Part shown: one piece after another, positions 1 through 42,277 of the stretch
How the letters are laid out: each line of letters opens with the position of its first letter
Position numbering within the stretch: position 1 is the stretch's first letter
Origin: Gemmatimonadota bacterium
GTDB lineage: Bacteria > Gemmatimonadota > Gemmatimonadetes > Longimicrobiales > Gaopeijiaceae
NCBI GenBank assembly: GCA_007120305.1
Contig: SKNW01000033.1
Coordinates: forward strand, 1-42,277
DNA length: 42,277 bases
Reading direction: 5' to 3'
Position numbers and translations under genes: made by a program
Notes under the pieces: model-generated
Database searches by the model: none
The model's input: only the letters and a program-made list of their open reading frames with translations
What the model was told of the DNA's origin: nothing

Positions 1-249
1 GACGAGGTCCACCGCGCAGGATCGGGGGCTGGACCTGGACCTGGACGCCCGCCGGATCTTCCGGGGGGGGGCGAGCCCAAGCCCGAGCACCCGGCCGAGC
101 CCGAGCGCCCGCCCGAGCGCCCGCCCGAGCACCCGCCCGAGCACCCGCCCGAGCACCCACCCGAGCCTGAGCACCCGCCCGAGTCCGCGGGCGAGACGAC
201 GATGCCCGGAGGCGAAGAGGACCCGGGGGCCGAGGCCCCTGCCCGCTGA
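1..249 (+). CDS. C-terminal end of an unidentified protein with a Pro-Glu-His repeat tail (5' partial)
   Basis: Reading from base 1 in frame 1 gives 82 codons to a TGA at 247-249, with no start, so the gene begins outside the window. The visible part is low complexity: a Gly/Pro stretch, then repeated Pro-Pro-Glu-His or Pro-Pro-Glu-Arg units (about codons 28-61), then an acidic end. No domain can be recognised. The frame is believed to be coding because the repeat is regular at the codon level and ends in an acidic tail 206 nt before ileS. In related genomes a DivIVA-like protein can lie near ileS, but nothing here proves that identity. Such tails are usually disordered and proline-stiffened. 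Confidence 0.5.
   Translation, partial: DEVHRAGSGAGPGPGRPPDLPGGGEPKPEHPAEPERPPERPPEHPPEHPPEHPPEPEHPPESAGETTMPGGEEDPGAEAPAR
83..183 (+). repeat. 12-bp in-frame tandem repeat (Pro-Pro-Glu-His units)
   Basis: A 12-nt unit reading CCGCCCGAGCAC is repeated about seven times with small changes (CAC to CGC, one CCG to CCA, one short insertion). Because it is a multiple of three it expands the Pro-Glu-His tail of the partial gene without breaking the frame. This is a slippage-prone minisatellite inside coding DNA. Confidence 0.75.
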
Positions 250-344
250 CGTCGCCTGGCCCATGCCCTTCCGGCCCGCCTCCTTTCGGGGGGCAGATGT
301 CCGGTGCCCGGATGCATCTCCGGTTCCCATCCCGTCCGCGTACG

Positions 345-408
345 CGGCACGGTTCCCGGCACTGTCCCGGCACTGTTTTCGGCTCTGGTTTCGGCACGTC
401 CCCGGCAG
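345..408 (+). repeat. Phased CGGCAC hexamer array upstream of ileS
   Basis: CGGCAC or a one- to two-base variant begins at 345, 357, 368, 380, 392 and 403, so the spacing is 12, 11, 12, 12 and 11 bp. The spacers are T-rich relative to their surroundings (GGTTCC, TGTCC, TGTTTT, TGGTTT, GTCC). It lies in the 206-nt non-coding gap before ileS and ends 48 nt before its ATG. It may be a degenerate 11-12 bp tandem repeat or a set of helically phased protein sites. No good promoter hexamers were found beside it. Confidence 0.55.
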
Positions 409-455
409 GTTTCCCACCGTGGACTTCTCTTCCACCTTCGTGAATCGATCCCGGC

Positions 456-3400
456 ATGCGCTACCCTGATCCGCCCGAGAACCCCCGCCTCCTGGAAGAC
501 GAGACGCTGGAGGGCTGGCGAACCGAGTCCCTCTTCCGCCAGACGCTGGACGCCACCCGTGACGGGGAGCCCTTCGTCTTCTACGAGGGGCCGCCCACGG
601 CCAATGGGCGTCCGGGGCTTCATCACCTGATCTCCCGGACGATCAAGGACCTGGTCTGCCGGCATCGGACCATGCAGGGGCGGAGCGTGACCCGCATCGC
701 CGGGTGGGACACCCACGGCCTTCCCGTGGAGATCGAGGCGGAGCGAAAGCTGGGGATCTCGGGGAAGCCCGAGATCGAGGCCGTCGGAATCGAACGCTTC
801 AACCAGGTCTGCCGGGACTCGGTCTTCACCTACAAGGAGGAGTGGGAGCGGTTCTCGGAGCGGATCGGCTACTGGCTGGACTATTCCCGCCCCTACGTGA
901 CCTACCACACCTCCTACATCGAGTCGGTGTGGGCCATTCTGAAGACGCTGGCGGAGAAGGGGCTCCTGTACCGCGGGCACAAGTCGGTTCCCTACTGCCC
1001 CCGGTGCGGCACGGCACTCTCCTCCCACGAGGTGGCCCAGGGGTATGACGACGTCGAGGACCCGTCCCTCCACTTCCTCTGCCACTGGCAGGGCGAGGAT
1101 GGGGGCTCCGACGCCGAGGGGCGGAGCTTCCTGGTCTGGACCACCACCCCCTGGACCGTCCCGGCCAATGCGGCGCTGGCCGTGGCGCCGGATCTGACCT
1201 ATGCCCAGGTGCCCTGGACGGCCCCTGATGGCACGGAGCGCCAGCTGGTCCTGGCGGAGGCCCGGGTGGAGGCCATCTTCGGCGAGGGGGCCACGGCCCG
1301 GATCACCCGACGCTACACCGGTGAGGAACTGCTGGGGCAGCGCTACCTGCGCCCGCTGGAGGTGGTGACGCTGGACGATGTGCCTCCGGAGGAGAAAGCG
1401 GTCGGATGGCGGGTGGTGGACGAGGCCTTCGTGTCGGCGGATGACGGGACAGGGATCGTCCACATGGCGCCGGCCTTCGGCGCGGACGACTACGCATCCG
1501 GTCAGCGCCACGGCTTCCCCATGCTCCGTCCCATCGACGACGCCGGGTGCTTCCGGGCGGAGATCCCGGGGGTGGGTGGACGCTTCGTCAAGGAGGCGGA
1601 CCCCCTGCTGGTGGAGGCGCTCCGGGAGGCCGGTACTCTTTTCCGGATCGAGGCCGAAGTCCACAGTTATCCGCACTGCTGGCGCTGCTCCTCTCCCCTC
1701 ATCTACATGGCCCGGGATTCGTGGTTTGCCGCCACCTCGTCCCTCAAGGACCGGATGCTGGAGCACAACCGGGAGGTTGCCTGGCACCCACCGGAGGTGG
1801 GAGAAGGCCGCTTCGGCGAGTGGCTGGCCAACAACGTGGACTGGGCCCTTTCCCGTGACCGGTTCTGGGGGACGCCGCTCCCGGTCTGGGTGAATGATGC
1901 GGACCCCTCGGAGGTCGTCTGGATCGGCTCCCTGGCCGAGCTTGACGCCAGGGTCCGGGAGGCGGGAGGTGCCGGGCTTCCCGACGACTTCGACCCGCAC
2001 CGTCCCTGGATCGACGACATCACCTGGCCTGCATCCGATGGGACCGGGACGATGCGCAGGGTGCCGCAGGTCCTGGACGTCTGGTTCGACTCGGGCGCCA
2101 TGCCCTACGCCCAGTGGCACTGGCCCCACGAAAACGAGGAGGCCTTCCGGGCTCACTTCCCGGCCGACTTCATCTGCGAGGGGCTGGACCAGACCCGGGG
2201 GTGGTTCTACTCGCTCATGGCGATTTCCACCATGCTGGACCTTGGCCCGGCCTACCGGAACGTCATGGTCAACGGGCTGATCCTGGATGCCAACGGGCAG
2301 AAGATGTCCAAGTCCAAGGGGAACACGGTGGATCCCTGGGAGGCCATCGGGGAGTTCGGGTCCGATGCGCTCCGGTGGTACCTGGTCACCGTGTCGAACC
2401 CCTGGGTAGCCAAGCGGTACGATCCGGAAGGCGTGCGCGAGGCGGCACGAAAGTACTTCGACACCCTCTTCAACACCTACCGATTCTTCGCCATGTACGC
2501 CCGGGTCGAGGGATGGACCCCGTCGGCCGGGCTGGGAGGAGAGGGAGAGGATCCGTCTCCGGCGGAGCGGAGCGTGCTTGATCGCTGGCTGCTTTCCCGC
2601 CTGAACCGGACCGTGGCCGAGGTCGGGGAGGACCTGGACGGCTATCAGCTTACCCGGGCCTACCGGCGTGTCACCGACTTCCTGAACGAGGACCTGTCCA
2701 ACTGGTACGTGCGCCGGTCCCGGGCCCGGTTCTGGGGAAAGGCGGAGGCTGGCGATACACGGGCGGCGTTCCGCACGCTCTGGGAGGCCCTCGTCACCGT
2801 CACCCGACTCACGGCGCCGGTGGTGCCCTTCTCGTCGGACTGGCTTCATCGGGCCCTCCACGAGGGTCGTGACCCGGTGCACCTGGCCGCCTTCCCCGAG
2901 ACGGACGAGGGACGGATCGAGGACGCGCTGGAGGAGGAGATGGAGGCCGTGCGGGCCCTGGTCTCCCTGGGGCGGGCCGCCCGCGAAGAGGTCCGGATAC
3001 GGGTGCGCCAGCCCCTAGCATCGCTCCATGCGGTGGTCCCTGGACGCCGCCCCCGGGGGGAGGTCCTGGAGGTCCTGAAGGACGAGCTGAACGTGAAGGA
3101 GGTCCGGTTCCTGGACTCGGCCGAGGGTCTGGTCACGCTGTCGGCCCGGCCGAACTTCCGGGTCCTCGGTCCCCGATTCCAGGCCCGGAGCCAGGTGGCA
3201 GCGGCTGCGCTCCGAGGCCTGGACCAGGAAGCGCTTCGGGCCTTCCGCCGAGGGGAGCCCGTCGCCATCGACGTCGAAGGCGAGGCCGTTTCCGTGGAGC
3301 CTGACTGGCTCGAGGTGGTGGACGCCGCCGCCGGGGACCTGGTGGTGAAGGCCGAGAACGGCTTCGTGGCGGCGCTCGATCCCGTGCTCACGGACGACCT

Positions 3401-3674
3401 GCGGGTAGAAGGGATGGCCCGGGAGCTGGTGAACCGGATCCAGCGCCTGCGGAAGGATGCGGGGCTCGAGATCACCGATCGCATCCTTCTGGCGGTGGAT
3501 GGCCCGGAGGTGGTGGCACGGGCGGTTGCGGCCTGGGGTACATTCATTGCAGGAGAAACGCTGGCGGTGGAACTTGACGTCGGACGGGAGGCCGTGGACG
3601 CCCGGGCCTCTCTCCTGGAGGATGACGTGGACGGATCTGCCGTGCGCGTCGCGCTCAGCCGGGTCGGCGACTGA
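456..3674 (+). CDS. ileS: Isoleucyl-tRNA synthetase, type 2 (IleRS2) with GLHH signature
   Basis: Class I synthetase charging tRNA-Ile in the cytoplasm; 1072 aa, a normal length. The catalytic Rossmann domain has the first signature motif as G54-L-H-H57 instead of the usual HxGH, and the second as K616-M-S-K-S620. The CP1 editing domain begins near the W228-TTTPWT segment and holds the GTGIVHMAPAFG block that clears mischarged valine. The anticodon-binding helical domain follows the KMSKS loop, then a C-terminal domain of the kind seen in eukaryote-like type 2 enzymes; these are known for mupirocin tolerance. ATG 456 is the only sensible start because conserved N-terminal sequence begins within 20 residues, although no clear Shine-Dalgarno precedes it. 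The next gene starts 57 nt downstream. lspA, often next to ileS, is absent here. Confidence 0.97.
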   Translation: MRYPDPPENPRLLEDETLEGWRTESLFRQTLDATRDGEPFVFYEGPPTANGRPGLHHLISRTIKDLVCRHRTMQGRSVTRIAGWDTHGLPVEIEAERKLGISGKPEIEAVGIERFNQVCRDSVFTYKEEWERFSERIGYWLDYSRPYVTYHTSYIESVWAILKTLAEKGLLYRGHKSVPYCPRCGTALSSHEVAQGYDDVEDPSLHFLCHWQGEDGGSDAEGRSFLVWTTTPWTVPANAALAVAPDLTYAQVPWTAPDGTERQLVLAEARVEAIFGEGATARITRRYTGEELLGQRYLRPLEVVTLDDVPPEEKAVGWRVVDEAFVSADDGTGIVHMAPAFGADDYASGQRHGFPMLRPIDDAGCFRAEIPGVGGRFVKEADPLLVEALREAGTLFRIEAEVHSYPHCWRCSSPLIYMARDSWFAATSSLKDRMLEHNREVAWHPPEVGEGRFGEWLANNVDWALSRDRFWGTPLPVWVNDADPSEVVWIGSLAELDARVREAGGAGLPDDFDPHRPWIDDITWPASDGTGTMRRVPQVLDVWFDSGAMPYAQWHWPHENEEAFRAHFPADFICEGLDQTRGWFYSLMAISTMLDLGPAYRNVMVNGLILDANGQKMSKSKGNTVDPWEAIGEFGSDALRWYLVTVSNPWVAKRYDPEGVREAARKYFDTLFNTYRFFAMYARVEGWTPSAGLGGEGEDPSPAERSVLDRWLLSRLNRTVAEVGEDLDGYQLTRAYRRVTDFLNEDLSNWYVRRSRARFWGKAEAGDTRAAFRTLWEALVTVTRLTAPVVPFSSDWLHRALHEGRDPVHLAAFPETDEGRIEDALEEEMEAVRALVSLGRAAREEVRIRVRQPLASLHAVVPGRRPRGEVLEVLKDELNVKEVRFLDSAEGLVTLSARPNFRVLGPRFQARSQVAAAALRGLDQEALRAFRRGEPVAIDVEGEAVSVEPDWLEVVDAAAGDLVVKAENGFVAALDPVLTDDLRVEGMARELVNRIQRLRKDAGLEITDRILLAVDGPEVVARAVAAWGTFIAGETLAVELDVGREAVDARASLLEDDVDGSAVRVALSRVGD

Positions 3675-3731
3675 GGTTTCGCCGATCCACCGTGACGATC
3701 CGCCGTGAGGATCCACCCCGAGGGGAGACGA

Positions 3732-4757
3732 ATGCAGGAAGGGACGCTGGAACGACACGAGCTGGTGGTGGGTCCCGAGGGGGAAGGGGAGCGACTGGAC
3801 CGGTGGCTTTCGGAGACGCTGGACCTGTCGCGCACCCGGGTGGCCGCCCTGGTGGCGGAAGGCCGCGTGCGCTGGAACGAGGGCGTGCCGCGGAAGGCCG
3901 AGCCGCTGGCGGCCGGGGACCGGATCGAGGTCACCCTTCCCGAACCACAGGTTCCCCGAGCCGAGCCGGAGGATCTCCCGCTGGAGGTGGTCTTCCAGGA
4001 TGCCCATCTCCTGGTGGTGAACAAACCTGCCGGGATGGTGGTGCACCCGGCCCCGGGAAACCTGACGGGTACCCTGGTCAACGCCCTCCTCTTCCACGTC
4101 ACCGACCTGTCCGGGATCGGGGGCGAACTGCGGCCCGGCATCGTCCACCGGCTGGACCAGGACACCTCCGGCCTTCTGGTGGTGGCCAAGCACGACCAGG
4201 CCCACCGGGTCCTTTCCGCCGCCCTCAAGCAGCGCGAGATCCGGCGCCTCTACCGTGCCGCCACCTGGGGGCACCTGGAGGGAACGCCTCTGCGCATCGA
4301 TCACCCCATTGGACGGGACCCGTCCAATCGGAAGCGGATGGCCGTGGTCTCCGACGGGCGGCCGGCGGTGAGCCACGTCCGGGTCCGGGAGCGCTGGCGG
4401 GCCGCCGAGCTGGTGGACGTGGCGCTGGAGACGGGTCGGACCCACCAGATCCGGGTGCATCTCAGTCACCTTGGGCACCCGGTGGTGGGCGATGCCCTCT
4501 ACGGCGCCGGGTGGGAGCGGGGAATGAGTGGCGTGGCCCAGGGCTGGGCAGGGCAGCTGGCCCGCCGTGTTCCCCGCCAGTTCCTCCATGCTCGCCGGCT
4601 CCAGTTTCGCCATCCGGTCTCGGGCGACGTGCTGACCTTCGAGTCCGACCTCCCGCCCGATCTGGCGGCGGTCGTGAGCTGGGTCCACGACCAGGAGCGC
4701 CAGGCGCACCCGGAGCACCAGGAGCGAGGAGAGGAGCTCAGGGAGCCGGGGCGGTGA
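3732..4757 (+). CDS. rluD: RluA/RluD-family large-subunit rRNA pseudouridine synthase
   Basis: Isomerises uridine to pseudouridine in rRNA (helix 69 of 23S if truly RluD). An S4 RNA-binding domain lies at about residues 15-70 (ERLDRWLSETLDLSRTRV), followed by the catalytic domain with H139-R-L-D142, where D142 is the nucleophile, and the GRTHQIRVHL segment near the C-terminus. About 341 aa, usual for the family. The ATG at 3732 is preferred over an in-frame GTG at 3705 because AGGGGAG at 3721-3727 sits four nucleotides before it. The stop overlaps the GTG of the next gene. RluA, RluC and RluD cannot be told apart with certainty by eye; RluD is favoured by the S4 domain and the ileS neighbourhood. 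Confidence 0.92.
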   Translation: MQEGTLERHELVVGPEGEGERLDRWLSETLDLSRTRVAALVAEGRVRWNEGVPRKAEPLAAGDRIEVTLPEPQVPRAEPEDLPLEVVFQDAHLLVVNKPAGMVVHPAPGNLTGTLVNALLFHVTDLSGIGGELRPGIVHRLDQDTSGLLVVAKHDQAHRVLSAALKQREIRRLYRAATWGHLEGTPLRIDHPIGRDPSNRKRMAVVSDGRPAVSHVRVRERWRAAELVDVALETGRTHQIRVHLSHLGHPVVGDALYGAGWERGMSGVAQGWAGQLARRVPRQFLHARRLQFRHPVSGDVLTFESDLPPDLAAVVSWVHDQERQAHPEHQERGEELREPGR

Positions 4758-5185
4758 GAAAGGCGGCCACCCCGGGGCTGCTGGATCCCTTCGTGGCGCT
4801 CTCCCCTGTTCGCGAGGCGCTCCTCGTGGATCTCTCGGGGCGGGTCGTGGATCGCATCGGGTTCGCCGACCGCTCCGCGCGGATCCAGGCCGCCTCGCTG
4901 GTGGCGGGGCTCCACGCTTCCGGAGCCCGCCTCTCGGAGGCGGCCGGTAACCCGGGGCCGGCGCTTCTCCGGATCCGGGCCGGTGGGAGCCAGGTGCTTC
5001 TTCTCAGGGTTCCGCCACCGGCGATTCACGTCCTCCTCCTTCACCTGAACGGCGGGGACGGTGCGGAGGAAGCGTGGGAGGATGACCTCCCTGGACTTCT
5101 TCGCGCCCTGGCACCCCGGATTCCCGGCGGGCCCATCGTCCTGGAGGCCGAGCGCTTCGAGGCATCGCTGGAGTCGGACCGATGA
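4754..5185 (+). CDS. Roadblock/LC7-like small protein
   Basis: 143 aa, starting at a GTG that overlaps the previous stop (GTGA), with GGGAG eight nucleotides upstream. Residues about 17-90 read like a roadblock/LC7 (MglB-type) domain: LLVDLSGRVVDRIGF, a helix with LVAGLHASGARLSEAAG, then a strand IRAGGSQVLLLRVPP and a hydrophobic strand. Known roadblock proteins dimerise and act on small Ras-like GTPases or serve as scaffolds in motility and polarity. No GTPase gene is next to it. The C-terminal 50 residues are acidic then hydrophobic and match nothing known to me. The call rests on the pattern of strands and helices only. It overlaps the downstream DnaA-like gene by four bases, so the two are probably made together. 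Confidence 0.6.
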   Translation: MRKAATPGLLDPFVALSPVREALLVDLSGRVVDRIGFADRSARIQAASLVAGLHASGARLSEAAGNPGPALLRIRAGGSQVLLLRVPPPAIHVLLLHLNGGDGAEEAWEDDLPGLLRALAPRIPGGPIVLEAERFEASLESDR

Positions 5186-7116
5186 TCGGGCGGCGCGGTT
5201 TGAGCGGAGGGGCCGTGGTGGAGTTCGATCCCCGCCTGACCTTCGAGACGTTCGTGGTGGGCCCGGCCAACCGCCTGGCCTCGGCCGCTGCGCGCAGGGC
5301 GGCGGAGTCGCCGGGAGCGAGCTACAATCCCCTTTTCCTCTACTCGGCGTCAGGGCTCGGCAAGTCGCACATCCTGAATGCCATTGCCCATCACGCGGTT
5401 CGCACCAGCGCCTCCCGGGTGGTGGAGTACGAGACGCTGGAGGGGTATCTGGACCACCTTGCGGAGGCGCTGGAAGCGGGGGGAGGCGGCGCCGCCCTGG
5501 ATCGTTACGCCCAGGCCGAGATCCTGCTCCTGGACGACGTCCAGTTTCTGACGGGTCAGGCGCAGGCCCAGGAGATGCTCCTGAGGATGCTGGACACGCT
5601 GACCGGACGGGGCGCCCAGGTCGTCCTGGCTTCGGACCGGCCTCCGGCGGAGATCAACGGGCTTGACGCCCGGCTCCTTTCCCGGTTCTCCGGGGGGCTC
5701 ATCGTGGACATCGGCCTTCCCGACTACGAGACCCGGGTCGCCATCATGCGTCGGAAGGTGGAAGAGCGGAGGGCCCGTCTTGCCGAGGGCGTGGCCGAGG
5801 CGCTGGCCCGGTTTCCCTTCCAGAACGTGCGGGAGCTCCAGGGCGCCCTGAACCGACTCCTGGCGATCCAGGAGCTGGAGGAACGCCTGGTCCGGGTGGC
5901 CGATCTGGGGGCCGTGCTGGGGCCCCAGTTTGCCGTGGATGTCGACCGTGGAGAGGGGGGTGGGGATGCATCCCGGGTGGGGGCGCAGACGGACGAGGCG
6001 GCCAACGTGGAGCCGGAGTGGAGGGTCGCCTTTGTCCGGGTCATCGAGACCGTGGAGTCGGCCGGGTACTCGGCCGACCGGCTCCGACGCCCGCTTGAGG
6101 ACCGGTGGAACGAACCTGCGGACTGGCAGGAGATCCTGAAGGCCTTCCGGCGGGACCTGGATCGGCTCCGGGAGATCCGGGCCCAGCTTCAGGACCTCCC
6201 GGCGCCCTGGCCCTCGGATGCGGACGTCATCCTCCGTGACCCCGACCTCCTGGACGAGGCGGAGCGCCTCCTGGGTCTGGCCGTCGAGCGGTCCCGGTCC
6301 TTTCCTGACATCCCCTCGGGGCCCAAGCTGGACGAATCGGGCACACGCTTTCCGGCCCTCGCCCGGCGGGCCGCCGAGCGGGCGATGACATCGGAGGTTC
6401 CGGAGTACAACCCCCTCTTCGTGCATGCCTCCGATCCGGTTCGGACCCGGGAATTCCTCGAGGCCTGTGGCCGGACCTACCGGGCCCTGGACCCGAAGGC
6501 ACGGGTCGGGCTCCTGTCGGTGCCCGAGTTCAGCGAGGAGTTCATTGCCGCGCTTTCCGCCGGTGTGGCGGGGGCGTGGAGGGAACGGTGGTGGTCCGTG
6601 GATCTCCTCCTCCTCCACGAGGCGGAGGCGCTGGGCAGGACCGAGCGGGCCCAGGAGGAATTCTTCCACCTCTTCGAGGCGTTGAAGCGGCGGGGATCCC
6701 GGATTTTCGTGGCGGCCGACCGACCGGCGTCGACGCTGGAGGGGATCGATGACCGCCTTCGTTCCCGGTTCCAGGGCGGCCTGGTCCTGGACCTTGGCAT
6801 GGAGCCGGGAGCCCGGGCCGGAGGCGGGAGCGGAGATTGGCCCGCCTCGCCGAGGCACCTCCCGGCCGTGCAGGGCCGGGGCAAGCAGGATCCGGCCGCA
6901 CCTGCGCCCACGCCCACCGCGACGGGGCCCGCCACGCCCGAATCCAGGTCGGTGCTCGATCCTTCGGCAGACCTCGAGCGCGATCCCGCCCTCGGGGCGC
7001 CGGTAACGACCCCGGTAGCAGGTGCAGAGGAGCCGCCAGCCTGGACGCCTCCCCCGGACCGCGTCGTCTGGCGGTGGCCGCGGATCGAGGACCGGATCGT
7101 GGAGGACGCATCATGA
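5182..7116 (+). CDS. Tandem DnaA-like AAA+ protein; second module lacks the P-loop
   Basis: 644 aa. Residues 15-240 match the DnaA ATPase domain: DPRLTFETFVVGPANRLA, Walker A SASGLGKS (55-62), Walker B ILLLDD (114-119), a sensor-1-like VVLASDRPP and the box VII-like LLSRFSGGL. A helical linker follows (about 260-380). Residues 392-541 repeat the same architecture: FPALARRAAER, YNPLFVHASDPVRT where the P-loop should be (409-422), LLLLHE (475-480) in place of Walker B, IFVAADRP and DRLRSRFQGGL. So module 2 is probably a pseudo-ATPase. The last 100 residues are Pro/Ala-rich. There is no DnaA domain IV helix-turn-helix, so it is not the replication initiator; Hda is similar but has a single module. 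ATG 5182 overlaps the upstream stop, with GGAG eight nucleotides before it; GTG 5218 is a possible shorter start. Function unknown; the operon suggests work with the roadblock and DUF4388 proteins. Confidence 0.85.
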   Translation: MIGRRGLSGGAVVEFDPRLTFETFVVGPANRLASAAARRAAESPGASYNPLFLYSASGLGKSHILNAIAHHAVRTSASRVVEYETLEGYLDHLAEALEAGGGGAALDRYAQAEILLLDDVQFLTGQAQAQEMLLRMLDTLTGRGAQVVLASDRPPAEINGLDARLLSRFSGGLIVDIGLPDYETRVAIMRRKVEERRARLAEGVAEALARFPFQNVRELQGALNRLLAIQELEERLVRVADLGAVLGPQFAVDVDRGEGGGDASRVGAQTDEAANVEPEWRVAFVRVIETVESAGYSADRLRRPLEDRWNEPADWQEILKAFRRDLDRLREIRAQLQDLPAPWPSDADVILRDPDLLDEAERLLGLAVERSRSFPDIPSGPKLDESGTRFPALARRAAERAMTSEVPEYNPLFVHASDPVRTREFLEACGRTYRALDPKARVGLLSVPEFSEEFIAALSAGVAGAWRERWWSVDLLLLHEAEALGRTERAQEEFFHLFEALKRRGSRIFVAADRPASTLEGIDDRLRSRFQGGLVLDLGMEPGARAGGGSGDWPASPRHLPAVQGRGKQDPAAPAPTPTATGPATPESRSVLDPSADLERDPALGAPVTTPVAGAEEPPAWTPPPDRVVWRWPRIEDRIVEDAS

Positions 7117-7152
7117 ACGCCGGGCGCGCACAACCCGGGGGGGAGGTGATCC

Positions 7153-8862
7153 ATGGCCATTGAGGGACAGCTTTCCGACGTCGGCCTTGCCGACATCATG
7201 CAGCTCCTGGCCGTGGGGCGGAAAACCGGGTGCCTCACCGTGACAGACCGGTCCAGCTTCGGCTACATCTACATGGAGGACGGCCGGGTGATCTACGCCA
7301 ACGTCCTCAACCGCCCGGACCGACTCGGCGAACTCCTCGTGCGAAACCAGGTCATCGATCGGAACGAGCTCTCCCGGGCCATGGAGGAGCAGGCCCGACA
7401 GCCGGGACTCCGCCTGGGCCGGATCCTCGTGAGTCGGGGAACCATCACCGAGGAGGACCTCTCTCGTTTCATCACGGTGCAGGTCGAGGAGGCCGTGTAC
7501 CATCTCTTTGCCTGGGAGCGGGGAGCCTTCCACTTCGAGCCGGATTCCCATCCCGACGATACGACCGGACCCCACGTGTCGATCAGCGCCGAGAGCCTCC
7601 TTCTGGAAGGAGCTCGACGCGTCGACGAATGGTCCATGATCGAGAAGAAGATCCCGTCGATGGACCTGGTCTTCGCCAGGGAGGAGCGGACCGGAACGAA
7701 CGAGAATCGGACCGAAACCGGAAATGGAAAGGCGGAGGAAGGGGAGCCAGGGGGTAGGGAGTCCTCCCCCGGGAAGGGCGCGGAGGAGGCCGAGCTCACC
7801 CCGGAGCAAGAGCGGCTGCTGGAGCTCGTGGATGGGCATCGTACGGTCCGTGATCTCGTGGACGAATCGGGGCTCGTGGAGTTCGACGTGGCCAAGTCCC
7901 TCTTCGGGCTCCTCCAGGCCGGCTTCATCGTTTCCGTGGGCCGACGCGAGGACGCGTCGCCGGATGCCGCCGAGGCCGAGGGGCTCCCCCAGAAGCTCTC
8001 GGTGGGGGGCGCCTATTACCGCGCGGGGATGTTCGAGGATGCGGAGCGAGAATACCGGGCGGCGCTGGCCATCGTGAACGACGAGCCTACGGCCCGCGCC
8101 CGCCTGGCCCTGATCTGCCTGAGGTCGGAGCGCTTCGAGGAGGCCCTCGCGCACTACCAGGCGATGCCCGACTCCGTCCGTGAGAGCCCGTCGGGGGTCC
8201 GGAATCGCGCCCTTGCATTGGAGATGCTCGGGCGGAACGAGGAGGCAGTGGACCTCCTCGAGGGATTGGCTGAACGTGCGCCTTCCCCTCCCGAACTTCT
8301 GCTGGCCCGGGCCATTCCTCTCCTCAAGGTGGGCCGGCCCCGCGCCGCCTGGGACCTCCTTCGACGATTCCGGAGTGCGTGGAGCGGGGGAGATCCGCCT
8401 CCCCTCTACTACGCCTGGGCGATCCTGGCTGCCGCGGCCAGTGGAAACCCGGATGCGGCGCTCCAGGTGGGGCGGGAAGGTGTGGCCGCGCATCCCACCG
8501 AGGGGGCGATCCTCGTGAACCTGGGGGTGGTTCTGGAGGCCCGGGAGCAGGGCGCCGCGGCCGAGGCCCTCTACCTGCGCGCTGCCTCTTCGTCTCCCGT
8601 ACCTCCGCAGGCGCACAAGAACCTGGGCGACGTGGCCTATCGGCGGGGAGACCAGGCGGGAGCCAGGGCCCACTACGAGCGGGCGGTGCGGCTGGATCCG
8701 GACCTCGGCGACGACGTATACCTGAAACTCGGAAACCTCTTTCACCGGGATGGGGACCGGGACCTGGCTCTTCAGCACTGGCGCCGGGCCCTGGAACTGA
8801 ACCCCCGCAACGAAGTGGTCCGCACGAACCTGCAGCTGGCGGCCTCCTCGGCCCCGCGATGA
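7153..8862 (+). CDS. DUF4388 (PatA-like N-terminal) plus TPR protein
   Basis: 569 aa, preceded by GGGAGGTG (7141-7148) a few bases before the ATG. Residues 1-170 match DUF4388: GQLSDVGLADIMQLLAVGRKTGCLTV, GYIYMEDGRVIYA, LGELLVRNQVI and GRILVSRGTITEEDL, then FAWERGAFHFEP. A charged Glu/Gly-rich linker (about 180-212) leads to a winged-helix-like piece (LTPEQERLLELVDGHRTVRDLVDESGLVEFDVAKSLFGLLQAGFI), and about seven TPR units fill residues 265-569. DUF4388 proteins occur beside roadblock and MglA-type proteins in deltaproteobacteria and related phyla and are thought to be signalling scaffolds. No signal peptide, so it is cytoplasmic. The last codon overlaps the start of the peptidase gene. Confidence 0.88.
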   Translation: MAIEGQLSDVGLADIMQLLAVGRKTGCLTVTDRSSFGYIYMEDGRVIYANVLNRPDRLGELLVRNQVIDRNELSRAMEEQARQPGLRLGRILVSRGTITEEDLSRFITVQVEEAVYHLFAWERGAFHFEPDSHPDDTTGPHVSISAESLLLEGARRVDEWSMIEKKIPSMDLVFAREERTGTNENRTETGNGKAEEGEPGGRESSPGKGAEEAELTPEQERLLELVDGHRTVRDLVDESGLVEFDVAKSLFGLLQAGFIVSVGRREDASPDAAEAEGLPQKLSVGGAYYRAGMFEDAEREYRAALAIVNDEPTARARLALICLRSERFEEALAHYQAMPDSVRESPSGVRNRALALEMLGRNEEAVDLLEGLAERAPSPPELLLARAIPLLKVGRPRAAWDLLRRFRSAWSGGDPPPLYYAWAILAAAASGNPDAALQVGREGVAAHPTEGAILVNLGVVLEAREQGAAAEALYLRAASSSPVPPQAHKNLGDVAYRRGDQAGARAHYERAVRLDPDLGDDVYLKLGNLFHRDGDRDLALQHWRRALELNPRNEVVRTNLQLAASSAPR

Positions 8863-9917
8863 CCGGCCCGTCCGGCCCATCGATCCGGCCGTCGTTCCCA
8901 TCGGCCTCCTGGCGACACCAGCCCTGGGGGTGGGGACGGATCCTGTTCGCCTTCTTCACGGTCGGCGCCCTCCTCATGGGTGCGGGAGGGTTCGCGGGAC
9001 CAGGTGCGGGCGCTGCGGGCCCGGCCGTTTCGGACCCGGAGCCACGGATCCTGGTCCCCGAGAGCCCGGTCCTGGCCGAGCGGGTCCAGATCCTTTACTG
9101 GGAAGGGTCGGAAGGGCGGGCTGAGCGAACGGCCCGCGTGCTGGACCGCCACGCCATTCTCCCCGGCCTCCCGGCGAACCATCCCCTCCGGGCCCAGGTG
9201 GTGCTGGCGCCGGACCTGGCGACGTGGGATGCCTGGACCGGGGGGCAGGTGCCGCACTGGGGCGCCGGCGTGGCCATCCCCTCGCTGGACCGGATCGTCC
9301 TTCCGCTCTTCCGTGCACCCTGGAGCGGAGGGGTCTCGGAGGACCGCACCCTCCGGCACGAGTGGGCCCACCTCGGGCTGCACGGCTACCTGGAGGGACT
9401 CCGGATCCCCCGGTGGTTCGACGAGGGGTATGCTCAGTGGGCGTCCGGCGGATGGGACACCTCCGCCGCCTGGAAGCTCCGCGCGGCGCTGGCCCGTGGA
9501 ACAGCCCCTCCCCTGGAAGACCTCACCCTGGTCTGGCCCCGGGAGCGGGGCGAGGCGGAGCTGGCCTATCTCCTCTCCGCCAGCGCGGTCAGCTTCCTCG
9601 TGCAGGAGAGCGGCGCCCGGGGGATGGAGGTCTTCCTCGGGCGGTGGAGGGAGAGCGGCGATTTCGAGGGGGCCCTGCGCCAGACCTTCGGGCTCACCTC
9701 GGGACAGTTCCAGCGCCGCTGGGTGGAGCATGTACGGCGCCGTTACGGGTGGTTCATCTTCCTCTCACAGACGGCCTTCGTGTGGGGGATCCTGGGTGTC
9801 GTGCTCCTGATCCTCTTCGGGATCCGCCGCCGCCGCGACCGGGAGCGCATGGAGCGCCTTCGGAGGGCGGAGGCCATGGGGGAAGGGGGGGAGCGCTGGT
9901 GGACGCCCTTTTCCTGA
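8859..9917 (+). CDS. Membrane-anchored gluzincin (peptidase MA-like) metallopeptidase
   Basis: 352 aa starting at ATG 8859, which overlaps the upstream TGA. The zinc motif is H167-E-W-A-H171 with a downstream E189 in RWFDEGYAQWAS, the layout of peptidase MA-like gluzincins. A hydrophobic segment at about 27-50 (ILFAFFTVGALLMGAGGFAG) is an anchor or signal, and a second at about 298-323 precedes a run of arginines (GIRRRRDRER), so the catalytic part lies outside the cytoplasm with a short basic cytoplasmic tail. Substrate unknown. Overlap with the DUF4388/TPR gene puts it in the same transcript; whether it shares a function is inference. Confidence 0.82.
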   Translation: MTGPSGPSIRPSFPSASWRHQPWGWGRILFAFFTVGALLMGAGGFAGPGAGAAGPAVSDPEPRILVPESPVLAERVQILYWEGSEGRAERTARVLDRHAILPGLPANHPLRAQVVLAPDLATWDAWTGGQVPHWGAGVAIPSLDRIVLPLFRAPWSGGVSEDRTLRHEWAHLGLHGYLEGLRIPRWFDEGYAQWASGGWDTSAAWKLRAALARGTAPPLEDLTLVWPRERGEAELAYLLSASAVSFLVQESGARGMEVFLGRWRESGDFEGALRQTFGLTSGQFQRRWVEHVRRRYGWFIFLSQTAFVWGILGVVLLILFGIRRRRDRERMERLRRAEAMGEGGERWWTPFS

Positions 9918-10004
9918 ACCCCCGAATCGGAGGGTCGGGCGAGGCTCGGTTCCGGTTTCCGGCAACCGAGCGGGTTCAGCGGGCGGGCGGCGGAGGGTCC
10001 CCTG

Positions 10005-10033
10005 TTGACCCCCTGCCCGGCAATCGGTAGCGT
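10005..10033 (+). promoter_or_regulatory. Sigma-70-type promoter placed for a leaderless transcript
   Basis: TTGACC at 10005-10010, exactly 17 bp, then TAGCGT at 10028-10033. The ATG of the next gene is at 10040, seven bases after the -10 element, which is where transcription would normally begin. No Shine-Dalgarno is present. The same TAGCGT -10 recurs at the minus-strand promoter near 14380. Confidence 0.65.
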
Positions 10034-10039
10034 TTCAGC

Positions 10040-10318
10040 ATGAATAGCACGCGTGAACGTGGGGGGCATGACCCCCGGAAGGAAGAGGCGCCGGAGGGGA
10101 CCCGGGTGCGCCGCCGTAGCCGACGCCCAGCGCCGTCCGGAGGCACCGCCGGCGAGGTGGTCGCCGGACTGACGCCGCTGGGTATCGGGCTGGGTCTGGC
10201 CGGCGTCGTCATCACGATTCTCGGCCTGTGGTTGACGGCCCAGGGAGACATCACGGCAGCTCCCCTCCTTCTGGTCCTTGCCTTCCTGGTTCTATTTCCG
10301 CTGGCGCTCACGCGCTGA
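10040..10318 (+). CDS. Small two-helix membrane protein, function unknown
   Basis: 92 aa. A basic hydrophilic N-terminus (RVRRRSRRPAPSGG) is followed by two hydrophobic segments, about residues 46-67 and 73-90, ending at Thr-Arg. The positive N-terminus predicts both ends inside. There is a loose likeness to DUF3098-type small two-helix proteins, but I do not recognise it with confidence. The gene has its own promoter right at the start codon and ends seven bases before tRNA-Val, so the two are likely cotranscribed. Confidence 0.7.
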   Translation: MNSTRERGGHDPRKEEAPEGTRVRRRSRRPAPSGGTAGEVVAGLTPLGIGLGLAGVVITILGLWLTAQGDITAAPLLLVLAFLVLFPLALTR

Positions 10319-10325
10319 GGACTCA

Positions 10326-10400
10326 GGGCGCTTAGCTCAGCCGGTTCAGAGCACCTGCCTTACAAGCAGGGGGTCGGGGGTTCGAATCCCTCAGCGCCCA
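10326..10400 (+). tRNA. tRNA-Val (anticodon UAC)
   Basis: A complete cloverleaf can be drawn: acceptor GGGCGCT (10326-10332) with AGCGCCC (10393-10399), D stem GCTC/GAGC, anticodon stem CCTGC/GCAGG around loop CTTACAA giving anticodon UAC, a five-base variable loop, T stem GGGGG/CCCTC with one G-U pair and loop TTCGAAT. The discriminator is A10400. The next bases are CTA, so the CCA end is not encoded and must be added enzymatically. Its 3' part is copied twice downstream. Confidence 0.95.
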
Positions 10401-10554
10401 CTACATGGCCACGGCAGCACCGTGGGCTGGGGATCTGCGAAGCGAAGCGAAGCACATCCCTCAGCGCCCACTACATGGCCATGACAGCACCGAGGGCTGG
10501 GGATCTGCGAAGCGAAGCGGAGCGCATCCCTCAGCGCCCACTACATGGCCATGA
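10386..10554 (+). repeat. 70-bp tandem repeat that includes the tRNA-Val 3' end
   Basis: Units begin at 10386, 10456 and 10526, exactly 70 bp apart. The first 15 bases of each (ATCCCTCAGCGCCCA) are the T-arm and acceptor end of tRNA-Val, followed by CTACATGGCCA. Each full unit also holds GGGGATCTGCGAAGCGAAGC, with a GCGAA pentamer run; CTGGGGAT can pair with the following ATCCCTCAG. The third copy stops after 29 bases. Two further tRNA 3' halves are therefore present without 5' halves. It looks like a local duplication or the footprint of site-specific recombination at a tRNA end. Confidence 0.85.
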
Positions 10555-10645
10555 AGCCACTCAGGTTCCGCCAGGAGACGCGCATCGTGACCCGATCTTT
10601 CCCCGCATCTCCTCGCCCCCCTCTCTCATCGGTGAGGGGAAGCGC
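10401..10645. other. Non-coding gap between tRNA-Val and the SDR gene
   Basis: The first 154 bases are the tandem repeat. The remaining 90 (10555-10645) hold no repeat, gene or convincing promoter, only a GAGGGG-type ribosome site just before the ATG at 10646. An open frame runs back through the repeats to 10475 but reads repeat sequence and is not taken as coding. Confidence 0.6.
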
Positions 10646-11527
10646 ATGAGCCCGCCGACCGAAGGAGAGACCGGAGGAGCGCGCCGGGTCCTCGTGGCCG
10701 GATGCGGGTACGTGGGGTGTCGCGCGGCGGAGATGCTGGCCGGCCAGGGCCACCGGGTCTTCGGGCTCCGCCGTCGCCCCGTGGATCTTCCGGAGGGGGT
10801 GGAGCCCGTGGCTGTGGATCTCCTGGCGTCGGGGCTGGAGGACCGGATTCCCCTCGTGGACCAGGTGGTCTTCGCCGCCTCCTCCGACAGTCCCAACGAG
10901 GAGGCCTATCGGCGGATCTACGTGGATGGGGTCGATGCCCTTCTCCGGGTCCTGGAGGCCCGCCCCCCTGACCAGCGTCCATCCCGTTTCATCTTCGTAT
11001 CGTCAACGGCGGTGTACGGGGATGCAGAGGGCGGGTGGGTGGACGAGGACACCCCGCCCCGTCCCGAATCCTTCCGCGGCGGCGTCATGCTCGAAGGAGA
11101 GGCGCGGACCCTGGCCTCCCCCATCCCCGGCGTCGTGTTTCGGCTGGGGGGGATCTATGGTCCGGGCCGCACCCGGCTTGTGGACCAGGTCCGCGCAGGT
11201 CGTGCCCGCTGTCCGGGTGACGGACCCATCTGGTCCAACCGCATCCACCGGGACGACGCCGCCGGGGCGCTGGTTCACCTGCTGGAGCTTCCGGATCCGG
11301 ACCCGGTGATCCTCGGGATCGACCAGGAACCGGCGCCGCTCTGCCAGGTCTACCGCTGGCTGGCGTCCGAGGTGGGCGCTCCGGAGCCGCAGGTGGATCC
11401 GGAGATGTCGAGGGACCGATCCAACAAGCGCTGCTCCAGTCGCCGGCTCCAGGCGTCAGGGTACCGGTTCCGGTACCCCTCCTTCCGGGAGGGCTACCGG
11501 GCCATGCTTCAAGAGATGGATCCGTGA
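10646..11527 (+). CDS. YeeZ-like atypical SDR, NAD(P)-binding protein
   Basis: 293 aa from ATG 10646, which follows GAGGGGAAGCGC. The Rossmann motif GCGYVG is at residues 19-24 (RRVLVAGCGYVGCRAAEML), with FIFVSSTAVYGDA and FRLGGIYGPGR further on, as in the YeeZ/YfcH-type atypical SDRs. The YxxxK catalytic pair of classic SDRs is not present where expected (SFRGGVMLEGE), which also fits that subgroup. Substrate unknown. The stop overlaps the GTG of the phosphate symporter gene, so the two are coupled. Confidence 0.85.
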   Translation: MSPPTEGETGGARRVLVAGCGYVGCRAAEMLAGQGHRVFGLRRRPVDLPEGVEPVAVDLLASGLEDRIPLVDQVVFAASSDSPNEEAYRRIYVDGVDALLRVLEARPPDQRPSRFIFVSSTAVYGDAEGGWVDEDTPPRPESFRGGVMLEGEARTLASPIPGVVFRLGGIYGPGRTRLVDQVRAGRARCPGDGPIWSNRIHRDDAAGALVHLLELPDPDPVILGIDQEPAPLCQVYRWLASEVGAPEPQVDPEMSRDRSNKRCSSRRLQASGYRFRYPSFREGYRAMLQEMDP

Positions 11528-13242
11528 TCCTCACCCTCGTCGGGGGGATCGGCATCTTCCTCGTGGGGATGATCCTCCTGAGCGAGGGTCTCAAGTCGGC
11601 GGCGGGAGGAGCTCTACGGTCCATCCTCCAGCGCTTTGCGCGTTCTCCGGCAAGGGCCGTGCTCTCCGGGGCGGGGGTGACGGCCCTCGTGCAGTCCTCG
11701 TCCGCCACCACGCTCACCACCATCGGGTTCGTCAGCGCCGGCCTCCTGACCTTTCCGCAGGCCGTGGGGCTGATCTTCGGCGCCAATCTGGGCACCACCA
11801 GCACCGGGTGGCTGGTGGCCGTGCTCGGTTTCAAGGTAAACGTGGGCGCCGTGGCGCTTCCAATCGTGGGTGTGGGGGCCGTCCTCCGCCTCCTGGGCAA
11901 GGGACGATGGGCCCACGGGGGAATGGCCCTGGCGGGATTCGGGCTCATTTTCGTGGGGATCGACACCCTTCAGGAGGGAATGGCGGGACTGGCCGACCGA
12001 ATCGATCCGGCCACGCTCCCCGGCGCCACCTGGGGGGGACGCATCATCCTGGTGCTAGTCGGTGCTGCCATGACCGTGATCATGCAGTCGTCATCGGCGG
12101 CGGTGGCCACCACGCTGACGGCCCTCCATGCCGGCGGAATCGGGCTGGACCAGGCCGCCCTCCTCGTGATCGGCCAGAACCTGGGAACCTCGGTGAAGGC
12201 GATCCTCGCCGCCATCGGAGGGAGCGTGCCCGTGCGACGGACGGCGGTGGCCCACACCCTGTTCAACCTGATTACCGCAGGCCTCGCCCTGGTTCTCTTT
12301 CCCTTCCTGCTGGCCGGCGCCTCGGCACTGGCGGGCGAGGCGGAACCGGCGGTGGCCATCGCCCTCTTCCACAGCGGCTTCAACATCCTCGGGGTCGCCG
12401 TGCTCTTCCCGGTCCTGGACCGGTTCGCCTCCCTCGTGGAACGCGTCATCCCGGAGACCCGACCGGACCTGACCCGGAACCTGGACCCCACCGTGGCCGA
12501 GATCCCGGAGGTGGCCGTCGAGGCCGCCGGGCAGAGCGTGGCCGGCGTGGCGGACCTGCTGGTCCAGGAGTTGGCGCGGCTCTCTCTCGAGTCGGCGGGG
12601 AGGCCGCCGGACCGGGTCTCGGCGAGCCCTCGGATCCACGAGGTTCCCCTGGCCCTGGGGGTCATCCGCACGTTCCTGGCCCGGGTCCGGACCCCGCCCG
12701 ACGACGGGGTCGCCTTCCAGCGGCATCTCTCCCTCATCCACGCCGTGGATCACCTGGACCGGCTGGAGGATCTCCGGAGGGAGTACGAGGAACTGGGTCC
12801 CCTCCCCGTGAACCTGGCGCCCACGGCGCACCGCGTGGCCGAAGCCCTGTCGGGATGGGTGCATGCCCGCGACACGGAGGCGCTGGGACACTTCTCGCGG
12901 GAGCTGGCCGAGGAGCGGAAGAGCCGGCGGGACACGGCCCTCGAGGAGATGGCGGTGGGGGGGATGCCACCGGAGATGGGGCGCGTCTCGATCCTCCACG
13001 TGAAGAGGATGGACCGGATCGCCTACCATGCCTGGCGGGCCTCACATCACCTGGACCTGGCCCGCGCCGGCGAATGGGCGACGATCCGCGAACCCACCTC
13101 CGAAGACGAGTCCGGGGTTCCTTCTGGCGTCCGCCGGAAGGATGCGAGCCCGGAGGGTGTCAGCTCGAGTCAGGAAGATGCGAGCGCCGCTGCCACGGGG
13201 GACACCGGGGTGGACGCTCCCTCTCCACGATCCAGCACCTGA
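11524..13242 (+). CDS. Na+/phosphate symporter (NptA/PNaS family) with PhoU-like C-terminus
   Basis: 572 aa, GTG start overlapping the previous TGA. Two inverted transport repeats are visible, each with QSSSA (57-61 and 188-192) and a partner motif (GANLGTT near 86, GQNLGTS near 217), the hallmarks of the Na/Pi cotransporter family. Eight or more hydrophobic segments lie in residues 1-310. Residues 330-520 are soluble and helical (PhoU-like), probably cytoplasmic. The last 45 residues are Ser/Glu/Ala-rich and disordered. The final 73 bp overlap the end of the convergent ABC ATPase gene. Imports inorganic phosphate driven by sodium. Confidence 0.9.
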   Translation: MILTLVGGIGIFLVGMILLSEGLKSAAGGALRSILQRFARSPARAVLSGAGVTALVQSSSATTLTTIGFVSAGLLTFPQAVGLIFGANLGTTSTGWLVAVLGFKVNVGAVALPIVGVGAVLRLLGKGRWAHGGMALAGFGLIFVGIDTLQEGMAGLADRIDPATLPGATWGGRIILVLVGAAMTVIMQSSSAAVATTLTALHAGGIGLDQAALLVIGQNLGTSVKAILAAIGGSVPVRRTAVAHTLFNLITAGLALVLFPFLLAGASALAGEAEPAVAIALFHSGFNILGVAVLFPVLDRFASLVERVIPETRPDLTRNLDPTVAEIPEVAVEAAGQSVAGVADLLVQELARLSLESAGRPPDRVSASPRIHEVPLALGVIRTFLARVRTPPDDGVAFQRHLSLIHAVDHLDRLEDLRREYEELGPLPVNLAPTAHRVAEALSGWVHARDTEALGHFSRELAEERKSRRDTALEEMAVGGMPPEMGRVSILHVKRMDRIAYHAWRASHHLDLARAGEWATIREPTSEDESGVPSGVRRKDASPEGVSSSQEDASAAATGDTGVDAPSPRSST

Positions 13243-14318
13243 CAGGAATTGCGCACCACCGACGCGTAGTCCGCATCCAGGCGGAAGGCCACTTCGTCGC
13301 CAGGTGCGAAGCCGGCAGAGGGAGGAAGGTGGACGATGAGTCGACGATCCCCTCCCAGCGCCGAGGGGATGGCCACCTCCGCCTCCACCTGGGCTCCGGT
13401 GAAGGTGGTGGTGAGGATCCGCCCCCGGAGCTGTCCTCCCTCGGCGGGAAGAAAGCCGTCGGGGCGGACGGCCACCATGACCTGGCTTCCGCCGGGCATC
13501 CCCAGGCGGTCCACCCGGCAGAAGGATCCGAAGTCGGTGAGTACGCACCCGTTCTGGTTCTGTACCACGCCGGCCAGGAGGTTGGTCCGGCCGACGAAGG
13601 TGGCTACGAACACCGATTCGGGGTGCCGGTAGATTTCCCTCGGGCTCCCGACCTGCTCCACGCGGCCCCGGTTCATGACGACGATCCGGTCCGAGATGGC
13701 CAGCGCGTCGCGCTGGTCATGGCTCACGAAGATGGACGTCATTCCCGCTTCCCGGAGGATCCCCACCACCTCGTCGCGCACCTGGTCGCGGAGGTGAGCG
13801 TCCAGGTTCGAGAAGGGCTCGTCCATGAGGACGACCACCGGGCGAGGGGCGATGGCCCGGGCGAGGGCGACGCGCTGCTGCTGTCCCCCCGAAAGCTCGT
13901 GCGGGTAGCGGTTGAAATGGGATCCCAGGTCAAGCACCCGGAGGACGTCCCGGGCGCGGTCCTTTCGGTCACCCCGCCGAAGGGCATCCAGCCCAAACAT
14001 GACGTTTTCCCCTACGGTCAGGTGGGGGAAGAGGGCGTAGTCCTGGAAGACCATGCCCACCCCGCGCTTTTCCGGCGGGAGCCAGGCCCGGGGCCCGGCG
14101 GCCTCGCGCCCCCCGATGCGGATCGTCCCGGCGTCCGGGATCTCGAACCCGGCCATCAGACGGAGGGTCGTGGTCTTCCCGCACCCCGAGGGACCCAGGA
14201 GGGTCACGATCTCCCCCTCGTTCACATCCAGAGAGACGTCCCGGACCGCCTCCACCGGACCTGGCCAGAAGCGTTTGGAGACGCCTTCGAACTGGATGAC
14301 GGGACGGGCCGTGGGCAT
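13170..14318 (-). CDS. FbpC/PotA-like ABC transporter ATP-binding protein
   Basis: 382 aa. ABC core: Walker A GPSGCGKT (42-49), Q-loop Q92, signature LSGGQ (142-146), Walker B VVLMDE (162-167) and H-loop H200. A C-terminal OB-type (TOBE) region starts near 240, as in ATPases for Fe3+, spermidine or thiamine importers (CUT1/MOI group). No permease or binding protein gene is nearby, so the substrate cannot be inferred. The ATG at 14318 has a C/T-rich leader with no Shine-Dalgarno. It has its own strong promoter in the 89-bp gap from the GDPD gene, and its 3' end overlaps the phosphate symporter gene tail to tail. Confidence 0.9.
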   Translation of the reverse strand: MPTARPVIQFEGVSKRFWPGPVEAVRDVSLDVNEGEIVTLLGPSGCGKTTTLRLMAGFEIPDAGTIRIGGREAAGPRAWLPPEKRGVGMVFQDYALFPHLTVGENVMFGLDALRRGDRKDRARDVLRVLDLGSHFNRYPHELSGGQQQRVALARAIAPRPVVVLMDEPFSNLDAHLRDQVRDEVVGILREAGMTSIFVSHDQRDALAISDRIVVMNRGRVEQVGSPREIYRHPESVFVATFVGRTNLLAGVVQNQNGCVLTDFGSFCRVDRLGMPGGSQVMVAVRPDGFLPAEGGQLRGRILTTTFTGAQVEAEVAIPSALGGDRRLIVHLPPSAGFAPGDEVAFRLDADYASVVRNSCQVLDRGEGASTPVSPVAAALASS

Positions 14319-14343
14319 GAGCGGAGGCGGGAGGCCGGAGGAG

Positions 14344-14368
14344 GGAGTTGAGAACCAGACTCAACTCC
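14344..14368 (-). promoter_or_regulatory. Perfect 9-bp inverted repeat at the start of the ABC ATPase transcript
   Basis: GGAGTTGAG at 14344-14352 and CTCAACTCC at 14360-14368 flank a 7-base loop. It lies just after the predicted start point (about 14370 on the minus strand), so it is either an operator or a 5' stem-loop in the leader RNA. Confidence 0.55.
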
Positions 14369-14376
14369 GTGGGGGA

Positions 14377-14405
14377 ACGCTACCTCCCGGGGTCTTCCCT
14401 GTCAA
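14377..14405 (-). promoter_or_regulatory. Sigma-70-type promoter for the ABC ATPase gene
   Basis: On the minus strand TTGACA (complement of 14400-14405) is followed by 17 bp and TAGCGT (complement of 14377-14382). The -35 is a perfect consensus, the spacing is optimal and the -10 equals the one before the gene at 10040. The -35 begins just upstream of the GDPD stop codon. Confidence 0.75.
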
Positions 14406-14407
14406 TG

Positions 14408-15187
14408 TCAGGAACCCCTCGACCCGCCCTGCAAAAGGCCCCCGGGGTCGTCGGTGGTGAGGCGTCGGATGCCCAGCGCCAGGAGCTCCCGAGCATGGGC
14501 CTCTTCGTTCACCGTCCAGGTCACGAGACGAATTCCCTCCTCGACCCAGCCGGTGGTGCGCAAGGGTTCCGCGCGCAGGAGTTCCTGGCGTGCATCCAGG
14601 ATCGACCGGGGGTCCTGTCGGACCAGAGGGAGGGCATCGGCCAGGGCTCCTTCGTCCTCGGCCACGTAGCCCAGGGTGAGCTCGGGGCCACGGGCCCGGA
14701 GGTCAAGAAGAAGCTCGAAATCCAGGGAAATCAGGATCACACGATCTTCGGTGCCTGTCCGCCGAATCCGTTCGAGGATGCGGGCGAGGTCCCCGGATTC
14801 GCGGACGCCCTTGAGCTCCGCGTAGATGCGGTGGATCCGGTGGCCTGGCCCCCGGGGAGACGGAGGCAGGAGGGCCGCCAGAGCCTCCTCCAGCGAGGGG
14901 ATCCGGGTTTCCCGGAATTCCGGATCGAACCAGCTCCCGGCATCCAGTTCCCGCAGTTCATCCAGCGTGAAGGCCTCGACGGATCCCGACCCGTCGGTGG
15001 TGCGATCCAGCGTGGCGTCGTGAAGGAGCACCGGTGTGCCGCAGGCGGCGACGCGGACGTCGAACTCCACCGACCGGGCGCCTGCGGCCACCGCACCCAG
15101 AAGGGAGGGGAGGGTGTTTTCCGGGAAGTGTACCGGGTTCCCCCGGTGCCCGATGATCTCGATCCCGCTCCGGGATGCCCGGCTCAC
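14408..15187 (-). CDS. Glycerophosphodiester phosphodiesterase (GDPD family)
   Basis: 259 aa. Hydrolyses glycerophosphodiesters to sn-glycerol 3-phosphate and an alcohol. The TIM-barrel signature residues are visible: H14-R15 in IIGHRGNP, E23-N-T, E41 and D43 in VEFDVRV, H56 in LLHD, and a late WTVNEEAHARELLALGI with a DDP end. No signal peptide, so a cytoplasmic UgpQ-like form is likely. The start is GTG 15187 with no evident Shine-Dalgarno; conserved sequence begins ten residues in. It lies upstream of the ABC ATPase gene on the same strand; an UgpC role for that ATPase is possible but unsupported. Confidence 0.9.
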   Translation of the reverse strand: MSRASRSGIEIIGHRGNPVHFPENTLPSLLGAVAAGARSVEFDVRVAACGTPVLLHDATLDRTTDGSGSVEAFTLDELRELDAGSWFDPEFRETRIPSLEEALAALLPPSPRGPGHRIHRIYAELKGVRESGDLARILERIRRTGTEDRVILISLDFELLLDLRARGPELTLGYVAEDEGALADALPLVRQDPRSILDARQELLRAEPLRTTGWVEEGIRLVTWTVNEEAHARELLALGIRRLTTDDPGGLLQGGSRGS

Positions 15188-15274
15188 GGGTGCTGACCCC
15201 CGCGCAGGCCCTGACGCAGGCGCTGGCGCTGGCCCTGATGCTGGTGCGGATGCTGGCCCATCCGGCTACCCTCC

Positions 15275-15328
15275 CGAGGGGGGCTAAGGTGAAGGAAGTC
15301 GAGGGGACAAGCTATTCCGCCCCCTCGG
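15275..15328. terminator. Hairpin region between the DUF2911 and GDPD genes
   Basis: CGAGGGG (15300-15306) can pair with CCCCTCG (15321-15327), while an earlier CCGAGGGGGG (from 15275) can pair with the same right arm by nine bases. The two pairings exclude each other. There is no T-run on either strand. It may end transcription of the DUF2911 gene or be a coincidence of G/C runs. The rest of the 235-bp gap (15188-15422) shows nothing else convincing. Confidence 0.35.
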
Positions 15329-15422
15329 GATCCGCCACAACCCCCGCCACCACGCGGCCTCGCTCGTCCGGAGCAGGACCGCGTGGGGCTCAGGGGTCTG
15401 CCGGTGAGGGGGCGCTGGCCGG

Positions 15423-16052
15423 TCAGGGGTTCGTGGCGGTCACCGGGATGGAGAGGCGGGTCGTCTGCCATTCGAAGACCAGCGTGGCCCCTCGCGTGCC
15501 GGCGTCGTCGAAGCGAAGGACCATGGATTCGACGGGAGATTCCAGCGTCTCGGCATCCACGTGAATGGAGCCGAGCTCCTGCGCCCGGACCTCGGGGGTG
15601 ATCTGGAGACCCCAGTGATCCGTTGACGCGGTGATGAAGATCTCCCAGTGCCCGGCTCCGGGAATGGCGTAGAGGGCCACGCTTCCCGCCGGAACCGGGA
15701 TCCCGCCCACGGAGAGGGGGACGCTGGTGTGAAGGGTAGTGGGCTCGTTCGCGCCAAAGCGCCAGAGCTGACCGTAGGGCACGGCCTCGCCACCGATCAT
15801 GGTCCGCCCCCGGAGGGACGGGCTTCCGTAACAGATCTTCACCACGCCGCCGGCAAGGGCCACCTGGGCCGAGTCGTAGGGAGAGGCCCGGCCCTCGAGG
15901 GGCATCCGCTCCACGGGCGTGCAGGCGGGGTCGTTGGCGGGAGCGGGAACGGCGGCCAGCTCCGGGAGGCCGGGCGCCATCCAGAGGGCGCCCAGGGCCA
16001 CCAGGGAAAAGAGGGCCGTGGGAAGGGGACGGGTCAGGTTCGGGAGGGCCAT
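15423..16052 (-). CDS. Exported DUF2911 protein
   Basis: 209 aa. A hydrophobic N-terminal segment (TALFSLVALGALWMAPG) is a likely signal peptide. The mature part matches DUF2911: VKICYGSPSLRGRTMIGGEAVPYGQ in two stretches, LWRFGANEPTT, PAGSVALYAIPG and WEIFIT. The fold is beta-rich, the function unknown; the family is common in Bacteroidota and Gemmatimonadota. ATG 16052 is preceded by GGAG at eight bases. A cysteine after the signal region (NDPACTPVE) could be structural rather than a lipobox. Confidence 0.88.
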   Translation of the reverse strand: MALPNLTRPLPTALFSLVALGALWMAPGLPELAAVPAPANDPACTPVERMPLEGRASPYDSAQVALAGGVVKICYGSPSLRGRTMIGGEAVPYGQLWRFGANEPTTLHTSVPLSVGGIPVPAGSVALYAIPGAGHWEIFITASTDHWGLQITPEVRAQELGSIHVDAETLESPVESMVLRFDDAGTRGATLVFEWQTTRLSIPVTATNP

Positions 16053-16384
16053 GGAGGGGCTCCGTGGGGGGAAGGATGGAGGAAGGGCAGGGGATCAGGC
16101 GCGCGATACGTTCGTCAAACAGCGGTGCGGGAACGACGGGGCCGGAACTCGTCCGGAATCTCATGCCTCAGGCCACCGGCCAGAAGACGTCCCAGTGCCC
16201 CCATCAAGATCGCGTACCCCGAGAGCGGCGCCAAGGATTCGGGTCGAGTTCGGGGGTTTCCTGTCGCCGTCTGAATCCGTGGTCCGGGATCGGCGTCGGT
16301 CTTGCTCGATCGCATCCCATCCTCCGATTCTCAGGCTTCCGCCCCCCATTCACAGCCCCTTCCAGGGCCACCACGGAGTGCCCC
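16053..16384. other. Divergent intergenic region, 332 bp, nothing convincing
   Basis: It separates the minus-strand DUF2911 gene from the plus-strand thioesterase gene and should hold promoters for both. A TTGACG occurs on the minus strand near 16110 but has no good -10 at 16-18 bp. Open frames through the region on both strands have no family likeness and no ribosome sites. GGAG at 16375-16378 serves the thioesterase start. Confidence 0.5.
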
Positions 16385-16909
16385 ATGGCCGAGGACCCCG
16401 AGACCCCGCCCCCACCTCTGCCGCCTCTGCCGGGCCGAGGCGAAGCTGCCACGGCCATGGAGAAGGGGCTCGGCTCCTTCCTGTTTCGGGCCGAGGTTCC
16501 GGTCCGCTTCCGGGACATCGATGTGGGGGGGCACGCGCATCACAGTCACGCCCTTGCCTACTTCGAGGAGGCTCGCTGGCGCTACTGGACCGACGTGGCG
16601 GGGCGGGAGGCCCGGGCCGAGGCCGTGGACTACATCCTCGCCGAAGCGCGCCTCCGCTACCGGGCGCGGATCCTCCACCCCGACATCCTCTCGGTGGGCG
16701 TTCGAGCGGAGTCGGTGGGTCGAACCCACGTGGAGCTCGCCTACGAAGTACGCACCGGACGTAACGAGGTGGCGGTGACCGGGTCGACGATCCTCGTGAT
16801 GTACGACTACGCCGCCGGGAAGTCGAAGCCGGTTCCCGACGATCTGCGCGTGCGGCTGGAGCGTCACGAAGGGCGACCTCTCCCCCGCCGGGCGGACCCT
16901 TCCCGTTAG
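16385..16909 (+). CDS. Hotdog-fold acyl-CoA thioesterase (YbgC/4HBT type)
   Basis: 174 aa from ATG 16385 (GGAG six bases upstream); an in-frame ATG at 16457 would drop a Pro-rich leader. The YbgC-type segment VRFRDIDVGGHAHHSHALAYFEEAR spans residues 40-64 with D46 as the likely catalytic acid and G49-H50 on the central helix; strands ILHPDILSVGVRAESVGRTHVEL complete the hotdog (quoted in part). It probably hydrolyses short or medium acyl-CoA thioesters. The open frame upstream of 16385 is not thought to be coding. Confidence 0.85.
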   Translation: MAEDPETPPPPLPPLPGRGEAATAMEKGLGSFLFRAEVPVRFRDIDVGGHAHHSHALAYFEEARWRYWTDVAGREARAEAVDYILAEARLRYRARILHPDILSVGVRAESVGRTHVELAYEVRTGRNEVAVTGSTILVMYDYAAGKSKPVPDDLRVRLERHEGRPLPRRADPSR

Positions 16910-16947
16910 CTGATGGTAAAGAAGAAGAGCGTCCGGGTCCTCGAGGC

Positions 16948-16976
16948 TTGCGCCTCCCTGCCCCTCGGGTTATCAA
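16948..16976 (+). promoter_or_regulatory. Possible promoter for the exported TPR protein gene
   Basis: TTGCGC (16948-16953), 17 bp, TATCAA (16971-16976). Spacing is ideal but both boxes are imperfect, and the -35 overlaps a small GAGGC/GCCTC hairpin that could be the end of the thioesterase transcript. Confidence 0.35.
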
Positions 16977-17010
16977 GGGGGGTCCCAAAACGCTGGGATT
17001 GCAACCGCGA

Positions 17011-17028
17011 AACCTTTTGAAGGTTCAA
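17011..17028. promoter_or_regulatory. Overlapping palindromes in the leader of the TPR gene
   Basis: AACCTT-TTG-AAGGTT (17011-17025) overlaps TTGAA-GG-TTCAA (17017-17028). The site is A/T-rich in a G/C-rich background and lies about 95 nt before the ATG. It could be an operator or alternative RNA stems. Confidence 0.4.
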
Positions 17029-17119
17029 GGGTGAGCAATCCGTCCATCGCAGACGCATGCGGCCGGAACCCGGTTGCTGCGTCTCCCCGGCCAGAGTAGA
17101 CCGCAGGGAGTGCCGTACC

Positions 17120-18874
17120 ATGCTTCGACGCCTGAGAGACCACCTGGTCATCGCCGCTGCGATGACCCTGTTCACCGTTCCGCTGCTGATGGTGCCCCAG
17201 CAGGCGGAGGCCCAGGACGGCAGTCGCTTCCGGGTCATGATCCCCAACATGCAGCCGACCGATGACACGCGGGATCGCTTCGGTCAGCGCGTGGCGAACA
17301 ATCTTCGCAACGGCATCGACCTCAACACCCACGTGGGAATGAGCGAGCGCGACATGGATCGCGCCGCCCGGGACTACGACATGCGGGCCCGGGACCTGGG
17401 CTGCATCGAGGCCCGGCAGCTGGCCGCGCTGGTGGACGTGCCCCTGGTGATGTGCGGATTCTACCAGGCCGAGGGCGGACAGCTGCGCGTGAACGCCTCC
17501 TTCTACACCGTCCCCGGGAACGAGGAGTACCCCGTGGAGCCCTTCCTCGTCGCCGAGAACGATGAGCGGGGCGCCATGGAGCGAATCCTCCAGAGCTTCG
17601 AGGTCATGGTGCAGCAGGTCCAGTTCGTGGCCTTCTGCGGCGACGCCTACGCGTCCAGCGACTGGGAGCGGGCCATCGAATACTGCACCCAGGCCGTGGA
17701 ACTGGCCCCCGACGTCCCCTCCGCGAAGATCGCCCTGGGCGGGACGTACATGGAGCTCCAGGACTTCGAGCAGGCGCTCTACTACTTCGAGCAGGTCCTG
17801 GCCCAGGACGAGTGGAACAGCGACGTCATGGTGAACGCCGGATACGCCGCAACCCAGCTCGGGGATACGGACAAGGCCCGGAGGTTCTACACCCGCTACC
17901 TGGAGATCAACCCGGGGAGCGCCCAAGTCCGCCAGCAGGTGGCCTTCGACCTGGCCCAGGGTGGGGACGTGGAAGGCGCGATGGAGTTCGTCCGCCAGGG
18001 GCTGGCCGAAGACCCGGACGACATCGGTCTCCTCGAGTCCTACGGCTCCTACGCCTTCCGCGTGGCGGTGGATCGCCAGTCGTTTGCCCCGGTCTCGCAG
18101 GATGGCGAGATGGATCCGGAGACCGCCTCGCTCTTCCGTGAGGCCTCCCAGACGCTGATGCGGGTGGTTGAGGAAGAGGGTGCGGAGTCCAACCCCAGCT
18201 ACGTGGTCAACTCCGTTCGGGCCTACCTCCAGCTGAACGAGCTTCAGGAGGCTCTCCGCACCGCCGAGCGCGGCCTGCAGATCTTCCCCGAGGCGGCCAA
18301 CCTCTGGGTCGAGAAGGGGACCGTTCACAACCGGCTGCAGCAGACGGACCAGGCTGTGGCGTCCCTGGAGCGGGCGCAGCAGCTGAACCCGGAGTTCCCG
18401 CAGATCAACTCGCGGATGGGGATCTACCTGGTGCAGGCCGGCCGGATGGAGGATGGGCTTCCGTACCTGCGCCGGGCCATCGAGTCCGGTGAGCAGACGG
18501 CGGACCAGGTGGCCAACGTGATCTTCGGCGATGCCCACTCGAACGGGATCCGCGACAACCGCGATCTGGACTACGGCATCCGGCAGCTGGACATGGCCAA
18601 GAGCACGCTGGATGTCTCGCAGGAGTGGCGCCAGCAGCTCGACTTCTGGCATGGATACGCCCTCTTCCAGCGCGCGATCCAGCGGCAGGCTCCCTCCACG
18701 GTTCAGTCGGCCCAGGCCACGCTGCCGGAGTTCCGGCGGGCCAAGGAGCTGCTCGAGGCCGGTCGGCCTTACGTGCAGCGGACCAACATCATCCCGAACC
18801 TGAACGAGTTCATCGGGAACGTGGACACCTACATCGAGATCCAGGACGCGATCATCCGACGCGGCGGTCGCTGA
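17120..18874 (+). CDS. Exported tetratricopeptide-repeat protein
   Basis: 584 aa from ATG 17120 with AGGGAG nine bases upstream. A signal peptide (about 1-31: basic LRRLRDH, hydrophobic core IAAAMTLFTVPLLMV, ending AEA) precedes a domain of about 140 residues (FRVMIPNMQPTDDTRDRFGQ and CGFYQAEGGQLRVNASFY) that resembles the N-terminal part of periplasmic TPR proteins in related phyla. From about residue 185 helix pairs form at least six TPR units (AIEYCTQAVELAPD, ALYYFEQVLAQDE, ARRFYTRYLEINPGS, AVASLERAQQLNPEF). No enzyme motif. Likely a periplasmic scaffold; its role is unknown. A leader of over 130 nt and a terminator-like hairpin after the stop make it a single-gene unit. Confidence 0.85.
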   Translation: MLRRLRDHLVIAAAMTLFTVPLLMVPQQAEAQDGSRFRVMIPNMQPTDDTRDRFGQRVANNLRNGIDLNTHVGMSERDMDRAARDYDMRARDLGCIEARQLAALVDVPLVMCGFYQAEGGQLRVNASFYTVPGNEEYPVEPFLVAENDERGAMERILQSFEVMVQQVQFVAFCGDAYASSDWERAIEYCTQAVELAPDVPSAKIALGGTYMELQDFEQALYYFEQVLAQDEWNSDVMVNAGYAATQLGDTDKARRFYTRYLEINPGSAQVRQQVAFDLAQGGDVEGAMEFVRQGLAEDPDDIGLLESYGSYAFRVAVDRQSFAPVSQDGEMDPETASLFREASQTLMRVVEEEGAESNPSYVVNSVRAYLQLNELQEALRTAERGLQIFPEAANLWVEKGTVHNRLQQTDQAVASLERAQQLNPEFPQINSRMGIYLVQAGRMEDGLPYLRRAIESGEQTADQVANVIFGDAHSNGIRDNRDLDYGIRQLDMAKSTLDVSQEWRQQLDFWHGYALFQRAIQRQAPSTVQSAQATLPEFRRAKELLEAGRPYVQRTNIIPNLNEFIGNVDTYIEIQDAIIRRGGR

Positions 18875-18942
18875 CGGTCGCAGGATCGAGCGGGAGGCCC
18901 TGACCCGGGAGCCTCCGGCGGGCGTTGGGACAGATCCGGGTA

Positions 18943-18956
18943 GAACCCTGGGGTTC
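18943..18956. repeat. Small palindrome GAACCC-TG-GGGTTC
   Basis: Perfect six-base arms with a two-base centre, between the TPR gene and the hairpin that precedes mraZ. Possibly part of the 3' end structure of the TPR transcript. Confidence 0.4.
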
Positions 18957-18963
18957 TCAGGCG

Positions 18964-19001
18964 ACGAGGGGCGTCGCGGCTACGGCCGCGGCGCCCCTCG
19001 T
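18964..19001 (+). terminator. Strong hairpin between the TPR gene and mraZ
   Basis: ACGAGGGGCG (18964-18973) pairs perfectly with CGCCCCTCGT (18992-19001), and inside it CGCGG (18975-18979) pairs with CCGCG (18986-18990). Only a weak T content follows (TGTCGTT), so termination may be partial. It separates the TPR unit from the dcw promoter. Confidence 0.6.
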
Positions 19002-19039
19002 GTCGTTGGGGCGGGCCCAGTCCCGGCGCGACATGACCC

Positions 19040-19068
19040 TTGCCCGCATCCCACCCCACGCATATAGT
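19040..19068 (+). promoter_or_regulatory. Promoter of the dcw cluster
   Basis: TTGCCC (19040-19045), 17 bp, TATAGT (19063-19068), the only good -10 in the 255-bp gap. Transcription would start near 19075, just before the MraZ-like repeats. Confidence 0.7.
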
Positions 19069-19082
19069 TGTGCACGAGTCCT

Positions 19083-19116
19083 CCACTTCTTACCACTTCT
19101 CTCCACTTTCACCCAC
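19083..19116. promoter_or_regulatory. Probable MraZ operator: four decamer-spaced repeats
   Basis: CCAC occurs at 19083, 19093, 19103 and 19113, exactly 10 bp apart; read on the minus strand the units are GTGGAGGA, GTGGTAAGAA, GTGGAGAGAA and GTGGGTGAAA. MraZ is known to bind short T/GTGG-type repeats with a 10-bp period in E. coli and AAAGTGG-type repeats in Mycoplasma. The array lies between the promoter and the mraZ start, which is where autorepression would act. Confidence 0.7.
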
Positions 19117-19129
19117 GAGGTCCAGCCCG

Positions 19130-19570
19130 GTGGCGAGTTTCCTGGGCCGGTACGAGTACCAGCTCGACCCCAAGGGGAGGGTGAGCCTCCCCGCCGACTT
19201 CCGGAAGGAGTCGGAGGGGTCGCGTTTCGTGCTGCTCCAGTGGGAAGCCACGCATCTCACGCTTCTCCCCCTGGATGTCTGGGAGGAGGTCCAGGCCCGC
19301 ATCCTCGAGCTCCGGCGTACCCGACCCGCCATGCTGAACCGGCTGCGCAGGATCACCTCCCGCGCCATCCACGTGGACCCGGACAAGCAGGGGCGGATCC
19401 TCATCCCCTCGGGGCTCAAGGATGCGGTGGGACTGGACGGCACCGTGGTGGTGACGGGGAACGTGGACCGGATCGAGATCTGGGACCCCGAGATGTTCCG
19501 GGCCACCGTGGAGACCATCCCCCAGGACGACGACGACCTCACTGATCTGGAAGTCCAGATCTTCGGCTGA
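19130..19570 (+). CDS. mraZ: MraZ transcriptional regulator of the dcw cluster
   Basis: 146 aa from GTG 19130, chosen because ASFLGRYEYQLDPKGR is the conserved MraZ N-terminus and GAGG lies nine bases upstream; a longer frame to 19040 would run through the promoter. Two SpoVT/AbrB-type motifs are visible, DPKGRVSLPADFR (13-25) and DPDKQGRILIPSGLK (83-97). MraZ forms ring oligomers that bind repeats in its own promoter and can also act on the RsmH methyltransferase. First gene of the cluster, 12 nt before rsmH. Confidence 0.95.
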   Translation: MASFLGRYEYQLDPKGRVSLPADFRKESEGSRFVLLQWEATHLTLLPLDVWEEVQARILELRRTRPAMLNRLRRITSRAIHVDPDKQGRILIPSGLKDAVGLDGTVVVTGNVDRIEIWDPEMFRATVETIPQDDDDLTDLEVQIFG

Positions 19571-19582
19571 CCCGGAGGGCCG

Positions 19583-20578
19583 GTGGACGAGCGGGAGGAG
19601 AAACGCAGCGAAGCGCACAGGGACGGGGCAAACGTTGCCCTCCCTGCGGGTGACGCCTACCACGTGCCGGTCATGGTGCGCGAGGTGGTGGAGTCGATGG
19701 CGCCTGCCTTCGACGGCGTTCTCTTCGACGGTACCGCCGGGGGCGGGGGACACAGCCAGGCGCTTCTCGAGCACTACCCCGAGCTCGAGGTCATCGCCGT
19801 CGACCGGGACCCGGAAGCCATCGCCGCCCTCCGACTTCGCCTTGCCCCCTTCGGTGATCGGGTGCGCCTCGTTCAGGCCCGCTTCGACGAGGCGGCGCTT
19901 CGCGCCCTCACGGAGGGCGTTGTGCTGGCCGGGGCCCTCCTGGACCTGGGGCTGAGTTCGCGACAGATCGACGAGCCGGAGCGGGGCTTCACCTTTCGTG
20001 ACGAGGCTCCCCTGGATGCGAGGATGGAGGGAGCCGCAGGGGAGGGACCCACGGCGGCCGACATTCTGAACAGCTGGTCGGAAGAAGAACTGGCGCTCCT
20101 CTTCTGGCGCCTGGCCGAGGAGCCCCGGGGACGCGCCCTGGCCCGAGCGGTGGTGGCCCGCCGGTTGGCCGCGCCCTTCGCCAGCGCAGCCGACCTGAAC
20201 GAGGTCCTGGCCGACCTCTACCGTCGTCCCCTCCGGGCAAAGGAGAAGGCCCGTGTCTACCAGGGCCTCCGAATCGCGGTGAACCGGGAGCTGGAAGCCC
20301 TGACCCAGGCCCTTCCCGCGCTCCGCGACGCCCTGCGTCCCGGAGGGATCCTGGCCGTGCTGAGTTACCACTCCCTCGAGGATCGGGAGGTGAAGAACAC
20401 CTTTCGGGAATGGAGCCGGAGCTGCGTGTGCCCGCCGGAACTCCTCCAGTGCCGGTGCCGAGGGCATGCCCTGGGCACGCTGGTGACCCGCTCCGTGGTC
20501 AAGCCCTCCGAGGCCGAAGTGGCCGCCAATCCTCGGGCCAGGAGCGCACGATTCCGCGTATGGAGGAAGGCGGCATGA
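19583..20578 (+). CDS. rsmH: 16S rRNA m4C1402 N4-methyltransferase
   Basis: 331 aa, GTG start with GGAGGG close upstream. The SAM-binding motif LFDGTAGGGGHS is at residues 47-58 after the conserved YHVPVM (26-31), then LLDLGLSSRQID, ERGFTFR and SYHSLEDREVK, all typical of RsmH (MraW). It methylates C1402 in the ribosomal P site together with RsmI. The N-terminus is about 25 residues longer than usual. The stop overlaps the ftsL start by four bases. Confidence 0.95.
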   Translation: MDEREEKRSEAHRDGANVALPAGDAYHVPVMVREVVESMAPAFDGVLFDGTAGGGGHSQALLEHYPELEVIAVDRDPEAIAALRLRLAPFGDRVRLVQARFDEAALRALTEGVVLAGALLDLGLSSRQIDEPERGFTFRDEAPLDARMEGAAGEGPTAADILNSWSEEELALLFWRLAEEPRGRALARAVVARRLAAPFASAADLNEVLADLYRRPLRAKEKARVYQGLRIAVNRELEALTQALPALRDALRPGGILAVLSYHSLEDREVKNTFREWSRSCVCPPELLQCRCRGHALGTLVTRSVVKPSEAEVAANPRARSARFRVWRKAA

Positions 20579-20916
20579 AACGGGGCTCGGCGTGGATCGC
20601 CCTTTCGTCGCTGGGCCTCGCAGCCCTTCTCCTCGCTCTCTCCATGGTGACGTGGCGCCAGTCCCGGGCCCGGGAGGCCATGGCGGAGCTGGATCGCCTG
20701 CAGCGGGAGATTTCCCTGGTTCAGGCCGAGCGGGCGGCCATGGAACGACGCATCCAGATCCTCGAGAGCCGACGGCATGTCCTGCCCGCGGCCCGGGAGC
20801 GCCTGGGCCTCCGTGTGGCGGAGGCCGGTGACATGGTCTTCCTCGCCCCGGAGTCGGCGGCTGCCGCCCGCCCCACCCCCCCCTCTCATCCTTCCACCGC
20901 GAGGAGGCAGCCATGA
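20575..20916 (+). CDS. ftsL: FtsL-like bitopic division protein
   Basis: 113 aa. One transmembrane helix (about 7-27, WIALSSLGLAALLLALSMV) is followed by a coiled coil (30-70, with AMAELDRLQREISLVQAERA) and the RLGL motif at 76-79, a usual FtsL/DivIC ending, then a Pro/Ala-rich tail. Sequence identity in the family is low, so the call relies on topology and position between rsmH and ftsI. GGAGGAAGG precedes the ATG. It would join FtsQ and a FtsB partner, which is not in this window, to activate FtsWI. Confidence 0.85.
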   Translation: MKRGSAWIALSSLGLAALLLALSMVTWRQSRAREAMAELDRLQREISLVQAERAAMERRIQILESRRHVLPAARERLGLRVAEAGDMVFLAPESAAAARPTPPSHPSTARRQP

Positions 20917-22991
20917 GCCTTCGTGATCTTGGCCGAACGCTTCGGTCTCCCGCCTTTCGGGGACGAATCCTCCTCGTTGCATGGGTGGGGGCCTTCGGGG
21001 GCCTCCTGGTCCGGGCTGGAGAGATTCAGTTGCGGGAGGGCGCCATCTGGCAGGCCGAGGCGGATCGCCAGCACCGGGGCCAGCGGAGCCTGCCTGCCTC
21101 CCGTGGAGGGATCCTGGACCGCGACGGAATGCCCCTGGCCCTGAGCCACGAGGTCTTTCGCGTCGGGGTTGCCCCGGGAGAGCTCCGGGACCGGGACGAG
21201 GCAGCGGCCCTCCTGGTGGAGACCCTGAAGATCTCGCCGAATGAGGCGCGACGGGTCGTGACCTCGGAGCGTTCCTGGGTCCAGTTGCCGACCCGGTATG
21301 AACCGCAGGTCAGGGAACGACTGACGCCGGAGCGAGGCATCTACGTGGAGCGGGAGCTCACCCGCTCCTATCCCCACGGCGAACTGGGGCGTGGCATCCT
21401 CGGGGTGGTCATCGACGAGGAGGGGACCGGAGGAATCGAGCAGGCCTTCGAACCCCACCTTCGCGGCATCACCGGAACCCAGGTGGTTTCCCGGGATTCG
21501 CAGGGGCGCCCCATCCCCGGGGAGAGCTGGGTGGTCCAGCCCCCGCAGGCCGGCGGCGATGTGGTCCTCACCCTGGATCGGGACCTCCAGGAGATCGCCC
21601 ACGAGGCGTTGCTGGAGGCCCTGGCGGAGACTGGGGCTCGCGGGGGTGACCTGCTGGTCACGGATCCACGCACCGGCGAGATCCTGGCCATGGTCTCCAT
21701 CCAGGAAGGGTCCTCCAACCACCTGGGGAGCATCAACAGCCCCTACGAGCCGGGCTCGACGCTCAAGCCTTTCACGGTGGCGGGCCTCCTGGACCTGGGC
21801 CTCGCCTCCATGTCGGACTCGGTGGACACCGAGAACGGCCGGTGGACCGTGGGGCGACGGACCGTGACCGACGTCTCGGTGGTGGGAAAGGTGACGCTGT
21901 CCCACGCCCTGCGCGTTTCCTCCAACGTGGCCATCGCCAAGCTGGCCGGGGCCTTCGATCCTCTGCAGCAGTTCGAGCTTCTCCGGGACTTCGGGTTCGG
22001 GGTGCGGACCGGTATCCCCCTCCCGGGAGAGTCCACAGGGCTCCTCCGGCATCCCCGGGACTGGTCGGGTCAGTCGGCCGTGTCCCTCTCCATCGGCTAC
22101 GAGATCTCGGTTACTCCCCTCCAGATGGCCATGGCCTATGGCGCCCTGGCCAACGGCGGCCTCCTCATGGAACCGCTCCTGGTTCGGGAGGTGCGTGCGC
22201 CGGACGGCCAGGTCCTCGAGCGGCATGAACCTCGGGTGGTCCGCCGCGTCGTGTCAGCCGAATCTGCCGCGGAGGTCAACCAGGCCCTGGTCGACGCGGT
22301 CCAGGACGGGACCGGAAGCCGGGCGCGCCTGAGCACCTTCCAGGTGGCCGGAAAGAGCGGTACGGCTCGGGCCACGGGCGCGGACGGGCGCTACGAGGCC
22401 GGGGCCTACTTCGCCTCGTTCGTGGGATTCTTTCCCGCGGAGAGCCCGCAGCTCGTGGTCTTCGTGAAGCTCGACCGTCCGCAGGGCGCCTACTTCGGAG
22501 GCGCCACCGCCGCCCCGGTGACCCGGGCCACCATGGAGGCGGTTCTTGCCGCCCGCCATCCTCCGCTCGATCGGCAGGCCCTGGCTACCATCGCCCGCAA
22601 CCAGGAGCTTGCCCGCGACCCGGCGCCGTTGAACGGGGGTGGCGTTCCGGCCCTCTTCGCCTCCTGGGAGGCCCGGTCGGGGGCCATGGCGGCCGCGTCC
22701 CGGAGCCTGACCCTCCCGGGGATGGAGGTTCTGGTCCCGGAGGTCCGGGGGCTCCCGGTGCGGACTGCCGTCCGGCAGCTCCATGGCCTGGGGCTGCACG
22801 TCCTCTGGGACGGTTCCGGCGAGATCGTCGGGACCCGCCCGACGGCGGGTGCCCGCCTTCAGGCCGGGGACACGGTCCGGGTGCTCGGGGCCCGCCCCGC
22901 GCCGGCAGGACTTCGTCCGGGGGGAAGCGCAGTCGGAAGCGGGGTGCGGACGCAGGCGGCGATGGTCCGCGCGTCGGGGGGGCAGCCCTGA
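20913..22991 (+). CDS. ftsI: Septal class B penicillin-binding protein (FtsI/PBP3) with PASTA domain
   Basis: 692 aa, longer than E. coli FtsI. Short cytoplasmic part, one membrane helix (about 18-36), the non-catalytic pedestal domain beginning at RGGILDRDGMPLA, then the transpeptidase with S282-T-L-K285 (active serine), S336-S-N338 and K481-S-G-T484. A PASTA domain (about 605-660: VPEVRGLPVRTAVRQLHGLG) and a Gly/Ala tail follow. It cross-links septal peptidoglycan with FtsW. PASTA on FtsI is seen in several phyla outside the gammaproteobacteria. Overlaps ftsL by four bases and murE by one. Confidence 0.95.
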   Translation: MSLRDLGRTLRSPAFRGRILLVAWVGAFGGLLVRAGEIQLREGAIWQAEADRQHRGQRSLPASRGGILDRDGMPLALSHEVFRVGVAPGELRDRDEAAALLVETLKISPNEARRVVTSERSWVQLPTRYEPQVRERLTPERGIYVERELTRSYPHGELGRGILGVVIDEEGTGGIEQAFEPHLRGITGTQVVSRDSQGRPIPGESWVVQPPQAGGDVVLTLDRDLQEIAHEALLEALAETGARGGDLLVTDPRTGEILAMVSIQEGSSNHLGSINSPYEPGSTLKPFTVAGLLDLGLASMSDSVDTENGRWTVGRRTVTDVSVVGKVTLSHALRVSSNVAIAKLAGAFDPLQQFELLRDFGFGVRTGIPLPGESTGLLRHPRDWSGQSAVSLSIGYEISVTPLQMAMAYGALANGGLLMEPLLVREVRAPDGQVLERHEPRVVRRVVSAESAAEVNQALVDAVQDGTGSRARLSTFQVAGKSGTARATGADGRYEAGAYFASFVGFFPAESPQLVVFVKLDRPQGAYFGGATAAPVTRATMEAVLAARHPPLDRQALATIARNQELARDPAPLNGGGVPALFASWEARSGAMAAASRSLTLPGMEVLVPEVRGLPVRTAVRQLHGLGLHVLWDGSGEIVGTRPTAGARLQAGDTVRVLGARPAPAGLRPGGSAVGSGVRTQAAMVRASGGQP

Positions 22992-24598
22992 TGTCGGGGC
23001 CGCCGGAGGCGAGGTCCTCCGGGGCGTCCGAGGAAGCCGTGCGGCCCCTGACCGTGGCAGGACTGGCTCGGGGCCTTGAAGCCCGGGGGTTTGCGGTGAC
23101 CCTTCGGGGTCTGGAGGGGGAGGGAAGGCCGCTCCTGAATGTGCGCCAGGATTCCCGGGACGTGAGCGACGGTGATCTCTTTCTGGCCTGGAAGGGTGCT
23201 CGCCACGATGCCCACGATTTCGTGGCGGAGGTGGCGGAGCGGGGTGCGGCGGCGGCCCTCGTGGAAGACTTCGTGGAGGGGGCGGGAATTCCCCAGCTCC
23301 GGGTCACCGAAGGAAGGGCCGCGGCCGCGGTGGCGGCGATGCTGGTCCTGGGCGACCCTGCGTCCGGGATGCGGGTGACCGCGGTCACGGGAACGAATGG
23401 AAAGACGACCACGGCGTTGCTGGTTCGCCATTTGCTCGGGGCTCGGTCCCCGGCGGCGGCACTGGGCACGCTGGGGGTGGTGGGCCCCGACGGGGATGTG
23501 AGGAAGGGTACGGGGGGGCTCACCACGCCCGGTCCGGTGGAGCTGGCGAACCGGGTGCGGGGACTGGCGGGGGAAGGGGTTCGGGAGCTGGTGCTCGAGG
23601 CCTCGTCGCATGCGCTGGACCAGCGTCGGCTGGACGGTCTCCAGGTCGATATCGCGGCCTTCACGAACCTGACCCGGGAGCACCTGGACTACCACGGCAC
23701 CATGGCCGACTACCGGGCGGCAAAGGGGCGACTTCTGGCTCTCCTCTCGAAGGAGGCGGAGGTGGTGGTGTACGCCGGGGACCCGGCGTGGCGGGAGCTG
23801 CCTCCGGTCGAGGTGCCGGTTCGGCCCGTGGGGATCGAAGGCGAGGCGATGCCGGGGGTTCCGGAGAGCCGTGAGCGGAGACCTGCACTTGTCGCCCGCA
23901 ACCTAACCCTCTCGGGGACCGGGGCCCGGTTTGACCTGGGGGAGGAGGGAGGGGAGGAGGTCCACCCGGTGCACCTTCCTCTGCTGGGCCGCTTCAACGT
24001 GGAGAACGCCCTCGTGGCCGCGGGCGTTGCCATGGCCGCCGGACATCCACTCGAGGCCGTGGCCCTGGGGCTTTCCGGTGTCGCAGCCCCGGTGGGCCGC
24101 ATGGAAGTCGCTTTCACCGAACCCGTGCCGGTCATTCTCGATTACGCCCACACCCCCGATGCCCTGGCCCGGGCGCTGGAGACCCTGCGCCCGCTCTACC
24201 CGGGGCGACTCATCGTCGTCTTCGGCGCCGGGGGTGACCGCGACCGCACGAAGCGACCGGAAATGGGACGGGTGGCCACCGTCGGCGCCGCGCTGGCCAT
24301 CGTCACCTCCGACAACCCCCGGACGGAGGACCCCGAGGCCATCGTGGACGACATCGTGGCGGGGATGCCGGCGGCGGAGGAGGGACGCAGGTGGATGCGG
24401 GTCACCGACCGGAGGGAGGCCATGGCCCGGGCGCTGCGGGTGGCTCGGCCGGGCGACGCGGTGCTCCTGGCCGGGAAAGGGCACGAGACCTACCAGATCG
24501 TGGGGACCGAGGTCAGGGACTTCGACGAGCGCGTGGTCCTGCAGGATCTCCTGCGCGAACTCCGGTCCGGGTTCGAGACCGAGGGAGACGGCTCGTGA
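22991..24598 (+). CDS. murE: UDP-MurNAc-tripeptide synthetase, meso-diaminopimelate type
   Basis: 535 aa. ATP-dependent ligase adding the third amino acid to UDP-MurNAc-L-Ala-D-Glu. N-terminal UDP-binding domain with DSRDVSDGDLFLAWKG, central P-loop TGTNGKTT (133-140), TTPGP, LEASSHAL, and a C-terminal domain with DYAHTPDAL, GAGGDRDRTKRPEMG and the DNPR motif (441-444), which marks meso-diaminopimelate as the substrate. Start and stop are both shared with neighbours (TGATG and GTGA). Confidence 0.97.
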   Translation: MSGPPEARSSGASEEAVRPLTVAGLARGLEARGFAVTLRGLEGEGRPLLNVRQDSRDVSDGDLFLAWKGARHDAHDFVAEVAERGAAAALVEDFVEGAGIPQLRVTEGRAAAAVAAMLVLGDPASGMRVTAVTGTNGKTTTALLVRHLLGARSPAAALGTLGVVGPDGDVRKGTGGLTTPGPVELANRVRGLAGEGVRELVLEASSHALDQRRLDGLQVDIAAFTNLTREHLDYHGTMADYRAAKGRLLALLSKEAEVVVYAGDPAWRELPPVEVPVRPVGIEGEAMPGVPESRERRPALVARNLTLSGTGARFDLGEEGGEEVHPVHLPLLGRFNVENALVAAGVAMAAGHPLEAVALGLSGVAAPVGRMEVAFTEPVPVILDYAHTPDALARALETLRPLYPGRLIVVFGAGGDRDRTKRPEMGRVATVGAALAIVTSDNPRTEDPEAIVDDIVAGMPAAEEGRRWMRVTDRREAMARALRVARPGDAVLLAGKGHETYQIVGTEVRDFDERVVLQDLLRELRSGFETEGDGS

Positions 24599-26055
24599 CG
24601 GCCGAGCGCTCGACCCTGTCCGGTCCGGGTTCGCCCGTTCGGTTCCAGTGGACCGCGGCCGCCGTCCGGGAGGCCCTCGGCCTCGAAGGGGTGGGTACGC
24701 CCGAAGACCAGGACCGCGTCTTTCGGCGAATCTCCACCGACACCCGTACCCTGGAGCCCGGTGACCTCTTCGTGGCCCTGGAGGGCCCCACCTTCGACGG
24801 GCACGACTTTCTTGCGCAGGCGGCCGAGCGTGGAGCTGCGGGCGCGGTGGTGCGACATGTGCCTGCCGGGCGACCCCAGGGCCTCGGCCTGTACCCGGTC
24901 ACCGACACCCTGGGGGCGCTCGGCGATCTGGCCCACTACCGCCGTCTCCGCCTCCCGGCCCGGGTGGTGGCCATCACCGGATCCTCGGGGAAGACCACGA
25001 CGAAGGAACTCCTCCGTGCGGCGCTGACAGGGCAGGTCAGGGTGCACGCCACGACGGCCAACCTGAACAACCGGGTGGGTGTGCCGCTGACGCTCCTCTC
25101 GGCCCCGGAGGACGCGGAGGTGGTGGTGGTGGAGGTGGGGACCAGTGAGCCAGGAGAGATCGAAGCTCTCCGCCGCGTGGTTCACCCGGACATCGCGGTG
25201 ATCATCACCGTCGGCGAGGCCCACGTGGAGCGACTGGTGGACCTGGAGGGCGTATTCCGGGAGAAGCTGGAGCTGGTGACCGGGCTCCCGGGCGGAGCAG
25301 CCGTGGTCGTGGGTGACGAGCCGCCCGAGCTGGCGGACCGGGCTCGCGACCTGGCGCCCGGGCATGAACTCCGCGTGACCGGCCTTTCCGAACGGGCGGA
25401 TCAGCCCTGGCGAGGCCGGCAGCTGGAGCATGATGCCGTGGGGCGGTGGCGAGTGGCGATTCCGTCGGGGTCCTTTCTCTGCCCGGTTCCGGGCGCCCAC
25501 GGCGTCCGGTGTGCACTCCTGGCTCTCGCTGTGGCCGATCTTCTGGGCGTGCCTCCCGAGGTGGCCCGGGAGGGGCTCCCGGCCACAGCCCTCCCTGGAC
25601 TCCGCACCGAGATCCGGCATCATGCCCGGGGAGTCCTCCTGGTGGACTGCTACAACGCGAACCCCCAGTCCACCGAGGCGGCCCTGGGTTGGCTGGGCAC
25701 CCTCCCCTCACCGGGCCCGAGGGTGGCGGTCCTGGGGAGCATGGGGGAGTTGGGGAGCGCATCCGAGGTGCTGCATCGCCGGGTCCTGGATGTGGCCCTG
25801 GATGCCCCCCTCCACCTGGTGGTGGCCGTCGGCCTCTTCGCCCGGGCGGCGGAAGGGATGGCGGACCCCCGCCTGCTTCGCGCCGATGACCCGGAGGAGG
25901 CGCTGGCCCTTCTCCTCCCCCGTCTCCAGCCGGGGAGCACCGTTCTTCTCAAGGCGTCCCGCTCCGTGGCGCTGGAGCGGATTCTCCCCGCCCTGGAAGA
26001 GGCCATGGACCGGACAACCGTCCGGGAAGCGACGGACCCGGGGGGAACGGACTGA
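24595..26055 (+). CDS. murF: UDP-MurNAc-tripeptide:D-Ala-D-Ala ligase
   Basis: 486 aa from GTG 24595 overlapping the murE stop. DTRTLEPGDLFVALEG at the N-terminus, P-loop TGSSGKTTTKE (128-138), TTANLNNRVGVPLTLL, VGEAHVERL and the C-terminal DCYNANPQST and GSMGELG blocks identify MurF. It adds D-Ala-D-Ala to finish the pentapeptide precursor in the cytoplasm. Its dipeptide donor gene ddl is not in this window. Confidence 0.97.
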   Translation: MTAERSTLSGPGSPVRFQWTAAAVREALGLEGVGTPEDQDRVFRRISTDTRTLEPGDLFVALEGPTFDGHDFLAQAAERGAAGAVVRHVPAGRPQGLGLYPVTDTLGALGDLAHYRRLRLPARVVAITGSSGKTTTKELLRAALTGQVRVHATTANLNNRVGVPLTLLSAPEDAEVVVVEVGTSEPGEIEALRRVVHPDIAVIITVGEAHVERLVDLEGVFREKLELVTGLPGGAAVVVGDEPPELADRARDLAPGHELRVTGLSERADQPWRGRQLEHDAVGRWRVAIPSGSFLCPVPGAHGVRCALLALAVADLLGVPPEVAREGLPATALPGLRTEIRHHARGVLLVDCYNANPQSTEAALGWLGTLPSPGPRVAVLGSMGELGSASEVLHRRVLDVALDAPLHLVVAVGLFARAAEGMADPRLLRADDPEEALALLLPRLQPGSTVLLKASRSVALERILPALEEAMDRTTVREATDPGGTD

Positions 26056-27188
26056 TGTTCTACCATTTCCTCCCTCAGCTGGCCGACGTCCACATCCTCT
26101 TCAACCTCTTCAACTACCTGACCTTCCGGTCAGCGGGAGCCGGGGTCACGGCCTTTCTGTGCGCCTTCCTGGCGGGCCCTTCCGTCATTCGGTGGCTTCG
26201 GCGCCTCCGGGTGGGCCAGGTCGTCCGGGGCGAGGGACCCGAGAGCCACCTGGAGAAGGCGGGGACCCCCACCATGGGCGGGGTCCTCATCATCCTGGGC
26301 GCCACGGCATCCACCCTGCTCTGGGCCGAGCTCACCAACTGGTACGTGGTACTGACCCTCCTGGCCCTGCTCTGGATGGGCGCCATCGGGTTCATGGACG
26401 ACTATCTGAAGGTGGTGCAGCATCGGTCCCGGGGCCTCATCGCCCGATACAAGATGATCGGCCAGCTCTCCTTCGGGCTGGCGCTGGGGGCCTTCCTGGT
26501 GCTCCACCCGATTCACCCGGTGCCCTCCACCTGGTCCATGGTCCCCTTCTTCGACGGCTGGGTGGCGGTTTTCCACCCCGCCGTCTTCATCGGGTTCGTG
26601 GCTCTCGTGGTGTCCGGGACCTCCAATGCCGTGAACCTCACCGACGGGCTGGACGGCCTGGCGGGCGGCCTGAGCGCCATCGCCTTCGTGACCTTCGGCG
26701 TGCTGGCCTACCTCATCGGTCGGGTGGACACCTCGGCGTACCTGGGACTCCTCTACCTGCCCGGAACGGGCGAACTGGCCGTCTTCGCCGCCGCCCTGGC
26801 CGGCGGGATCACCGGGTTCCTCTGGTACAACGCCCATCCCGCCGAGGTCTTCATGGGGGATACGGGCTCCCTGGCCCTGGGGGGCGCCCTGGCCGTGATG
26901 GCCATCCTCCTCAAGGCCGAGTTCCTCCTCCTCATCGTGGGCGGCGTGTTCGTGGCCGAGGCCGTCTCGGTGATGCTGCAGGTCAGCTGGTTCAAGCTGA
27001 CGAAGCGGACCCGTGGAGAAGGTGTGCGCCTCTTCCGCATGGCCCCCCTGCACCATCACTACGAGCACGTCTGGGCCGAGCGGAAGCGGGTGCGGGGGAA
27101 GGAAATCGAGCAGACGGTGGTGGTGCGTTTCTGGATCCTCGGGATCCTGTGCGCCCTGGTGGCCTTCAGCACCCTCAAGATCCGATGA
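26055..27188 (+). CDS. mraY: Phospho-MurNAc-pentapeptide translocase
   Basis: 377 aa polytopic membrane protein with about ten hydrophobic segments. Attaches phospho-MurNAc-pentapeptide to undecaprenyl phosphate to make lipid I. Key motifs: KAGTPTMGG near 70, M114-D-D-Y117 with the catalytic-site aspartates, NLTDGLDGLAGG, FMGDTGSLALGG and the cytoplasmic HHHYE loop. Starts on the last base of the murF stop codon and overlaps murD by four bases. Confidence 0.97.
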   Translation: MFYHFLPQLADVHILFNLFNYLTFRSAGAGVTAFLCAFLAGPSVIRWLRRLRVGQVVRGEGPESHLEKAGTPTMGGVLIILGATASTLLWAELTNWYVVLTLLALLWMGAIGFMDDYLKVVQHRSRGLIARYKMIGQLSFGLALGAFLVLHPIHPVPSTWSMVPFFDGWVAVFHPAVFIGFVALVVSGTSNAVNLTDGLDGLAGGLSAIAFVTFGVLAYLIGRVDTSAYLGLLYLPGTGELAVFAAALAGGITGFLWYNAHPAEVFMGDTGSLALGGALAVMAILLKAEFLLLIVGGVFVAEAVSVMLQVSWFKLTKRTRGEGVRLFRMAPLHHHYEHVWAERKRVRGKEIEQTVVVRFWILGILCALVAFSTLKIR

Positions 27189-28678
27189 GTGGGCCCGGCG
27201 CGGTCCCCGGAGGGGCGGACACCCCCCATGTGTCCATTCTCGGCCTCGGAGCCAGCGGACTCGCCGCAGCCCGACTGGCCCTCACGAAAGGAGAACAGGT
27301 TCATGTCTCGGACCTTCGGACCGACCCCACGACTCGCGCTCATGCCCGTGACCTCGAACTCCTGGGAGCCCACGTCGAGCTGGGCCACCACGACCTGGCC
27401 CGGATCGCGTCGGCCGGCACCGTCGTCGTCTCGCCGGGCATCCCTCCGGACGCTCCGGTGCTCCGGGGCCTCCGCGACCGGGGCATCCGCTGGATCAGTG
27501 AGCCGGAGTATGCCGTACGGTTCCTCCCGGGTTCACTGATCGCGGTTACCGGGACCAACGGGAAGACCACCACAGTGCTCCTGGCAGCCCATCTCCTCCG
27601 GGCGGGCGGGCTGGACGCGGAGGCCGGTGGAAACGTGGGGGGCGGGCTGGCCCCTGCCGCCTCCGAGCTGGCCCTCCGGGTCCCCCCGCCGGAGTGGAGC
27701 GTCCTCGAGATGAGTTCGTTCCAGCTTGCCGATACCCACCGCTTTGCGCCCGACATCGGCGTGGTCACGAACCTCGCCCCCGACCACCTGGATCGGTACC
27801 CGGACCTGGAGGCGTACTACGCCGACAAGGCCCGGCTCTTTCGCAACGCCACGCCCCGGAGCCGCTGGGTCCTGAACGGAGAGAGCGACCGGGTGCGTGA
27901 CCTGCCAGGGGATGCACCCGGCCGGCGAATCCTCTTCGCCGCCGACCCCCGGGCCGGGAGCGATGCGCCGCGGCCGGGCGAGGAACGGACCGCCGCTTTC
28001 GTTCGGGACGGGATCCTCACGCTTCGCCTTCCCGAACGCGTGGGTGGAAGCGGGGAAGAGGAGGCCCTCGTGCCACGGCATGCCCTTCCCATGGTGGGGA
28101 GCCACAATGTGCTGAACGCTCTGGCGGCAGCGCTGGTGGCCCGCCTTGCGGGTGCGTCCCTCTCCGGAATCCGGGAGGGTCTCCTCTCCTTCACGCCGCT
28201 TCCCCACAGAATGGAGCCGGTGGCGGAGGTGGACGGTGTCCTCTGGGTCAACGACTCGAAGGCCACCAACGTGGCGGCCGCCTGCACGGCCCTGGAGAGC
28301 CTGGACCGCCCGGTCCTCGCCCTGCTCGGAGGCCGGGACAAGGGAGAGGACTTCCGTCCCCTCGCCCAGGCCCTCCGGGGCCGGGCCCGCCATGTCGTGG
28401 TATTCGGGGATGCCGGGGGCCGGCTGGAAGCCGAGCTCCGGGGCGACCTCGGCGGGATCCCGCTGGTGCGGGTACCCGGAGGACTCGAGGAGGCCGTGGC
28501 CGGGCTCCGCCCCGTGGCAAACCCCGGGGACCTGGTTCTCCTTTCTCCGGCCTGCAGCTCCTTCGACGCCTACCGGGACTACGCCGAGCGGGGGGGGCAC
28601 TTCGCTGCCCTGGCGAGGGAGGGGATCCCGAAGGCCAGCCCGGCAACCGGGGCCGGCCGAGGGGAGGTGTCGCCATGA
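27185..28678 (+). CDS. murD: UDP-MurNAc-L-alanine:D-glutamate ligase
   Basis: 497 aa, slightly long for MurD. N-terminal Rossmann-like ILGLGASGLAAARLA, P-loop TGTNGKT (122-128), GGNVGGGLAP, EMSSFQL, NLAPDHLDRY and the C-terminal NDSKATN and GGRDKG motifs. Adds D-glutamate to UDP-MurNAc-L-Ala. Extra length comes from an Arg/Gly-rich insertion around 255-300. The start overlaps the mraY stop and the stop overlaps ftsW. Confidence 0.97.
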   Translation: MSGPGAVPGGADTPHVSILGLGASGLAAARLALTKGEQVHVSDLRTDPTTRAHARDLELLGAHVELGHHDLARIASAGTVVVSPGIPPDAPVLRGLRDRGIRWISEPEYAVRFLPGSLIAVTGTNGKTTTVLLAAHLLRAGGLDAEAGGNVGGGLAPAASELALRVPPPEWSVLEMSSFQLADTHRFAPDIGVVTNLAPDHLDRYPDLEAYYADKARLFRNATPRSRWVLNGESDRVRDLPGDAPGRRILFAADPRAGSDAPRPGEERTAAFVRDGILTLRLPERVGGSGEEEALVPRHALPMVGSHNVLNALAAALVARLAGASLSGIREGLLSFTPLPHRMEPVAEVDGVLWVNDSKATNVAAACTALESLDRPVLALLGGRDKGEDFRPLAQALRGRARHVVVFGDAGGRLEAELRGDLGGIPLVRVPGGLEEAVAGLRPVANPGDLVLLSPACSSFDAYRDYAERGGHFAALAREGIPKASPATGAGRGEVSP

Positions 28679-29877
28679 AGACCGCCAGGGCCGACATCGC
28701 TCCCGTGGTTCGCCCCAGCCTCCCGAACACCGGGCTGGGGCAGGGGTGGGAATCGGCCGTGCTCTTCGGCCTTACGGCGCTTCTCCTCGGATTCGGCCTC
28801 GCGAACCTCTACTCGGCTTCGGCGTTCCTGGCTCAGCGACAGGCCCTGCCGGATCACTTCTACGTGACCCGGCAGGCCGTGGGCGGTGCGGTGGGGCTCG
28901 TGGGGCTCGCCCTGGCGGCCCGCATCCCCTACACCTTCTGGCGCACCCTCGCCTGGCCCCTCATGGTTGGGGTGTGGGGCGCCCTCGTTCTGGTGGTTCT
29001 GCCCTGGACCACGGGGATTGCTCCCGAGATCAACGGCGCCCGGCGCTGGCTGACGCTGGGGATCACGGTCCAGCCCTCGGAATTCGCCAAGCTGGCGATC
29101 CTGGTCTGGACCGCCCACCTGGCGGTGAAAAAGCGCAACCAGTTCGACAGCCTTTCGAGGGGTCTCCTCCCCTTCTTCGTGATCTGGGCGATCCTCCTGG
29201 TTCCGGTTCTCCTGCAGCCCGATCTCTCCACCGCCTTCATCATCGGGCTGCTGGGACTCCTGGTCCTGTTCACCGCCGGGGCTCGCCTCGCCCACTTCCT
29301 CTTCATGGGCCTCCTGCTCCTTCCTGTGGCGTGGGCCCAGCTGTCGAGGGGTTTCCGGATGGAGCGGCTCCGCTCCTTTGGAGACATGGAGGCCACCGCC
29401 CTGGGGGCGGGATACCAGGTCAAGCAGTCCCTCATCGCCCTCGGGAGCGGCGGGGTGACCGGCGTGGGCTTCGGCGAGGGGCGCCAGAAGTTCGGTTTTC
29501 TGCCCGAGCCCCATAACGACTTCATCTTCAGCATGATCGGCGAGGAGTGGGGGTTCATGGGGGTGGCGGCGCTGACGGGTCTCTACCTGGCCCTCGTGGT
29601 GGTGGGGTTCCGCATCGCGCGGCGGGCGCCGGACCTGTTCGGGCAACTCCTGGCCATGGGGATCACGAGCTTCATCGCGCTGCACGTCGTCCTCCACATG
29701 GCCGTTGGGCTCGGGGTCATCCCCACCACCGGCCTCCCGCTTCCGCTGGTGTCCTACGGGCGGTCCAATCTCCTGGTGACGCTGGTCTGCGTCGGGATCC
29801 TGATTTCCATCGCACGGGGCGATCCCCGGGCTCGACGCGAGGGCGCGCCCCGGCGTGCGGAGGTGTCCCGTGTCTGA
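28675..29877 (+). CDS. ftsW: SEDS peptidoglycan glycosyltransferase FtsW
   Basis: 400 aa with about ten membrane helices. NGARRWL (120-126), QPSE (133-136) and D183 in QPDLSTAF (the SEDS catalytic aspartate) are present, as are PEPHNDFIFS and PTTGLPLPLVSYGRSN. FtsW polymerises lipid II at the septum with FtsI. Position between murD and murG makes FtsW rather than RodA the right call. ATG 28675 overlaps the murD stop; the 3' end overlaps murG by eight bases. Confidence 0.96.
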   Translation: MKTARADIAPVVRPSLPNTGLGQGWESAVLFGLTALLLGFGLANLYSASAFLAQRQALPDHFYVTRQAVGGAVGLVGLALAARIPYTFWRTLAWPLMVGVWGALVLVVLPWTTGIAPEINGARRWLTLGITVQPSEFAKLAILVWTAHLAVKKRNQFDSLSRGLLPFFVIWAILLVPVLLQPDLSTAFIIGLLGLLVLFTAGARLAHFLFMGLLLLPVAWAQLSRGFRMERLRSFGDMEATALGAGYQVKQSLIALGSGGVTGVGFGEGRQKFGFLPEPHNDFIFSMIGEEWGFMGVAALTGLYLALVVVGFRIARRAPDLFGQLLAMGITSFIALHVVLHMAVGLGVIPTTGLPLPLVSYGRSNLLVTLVCVGILISIARGDPRARREGAPRRAEVSRV

Positions 29878-31048
29878 GCGCCGCCCCGATCCGGTCCACG
29901 TGGTCTTCTCGGGTGGGGGGACCGGTGGCCATCTCTACCCGGCCCTGGCGCTGGCCGAGGCCCTCTCGGCGCATCGCCCCGATGTCGTCCCCTTCTTTGT
30001 CGGGGCTGCTCGCGGGCTCGAGGCCCGGGTGCTCCCGGAGCGGGGTCTTCCGCACCTCCTCCTCGGGGTGGAGGGCTTCGGACGGGGGGGAAACCCGGGA
30101 TGGCGGCGCCTGGCCGACCGCCTCCGGGTGGTGCGTGTGCTGCTCAAGGCCCTGGCCGAGCTGGCGGGACGTTTCCGGGCGATCCGGCCTTCGGCGGTGG
30201 TGGTCACGGGGGGGTATGCGGGAGGCCCTGCCGGCGTCATGGCCGTCCTCCTGCGGGTGCCCCTTGTGCTCCAGGAGCAGAACTCGGTCCCAGGCCTCAC
30301 CACCCGATTCCTCTCGCTGGGGGCCCGGCAGATCCACCTGGCCTTTCCCGAGGCGAGGCACCGGCTGCCGCGCCCGGCCCGCCGACGCGGCCGGGTGTCG
30401 GGGAACCCGGTGCGCCCACCCTCTCCGGTGGACCGGGTCTCGGCGGCTGCGGATTTCGGCCTCGATCCCGAGCGTCCCGTGGTCCTGGTGGTGGGGGGAA
30501 GCCAGGGGTCCCGGGCGCTGAACGAGGCGGTCCAGGGGCTTGTGACCGCGGTCATGCCTCAGGGTCTCCCCGGAGAGGCCCAGCTCCTCTGGGCCACGGG
30601 TCCTGCCCACCTTTCGAGTATCCAGGAGGCGATGGGCCGGGCCGGAGACCCGGCGTGGGTCCGGGTCACCGGCTACATCGAGGCCATGCCCCGGGCCCTG
30701 TCGCTGGCCCAGGTGGCGGTGAGCCGTGCCGGGGCCATGGGGACGTCGGAATTCCTGGCCTGGGGGATCCCCGCCATCCTCGTGCCTCTCCCCACGGCCG
30801 CGGCGGACCACCAGGCGGAGAATGCCCGGGCCCTGGCCGAGGCCGGCGCTGCCCTGCTTCTCCCGGAGGCGGAGCTCACGCCCCGGTCCCTTCTGGACCA
30901 CCTGGAGACCCTCCTGGTCGACACCGACCTTCGGGCCGCCATGGCAAAGGCGGCAGGCCGCCGGGGTCACCCGGAGGCCGCCGCCGCCATCGCCACCCAG
31001 GTGGCCGCGCTCCTTCCCCCACCCTGGCCCGAGGGGGTGGCTCCATGA
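29870..31048 (+). CDS. murG: Lipid II synthase (undecaprenyldiphospho-MurNAc GlcNAc transferase)
   Basis: 392 aa. The GTG at 29870 is preferred over 29855 because GGAGGT (29859-29864) lies five bases before it. GGGTGGH (15-21) near the N-terminus, GGYAGGPAG, LQEQNSVPGL, GGSQGSRALNE and the C-terminal SRAGAMGTSEFLAWG and DHQAENA are MurG landmarks. It adds GlcNAc to lipid I on the inner face of the membrane. Overlaps ftsW by eight bases and murC by four. Confidence 0.96.
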   Translation: MSERRPDPVHVVFSGGGTGGHLYPALALAEALSAHRPDVVPFFVGAARGLEARVLPERGLPHLLLGVEGFGRGGNPGWRRLADRLRVVRVLLKALAELAGRFRAIRPSAVVVTGGYAGGPAGVMAVLLRVPLVLQEQNSVPGLTTRFLSLGARQIHLAFPEARHRLPRPARRRGRVSGNPVRPPSPVDRVSAAADFGLDPERPVVLVVGGSQGSRALNEAVQGLVTAVMPQGLPGEAQLLWATGPAHLSSIQEAMGRAGDPAWVRVTGYIEAMPRALSLAQVAVSRAGAMGTSEFLAWGIPAILVPLPTAAADHQAENARALAEAGAALLLPEAELTPRSLLDHLETLLVDTDLRAAMAKAAGRRGHPEAAAAIATQVAALLPPPWPEGVAP

Positions 31049-32457
31049 GCGTCGATCTCCGCACGCTGGCAGGGACCGGGCCGATCCACTTCATGGGCGC
31101 CGGAGGGGCCGGGATGTGCGCCCTGGCCGAAGCCGTGGCACGCACGGGCGCCACCGTGACCGCCTGCGACCGGGAGCCGGGGTCGGCGATCCGGGGGCTC
31201 GAGTCCCTCGGTGTCCACGTCCACCGGGGCCACGATCCCTCCCACGTGGAGGGAGTGTCCGGGGTGGTGGTCACGGCCGCCGTGTCCGAGGGGCACCCGG
31301 AGCTGCGACGGGCCCGCGAGCTGGGGATCCCGGTGATGAAGCGGGCCGAGGCGCTGGGGAGCTGGGTGGCGGCGGGGACGGTGGCCGCCGTGGCCGGAAC
31401 CCACGGGAAGACCACCACCACCGCCCTCCTCACGTCGATCCTGGAGGCCGCGGGCCGGGACCCCACAGGCTTCGTCGGGGGGGAGGTGGCCACCTGGCAC
31501 AGTCATCTCCGGCCGGGTCGGGACGACCTCTTCGTGGTGGAGGCGGACGAGTACGACCGCTCCTTTCATCATCTCCGTCCCGATGTGACGGTGGTGACCA
31601 ACCTGGAAGCCGATCACCTGGACATCTACGGGGACCTCAAGGGCGTCCGCGCGGCCTTCCGGACCTACCTGGACGGTGTGCGCCCGGGCGGGTACGTCTG
31701 GGCCTGTGCCGACGACCCCGGGGCCTCCGCCCTTCTGGCCGGTCTCGGTCCCCAGGTGGAGGGCCACAGCTACGGGTTTTCCGCCGGCGCGGAACTCCGG
31801 GGGGAGCGCCCGGTCTTCGGAGCGACGGGGGCGTCGATCCGGGTCCGGGAGCGGGGCGAGGACCAGGGTCGCCTGCGCCTTCGCATCCCCGGACTCCACA
31901 ACCTCCGCAACGCCCTCGGTGCCGCCGGTGCCGCCCGGTCCATGGGCGTGACGTGGCGGGACATCCGGCGGGGGCTGGAAGGGTTCGTGGGCGTGCGTCG
32001 GCGCTTCCAGGACCTGGGCGAGGTGGGGGGTATCCGGGTGGTGGACGACTACGCACATCATCCCACCGAAGTGCTGGCCGCCCTCGCCGCCGCCCGGGCC
32101 TCGGCCCCGGACGCCCGGCTCGTGGCCATTTTCCAGCCGCACCTGTACTCCCGGACCCGGGACTTCCACCTGGAGTTCGGCAAGGCCCTGGCGTCTGCGG
32201 ACGTGATCTGGGTCACCGCCATCTACCCGGCGCGAGAGGAGCCCCTGCCTGGCGTGGATGCCGGGCTGGTGGAGCGGTCGGCCCGGGCGGCCGGGGCCTC
32301 CGAGGTGCACCTGCATCCCTCCCTGGAAACCCTTGCCGATGCCGTGGCGCCCACCCTTCGCCCCGGCGACCTCTGCCTGACCCTGGGGGCCGGCTCCATC
32401 GAGAGGACGGGTCCAGCCATCGTGGAGCGGCTTCGCCGAGGAGGGTCCCATGCGTAA
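31045..32457 (+). CDS. murC: UDP-N-acetylmuramate:L-alanine ligase
   Basis: 470 aa. HFMGAGGAGMCALA at the N-terminus, P-loop GTHGKT (118-123), VEADEYDRSF, NLEADHLDIY, and the C-terminal DDYAHHPTEV and FQPHLYSRT are diagnostic for MurC. First amino acid addition to UDP-MurNAc. murB usually follows or is fused; here ftsQ follows at once with an eight-base overlap. Confidence 0.97.
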   Translation: MSVDLRTLAGTGPIHFMGAGGAGMCALAEAVARTGATVTACDREPGSAIRGLESLGVHVHRGHDPSHVEGVSGVVVTAAVSEGHPELRRARELGIPVMKRAEALGSWVAAGTVAAVAGTHGKTTTTALLTSILEAAGRDPTGFVGGEVATWHSHLRPGRDDLFVVEADEYDRSFHHLRPDVTVVTNLEADHLDIYGDLKGVRAAFRTYLDGVRPGGYVWACADDPGASALLAGLGPQVEGHSYGFSAGAELRGERPVFGATGASIRVRERGEDQGRLRLRIPGLHNLRNALGAAGAARSMGVTWRDIRRGLEGFVGVRRRFQDLGEVGGIRVVDDYAHHPTEVLAALAAARASAPDARLVAIFQPHLYSRTRDFHLEFGKALASADVIWVTAIYPAREEPLPGVDAGLVERSARAAGASEVHLHPSLETLADAVAPTLRPGDLCLTLGAGSIERTGPAIVERLRRGGSHA

Positions 32458-33190
32458 CGGGATTCGTCTTCTTCTGGCCACGGCCTTCCTGGGCGGAGGC
32501 GTCCTGGCCGCCCAACATGCGCCCGAGGCCCTGGCCTCCATGGAGTTCTTCCGGGTCGATCGCATCCAGCTCGAAGGCAGCCGGTACCTGGGGCTGGACG
32601 AGGCGGTGGCCCGGGCCGGCATCCCCGAGGGACTCTCCGTCTGGCATGACCTGGACGAACTCTCGGAGCGCCTGGCCACCCACCCGCTGGTGGCGGAGGC
32701 CCAGGTGCGACGACGCCTTCCGTCCACCCTCGTGCTCCGGGTCCGGGAGCGGGAGCCGGTGGCGCTGGTGCCCACCCCCGTGCTCGTCCCGGTGGATGCG
32801 GAGGGCCGCTTTCTTCCCATCGATCCTGCGCAGCACGCGCTGGACCTTCCCCTGCTGCGTCCCACCCTGGAGGAAGAGGGCCATGCCCTTTCTCCCGGCG
32901 ATCTCCGGACGCTGGTGGGGGAGGTGGCCCGGATTGCCCAGCTCGAACCGGTTCTGGCGGCGTCGATTTCCGAGGCTTCGCTGGATGCCTGGGGGGACGC
33001 CGTGGTGCACCTGGTGGACCCCAGGACCGCGCTCCAGTATCGCCCACCCCTGACCCCGGACCGCCTGGAGGAGGCCTACCGGGTCCTGGCCGACGCGATG
33101 CAGCGGCGACCGGACCAGATCCCCACCGTCATCGACCTTCGGTTTGCCGACCAGGTCGTCGTTCGCTATTCCCCACGAAACCCACGCTGA
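32450..33190 (+). CDS. ftsQ: FtsQ division protein
   Basis: 246 aa. A short N-terminal hydrophobic helix (about 5-21) anchors a POTRA domain (FFRVDRIQLEGSRYLGLDEAV to LPSTLVLRVREREP, about 33-101, quoted in parts) and a beta domain ending VIDLRFADQVVVRY. The cytoplasmic part is only a few residues. Bridges FtsL/B to the early division proteins. Two bases separate its stop from ftsA. Confidence 0.9.
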   Translation: MRNGIRLLLATAFLGGGVLAAQHAPEALASMEFFRVDRIQLEGSRYLGLDEAVARAGIPEGLSVWHDLDELSERLATHPLVAEAQVRRRLPSTLVLRVREREPVALVPTPVLVPVDAEGRFLPIDPAQHALDLPLLRPTLEEEGHALSPGDLRTLVGEVARIAQLEPVLAASISEASLDAWGDAVVHLVDPRTALQYRPPLTPDRLEEAYRVLADAMQRRPDQIPTVIDLRFADQVVVRYSPRNPR

Positions 33191-33192
33191 TC

Positions 33193-34425
33193 ATGCGATC
33201 GAACCTCATCGCCGGACTCGACATCGGCACGACCAAGACCTGCGCCCTCATTGCCGAACTGGTGGGGGAGGGACGTCGTCGGCCCGAGCTCCGGGTGCTG
33301 GGCGTGGGGCAGGCCCGGACAGGGGGGGTCCGACGCGACGTGGTGACCCACATCGAGGAGACCACCGAGTCGGTGAAGTCGGCCATCAAGGAAGCCGAAC
33401 TGATGGCCGGCAGCGAGATCGATCGGGTCTGGTGCTCCATCGGGGGCGACCACGTGCAGGCCTTCTCCTCCATGGGCGTGGTGGCCGTGCAGGGGGAGGA
33501 GATCAACGCCACGGATCTGGCCCGGGTGCACGAGGTCGCCCGGGCGGTGGCCCTCCCGCCGGACCGGGAGTTCCTGCATGCCGTTCCGCAGGAGTACCGG
33601 GTGGACCACCAGGACGGAATCAAGGACCCGGTGGGGATGTCCGGGGTGCGCCTCGAAGCGGAGGTATACCTCGTGACCTGCGCCGCCGCGGCCGCCACGA
33701 ACCTCCGGAAGGCGGTGAACCGGGCAGGGTACCGGGTCCAGTCCCTGGTGCTTTCGCCCCTTGCCACGGCCCGGGCCGTGCTCACGGAGGACGAGAAGGA
33801 GGTCGGGGTGGCCCTCATCGGGGTGGGAGCCTCCACCACCGAAATGGTGGTCTTCCACGAGGGGAAGATCCAGCACATCGGCGTCCTCCCGGTGGGGGGC
33901 GACACCATCACCAATGACCTGGTACGCGGACTCTCCATCCCCTTTGCGGAGGCGCAGAAGGCCAAGGAGCGCCACGGCGTTGCCCTGGCCCAGCTGGTGG
34001 ATCCCCAGGAGACGGTGGAGCTCCCCGGGCCCGGGCCCGGCCAGCGCCGTGACGTGGCCCGGGAACTCATCGCCCACATCGTCGAGCAGCGCCTGGACGA
34101 GATCTTCGGACTCGTGCATCAGCACCTCGACGGTGTCGGCGTGCTGGACCGCCTGGGCGCCGGGGTGGTCCTCACCGGCGGTACGTCGTCCATGGACGGC
34201 GTGGTGGAGATGGCCCAGCAGTGCTTCGCGGCGCCCATCCGGCTCGGGGCGCCCGGCGACGGCCTGAGCGGCCTGACCTCCGAAGTGGGACGCCCCCGCT
34301 TTGCCACGGTTACCGGCGCCTGCCTCCTGGGCGCGGACCGCTTCCACGAGACCGGGGAGGGTGCGAGCACCATGTCCTCCCAGCTCCTCACCCGGGTGGG
34401 CGCGTGGATCCGGGAGTTCTTCTGA
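33193..34425 (+). CDS. ftsA: Cell division protein FtsA
   Basis: 410 aa, actin-like ATPase that tethers FtsZ to the membrane. Phosphate-1 motif [16 protein letters not shown] (7-22), the SHS2/1C insertion ([15 protein letters not shown] and [15 protein letters not shown]), [22 protein letters not shown] and [12 protein letters not shown]. The C-terminal [13 protein letters not shown] is the amphipathic membrane-targeting helix. ATG 33193 is fixed by the conserved N-terminus. Confidence 0.97.
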
Positions 34426-34510
34426 GTCGCCTGCTGTTCACGTTGCTGTTCCCGTCGTTCTGGACAAATCCGTGCCATTCCCTCACATTCCCGAAACCCG
34501 GGAGGAGACC

Positions 34511-35785
34511 ATGATGATTTTCGAATTCGAAGAGACGCCGGTTCAGAACGCACGGATGAAGGTCATCGGCGTGGGTGGCGCCGGGGGCAACGCCGTCAAC
34601 CGGATGGTGGACGAGGACCTGGAGGGAGTGGAGTTCATCTCCGCCAACACGGACGCCCAGGCGCTGAAGAACTCACGTTCCCAGATCACCATCCAGCTCG
34701 GCAAGAAGCTGACTCGGGGGCTCGGTGCGGGAGCCCGCCCGGAGATCGGCCGGCAGGCCATTTCCGAGTCGGAGGAAGAGGTCCGCAAGGCGCTCGACGG
34801 CGCTGATCTCGTCTTCATTACGGCGGGGATGGGCGGCGGGACCGGAACGGGTGCCGCTCCCCTCATCGGGGACATCGCCCGGGAACTGGGCGCCCTCACC
34901 ATCGGCGTCGTGACCCGCCCCTTCTCCTTCGAGGGCAAGAAGCGGATGCGGCAGGCCGACCTCGGGCTGGCCGAGCTCCGCCGCGCCGTGGATACCATGA
35001 TCGTGGTGCCCAACGACCGCATTCTCTCGGTGGTGGGGAAGGGAACCACCTTCAAGGATGCCCTGAAGCGGGCGGACGAAGTGCTCCTCCACGCGACCCA
35101 GGGGATCTCGGATCTGATCCGCGTCACCGGTGAGGTGAACGTGGACTTCGCCGACGTCCGCACCATCATGGCGTGCCGGGGACCGGCGCTCATGGGATCA
35201 GGGTTCGGCGAAGGGGAGAACCGGGCCCAGGAGGCGGCGCAGGAGGCCATTTCCTCGCCTCTCCTGGACGACGTGTCGATCCGGGGCGCCCAGGGCGTGC
35301 TCATCAACATCACGGGCGGCATGGATCTGGCCATCGACGAGGTCACCCAGGTGTCCTCCATCATCCAGGAAGAGGCCGGCGAGGATGCGGAAATCATCTT
35401 CGGCGCCGTGCACGATCCGGATCTTGAAGGAAAGATCCGCGTCACCGTCATCGCTACCGGGTTCGACCGGAGTGAGGCGGCGCGGCATGAGGCCCCGGTG
35501 ATTCGCCCCGACTTCCGGCGGTCCGGCGTCGGCACGACTGCGCCACGGAACGTGTCCCAGCCGGCGGCATCCGCCCAGGCCCAGCTCCAGTTCCAGAGCG
35601 AGCGGCGGGTGGCGAACAGCGATACCAGCGGACATGGCCCTGGGCAGGGCCACGGACAGGGCCAGGGGAATGGCGGGGATCGTCCCGGCGTGACCCCCTT
35701 CCACCGTCCGCCGGAGCGAGTGGTGGACCGGAACCAGATCGGGGACCTCGACATCCCGACCTTCATCCGGCGCCAGATGGACTGA
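34511..35785 (+). CDS. ftsZ: Tubulin-like division GTPase FtsZ
   Basis: 424 aa. [13 protein letters not shown] near residue 20, the GTP-binding GGGTGTG loop at 108-114, NDRIL, and the T7 synergy-loop region [11 protein letters not shown]. The linker (about 330-405) is Gln/Gly/His-rich ([16 protein letters not shown]). The end [12 protein letters not shown] is the conserved C-terminal peptide that binds FtsA and other partners. GGAGGAG before ATG 34511 is the best ribosome site in the cluster, as suits a high-level protein. An 85-nt gap after ftsA is the largest within the cluster; I could not find a good promoter in it. Confidence 0.98.
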
Positions 35786-35804
35786 ACCAGCCGCCTACGG
35801 GATC

Positions 35805-35841
35805 GCGGAGCACGGGGTGGGCGAGCCTACCCGTGCTCCGC
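35805..35841 (+). terminator. Terminator-type hairpin after ftsZ
   Basis: GCGGAGCACGGG (35805-35816) and CCCGTGCTCCGC (35830-35841) are a perfect 12-bp inverted repeat with a 13-base loop, 20 nt after the ftsZ stop and followed by GTTTCG. Likely ends the dcw transcript. Confidence 0.75.
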
Positions 35842-35863
35842 GTTTCGCGGCATTGCACCGGGC

Positions 35864-35886
35864 GGAGCGGCTACGCCAGCCGCTCC
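35864..35886. terminator. Second hairpin between ftsZ and the M23 peptidase gene
   Basis: GGAGCGGCT (35864-35872) pairs perfectly with AGCCGCTCC (35878-35886) around ACGCC. It lacks a T-run; it may back up the first hairpin or sit in the leader of the next gene. Confidence 0.5.
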
Positions 35887-35942
35887 TGACATCGAACCAG
35901 CCTTCTGCGGGATGTACCGCGGAAAAGGACCTGACCTACGGA

Positions 35943-37313
35943 ATGAATTCCCTGAAGCGCTCCTCCTCCCGCGCCTTCCTGGGTGCCGGTGGGGCCGTGG
36001 CCCTCGGGCTGGTGATCCTCACCCCCGGCCTTTCCCGCACCCCCGACGCCGGGCTCCTGGAGCCGCTGCAGGCCGAGACCACCGAGCAGGTCGCGGTGGA
36101 GGTGCTCGGGTACGGCGAGACCTTTGGCGGCGTTCTTTCGCGCGCCCTGATCCCCAACGCCGACCAGCAGGCCCTGATCCTGGCGTTCCAGGAGCACGCT
36201 TCCCCGTCTCGTCTCCGTGTGGGCACCGAGATCACCCTCCGCTACCGGCGGGGGGAAGCGGACGTCCGCGCCATCGAGGTCGTGGTCAGCCCCGACGAAC
36301 TCCTCCGTCTCGAGCGCGGTGACTTCGGCTGGCGCTCCTCGAAGCTCGAGACGCCGGTCTGGATGGACACGATGTTCGTGCACGGGGAGATCACCAGGGA
36401 TCTCTGGAGCGCAGTGGTCCTGAACCCGGACCTGGAGGAGATGCCCCGAGGGGACCGGGCCCAGGTCATCGACCTCATGGACCGGGTGTTCCAGTGGCAG
36501 CTCGACTTCTCCCGGCAGATCCAGTCCGGCGATTCCTACCGCCTGGTGTTCGAGCGCCAGGTCCGGCCCGACGGCTCCATGCGGTCCGGTCGCATCGTCG
36601 CCGCCGAGATCGTGAACCGCGGACGTCCCCTGCACGCCATCTGGTTCGACCTCCACGACGACGGGGTGGGCGGCTACTACGACCTGGAGGGCGAGTCGCT
36701 TCGCCGGGCCTTCCTCAAGGCTCCGCTGGAATTCCGCCGCATCTCGTCGCGCTTCAACATGAACCGCTTCCACCCCATCCTGAATACCCGGCGTCCCCAC
36801 ATCGGGGTGGACTATGCCGCGGCCACGGGAACCCCGGTCATGGCCACGTCCGACGGCGTGGTCACCATTCGCGGGGTCCAGGGCGGGTACGGGAACCTGG
36901 TGGAGATCCGCCACTCCAACGGGTACGTGACTCGGTACGCCCACCTGAACGGGTTCGCGTCCGGGGTTCGGGCTGGCAGCCGGGTCAGCCAGGGCCAGGT
37001 CATCGGCTACGTGGGCATGACGGGCCTCGCCACCGGCCCCCATCTCCACTATGAGCTCCACCAGAATGGTCGCCCGGTGGATCCCCTCAGCGTGGACATT
37101 CCCTCGGGGGATCCGATCCCCGCCGAATTCATGCCGCGGTGGAACGTGGAGGCGGATGTCCGCTTCGCGCTTCTGAACCAGGCCGCCCAGGGGCCCCAGT
37201 TCCAGATGGCCCGCGCGGAGGTTGGCGGCGGCGAGCTGGCCGACGGCCGGGCGGGGGTGGATGGGGTCGGCCGCGTGGACACGGACGCCCCCTCGGAGGA
37301 CGGCGCCTTGTGA
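35943..37313 (+). CDS. Exported M23 (LytM-type) metallopeptidase
   Basis: 456 aa from ATG 35943. A membrane segment at about 12-30 (FLGAGGAVALGLVILTPGL) acts as anchor or signal. The N-terminal region (QVAVEVLGYGETFGGVLSRA in part, LRVGTEITLRYR) looks like the LysM/OapA-type domain of cell-wall endopeptidases. The M23 domain has H286-I-G-V-D290 and H367-L-H369 with NGYVTRYAHLN between, so all zinc ligands are present and an active D,D-endopeptidase or similar hydrolase is likely. The C-terminal 60 residues are Gly/Asp-rich. The ribosome site is weak (AAAAGGACC 14 bases away). Position after ftsZ suggests a role in septal peptidoglycan, which is inference. Confidence 0.88.
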   Translation: MNSLKRSSSRAFLGAGGAVALGLVILTPGLSRTPDAGLLEPLQAETTEQVAVEVLGYGETFGGVLSRALIPNADQQALILAFQEHASPSRLRVGTEITLRYRRGEADVRAIEVVVSPDELLRLERGDFGWRSSKLETPVWMDTMFVHGEITRDLWSAVVLNPDLEEMPRGDRAQVIDLMDRVFQWQLDFSRQIQSGDSYRLVFERQVRPDGSMRSGRIVAAEIVNRGRPLHAIWFDLHDDGVGGYYDLEGESLRRAFLKAPLEFRRISSRFNMNRFHPILNTRRPHIGVDYAAATGTPVMATSDGVVTIRGVQGGYGNLVEIRHSNGYVTRYAHLNGFASGVRAGSRVSQGQVIGYVGMTGLATGPHLHYELHQNGRPVDPLSVDIPSGDPIPAEFMPRWNVEADVRFALLNQAAQGPQFQMARAEVGGGELADGRAGVDGVGRVDTDAPSEDGAL

Positions 37314-37346
37314 TCCCGGCGTTCCCCGGAGGAGAAGCCTGACCCG

Positions 37347-39338
37347 GTGACGCGGCTTTTCCTCCTCGTCCTGCTGGTGACGGCGGTCGGGTTCATCCCG
37401 GCCGCCGTTTCCTATGCCCGGAGAGAACCCGCCACTTCGGCCCGGTGGTTGCCTGCGGGTTTCCGCATGGCGAGCCTCGTCCTTCTCCTTCTTCTCCTGC
37501 TGAACCCGGGCCTCCCGGGGGAGGACCCCGCCACCCGGGGAGCGGACGAAATCCGCCACTGGGTGGTGGCGGAGATCCACCCGGTGCTGGCGGCAAGGGC
37601 AGGGAATGCGGGGGAGGCCCGCTCTCTGGGCCAGGTTGCCTGGGATGGAATCCGGGCGCGCCACGCATCCCCCGATGGGTCCTCCTTTCTTCCGGGAACC
37701 GGGGCGGTGGCCGTGTTCGGCGACCGGCCTGAGGACCTCCGTCGCCTGGACTCCGGGGATGTGGATCCCCTTCACGTCGATGCCCCGGCCCCCGGCGCTC
37801 CCTCGAGCGGCCCGTCGCCGGAGGCGGTGGCCCGCACCCTGCTCCGGCTGGCGGAGGCCGGGGCCGACTCCCTGACCCTGGTCACTCCCCTCCGGGGTCC
37901 CCTGGAGCCGCTGGAGGCCGCGATCCGAGCTCTCGCGGCGCTTCCGGTCCCCGTGCCCGTCCGGGTCCACCGGGTGGGAGGCGACCTCCGGAACGCGGGG
38001 GTGGTGGCGCTGGAGCTTCCGGCCTCCGTCTCCCCGGGTGAGGCCCTGGAGGGCGCCGTGGTGGTGGCCGGCGAGGGGGCGGAAGGACCCGCGGACCCGG
38101 TCTCCGGGGCCGTCGCCCCTGGGGACTCGCTCCGGGTCGACGTGCGCCTCGGTGCCCGCGTCGTGTTCGAGACCCGGATCCCCCTTCCGCCGCCGGGGGA
38201 GCGCGTCCGCGTTCCTTTTCGGGTCACGGTGCCGGATCCGACGGGGGACCCGATGGCGGACCCGCTGCCGGACCCGCTGACGGACCCGCTGACGGACCCT
38301 CGGCCTGCACCGGGGGCCGCGCGCGCCGACGAAGCGGATCTCCTGGAGGTGGTCGCCTCCGTGGAGCTTGCCGGCGACGCCTACGAGATCGATGACGTGA
38401 TGCGCCGACAGGTCCGGCGGGGCGGGGCGACGGGGGGGATCCTCCTTCTCTCCCTGCGCCCCGATGGAGAGCTCCGGGTCCTCCTCCCTCTCCTGGAACG
38501 GGCCACCGGGCTCGAGGGCGAGGGATGGATCCGAGCCGGTCCCTCCCGCCATGTGGCCCTGGGGCAGGGAAGTGAGGGCCTTCGCCTGGCGACTCCCGCC
38601 CAGCTGGCTGGCGAGATCCCCCATGCCCGGCTTCTGGTGGTGCAGGGCGAGGGAGGGGACATTCCTCCGGACTGGATCCCTGCGCTCCGGGCCCATCCGC
38701 GACGGATCTTCCTGGCCTCCGCCGGTTCGAGCGGCGAGGGGGGGTGGGGGGTGGACCCCGTGATCCCGCTTTCGGCCCTTTCAGGTTTCCTTTCAGGGGT
38801 CCTGGCCCCGGGAGCCGCCGCTCGCCTCCCCCCCCTGGGGTGGGTGGCCGATGGCGGGGAAGTGGTCGTCCCGGAAGCTGCGCTCCTGGAGGACCGAGTC
38901 GCCCTGAACCTCAGGAATGCTGGGGGCGATGTGCGTCCTGGCGTCGTGCTGGGCCAGGCGTCGGGGATCCGCGAGGCCCGGGTTCCCGCCACGGGACTCT
39001 GGCGGTGGGCGGGGAGGGAGGGAGCGGCAGGAAGCTTCTACCGGAGTCTCTGGGGAGGGATCGCCGCCTGGATGCTGTCTCCCGGAGAACCGCTGGCCCC
39101 TGGGGCGGAGGGGGCGCAGACCCTGGGGTCAGGCGCGGCCGCGATGGATCCGTCCCGGGTGCCGGCGCCCCCCGGGGAACTCGAGGCCGGGGTCATGCCG
39201 GAGACCGTCGCGGGGTCCCGGGGGGAGGACGTCCAACCCCGGGAACGCCCGCTGCGCACGCATCCCCTTCCCTGGCTTCTCCTCGTGGGGCTCCTCGGGA
39301 CCGAATGGATCCTTCGGCGGCGGATCGGGCTGCGCTGA
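37347..39338 (+). CDS. Membrane protein of the vWA/glutamine-amidotransferase-like type, function unknown
   Basis: 663 aa from GTG 37347. Two N-terminal membrane helices (about 2-20 and 37-52) and one C-terminal helix (about 641-655, followed by EWILRRRIGLR) frame a large extracytoplasmic part. Segments such as ATGLWRWAGREGAAGSFYRSL and GGIAAWML and the helix-then-RRRxGLR end are typical of BatA/BatB-neighbour membrane proteins with a glutamine-amidotransferase-like fold, but no catalytic Cys-His-Glu set or MIDAS motif is visible. Residues 297-319 hold a DP repeat (DPMADPLPDPLTDPLTDP). Assignment is by overall layout. It follows the M23 gene by 33 bases and is probably cotranscribed. Confidence 0.6.
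   Translation: MTRLFLLVLLVTAVGFIPAAVSYARREPATSARWLPAGFRMASLVLLLLLLLNPGLPGEDPATRGADEIRHWVVAEIHPVLAARAGNAGEARSLGQVAWDGIRARHASPDGSSFLPGTGAVAVFGDRPEDLRRLDSGDVDPLHVDAPAPGAPSSGPSPEAVARTLLRLAEAGADSLTLVTPLRGPLEPLEAAIRALAALPVPVPVRVHRVGGDLRNAGVVALELPASVSPGEALEGAVVVAGEGAEGPADPVSGAVAPGDSLRVDVRLGARVVFETRIPLPPPGERVRVPFRVTVPDPTGDPMADPLPDPLTDPLTDPRPAPGAARADEADLLEVVASVELAGDAYEIDDVMRRQVRRGGATGGILLLSLRPDGELRVLLPLLERATGLEGEGWIRAGPSRHVALGQGSEGLRLATPAQLAGEIPHARLLVVQGEGGDIPPDWIPALRAHPRRIFLASAGSSGEGGWGVDPVIPLSALSGFLSGVLAPGAAARLPPLGWVADGGEVVVPEAALLEDRVALNLRNAGGDVRPGVVLGQASGIREARVPATGLWRWAGREGAAGSFYRSLWGGIAAWMLSPGEPLAPGAEGAQTLGSGAAAMDPSRVPAPPGELEAGVMPETVAGSRGEDVQPRERPLRTHPLPWLLLVGLLGTEWILRRRIGLR
38235..38303 (+). repeat. 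12-bp in-frame repeat encoding Asp-Pro units
   Basis: GACCCGCTGACG and variants repeat about five times, giving Asp-Pro-Leu-Thr/Pro/Ala units inside the membrane protein. In-frame slippage would change only the number of units. Confidence 0.7.
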
Positions 39339-39426
39339 GCCCTGGCTTCAGGGGTCCCGGGGCGCCCGCTTCGGGTTAGCTTTGGGGTGTCCGGCGGTGC
39401 GGGCCCCGAGGATGCAGCACCCGAGA

Positions 39427-39447
39427 CCCTGCACCCTGCACTCTGCA
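39427..39447 (+). repeat. Heptamer repeat CCCTGCA before ftsY
   Basis: CCCTGCA, CCCTGCA and CTCTGCA follow each other without gaps about 50 nt before the ftsY ATG. The 161-bp gap (39339-39499) also has a five-base hairpin CCCTG/CAGGG just after the previous stop and a TAGCTT at 39377-39382 that could be a -10 but has no -35 at 16-18 bp. Confidence 0.5.
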
Positions 39448-39499
39448 CCCGGGACCGCTGCTCCACCCTTTTCCCTCCCACCCCTCCCACCGGCAAGCG

Positions 39500-40450
39500 A
39501 TGCGACTGTTCAGGAAGAAGGACGAAACGCGCAAGTCCATCTGGAAGAAGATGGTGGACCTGGCCCTCACCGACGTGCGGGTCCTGGCCACCGGCATGGA
39601 CGACGAGTCGCTGGAGGAGCTGGAGGAGCGGTTGCTGGCCGCGGACTTCGGTGTCCCGGCCACCCTCCGCCTGGTGGAGCACGTGGAGAGCCTGGCACGA
39701 CGGGGGAAGATCCGGGGAGGCGGGCAGCTGCGGGAGGCGCTGAAGGAAGAGGTGGCCCGGATCCTGGCCGAGGACGACGGCCCGGGGCGCTCGACCGAAG
39801 GCGTGGAGCTGGCCGAAAACCCGGGGGACGGCCCCACGGTCTACCTGGTGGTGGGGGTGAACGGGGTCGGAAAGACCACCTCCATCGCCAAGCTGGCCCA
39901 CTACCTGGTGCAGCAGGGGAAGTCGGTCCTGGTGGCGGCCGGGGACACGTACCGGGCCGGGGCCGTGAAGCAGCTCGAGACCTGGGCGACCCGGGTGGGC
40001 GCCGACTTCGTGCGCGGAAAGGAGGGAGGGGATCCGGCCGCCGTGGCCTTCGATGCCGTGGAGGCTGGGATCGCCCGGGGCGCCGACGTGGTCATTGTCG
40101 ACACGGCCGGGCGTCTCCATACGAACCGGGGTCTCATGGACGAACTCCGGAAGGTGGACCGGGTGATCCGGCGCCGGCTGGAAGGGGCTCCGCACGAGAC
40201 GCTCATCGTGCTGGACGCCACCGTGGGGCAGAACGCCGTTGCCCAGGTCCGGGCATTCCGGGAGGCGGCGGAACTCTCCGGTATCATCCTGGCCAAGATG
40301 GACTCCACCGCCCGCGGGGGCATCGTGGTGGCCCTTCGGCAGGAGTTCGGGCTTCCGGTGAAGCTGGTGGGACTGGGCGAGAAGGTGGAAGACCTGGACG
40401 CCTTCGACCCCCAGGAGTTCCTCCAGGGCGTCTTCGACGGGGAGCGGTGA
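39500..40450 (+). CDS. ftsY: Signal recognition particle receptor FtsY
   Basis: 316 aa, a short form without the acidic A domain of E. coli. The N-terminus (MRLFRKKDETRKSIWKK) is basic and amphipathic and could bind membrane lipids. N domain about 15-95; G domain with G1 GVNGVGKT (119-126), GDTYRAGA, DTAGRLHTN, and AKMDSTARGG. It works with Ffh and 4.5S RNA to target membrane proteins to SecYEG; the many membrane proteins encoded upstream are clients. No clear Shine-Dalgarno precedes ATG 39500, but the conserved start fits. Confidence 0.96.
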   Translation: MRLFRKKDETRKSIWKKMVDLALTDVRVLATGMDDESLEELEERLLAADFGVPATLRLVEHVESLARRGKIRGGGQLREALKEEVARILAEDDGPGRSTEGVELAENPGDGPTVYLVVGVNGVGKTTSIAKLAHYLVQQGKSVLVAAGDTYRAGAVKQLETWATRVGADFVRGKEGGDPAAVAFDAVEAGIARGADVVIVDTAGRLHTNRGLMDELRKVDRVIRRRLEGAPHETLIVLDATVGQNAVAQVRAFREAAELSGIILAKMDSTARGGIVVALRQEFGLPVKLVGLGEKVEDLDAFDPQEFLQGVFDGER

Positions 40451-40457
40451 CGCCGCG

Positions 40458-42277
40458 ATGACCGGGCGTCGACGGCCGGCGGAGGGGCGCCTTCCCGAGC
40501 CGGAAAGATCCCGTTCGGAACCCGCGGGCGACCTGACCCGGCTGGATCGCCCGATCCAGTTCCTGAAGGGGGTCGGGCCCCGCCGAGCCGATGCCTTCCG
40601 AAAACTGGCCCTGGGGACGGCGCGGGACCTCCTCTACCACCTCCCCCGGCGCTACGACGACGCCTCGACCCTCACCCCCATCGACCGCCTGGAGGCGGGG
40701 AGCGACGCCACCTTTGTGGGCCGGGTCCGGACGCGGGGGGTGATCCCGACCCGATCCGGGCTCCGGATCTTCCAGGCCGTGCTCCAGGACGACTCCGGGA
40801 TGATCACCTGCGCCTGGCCCGGCCAGCCCTGGCTGGAGCGGAAGATCCGGGAGGGGGACGAACTGCTGGTGTCAGGGCCGGTCAAGTTCTTTCACGGAAG
40901 GCAGATGCACCCCCGGGAGTTTGTCATTACGGCCCGGGCGGGGAAGGGGAGCGCCCTGGAAGAACAGGGCGGCCAGGGGCCAGGCGGGTCCCGGAGTGGG
41001 ACCATCTTCACCTCGTATCCCGCCAGCGACGAGATCCCGCAGTGGGTGCTCCGGCGCGTCTACGAGGAGAATCTGGACACCCTCCTCGCCGAGAGCGATT
41101 CGGAGGAGTACCTGGAGGCCGGCGTGCTTCGGACGCTGGGACTCCCCGGGCTACCCGAGGCCTTTCGCCGGCTTCACCGCCCCGGAGCCCTGACCGAGGC
41201 GGAGAGCGGGCGGCGACGCCTGGCCTTCGACGAGTTCTTCTTCCTGCAGCTGGTGCAGGCCCTGGCCCGCCTCCACGAGGGAGCGGTGGAGCCGGGGATC
41301 GCCTTCCGCCGCACCAACACCCTGATCCGACCCCTGCACGAGGCCCTCCCCTTCCGGCTCACCGGGGCCCAGGCCCGGGTGCTCCGGGAGATCTACGGGG
41401 ACATGACTTCGCCGCAGCGGATGAACCGGTTTCTCCAGGGGGACGTGGGTGCGGGAAAGACGCTGGTGGCCCTCTTCGCCATGCTCCTGGCCGTGGAGAG
41501 CGGCTGGCAGGCGGCCCTCATGGCGCCCACCGAGCTCCTGGCGGAACAGCATGCCCTGAAGCTCCGGGAGCTGGTGGCCGAGCTGGGCCTGGGGGTCGGC
41601 ATCCTCACTGGAAGCCTGGGCGCCAAGGCGCGAAGGGAGACACTGGAGGGGCTCCGCGAGGGGAGGATCCCCCTTGTGGTGGGGACCCATGCCCTGATCC
41701 AGGAGGCGGTGGAGTTCCAGCGGCTGGGGCTGGTGGTGGTGGACGAGCAGCATCGGTTCGGCGTGCGCCAGCGCATGGCCCTCCTGGAGCGCCCCGGGGC
41801 GCCGGCCCCTGACGTCCTGGTGATGTCGGCCACGCCCATTCCCCGTTCCCTGGCCCTGACGCTGTACGGGGACCTGGAACTCTCGGTGCTGGATGAGCTG
41901 CCGCCCGGGCGGACCCCCATCACCACGCTCCTCCGGCGCCCCGGGCAGCGCGGCGAAGTCTACGAGGGTGTGGCCCGGGAGCTGGATGCGGGGCACCAGG
42001 GGTACGTGGTCTACCCCCTGGTGGAAGCCTCGGAGAAGGTGGACCTGCGAGCGGCCACCGACGAACATCTCCGGCTCAGTACCGAGGTCTTTCCGGACCG
42101 CCGGGTGGGGCTCCTCCATGGGCAGCTCTCCGCCGAGGAGAAGGACGCGGTCATGCGCGCCTTCCGGGACGGAGAACTGGATCTCCTGGTGGCCACCACG
42201 GTCATCGAGGTGGGGATCGACGTGCCCAACGCCACCGTCATGGTCATCGAGCACGCCGAGCGGTTCGGCCTTTCCCA
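40458..42277 (+). CDS. recG: ATP-dependent DNA helicase RecG (3' partial)
   Basis: The frame from ATG 40458 stays open to the window end, giving 606 codons of a protein usually near 690-800 aa. N-terminal wedge/OB domain (FLKGVGPRRADAFRKLAL, LLYHLPRRYDD, GVIPTRSGLRIFQAVLQDD), then helicase domain 1 with RLTGAQARVL, Walker A GDVGAGKT (328-335), MAPTELLAEQH, GTHALIQ, the DEQH box (429-432) and SATPIPRS, and the start of domain 2 (LLHGQLSAEEKD, TTVIEVGIDVPNATVMVIEHAERFGLS). RecG remodels stalled replication forks. It begins seven bases after ftsY, so the two are probably one transcript. Confidence 0.97.
   Translation, partial: MTGRRRPAEGRLPEPERSRSEPAGDLTRLDRPIQFLKGVGPRRADAFRKLALGTARDLLYHLPRRYDDASTLTPIDRLEAGSDATFVGRVRTRGVIPTRSGLRIFQAVLQDDSGMITCAWPGQPWLERKIREGDELLVSGPVKFFHGRQMHPREFVITARAGKGSALEEQGGQGPGGSRSGTIFTSYPASDEIPQWVLRRVYEENLDTLLAESDSEEYLEAGVLRTLGLPGLPEAFRRLHRPGALTEAESGRRRLAFDEFFFLQLVQALARLHEGAVEPGIAFRRTNTLIRPLHEALPFRLTGAQARVLREIYGDMTSPQRMNRFLQGDVGAGKTLVALFAMLLAVESGWQAALMAPTELLAEQHALKLRELVAELGLGVGILTGSLGAKARRETLEGLREGRIPLVVGTHALIQEAVEFQRLGLVVVDEQHRFGVRQRMALLERPGAPAPDVLVMSATPIPRSLALTLYGDLELSVLDELPPGRTPITTLLRRPGQRGEVYEGVARELDAGHQGYVVYPLVEASEKVDLRAATDEHLRLSTEVFPDRRVGLLHGQLSAEEKDAVMRAFRDGELDLLVATTVIEVGIDVPNATVMVIEHAERFGLS

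Follow-up and report, generated by a model that had tools for sequence, protein, structure and literature searches.

The window analysed here is a stretch of 42,277 nucleotides from a Gemmatimonadota bacterium, the source assembly of which amounts to 2.03 Mb in 103 contigs and is 75.6% complete. On its forward strand lies a tight cluster of genes in which an RluD-type pseudouridine synthase is followed by a roadblock protein, an AAA+ protein with two DnaA-like domains, a protein combining a DUF4388 (PATAN) domain with TPRs, and a zinc peptidase. Families are referred to throughout by the labels of the genome search (f1, f2 and so on), and the window falls in f1. The genes of the locus and its synteny anchors are as follows.

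456..3674, + strand: ileS (ORF), left synteny anchor at family and order level
3705..4757, + strand: RluD-type pseudouridine synthase (PF00849, E 9.4e-31), first gene of the tight cluster
4754..5185, + strand: roadblock/LC7 gene (ORF with GTG start; PF03259)
5182..7116, + strand: tandem DnaA-like AAA+ gene, 644 aa (Bac_DnaA domain matches, motifs, fold)
7140..7147, + strand: ribosome-binding site GGGGAGGT of the DUF4388 gene, before its ATG (sequence)
7153..8862, + strand: DUF4388 (PATAN)/TPR gene (PF14332, E 1.8e-39, and TPRs), companion of the AAA+ gene
8859..9917, + strand: Peptidase_MA_2 zinc peptidase gene (PF13485, E 1.6e-11), right border
10040..10318, + strand: gene for a small predicted membrane protein, right synteny anchor

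The rluD/roadblock, roadblock/AAA+ and DUF4388/peptidase junctions are all 4-bp overlaps, and the AAA+ and DUF4388 genes are separated by a 36-bp gap that carries the ribosome site. The four reading frames from roadblock to peptidase, their overlaps and their domains were confirmed where the initial annotation had placed them, by the open reading frames and a domain search, and its suggestion that the genes are coexpressed is supported by the tight spacing, the overlaps and the GGGGAGGT site. The operon takes in rluD too, and ileS, which ends 30 bp before rluD, is probably also part of it. The same borders recur in related genomes. Upstream of rluD, ileS is found in other f1 loci and in two f3 loci. 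Where the operon has the window's order, rluD forms its left edge, adjoining it in f1, in L062 of f2 and in L080, L081 and L083 of f3; on the other side, the peptidase is followed by the small membrane-protein gene in most f1 loci, several f2 loci and one f3 locus. Measured against a same-genus genome, the window genes are under purifying selection (NG86 dN/dS about 0.16-0.28), the roadblock, AAA+ and DUF4388 genes giving values of about 0.16-0.22 in the comparison with G357 and rluD 0.15. Intact genes held by such selection mean that the four-gene arrangement is not a chance observation.

The roadblock protein

The first protein matches Robl_LC7 (PF03259) with an E value of 9.3e-5 and 22.5 bits, just below the 23-bit cut-off. 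A structure model was built from an alignment of the window protein with 19 orthologues (20 sequences, alignment A1), and this AF2 model (pLDDT 77.6, pTM 0.72) finds as its best PDB match in Foldseek the MglB of Myxococcus xanthus in complex with MglA (E 4e-6), followed by other MglB chains and roadblock proteins. As the predicted fold matches MglB, the marginal score is settled and the protein can be taken as a roadblock, as first annotated. A C-terminal FExxL motif is conserved among the orthologues in alignment A1, and an SSLGLV segment is kept in most roadblocks adjacent to MglA and lost in those of f1, which have no MglA neighbour. The window gene is the orthologue of the MglA-adjacent roadblock gene of the sister families. 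No MglA gene lies beside it; in this genome MglA is encoded on another contig, C60, together with a roadblock gene of its own as an MglA/MglB-like pair. Within f1 the window-type roadblock survives in genera g1 and g11, as well as at a few other loci (L104, L110 and L129), and is absent from most genera.

The tandem DnaA-like AAA+ protein

Bac_DnaA (PF00308) is matched in two stretches of the second protein, with a total E value of 1.1e-73, and four parts can be delimited.

5227..5919, + strand: AAA1, a complete DnaA domain-III-like ATPase (motifs in alignment A2, Foldseek)
6010..6297, + strand: helical linker, kept whether or not AAA2 is present (alignments)
6358..6804, + strand: AAA2, a second DnaA-like core without lid (alignments, tree)
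7042..7113, + strand: C-terminal tail with the motif W-x-P-x-x-(E/D)-(K/R)-VVW-x-WP...(L/I)(V/I)E, kept throughout the class (alignments)

AAA1 carries the Walker A (SASGLGKS), Walker B (LLLDDVQF), sensor 1 (SDRPP), box VII (RF) and sensor 2 (NVREL) motifs, the columns of which vary little or not at all among 31 orthologues (alignment A2), and its model superimposes on domain III of Bacillus subtilis DnaA with an rmsd of 1.5 A and a TM score of 0.94 of the target (Foldseek). In AAA2 the Walker A motif is lost and the box VII arginines are invariant among the f1 members in which this domain is readable; most loci outside f1 that have AAA2 retain its P-loop (GKT/GKS), with exceptions that include L060 and L062. 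The domain search found neither DnaA domain I (PF11638) nor the DNA-binding helix-turn-helix of domain IV (PF08299) in this protein, unlike the genome's own DnaA, which has both, and against the Hda model TIGR03420 it scores 101 bits, below the cut-off of 194.8.

In a tree of 58 domains the AAA2 sequences group together (100/97), as do those of AAA1 (100/98), next to DnaA. As each domain forms its own cluster, the tandem arose early in the class, and AAA2 was lost in f3. The single-AAA form of f3 was considered as the ancestral state and rejected, as the AAA2 of other families in the class groups with that of the window's family. The linker (kept in f3) and the tail (EKVVW-x-WP...IEE) persist throughout, and at the f3 locus L083 they are the sole remains of the protein, the ATPase domain itself having gone, which implies that ATP use is not always needed. 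Window positions 5983-6156 (residues 268-325), in the helical linker, also give a weak Pfam match to DUF2201_N (E 0.0013, under the cut-off).

The DUF4388 (PATAN)/TPR protein

The third protein contains TPRs and matches PF14332 (DUF4388) at 134.9 bits against a cut-off of 25, and within the DUF4388 domain lies one further feature.

7321..7482, + strand: MshEN-like motif pair (RLGELLV... RLGRILVSRGTITEEDL), putative c-di-GMP-binding (NF053729)

The MshEN-related motif model NF053729 scores 55.7 bits here against a cut-off of 38, and the pair consists of two motifs of the type RLGxxLVxxGxIxxxxLxxALxxQ, the first of which has Q instead of the G. Both are clear in most orthologues and degraded in some (L035, L036, L038 and L039). 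The pair sits inside the PATAN domain, at the place where PATAN is described with an alpha-helical insertion. It may mark a c-di-GMP site that PATAN proteins have in general, and so opens to test the view that c-di-GMP is bound at the helical insertion. Genes for PATAN proteins have been noted near MglA/MglB (PMC4316618), and binding of PilB by PATAN regulators in Synechocystis is cited in PMC10519157.

Distribution and the ancestral operon

The distribution of the AAA+ protein was assessed in 117 genomes of the order (84 from f1, 12 from f2 and 21 from f3). The tandem form occurs in 31 of the 84 f1 genomes, in 9/12 from f2 and in 0/21 from f3, where the seven loci inspected have a single-AAA form of roughly 390-400 aa at the same place. 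A profile search also recovered the tandem form in three further families of the class, f4, f5 and f6, with E values of about 1e-54 to 1e-75 along the full profile, and matches at the level of DnaA alone in families f7-f11; named loci with the gene include Gemmatimonadaceae and Gemmatimonas sp. Outside the phylum, an 80-locus scan returned, among the matches listed, only proteins of canonical DnaA size. One genome scored as AAA+-negative, G106, has a contig that ends within the DUF4388 gene, probably an assembly gap.

In the f2, f3 and Gemmatimonadaceae loci, among which are 27 named ones, MglA, the AAA+ gene and the DUF4388/TPR gene directly adjoin one another in this order. Domain checks identified around them CheA, CheC, a TPR protein, a short DUF4388 protein, a TPR/roadblock protein, a roadblock protein, CheR, CheD, CheB and CheW, and the ancestral-type order reads CheW-REC-CheA-CheC-TPR-DUF4388/TPR-TPR/roadblock-roadblock-MglA-AAA+-DUF4388/TPR-CheR-CheD-CheB-CheW-TPR. 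The whole set spans rluD to the peptidase in L080 (f3). Other loci hold partial versions: most or all of the Che genes are lost and MglA kept in L081 (f3) and L062 (f2), and in L085 the AAA+ and DUF4388/TPR genes are lost and MglA kept. The window locus has neither MglA nor Che genes, and most f1 genera are also without the roadblock at this site. CheA was not found in the window's genome, as represented by the 75.6% complete assembly.

Comparison of gene order shows that the four window genes are what remains of an operon found class-wide in Gemmatimonadota, set in the window's order between rluD and the peptidase, and that f1 has lost MglA and the chemosensory genes from this site. A search for the four-gene order among relatives, as the initial annotation had proposed, divides in its outcome: the order itself was found in close relatives only, in some genera of f1, so that a four-gene system fails by the annotation's own test, and a larger ancestral operon containing the AAA+ gene is established. 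The link drawn there to polarity and motility modules of the MglA type is borne out by the position of MglA beside the AAA+ gene in the sister families, and the idea of a DnaA-like ATPase within such a module by the presence of the AAA+ gene inside MglA/Che operons. The further idea that this ATPase stands in for MglA fails, because the sister families have MglA immediately upstream of the AAA+ gene, and the window's family lost it from this locus (this genome keeping MglA on C60), so that the AAA+ protein is no replacement for it. A divergent MglA, about 52% identical to that of f2, occurs at the usual second-MglA site of genus g5 (L088:6816-7394), without the AAA+/DUF4388 pair.

Co-occurrence, fusion and loss

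Orthologues of the DUF4388/TPR protein are found in exactly the same 31 of 84 f1 genomes as the AAA+ protein, and the threshold is reached in 0/53 of the others. All 31 AAA+-positive genomes have MglA, compared with 14 of the 53 AAA+-negative ones, and at least two PilT genes, as counted with a family model, are present in 29/31 and 2/53, respectively; these co-occurrences are phylogenetically non-independent, and Fisher p-values ignore shared ancestry. Contrasts within genera g8, g13 and g24 agree for PilT, those within g14 and g23 being less clear.

The AAA+ and DUF4388/TPR genes are fused into one 1026-aa ORF in G086 (L056 2732-5812, - strand), where the junction reads through without a start codon, although an error in the sequence may account for the missing stop codon. 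In G065 (L151/L196, L196:2619-4572) a deletion joins AAA1 and the linker to the TPR part, removing AAA2, the tail and the PATAN domain. Relics of the start of the AAA+ gene, the end of the TPR gene or both remain between rluD and the peptidase in L193, L194, L195, L198, L199 and L201; none of either gene were found there in L189-L192 and L197. Comparison of these loci indicates that the conserved functional unit is the AAA+ protein with the DUF4388/TPR protein, the roadblock being patchy, and that this pair has been deleted repeatedly in f1, leaving fragments behind.

The peptidase follows a different pattern. It has, by eye, a putative signal and a C-terminal TM helix, and its catalytic signature can be placed precisely.

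9357..9371, + strand: HEWAH zinc-binding motif of the peptidase (sequence)

Both the HExxH motif and the downstream E are present (HEWAH...FDEGYA), and the HExxH...EG pattern was seen in 31 of the 32 orthologues checked. The gene occurs in 29/31 AAA+-positive and 45/53 AAA+-negative f1 genomes (p 0.31, Fisher). The possibility that the peptidase delivers the system's output was considered and rejected, as the gene shows no co-occurrence with the rest; it is an independent neighbour, kept when the AAA+ and DUF4388/TPR pair is lost. In several f1 genomes (L192, L196 and L201) a response-regulator gene, NtrC-like by eye, lies between the peptidase and small membrane-protein genes.

Relation to known systems

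The closest described counterpart is the polarity module of M. xanthus, in which MglA recruits the TPR protein SgmX and type IV pili (T4P) are thereby stimulated (PMC11580455). Like the M. xanthus combination of MglA/MglB, Frz and SgmX, the ancestral operon has MglA, roadblock and TPR proteins and a chemosensory system; the window roadblock folds as MglB, and an association with T4P genes is common to both. The two differ in that no DnaA-like ATPase is described for the M. xanthus module in the literature cited here, and in that the Gemmatimonadota genes form one operon, of which the window copy is without MglA and the Che genes. M. xanthus also has a second roadblock protein beside MglB, MglC (PMC9481161, PMC7949163), which offers no more than an analogy. 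With the cyanobacterial PATAN regulators PatA, PixG, PilG and TaxP2 the window protein shares the DUF4388/PATAN domain, but it differs from them in having TPRs, the internal MshEN-like pair and an AAA+ partner, and in having no receiver domain. AAA1 corresponds by sequence and predicted fold to domain III of DnaA; in contrast to DnaA and Hda, the window AAA+ protein is a tandem without domain I or IV, has an extra helical linker and a conserved C-terminal tail, and has its gene in an MglA operon. The open-licence literature, searched for DUF4388 with MglA, for a DnaA-like AAA+ protein with MglA and type IV pili and for DnaA paralogues with motility, yielded no description of a DnaA paralogue in an MglA module. 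The MglA, roadblock, PATAN, TPR and Che parts are of a known kind, and the regular presence of a DnaA-derived tandem ATPase among them is, as far as the open literature shows, undescribed.

Interpretation

We consider it likely that the locus is the remnant of the class-wide operon and that its AAA+ and PATAN proteins control type IV pilus motility, with more confidence in the evolutionary half of this account than in the biochemical half. In the mechanism that we propose, the PATAN/TPR protein would sense c-di-GMP through its MshEN-like insertion and so control the type IV pilus motor, and the AAA+ protein would dock on it through the C-terminal W-x-WP tail. ATP bound to AAA1 could then promote head-to-tail contacts in the manner of DnaA, leading to assembly of the complex or its localisation at a pole, with AAA2, in which the arginine fingers are kept and the P-loop is lost in f1, serving within the same chain as a partner that does not hydrolyse ATP. 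The roadblock protein might couple the complex to the MglA/MglB encoded at another locus. A more speculative reading, which we hold to be less likely than not, is that duplication early in the class gave rise to a DnaA paralogue that settled as a regular component of an MglA/PATAN/c-di-GMP polarity switch, in which DnaA-type ATP-dependent assembly places or gates type IV pilus motors, the f1 version having lost the adjacent GTPase and the second ATP site.

The alternative that survives best, itself improbable, is that the complex controls some other c-di-GMP and chemosensory output, such as surface sensing, exopolysaccharide or gliding, and not T4P extension or polarity. Neither the MshEN-like motif nor the Che genes are specific to T4P, and the operon is without a pilus gene; set against this are the correlation with extra PilT copies, mixed genera included, and the precedents of PATAN with PilB and of MglA with SgmX and T4P. 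Slightly less probable still is a DnaA regulator (Hda-like) or a replication or cell-cycle factor through which the polarity operon would be linked to the state of replication. That AAA1 is by fold and motifs a complete DnaA domain III, and adjoins DnaA in the domain tree, would fit such a role, but the missing domains I and IV and the low Hda score speak against it, as do the location of the gene in MglA/Che operons and its lack in many f1 genomes, where absence tracks that of MglA and extra PilT. Decay of the f1 locus, with no coherent function left, is very unlikely: the repeated deletions and relics, the loss of the AAA2 P-loop and the patchy roadblock are what it would leave, but AAA1 motifs are invariant and the dN/dS values of the roadblock, AAA+ and DUF4388 genes lie near that of rluD. 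Least credible of all is a distinct four-part system with the DnaA-like ATPase in MglA's place and a membrane peptidase carrying the output, which tight spacing and intact, selected genes favour and which, as a conserved system, is already contradicted by the occurrence of the literal order in some genera of one family only, by MglA next to the AAA+ gene in sister families, lost in f1 and persisting elsewhere in the window's genome, and by a peptidase about equally common without the AAA+ protein.

If control of pilus motility by the AAA+ and PATAN proteins holds true, a replication-initiator ATPase has been recruited to bacterial cell polarity and surface movement, and an ATP-driven element has been added to MglA modules, which are described as GTP-driven. 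The f1 family and its relatives offer a natural experiment, with operons that differ in whether they have MglA, Che genes, a P-loop in AAA2 or the ATPase/PATAN pair as a whole, and since these variants coexist in related genomes, the order in which the parts depend on one another can be tested. The window's own genome also encodes, on contig C2 (L184:1075-3183), a 702-aa PilB/GspE-type ATPase that carries, by eye, a receiver domain of response-regulator type at its C-terminus and may be a pilus or secretion motor controlled by phosphorylation.
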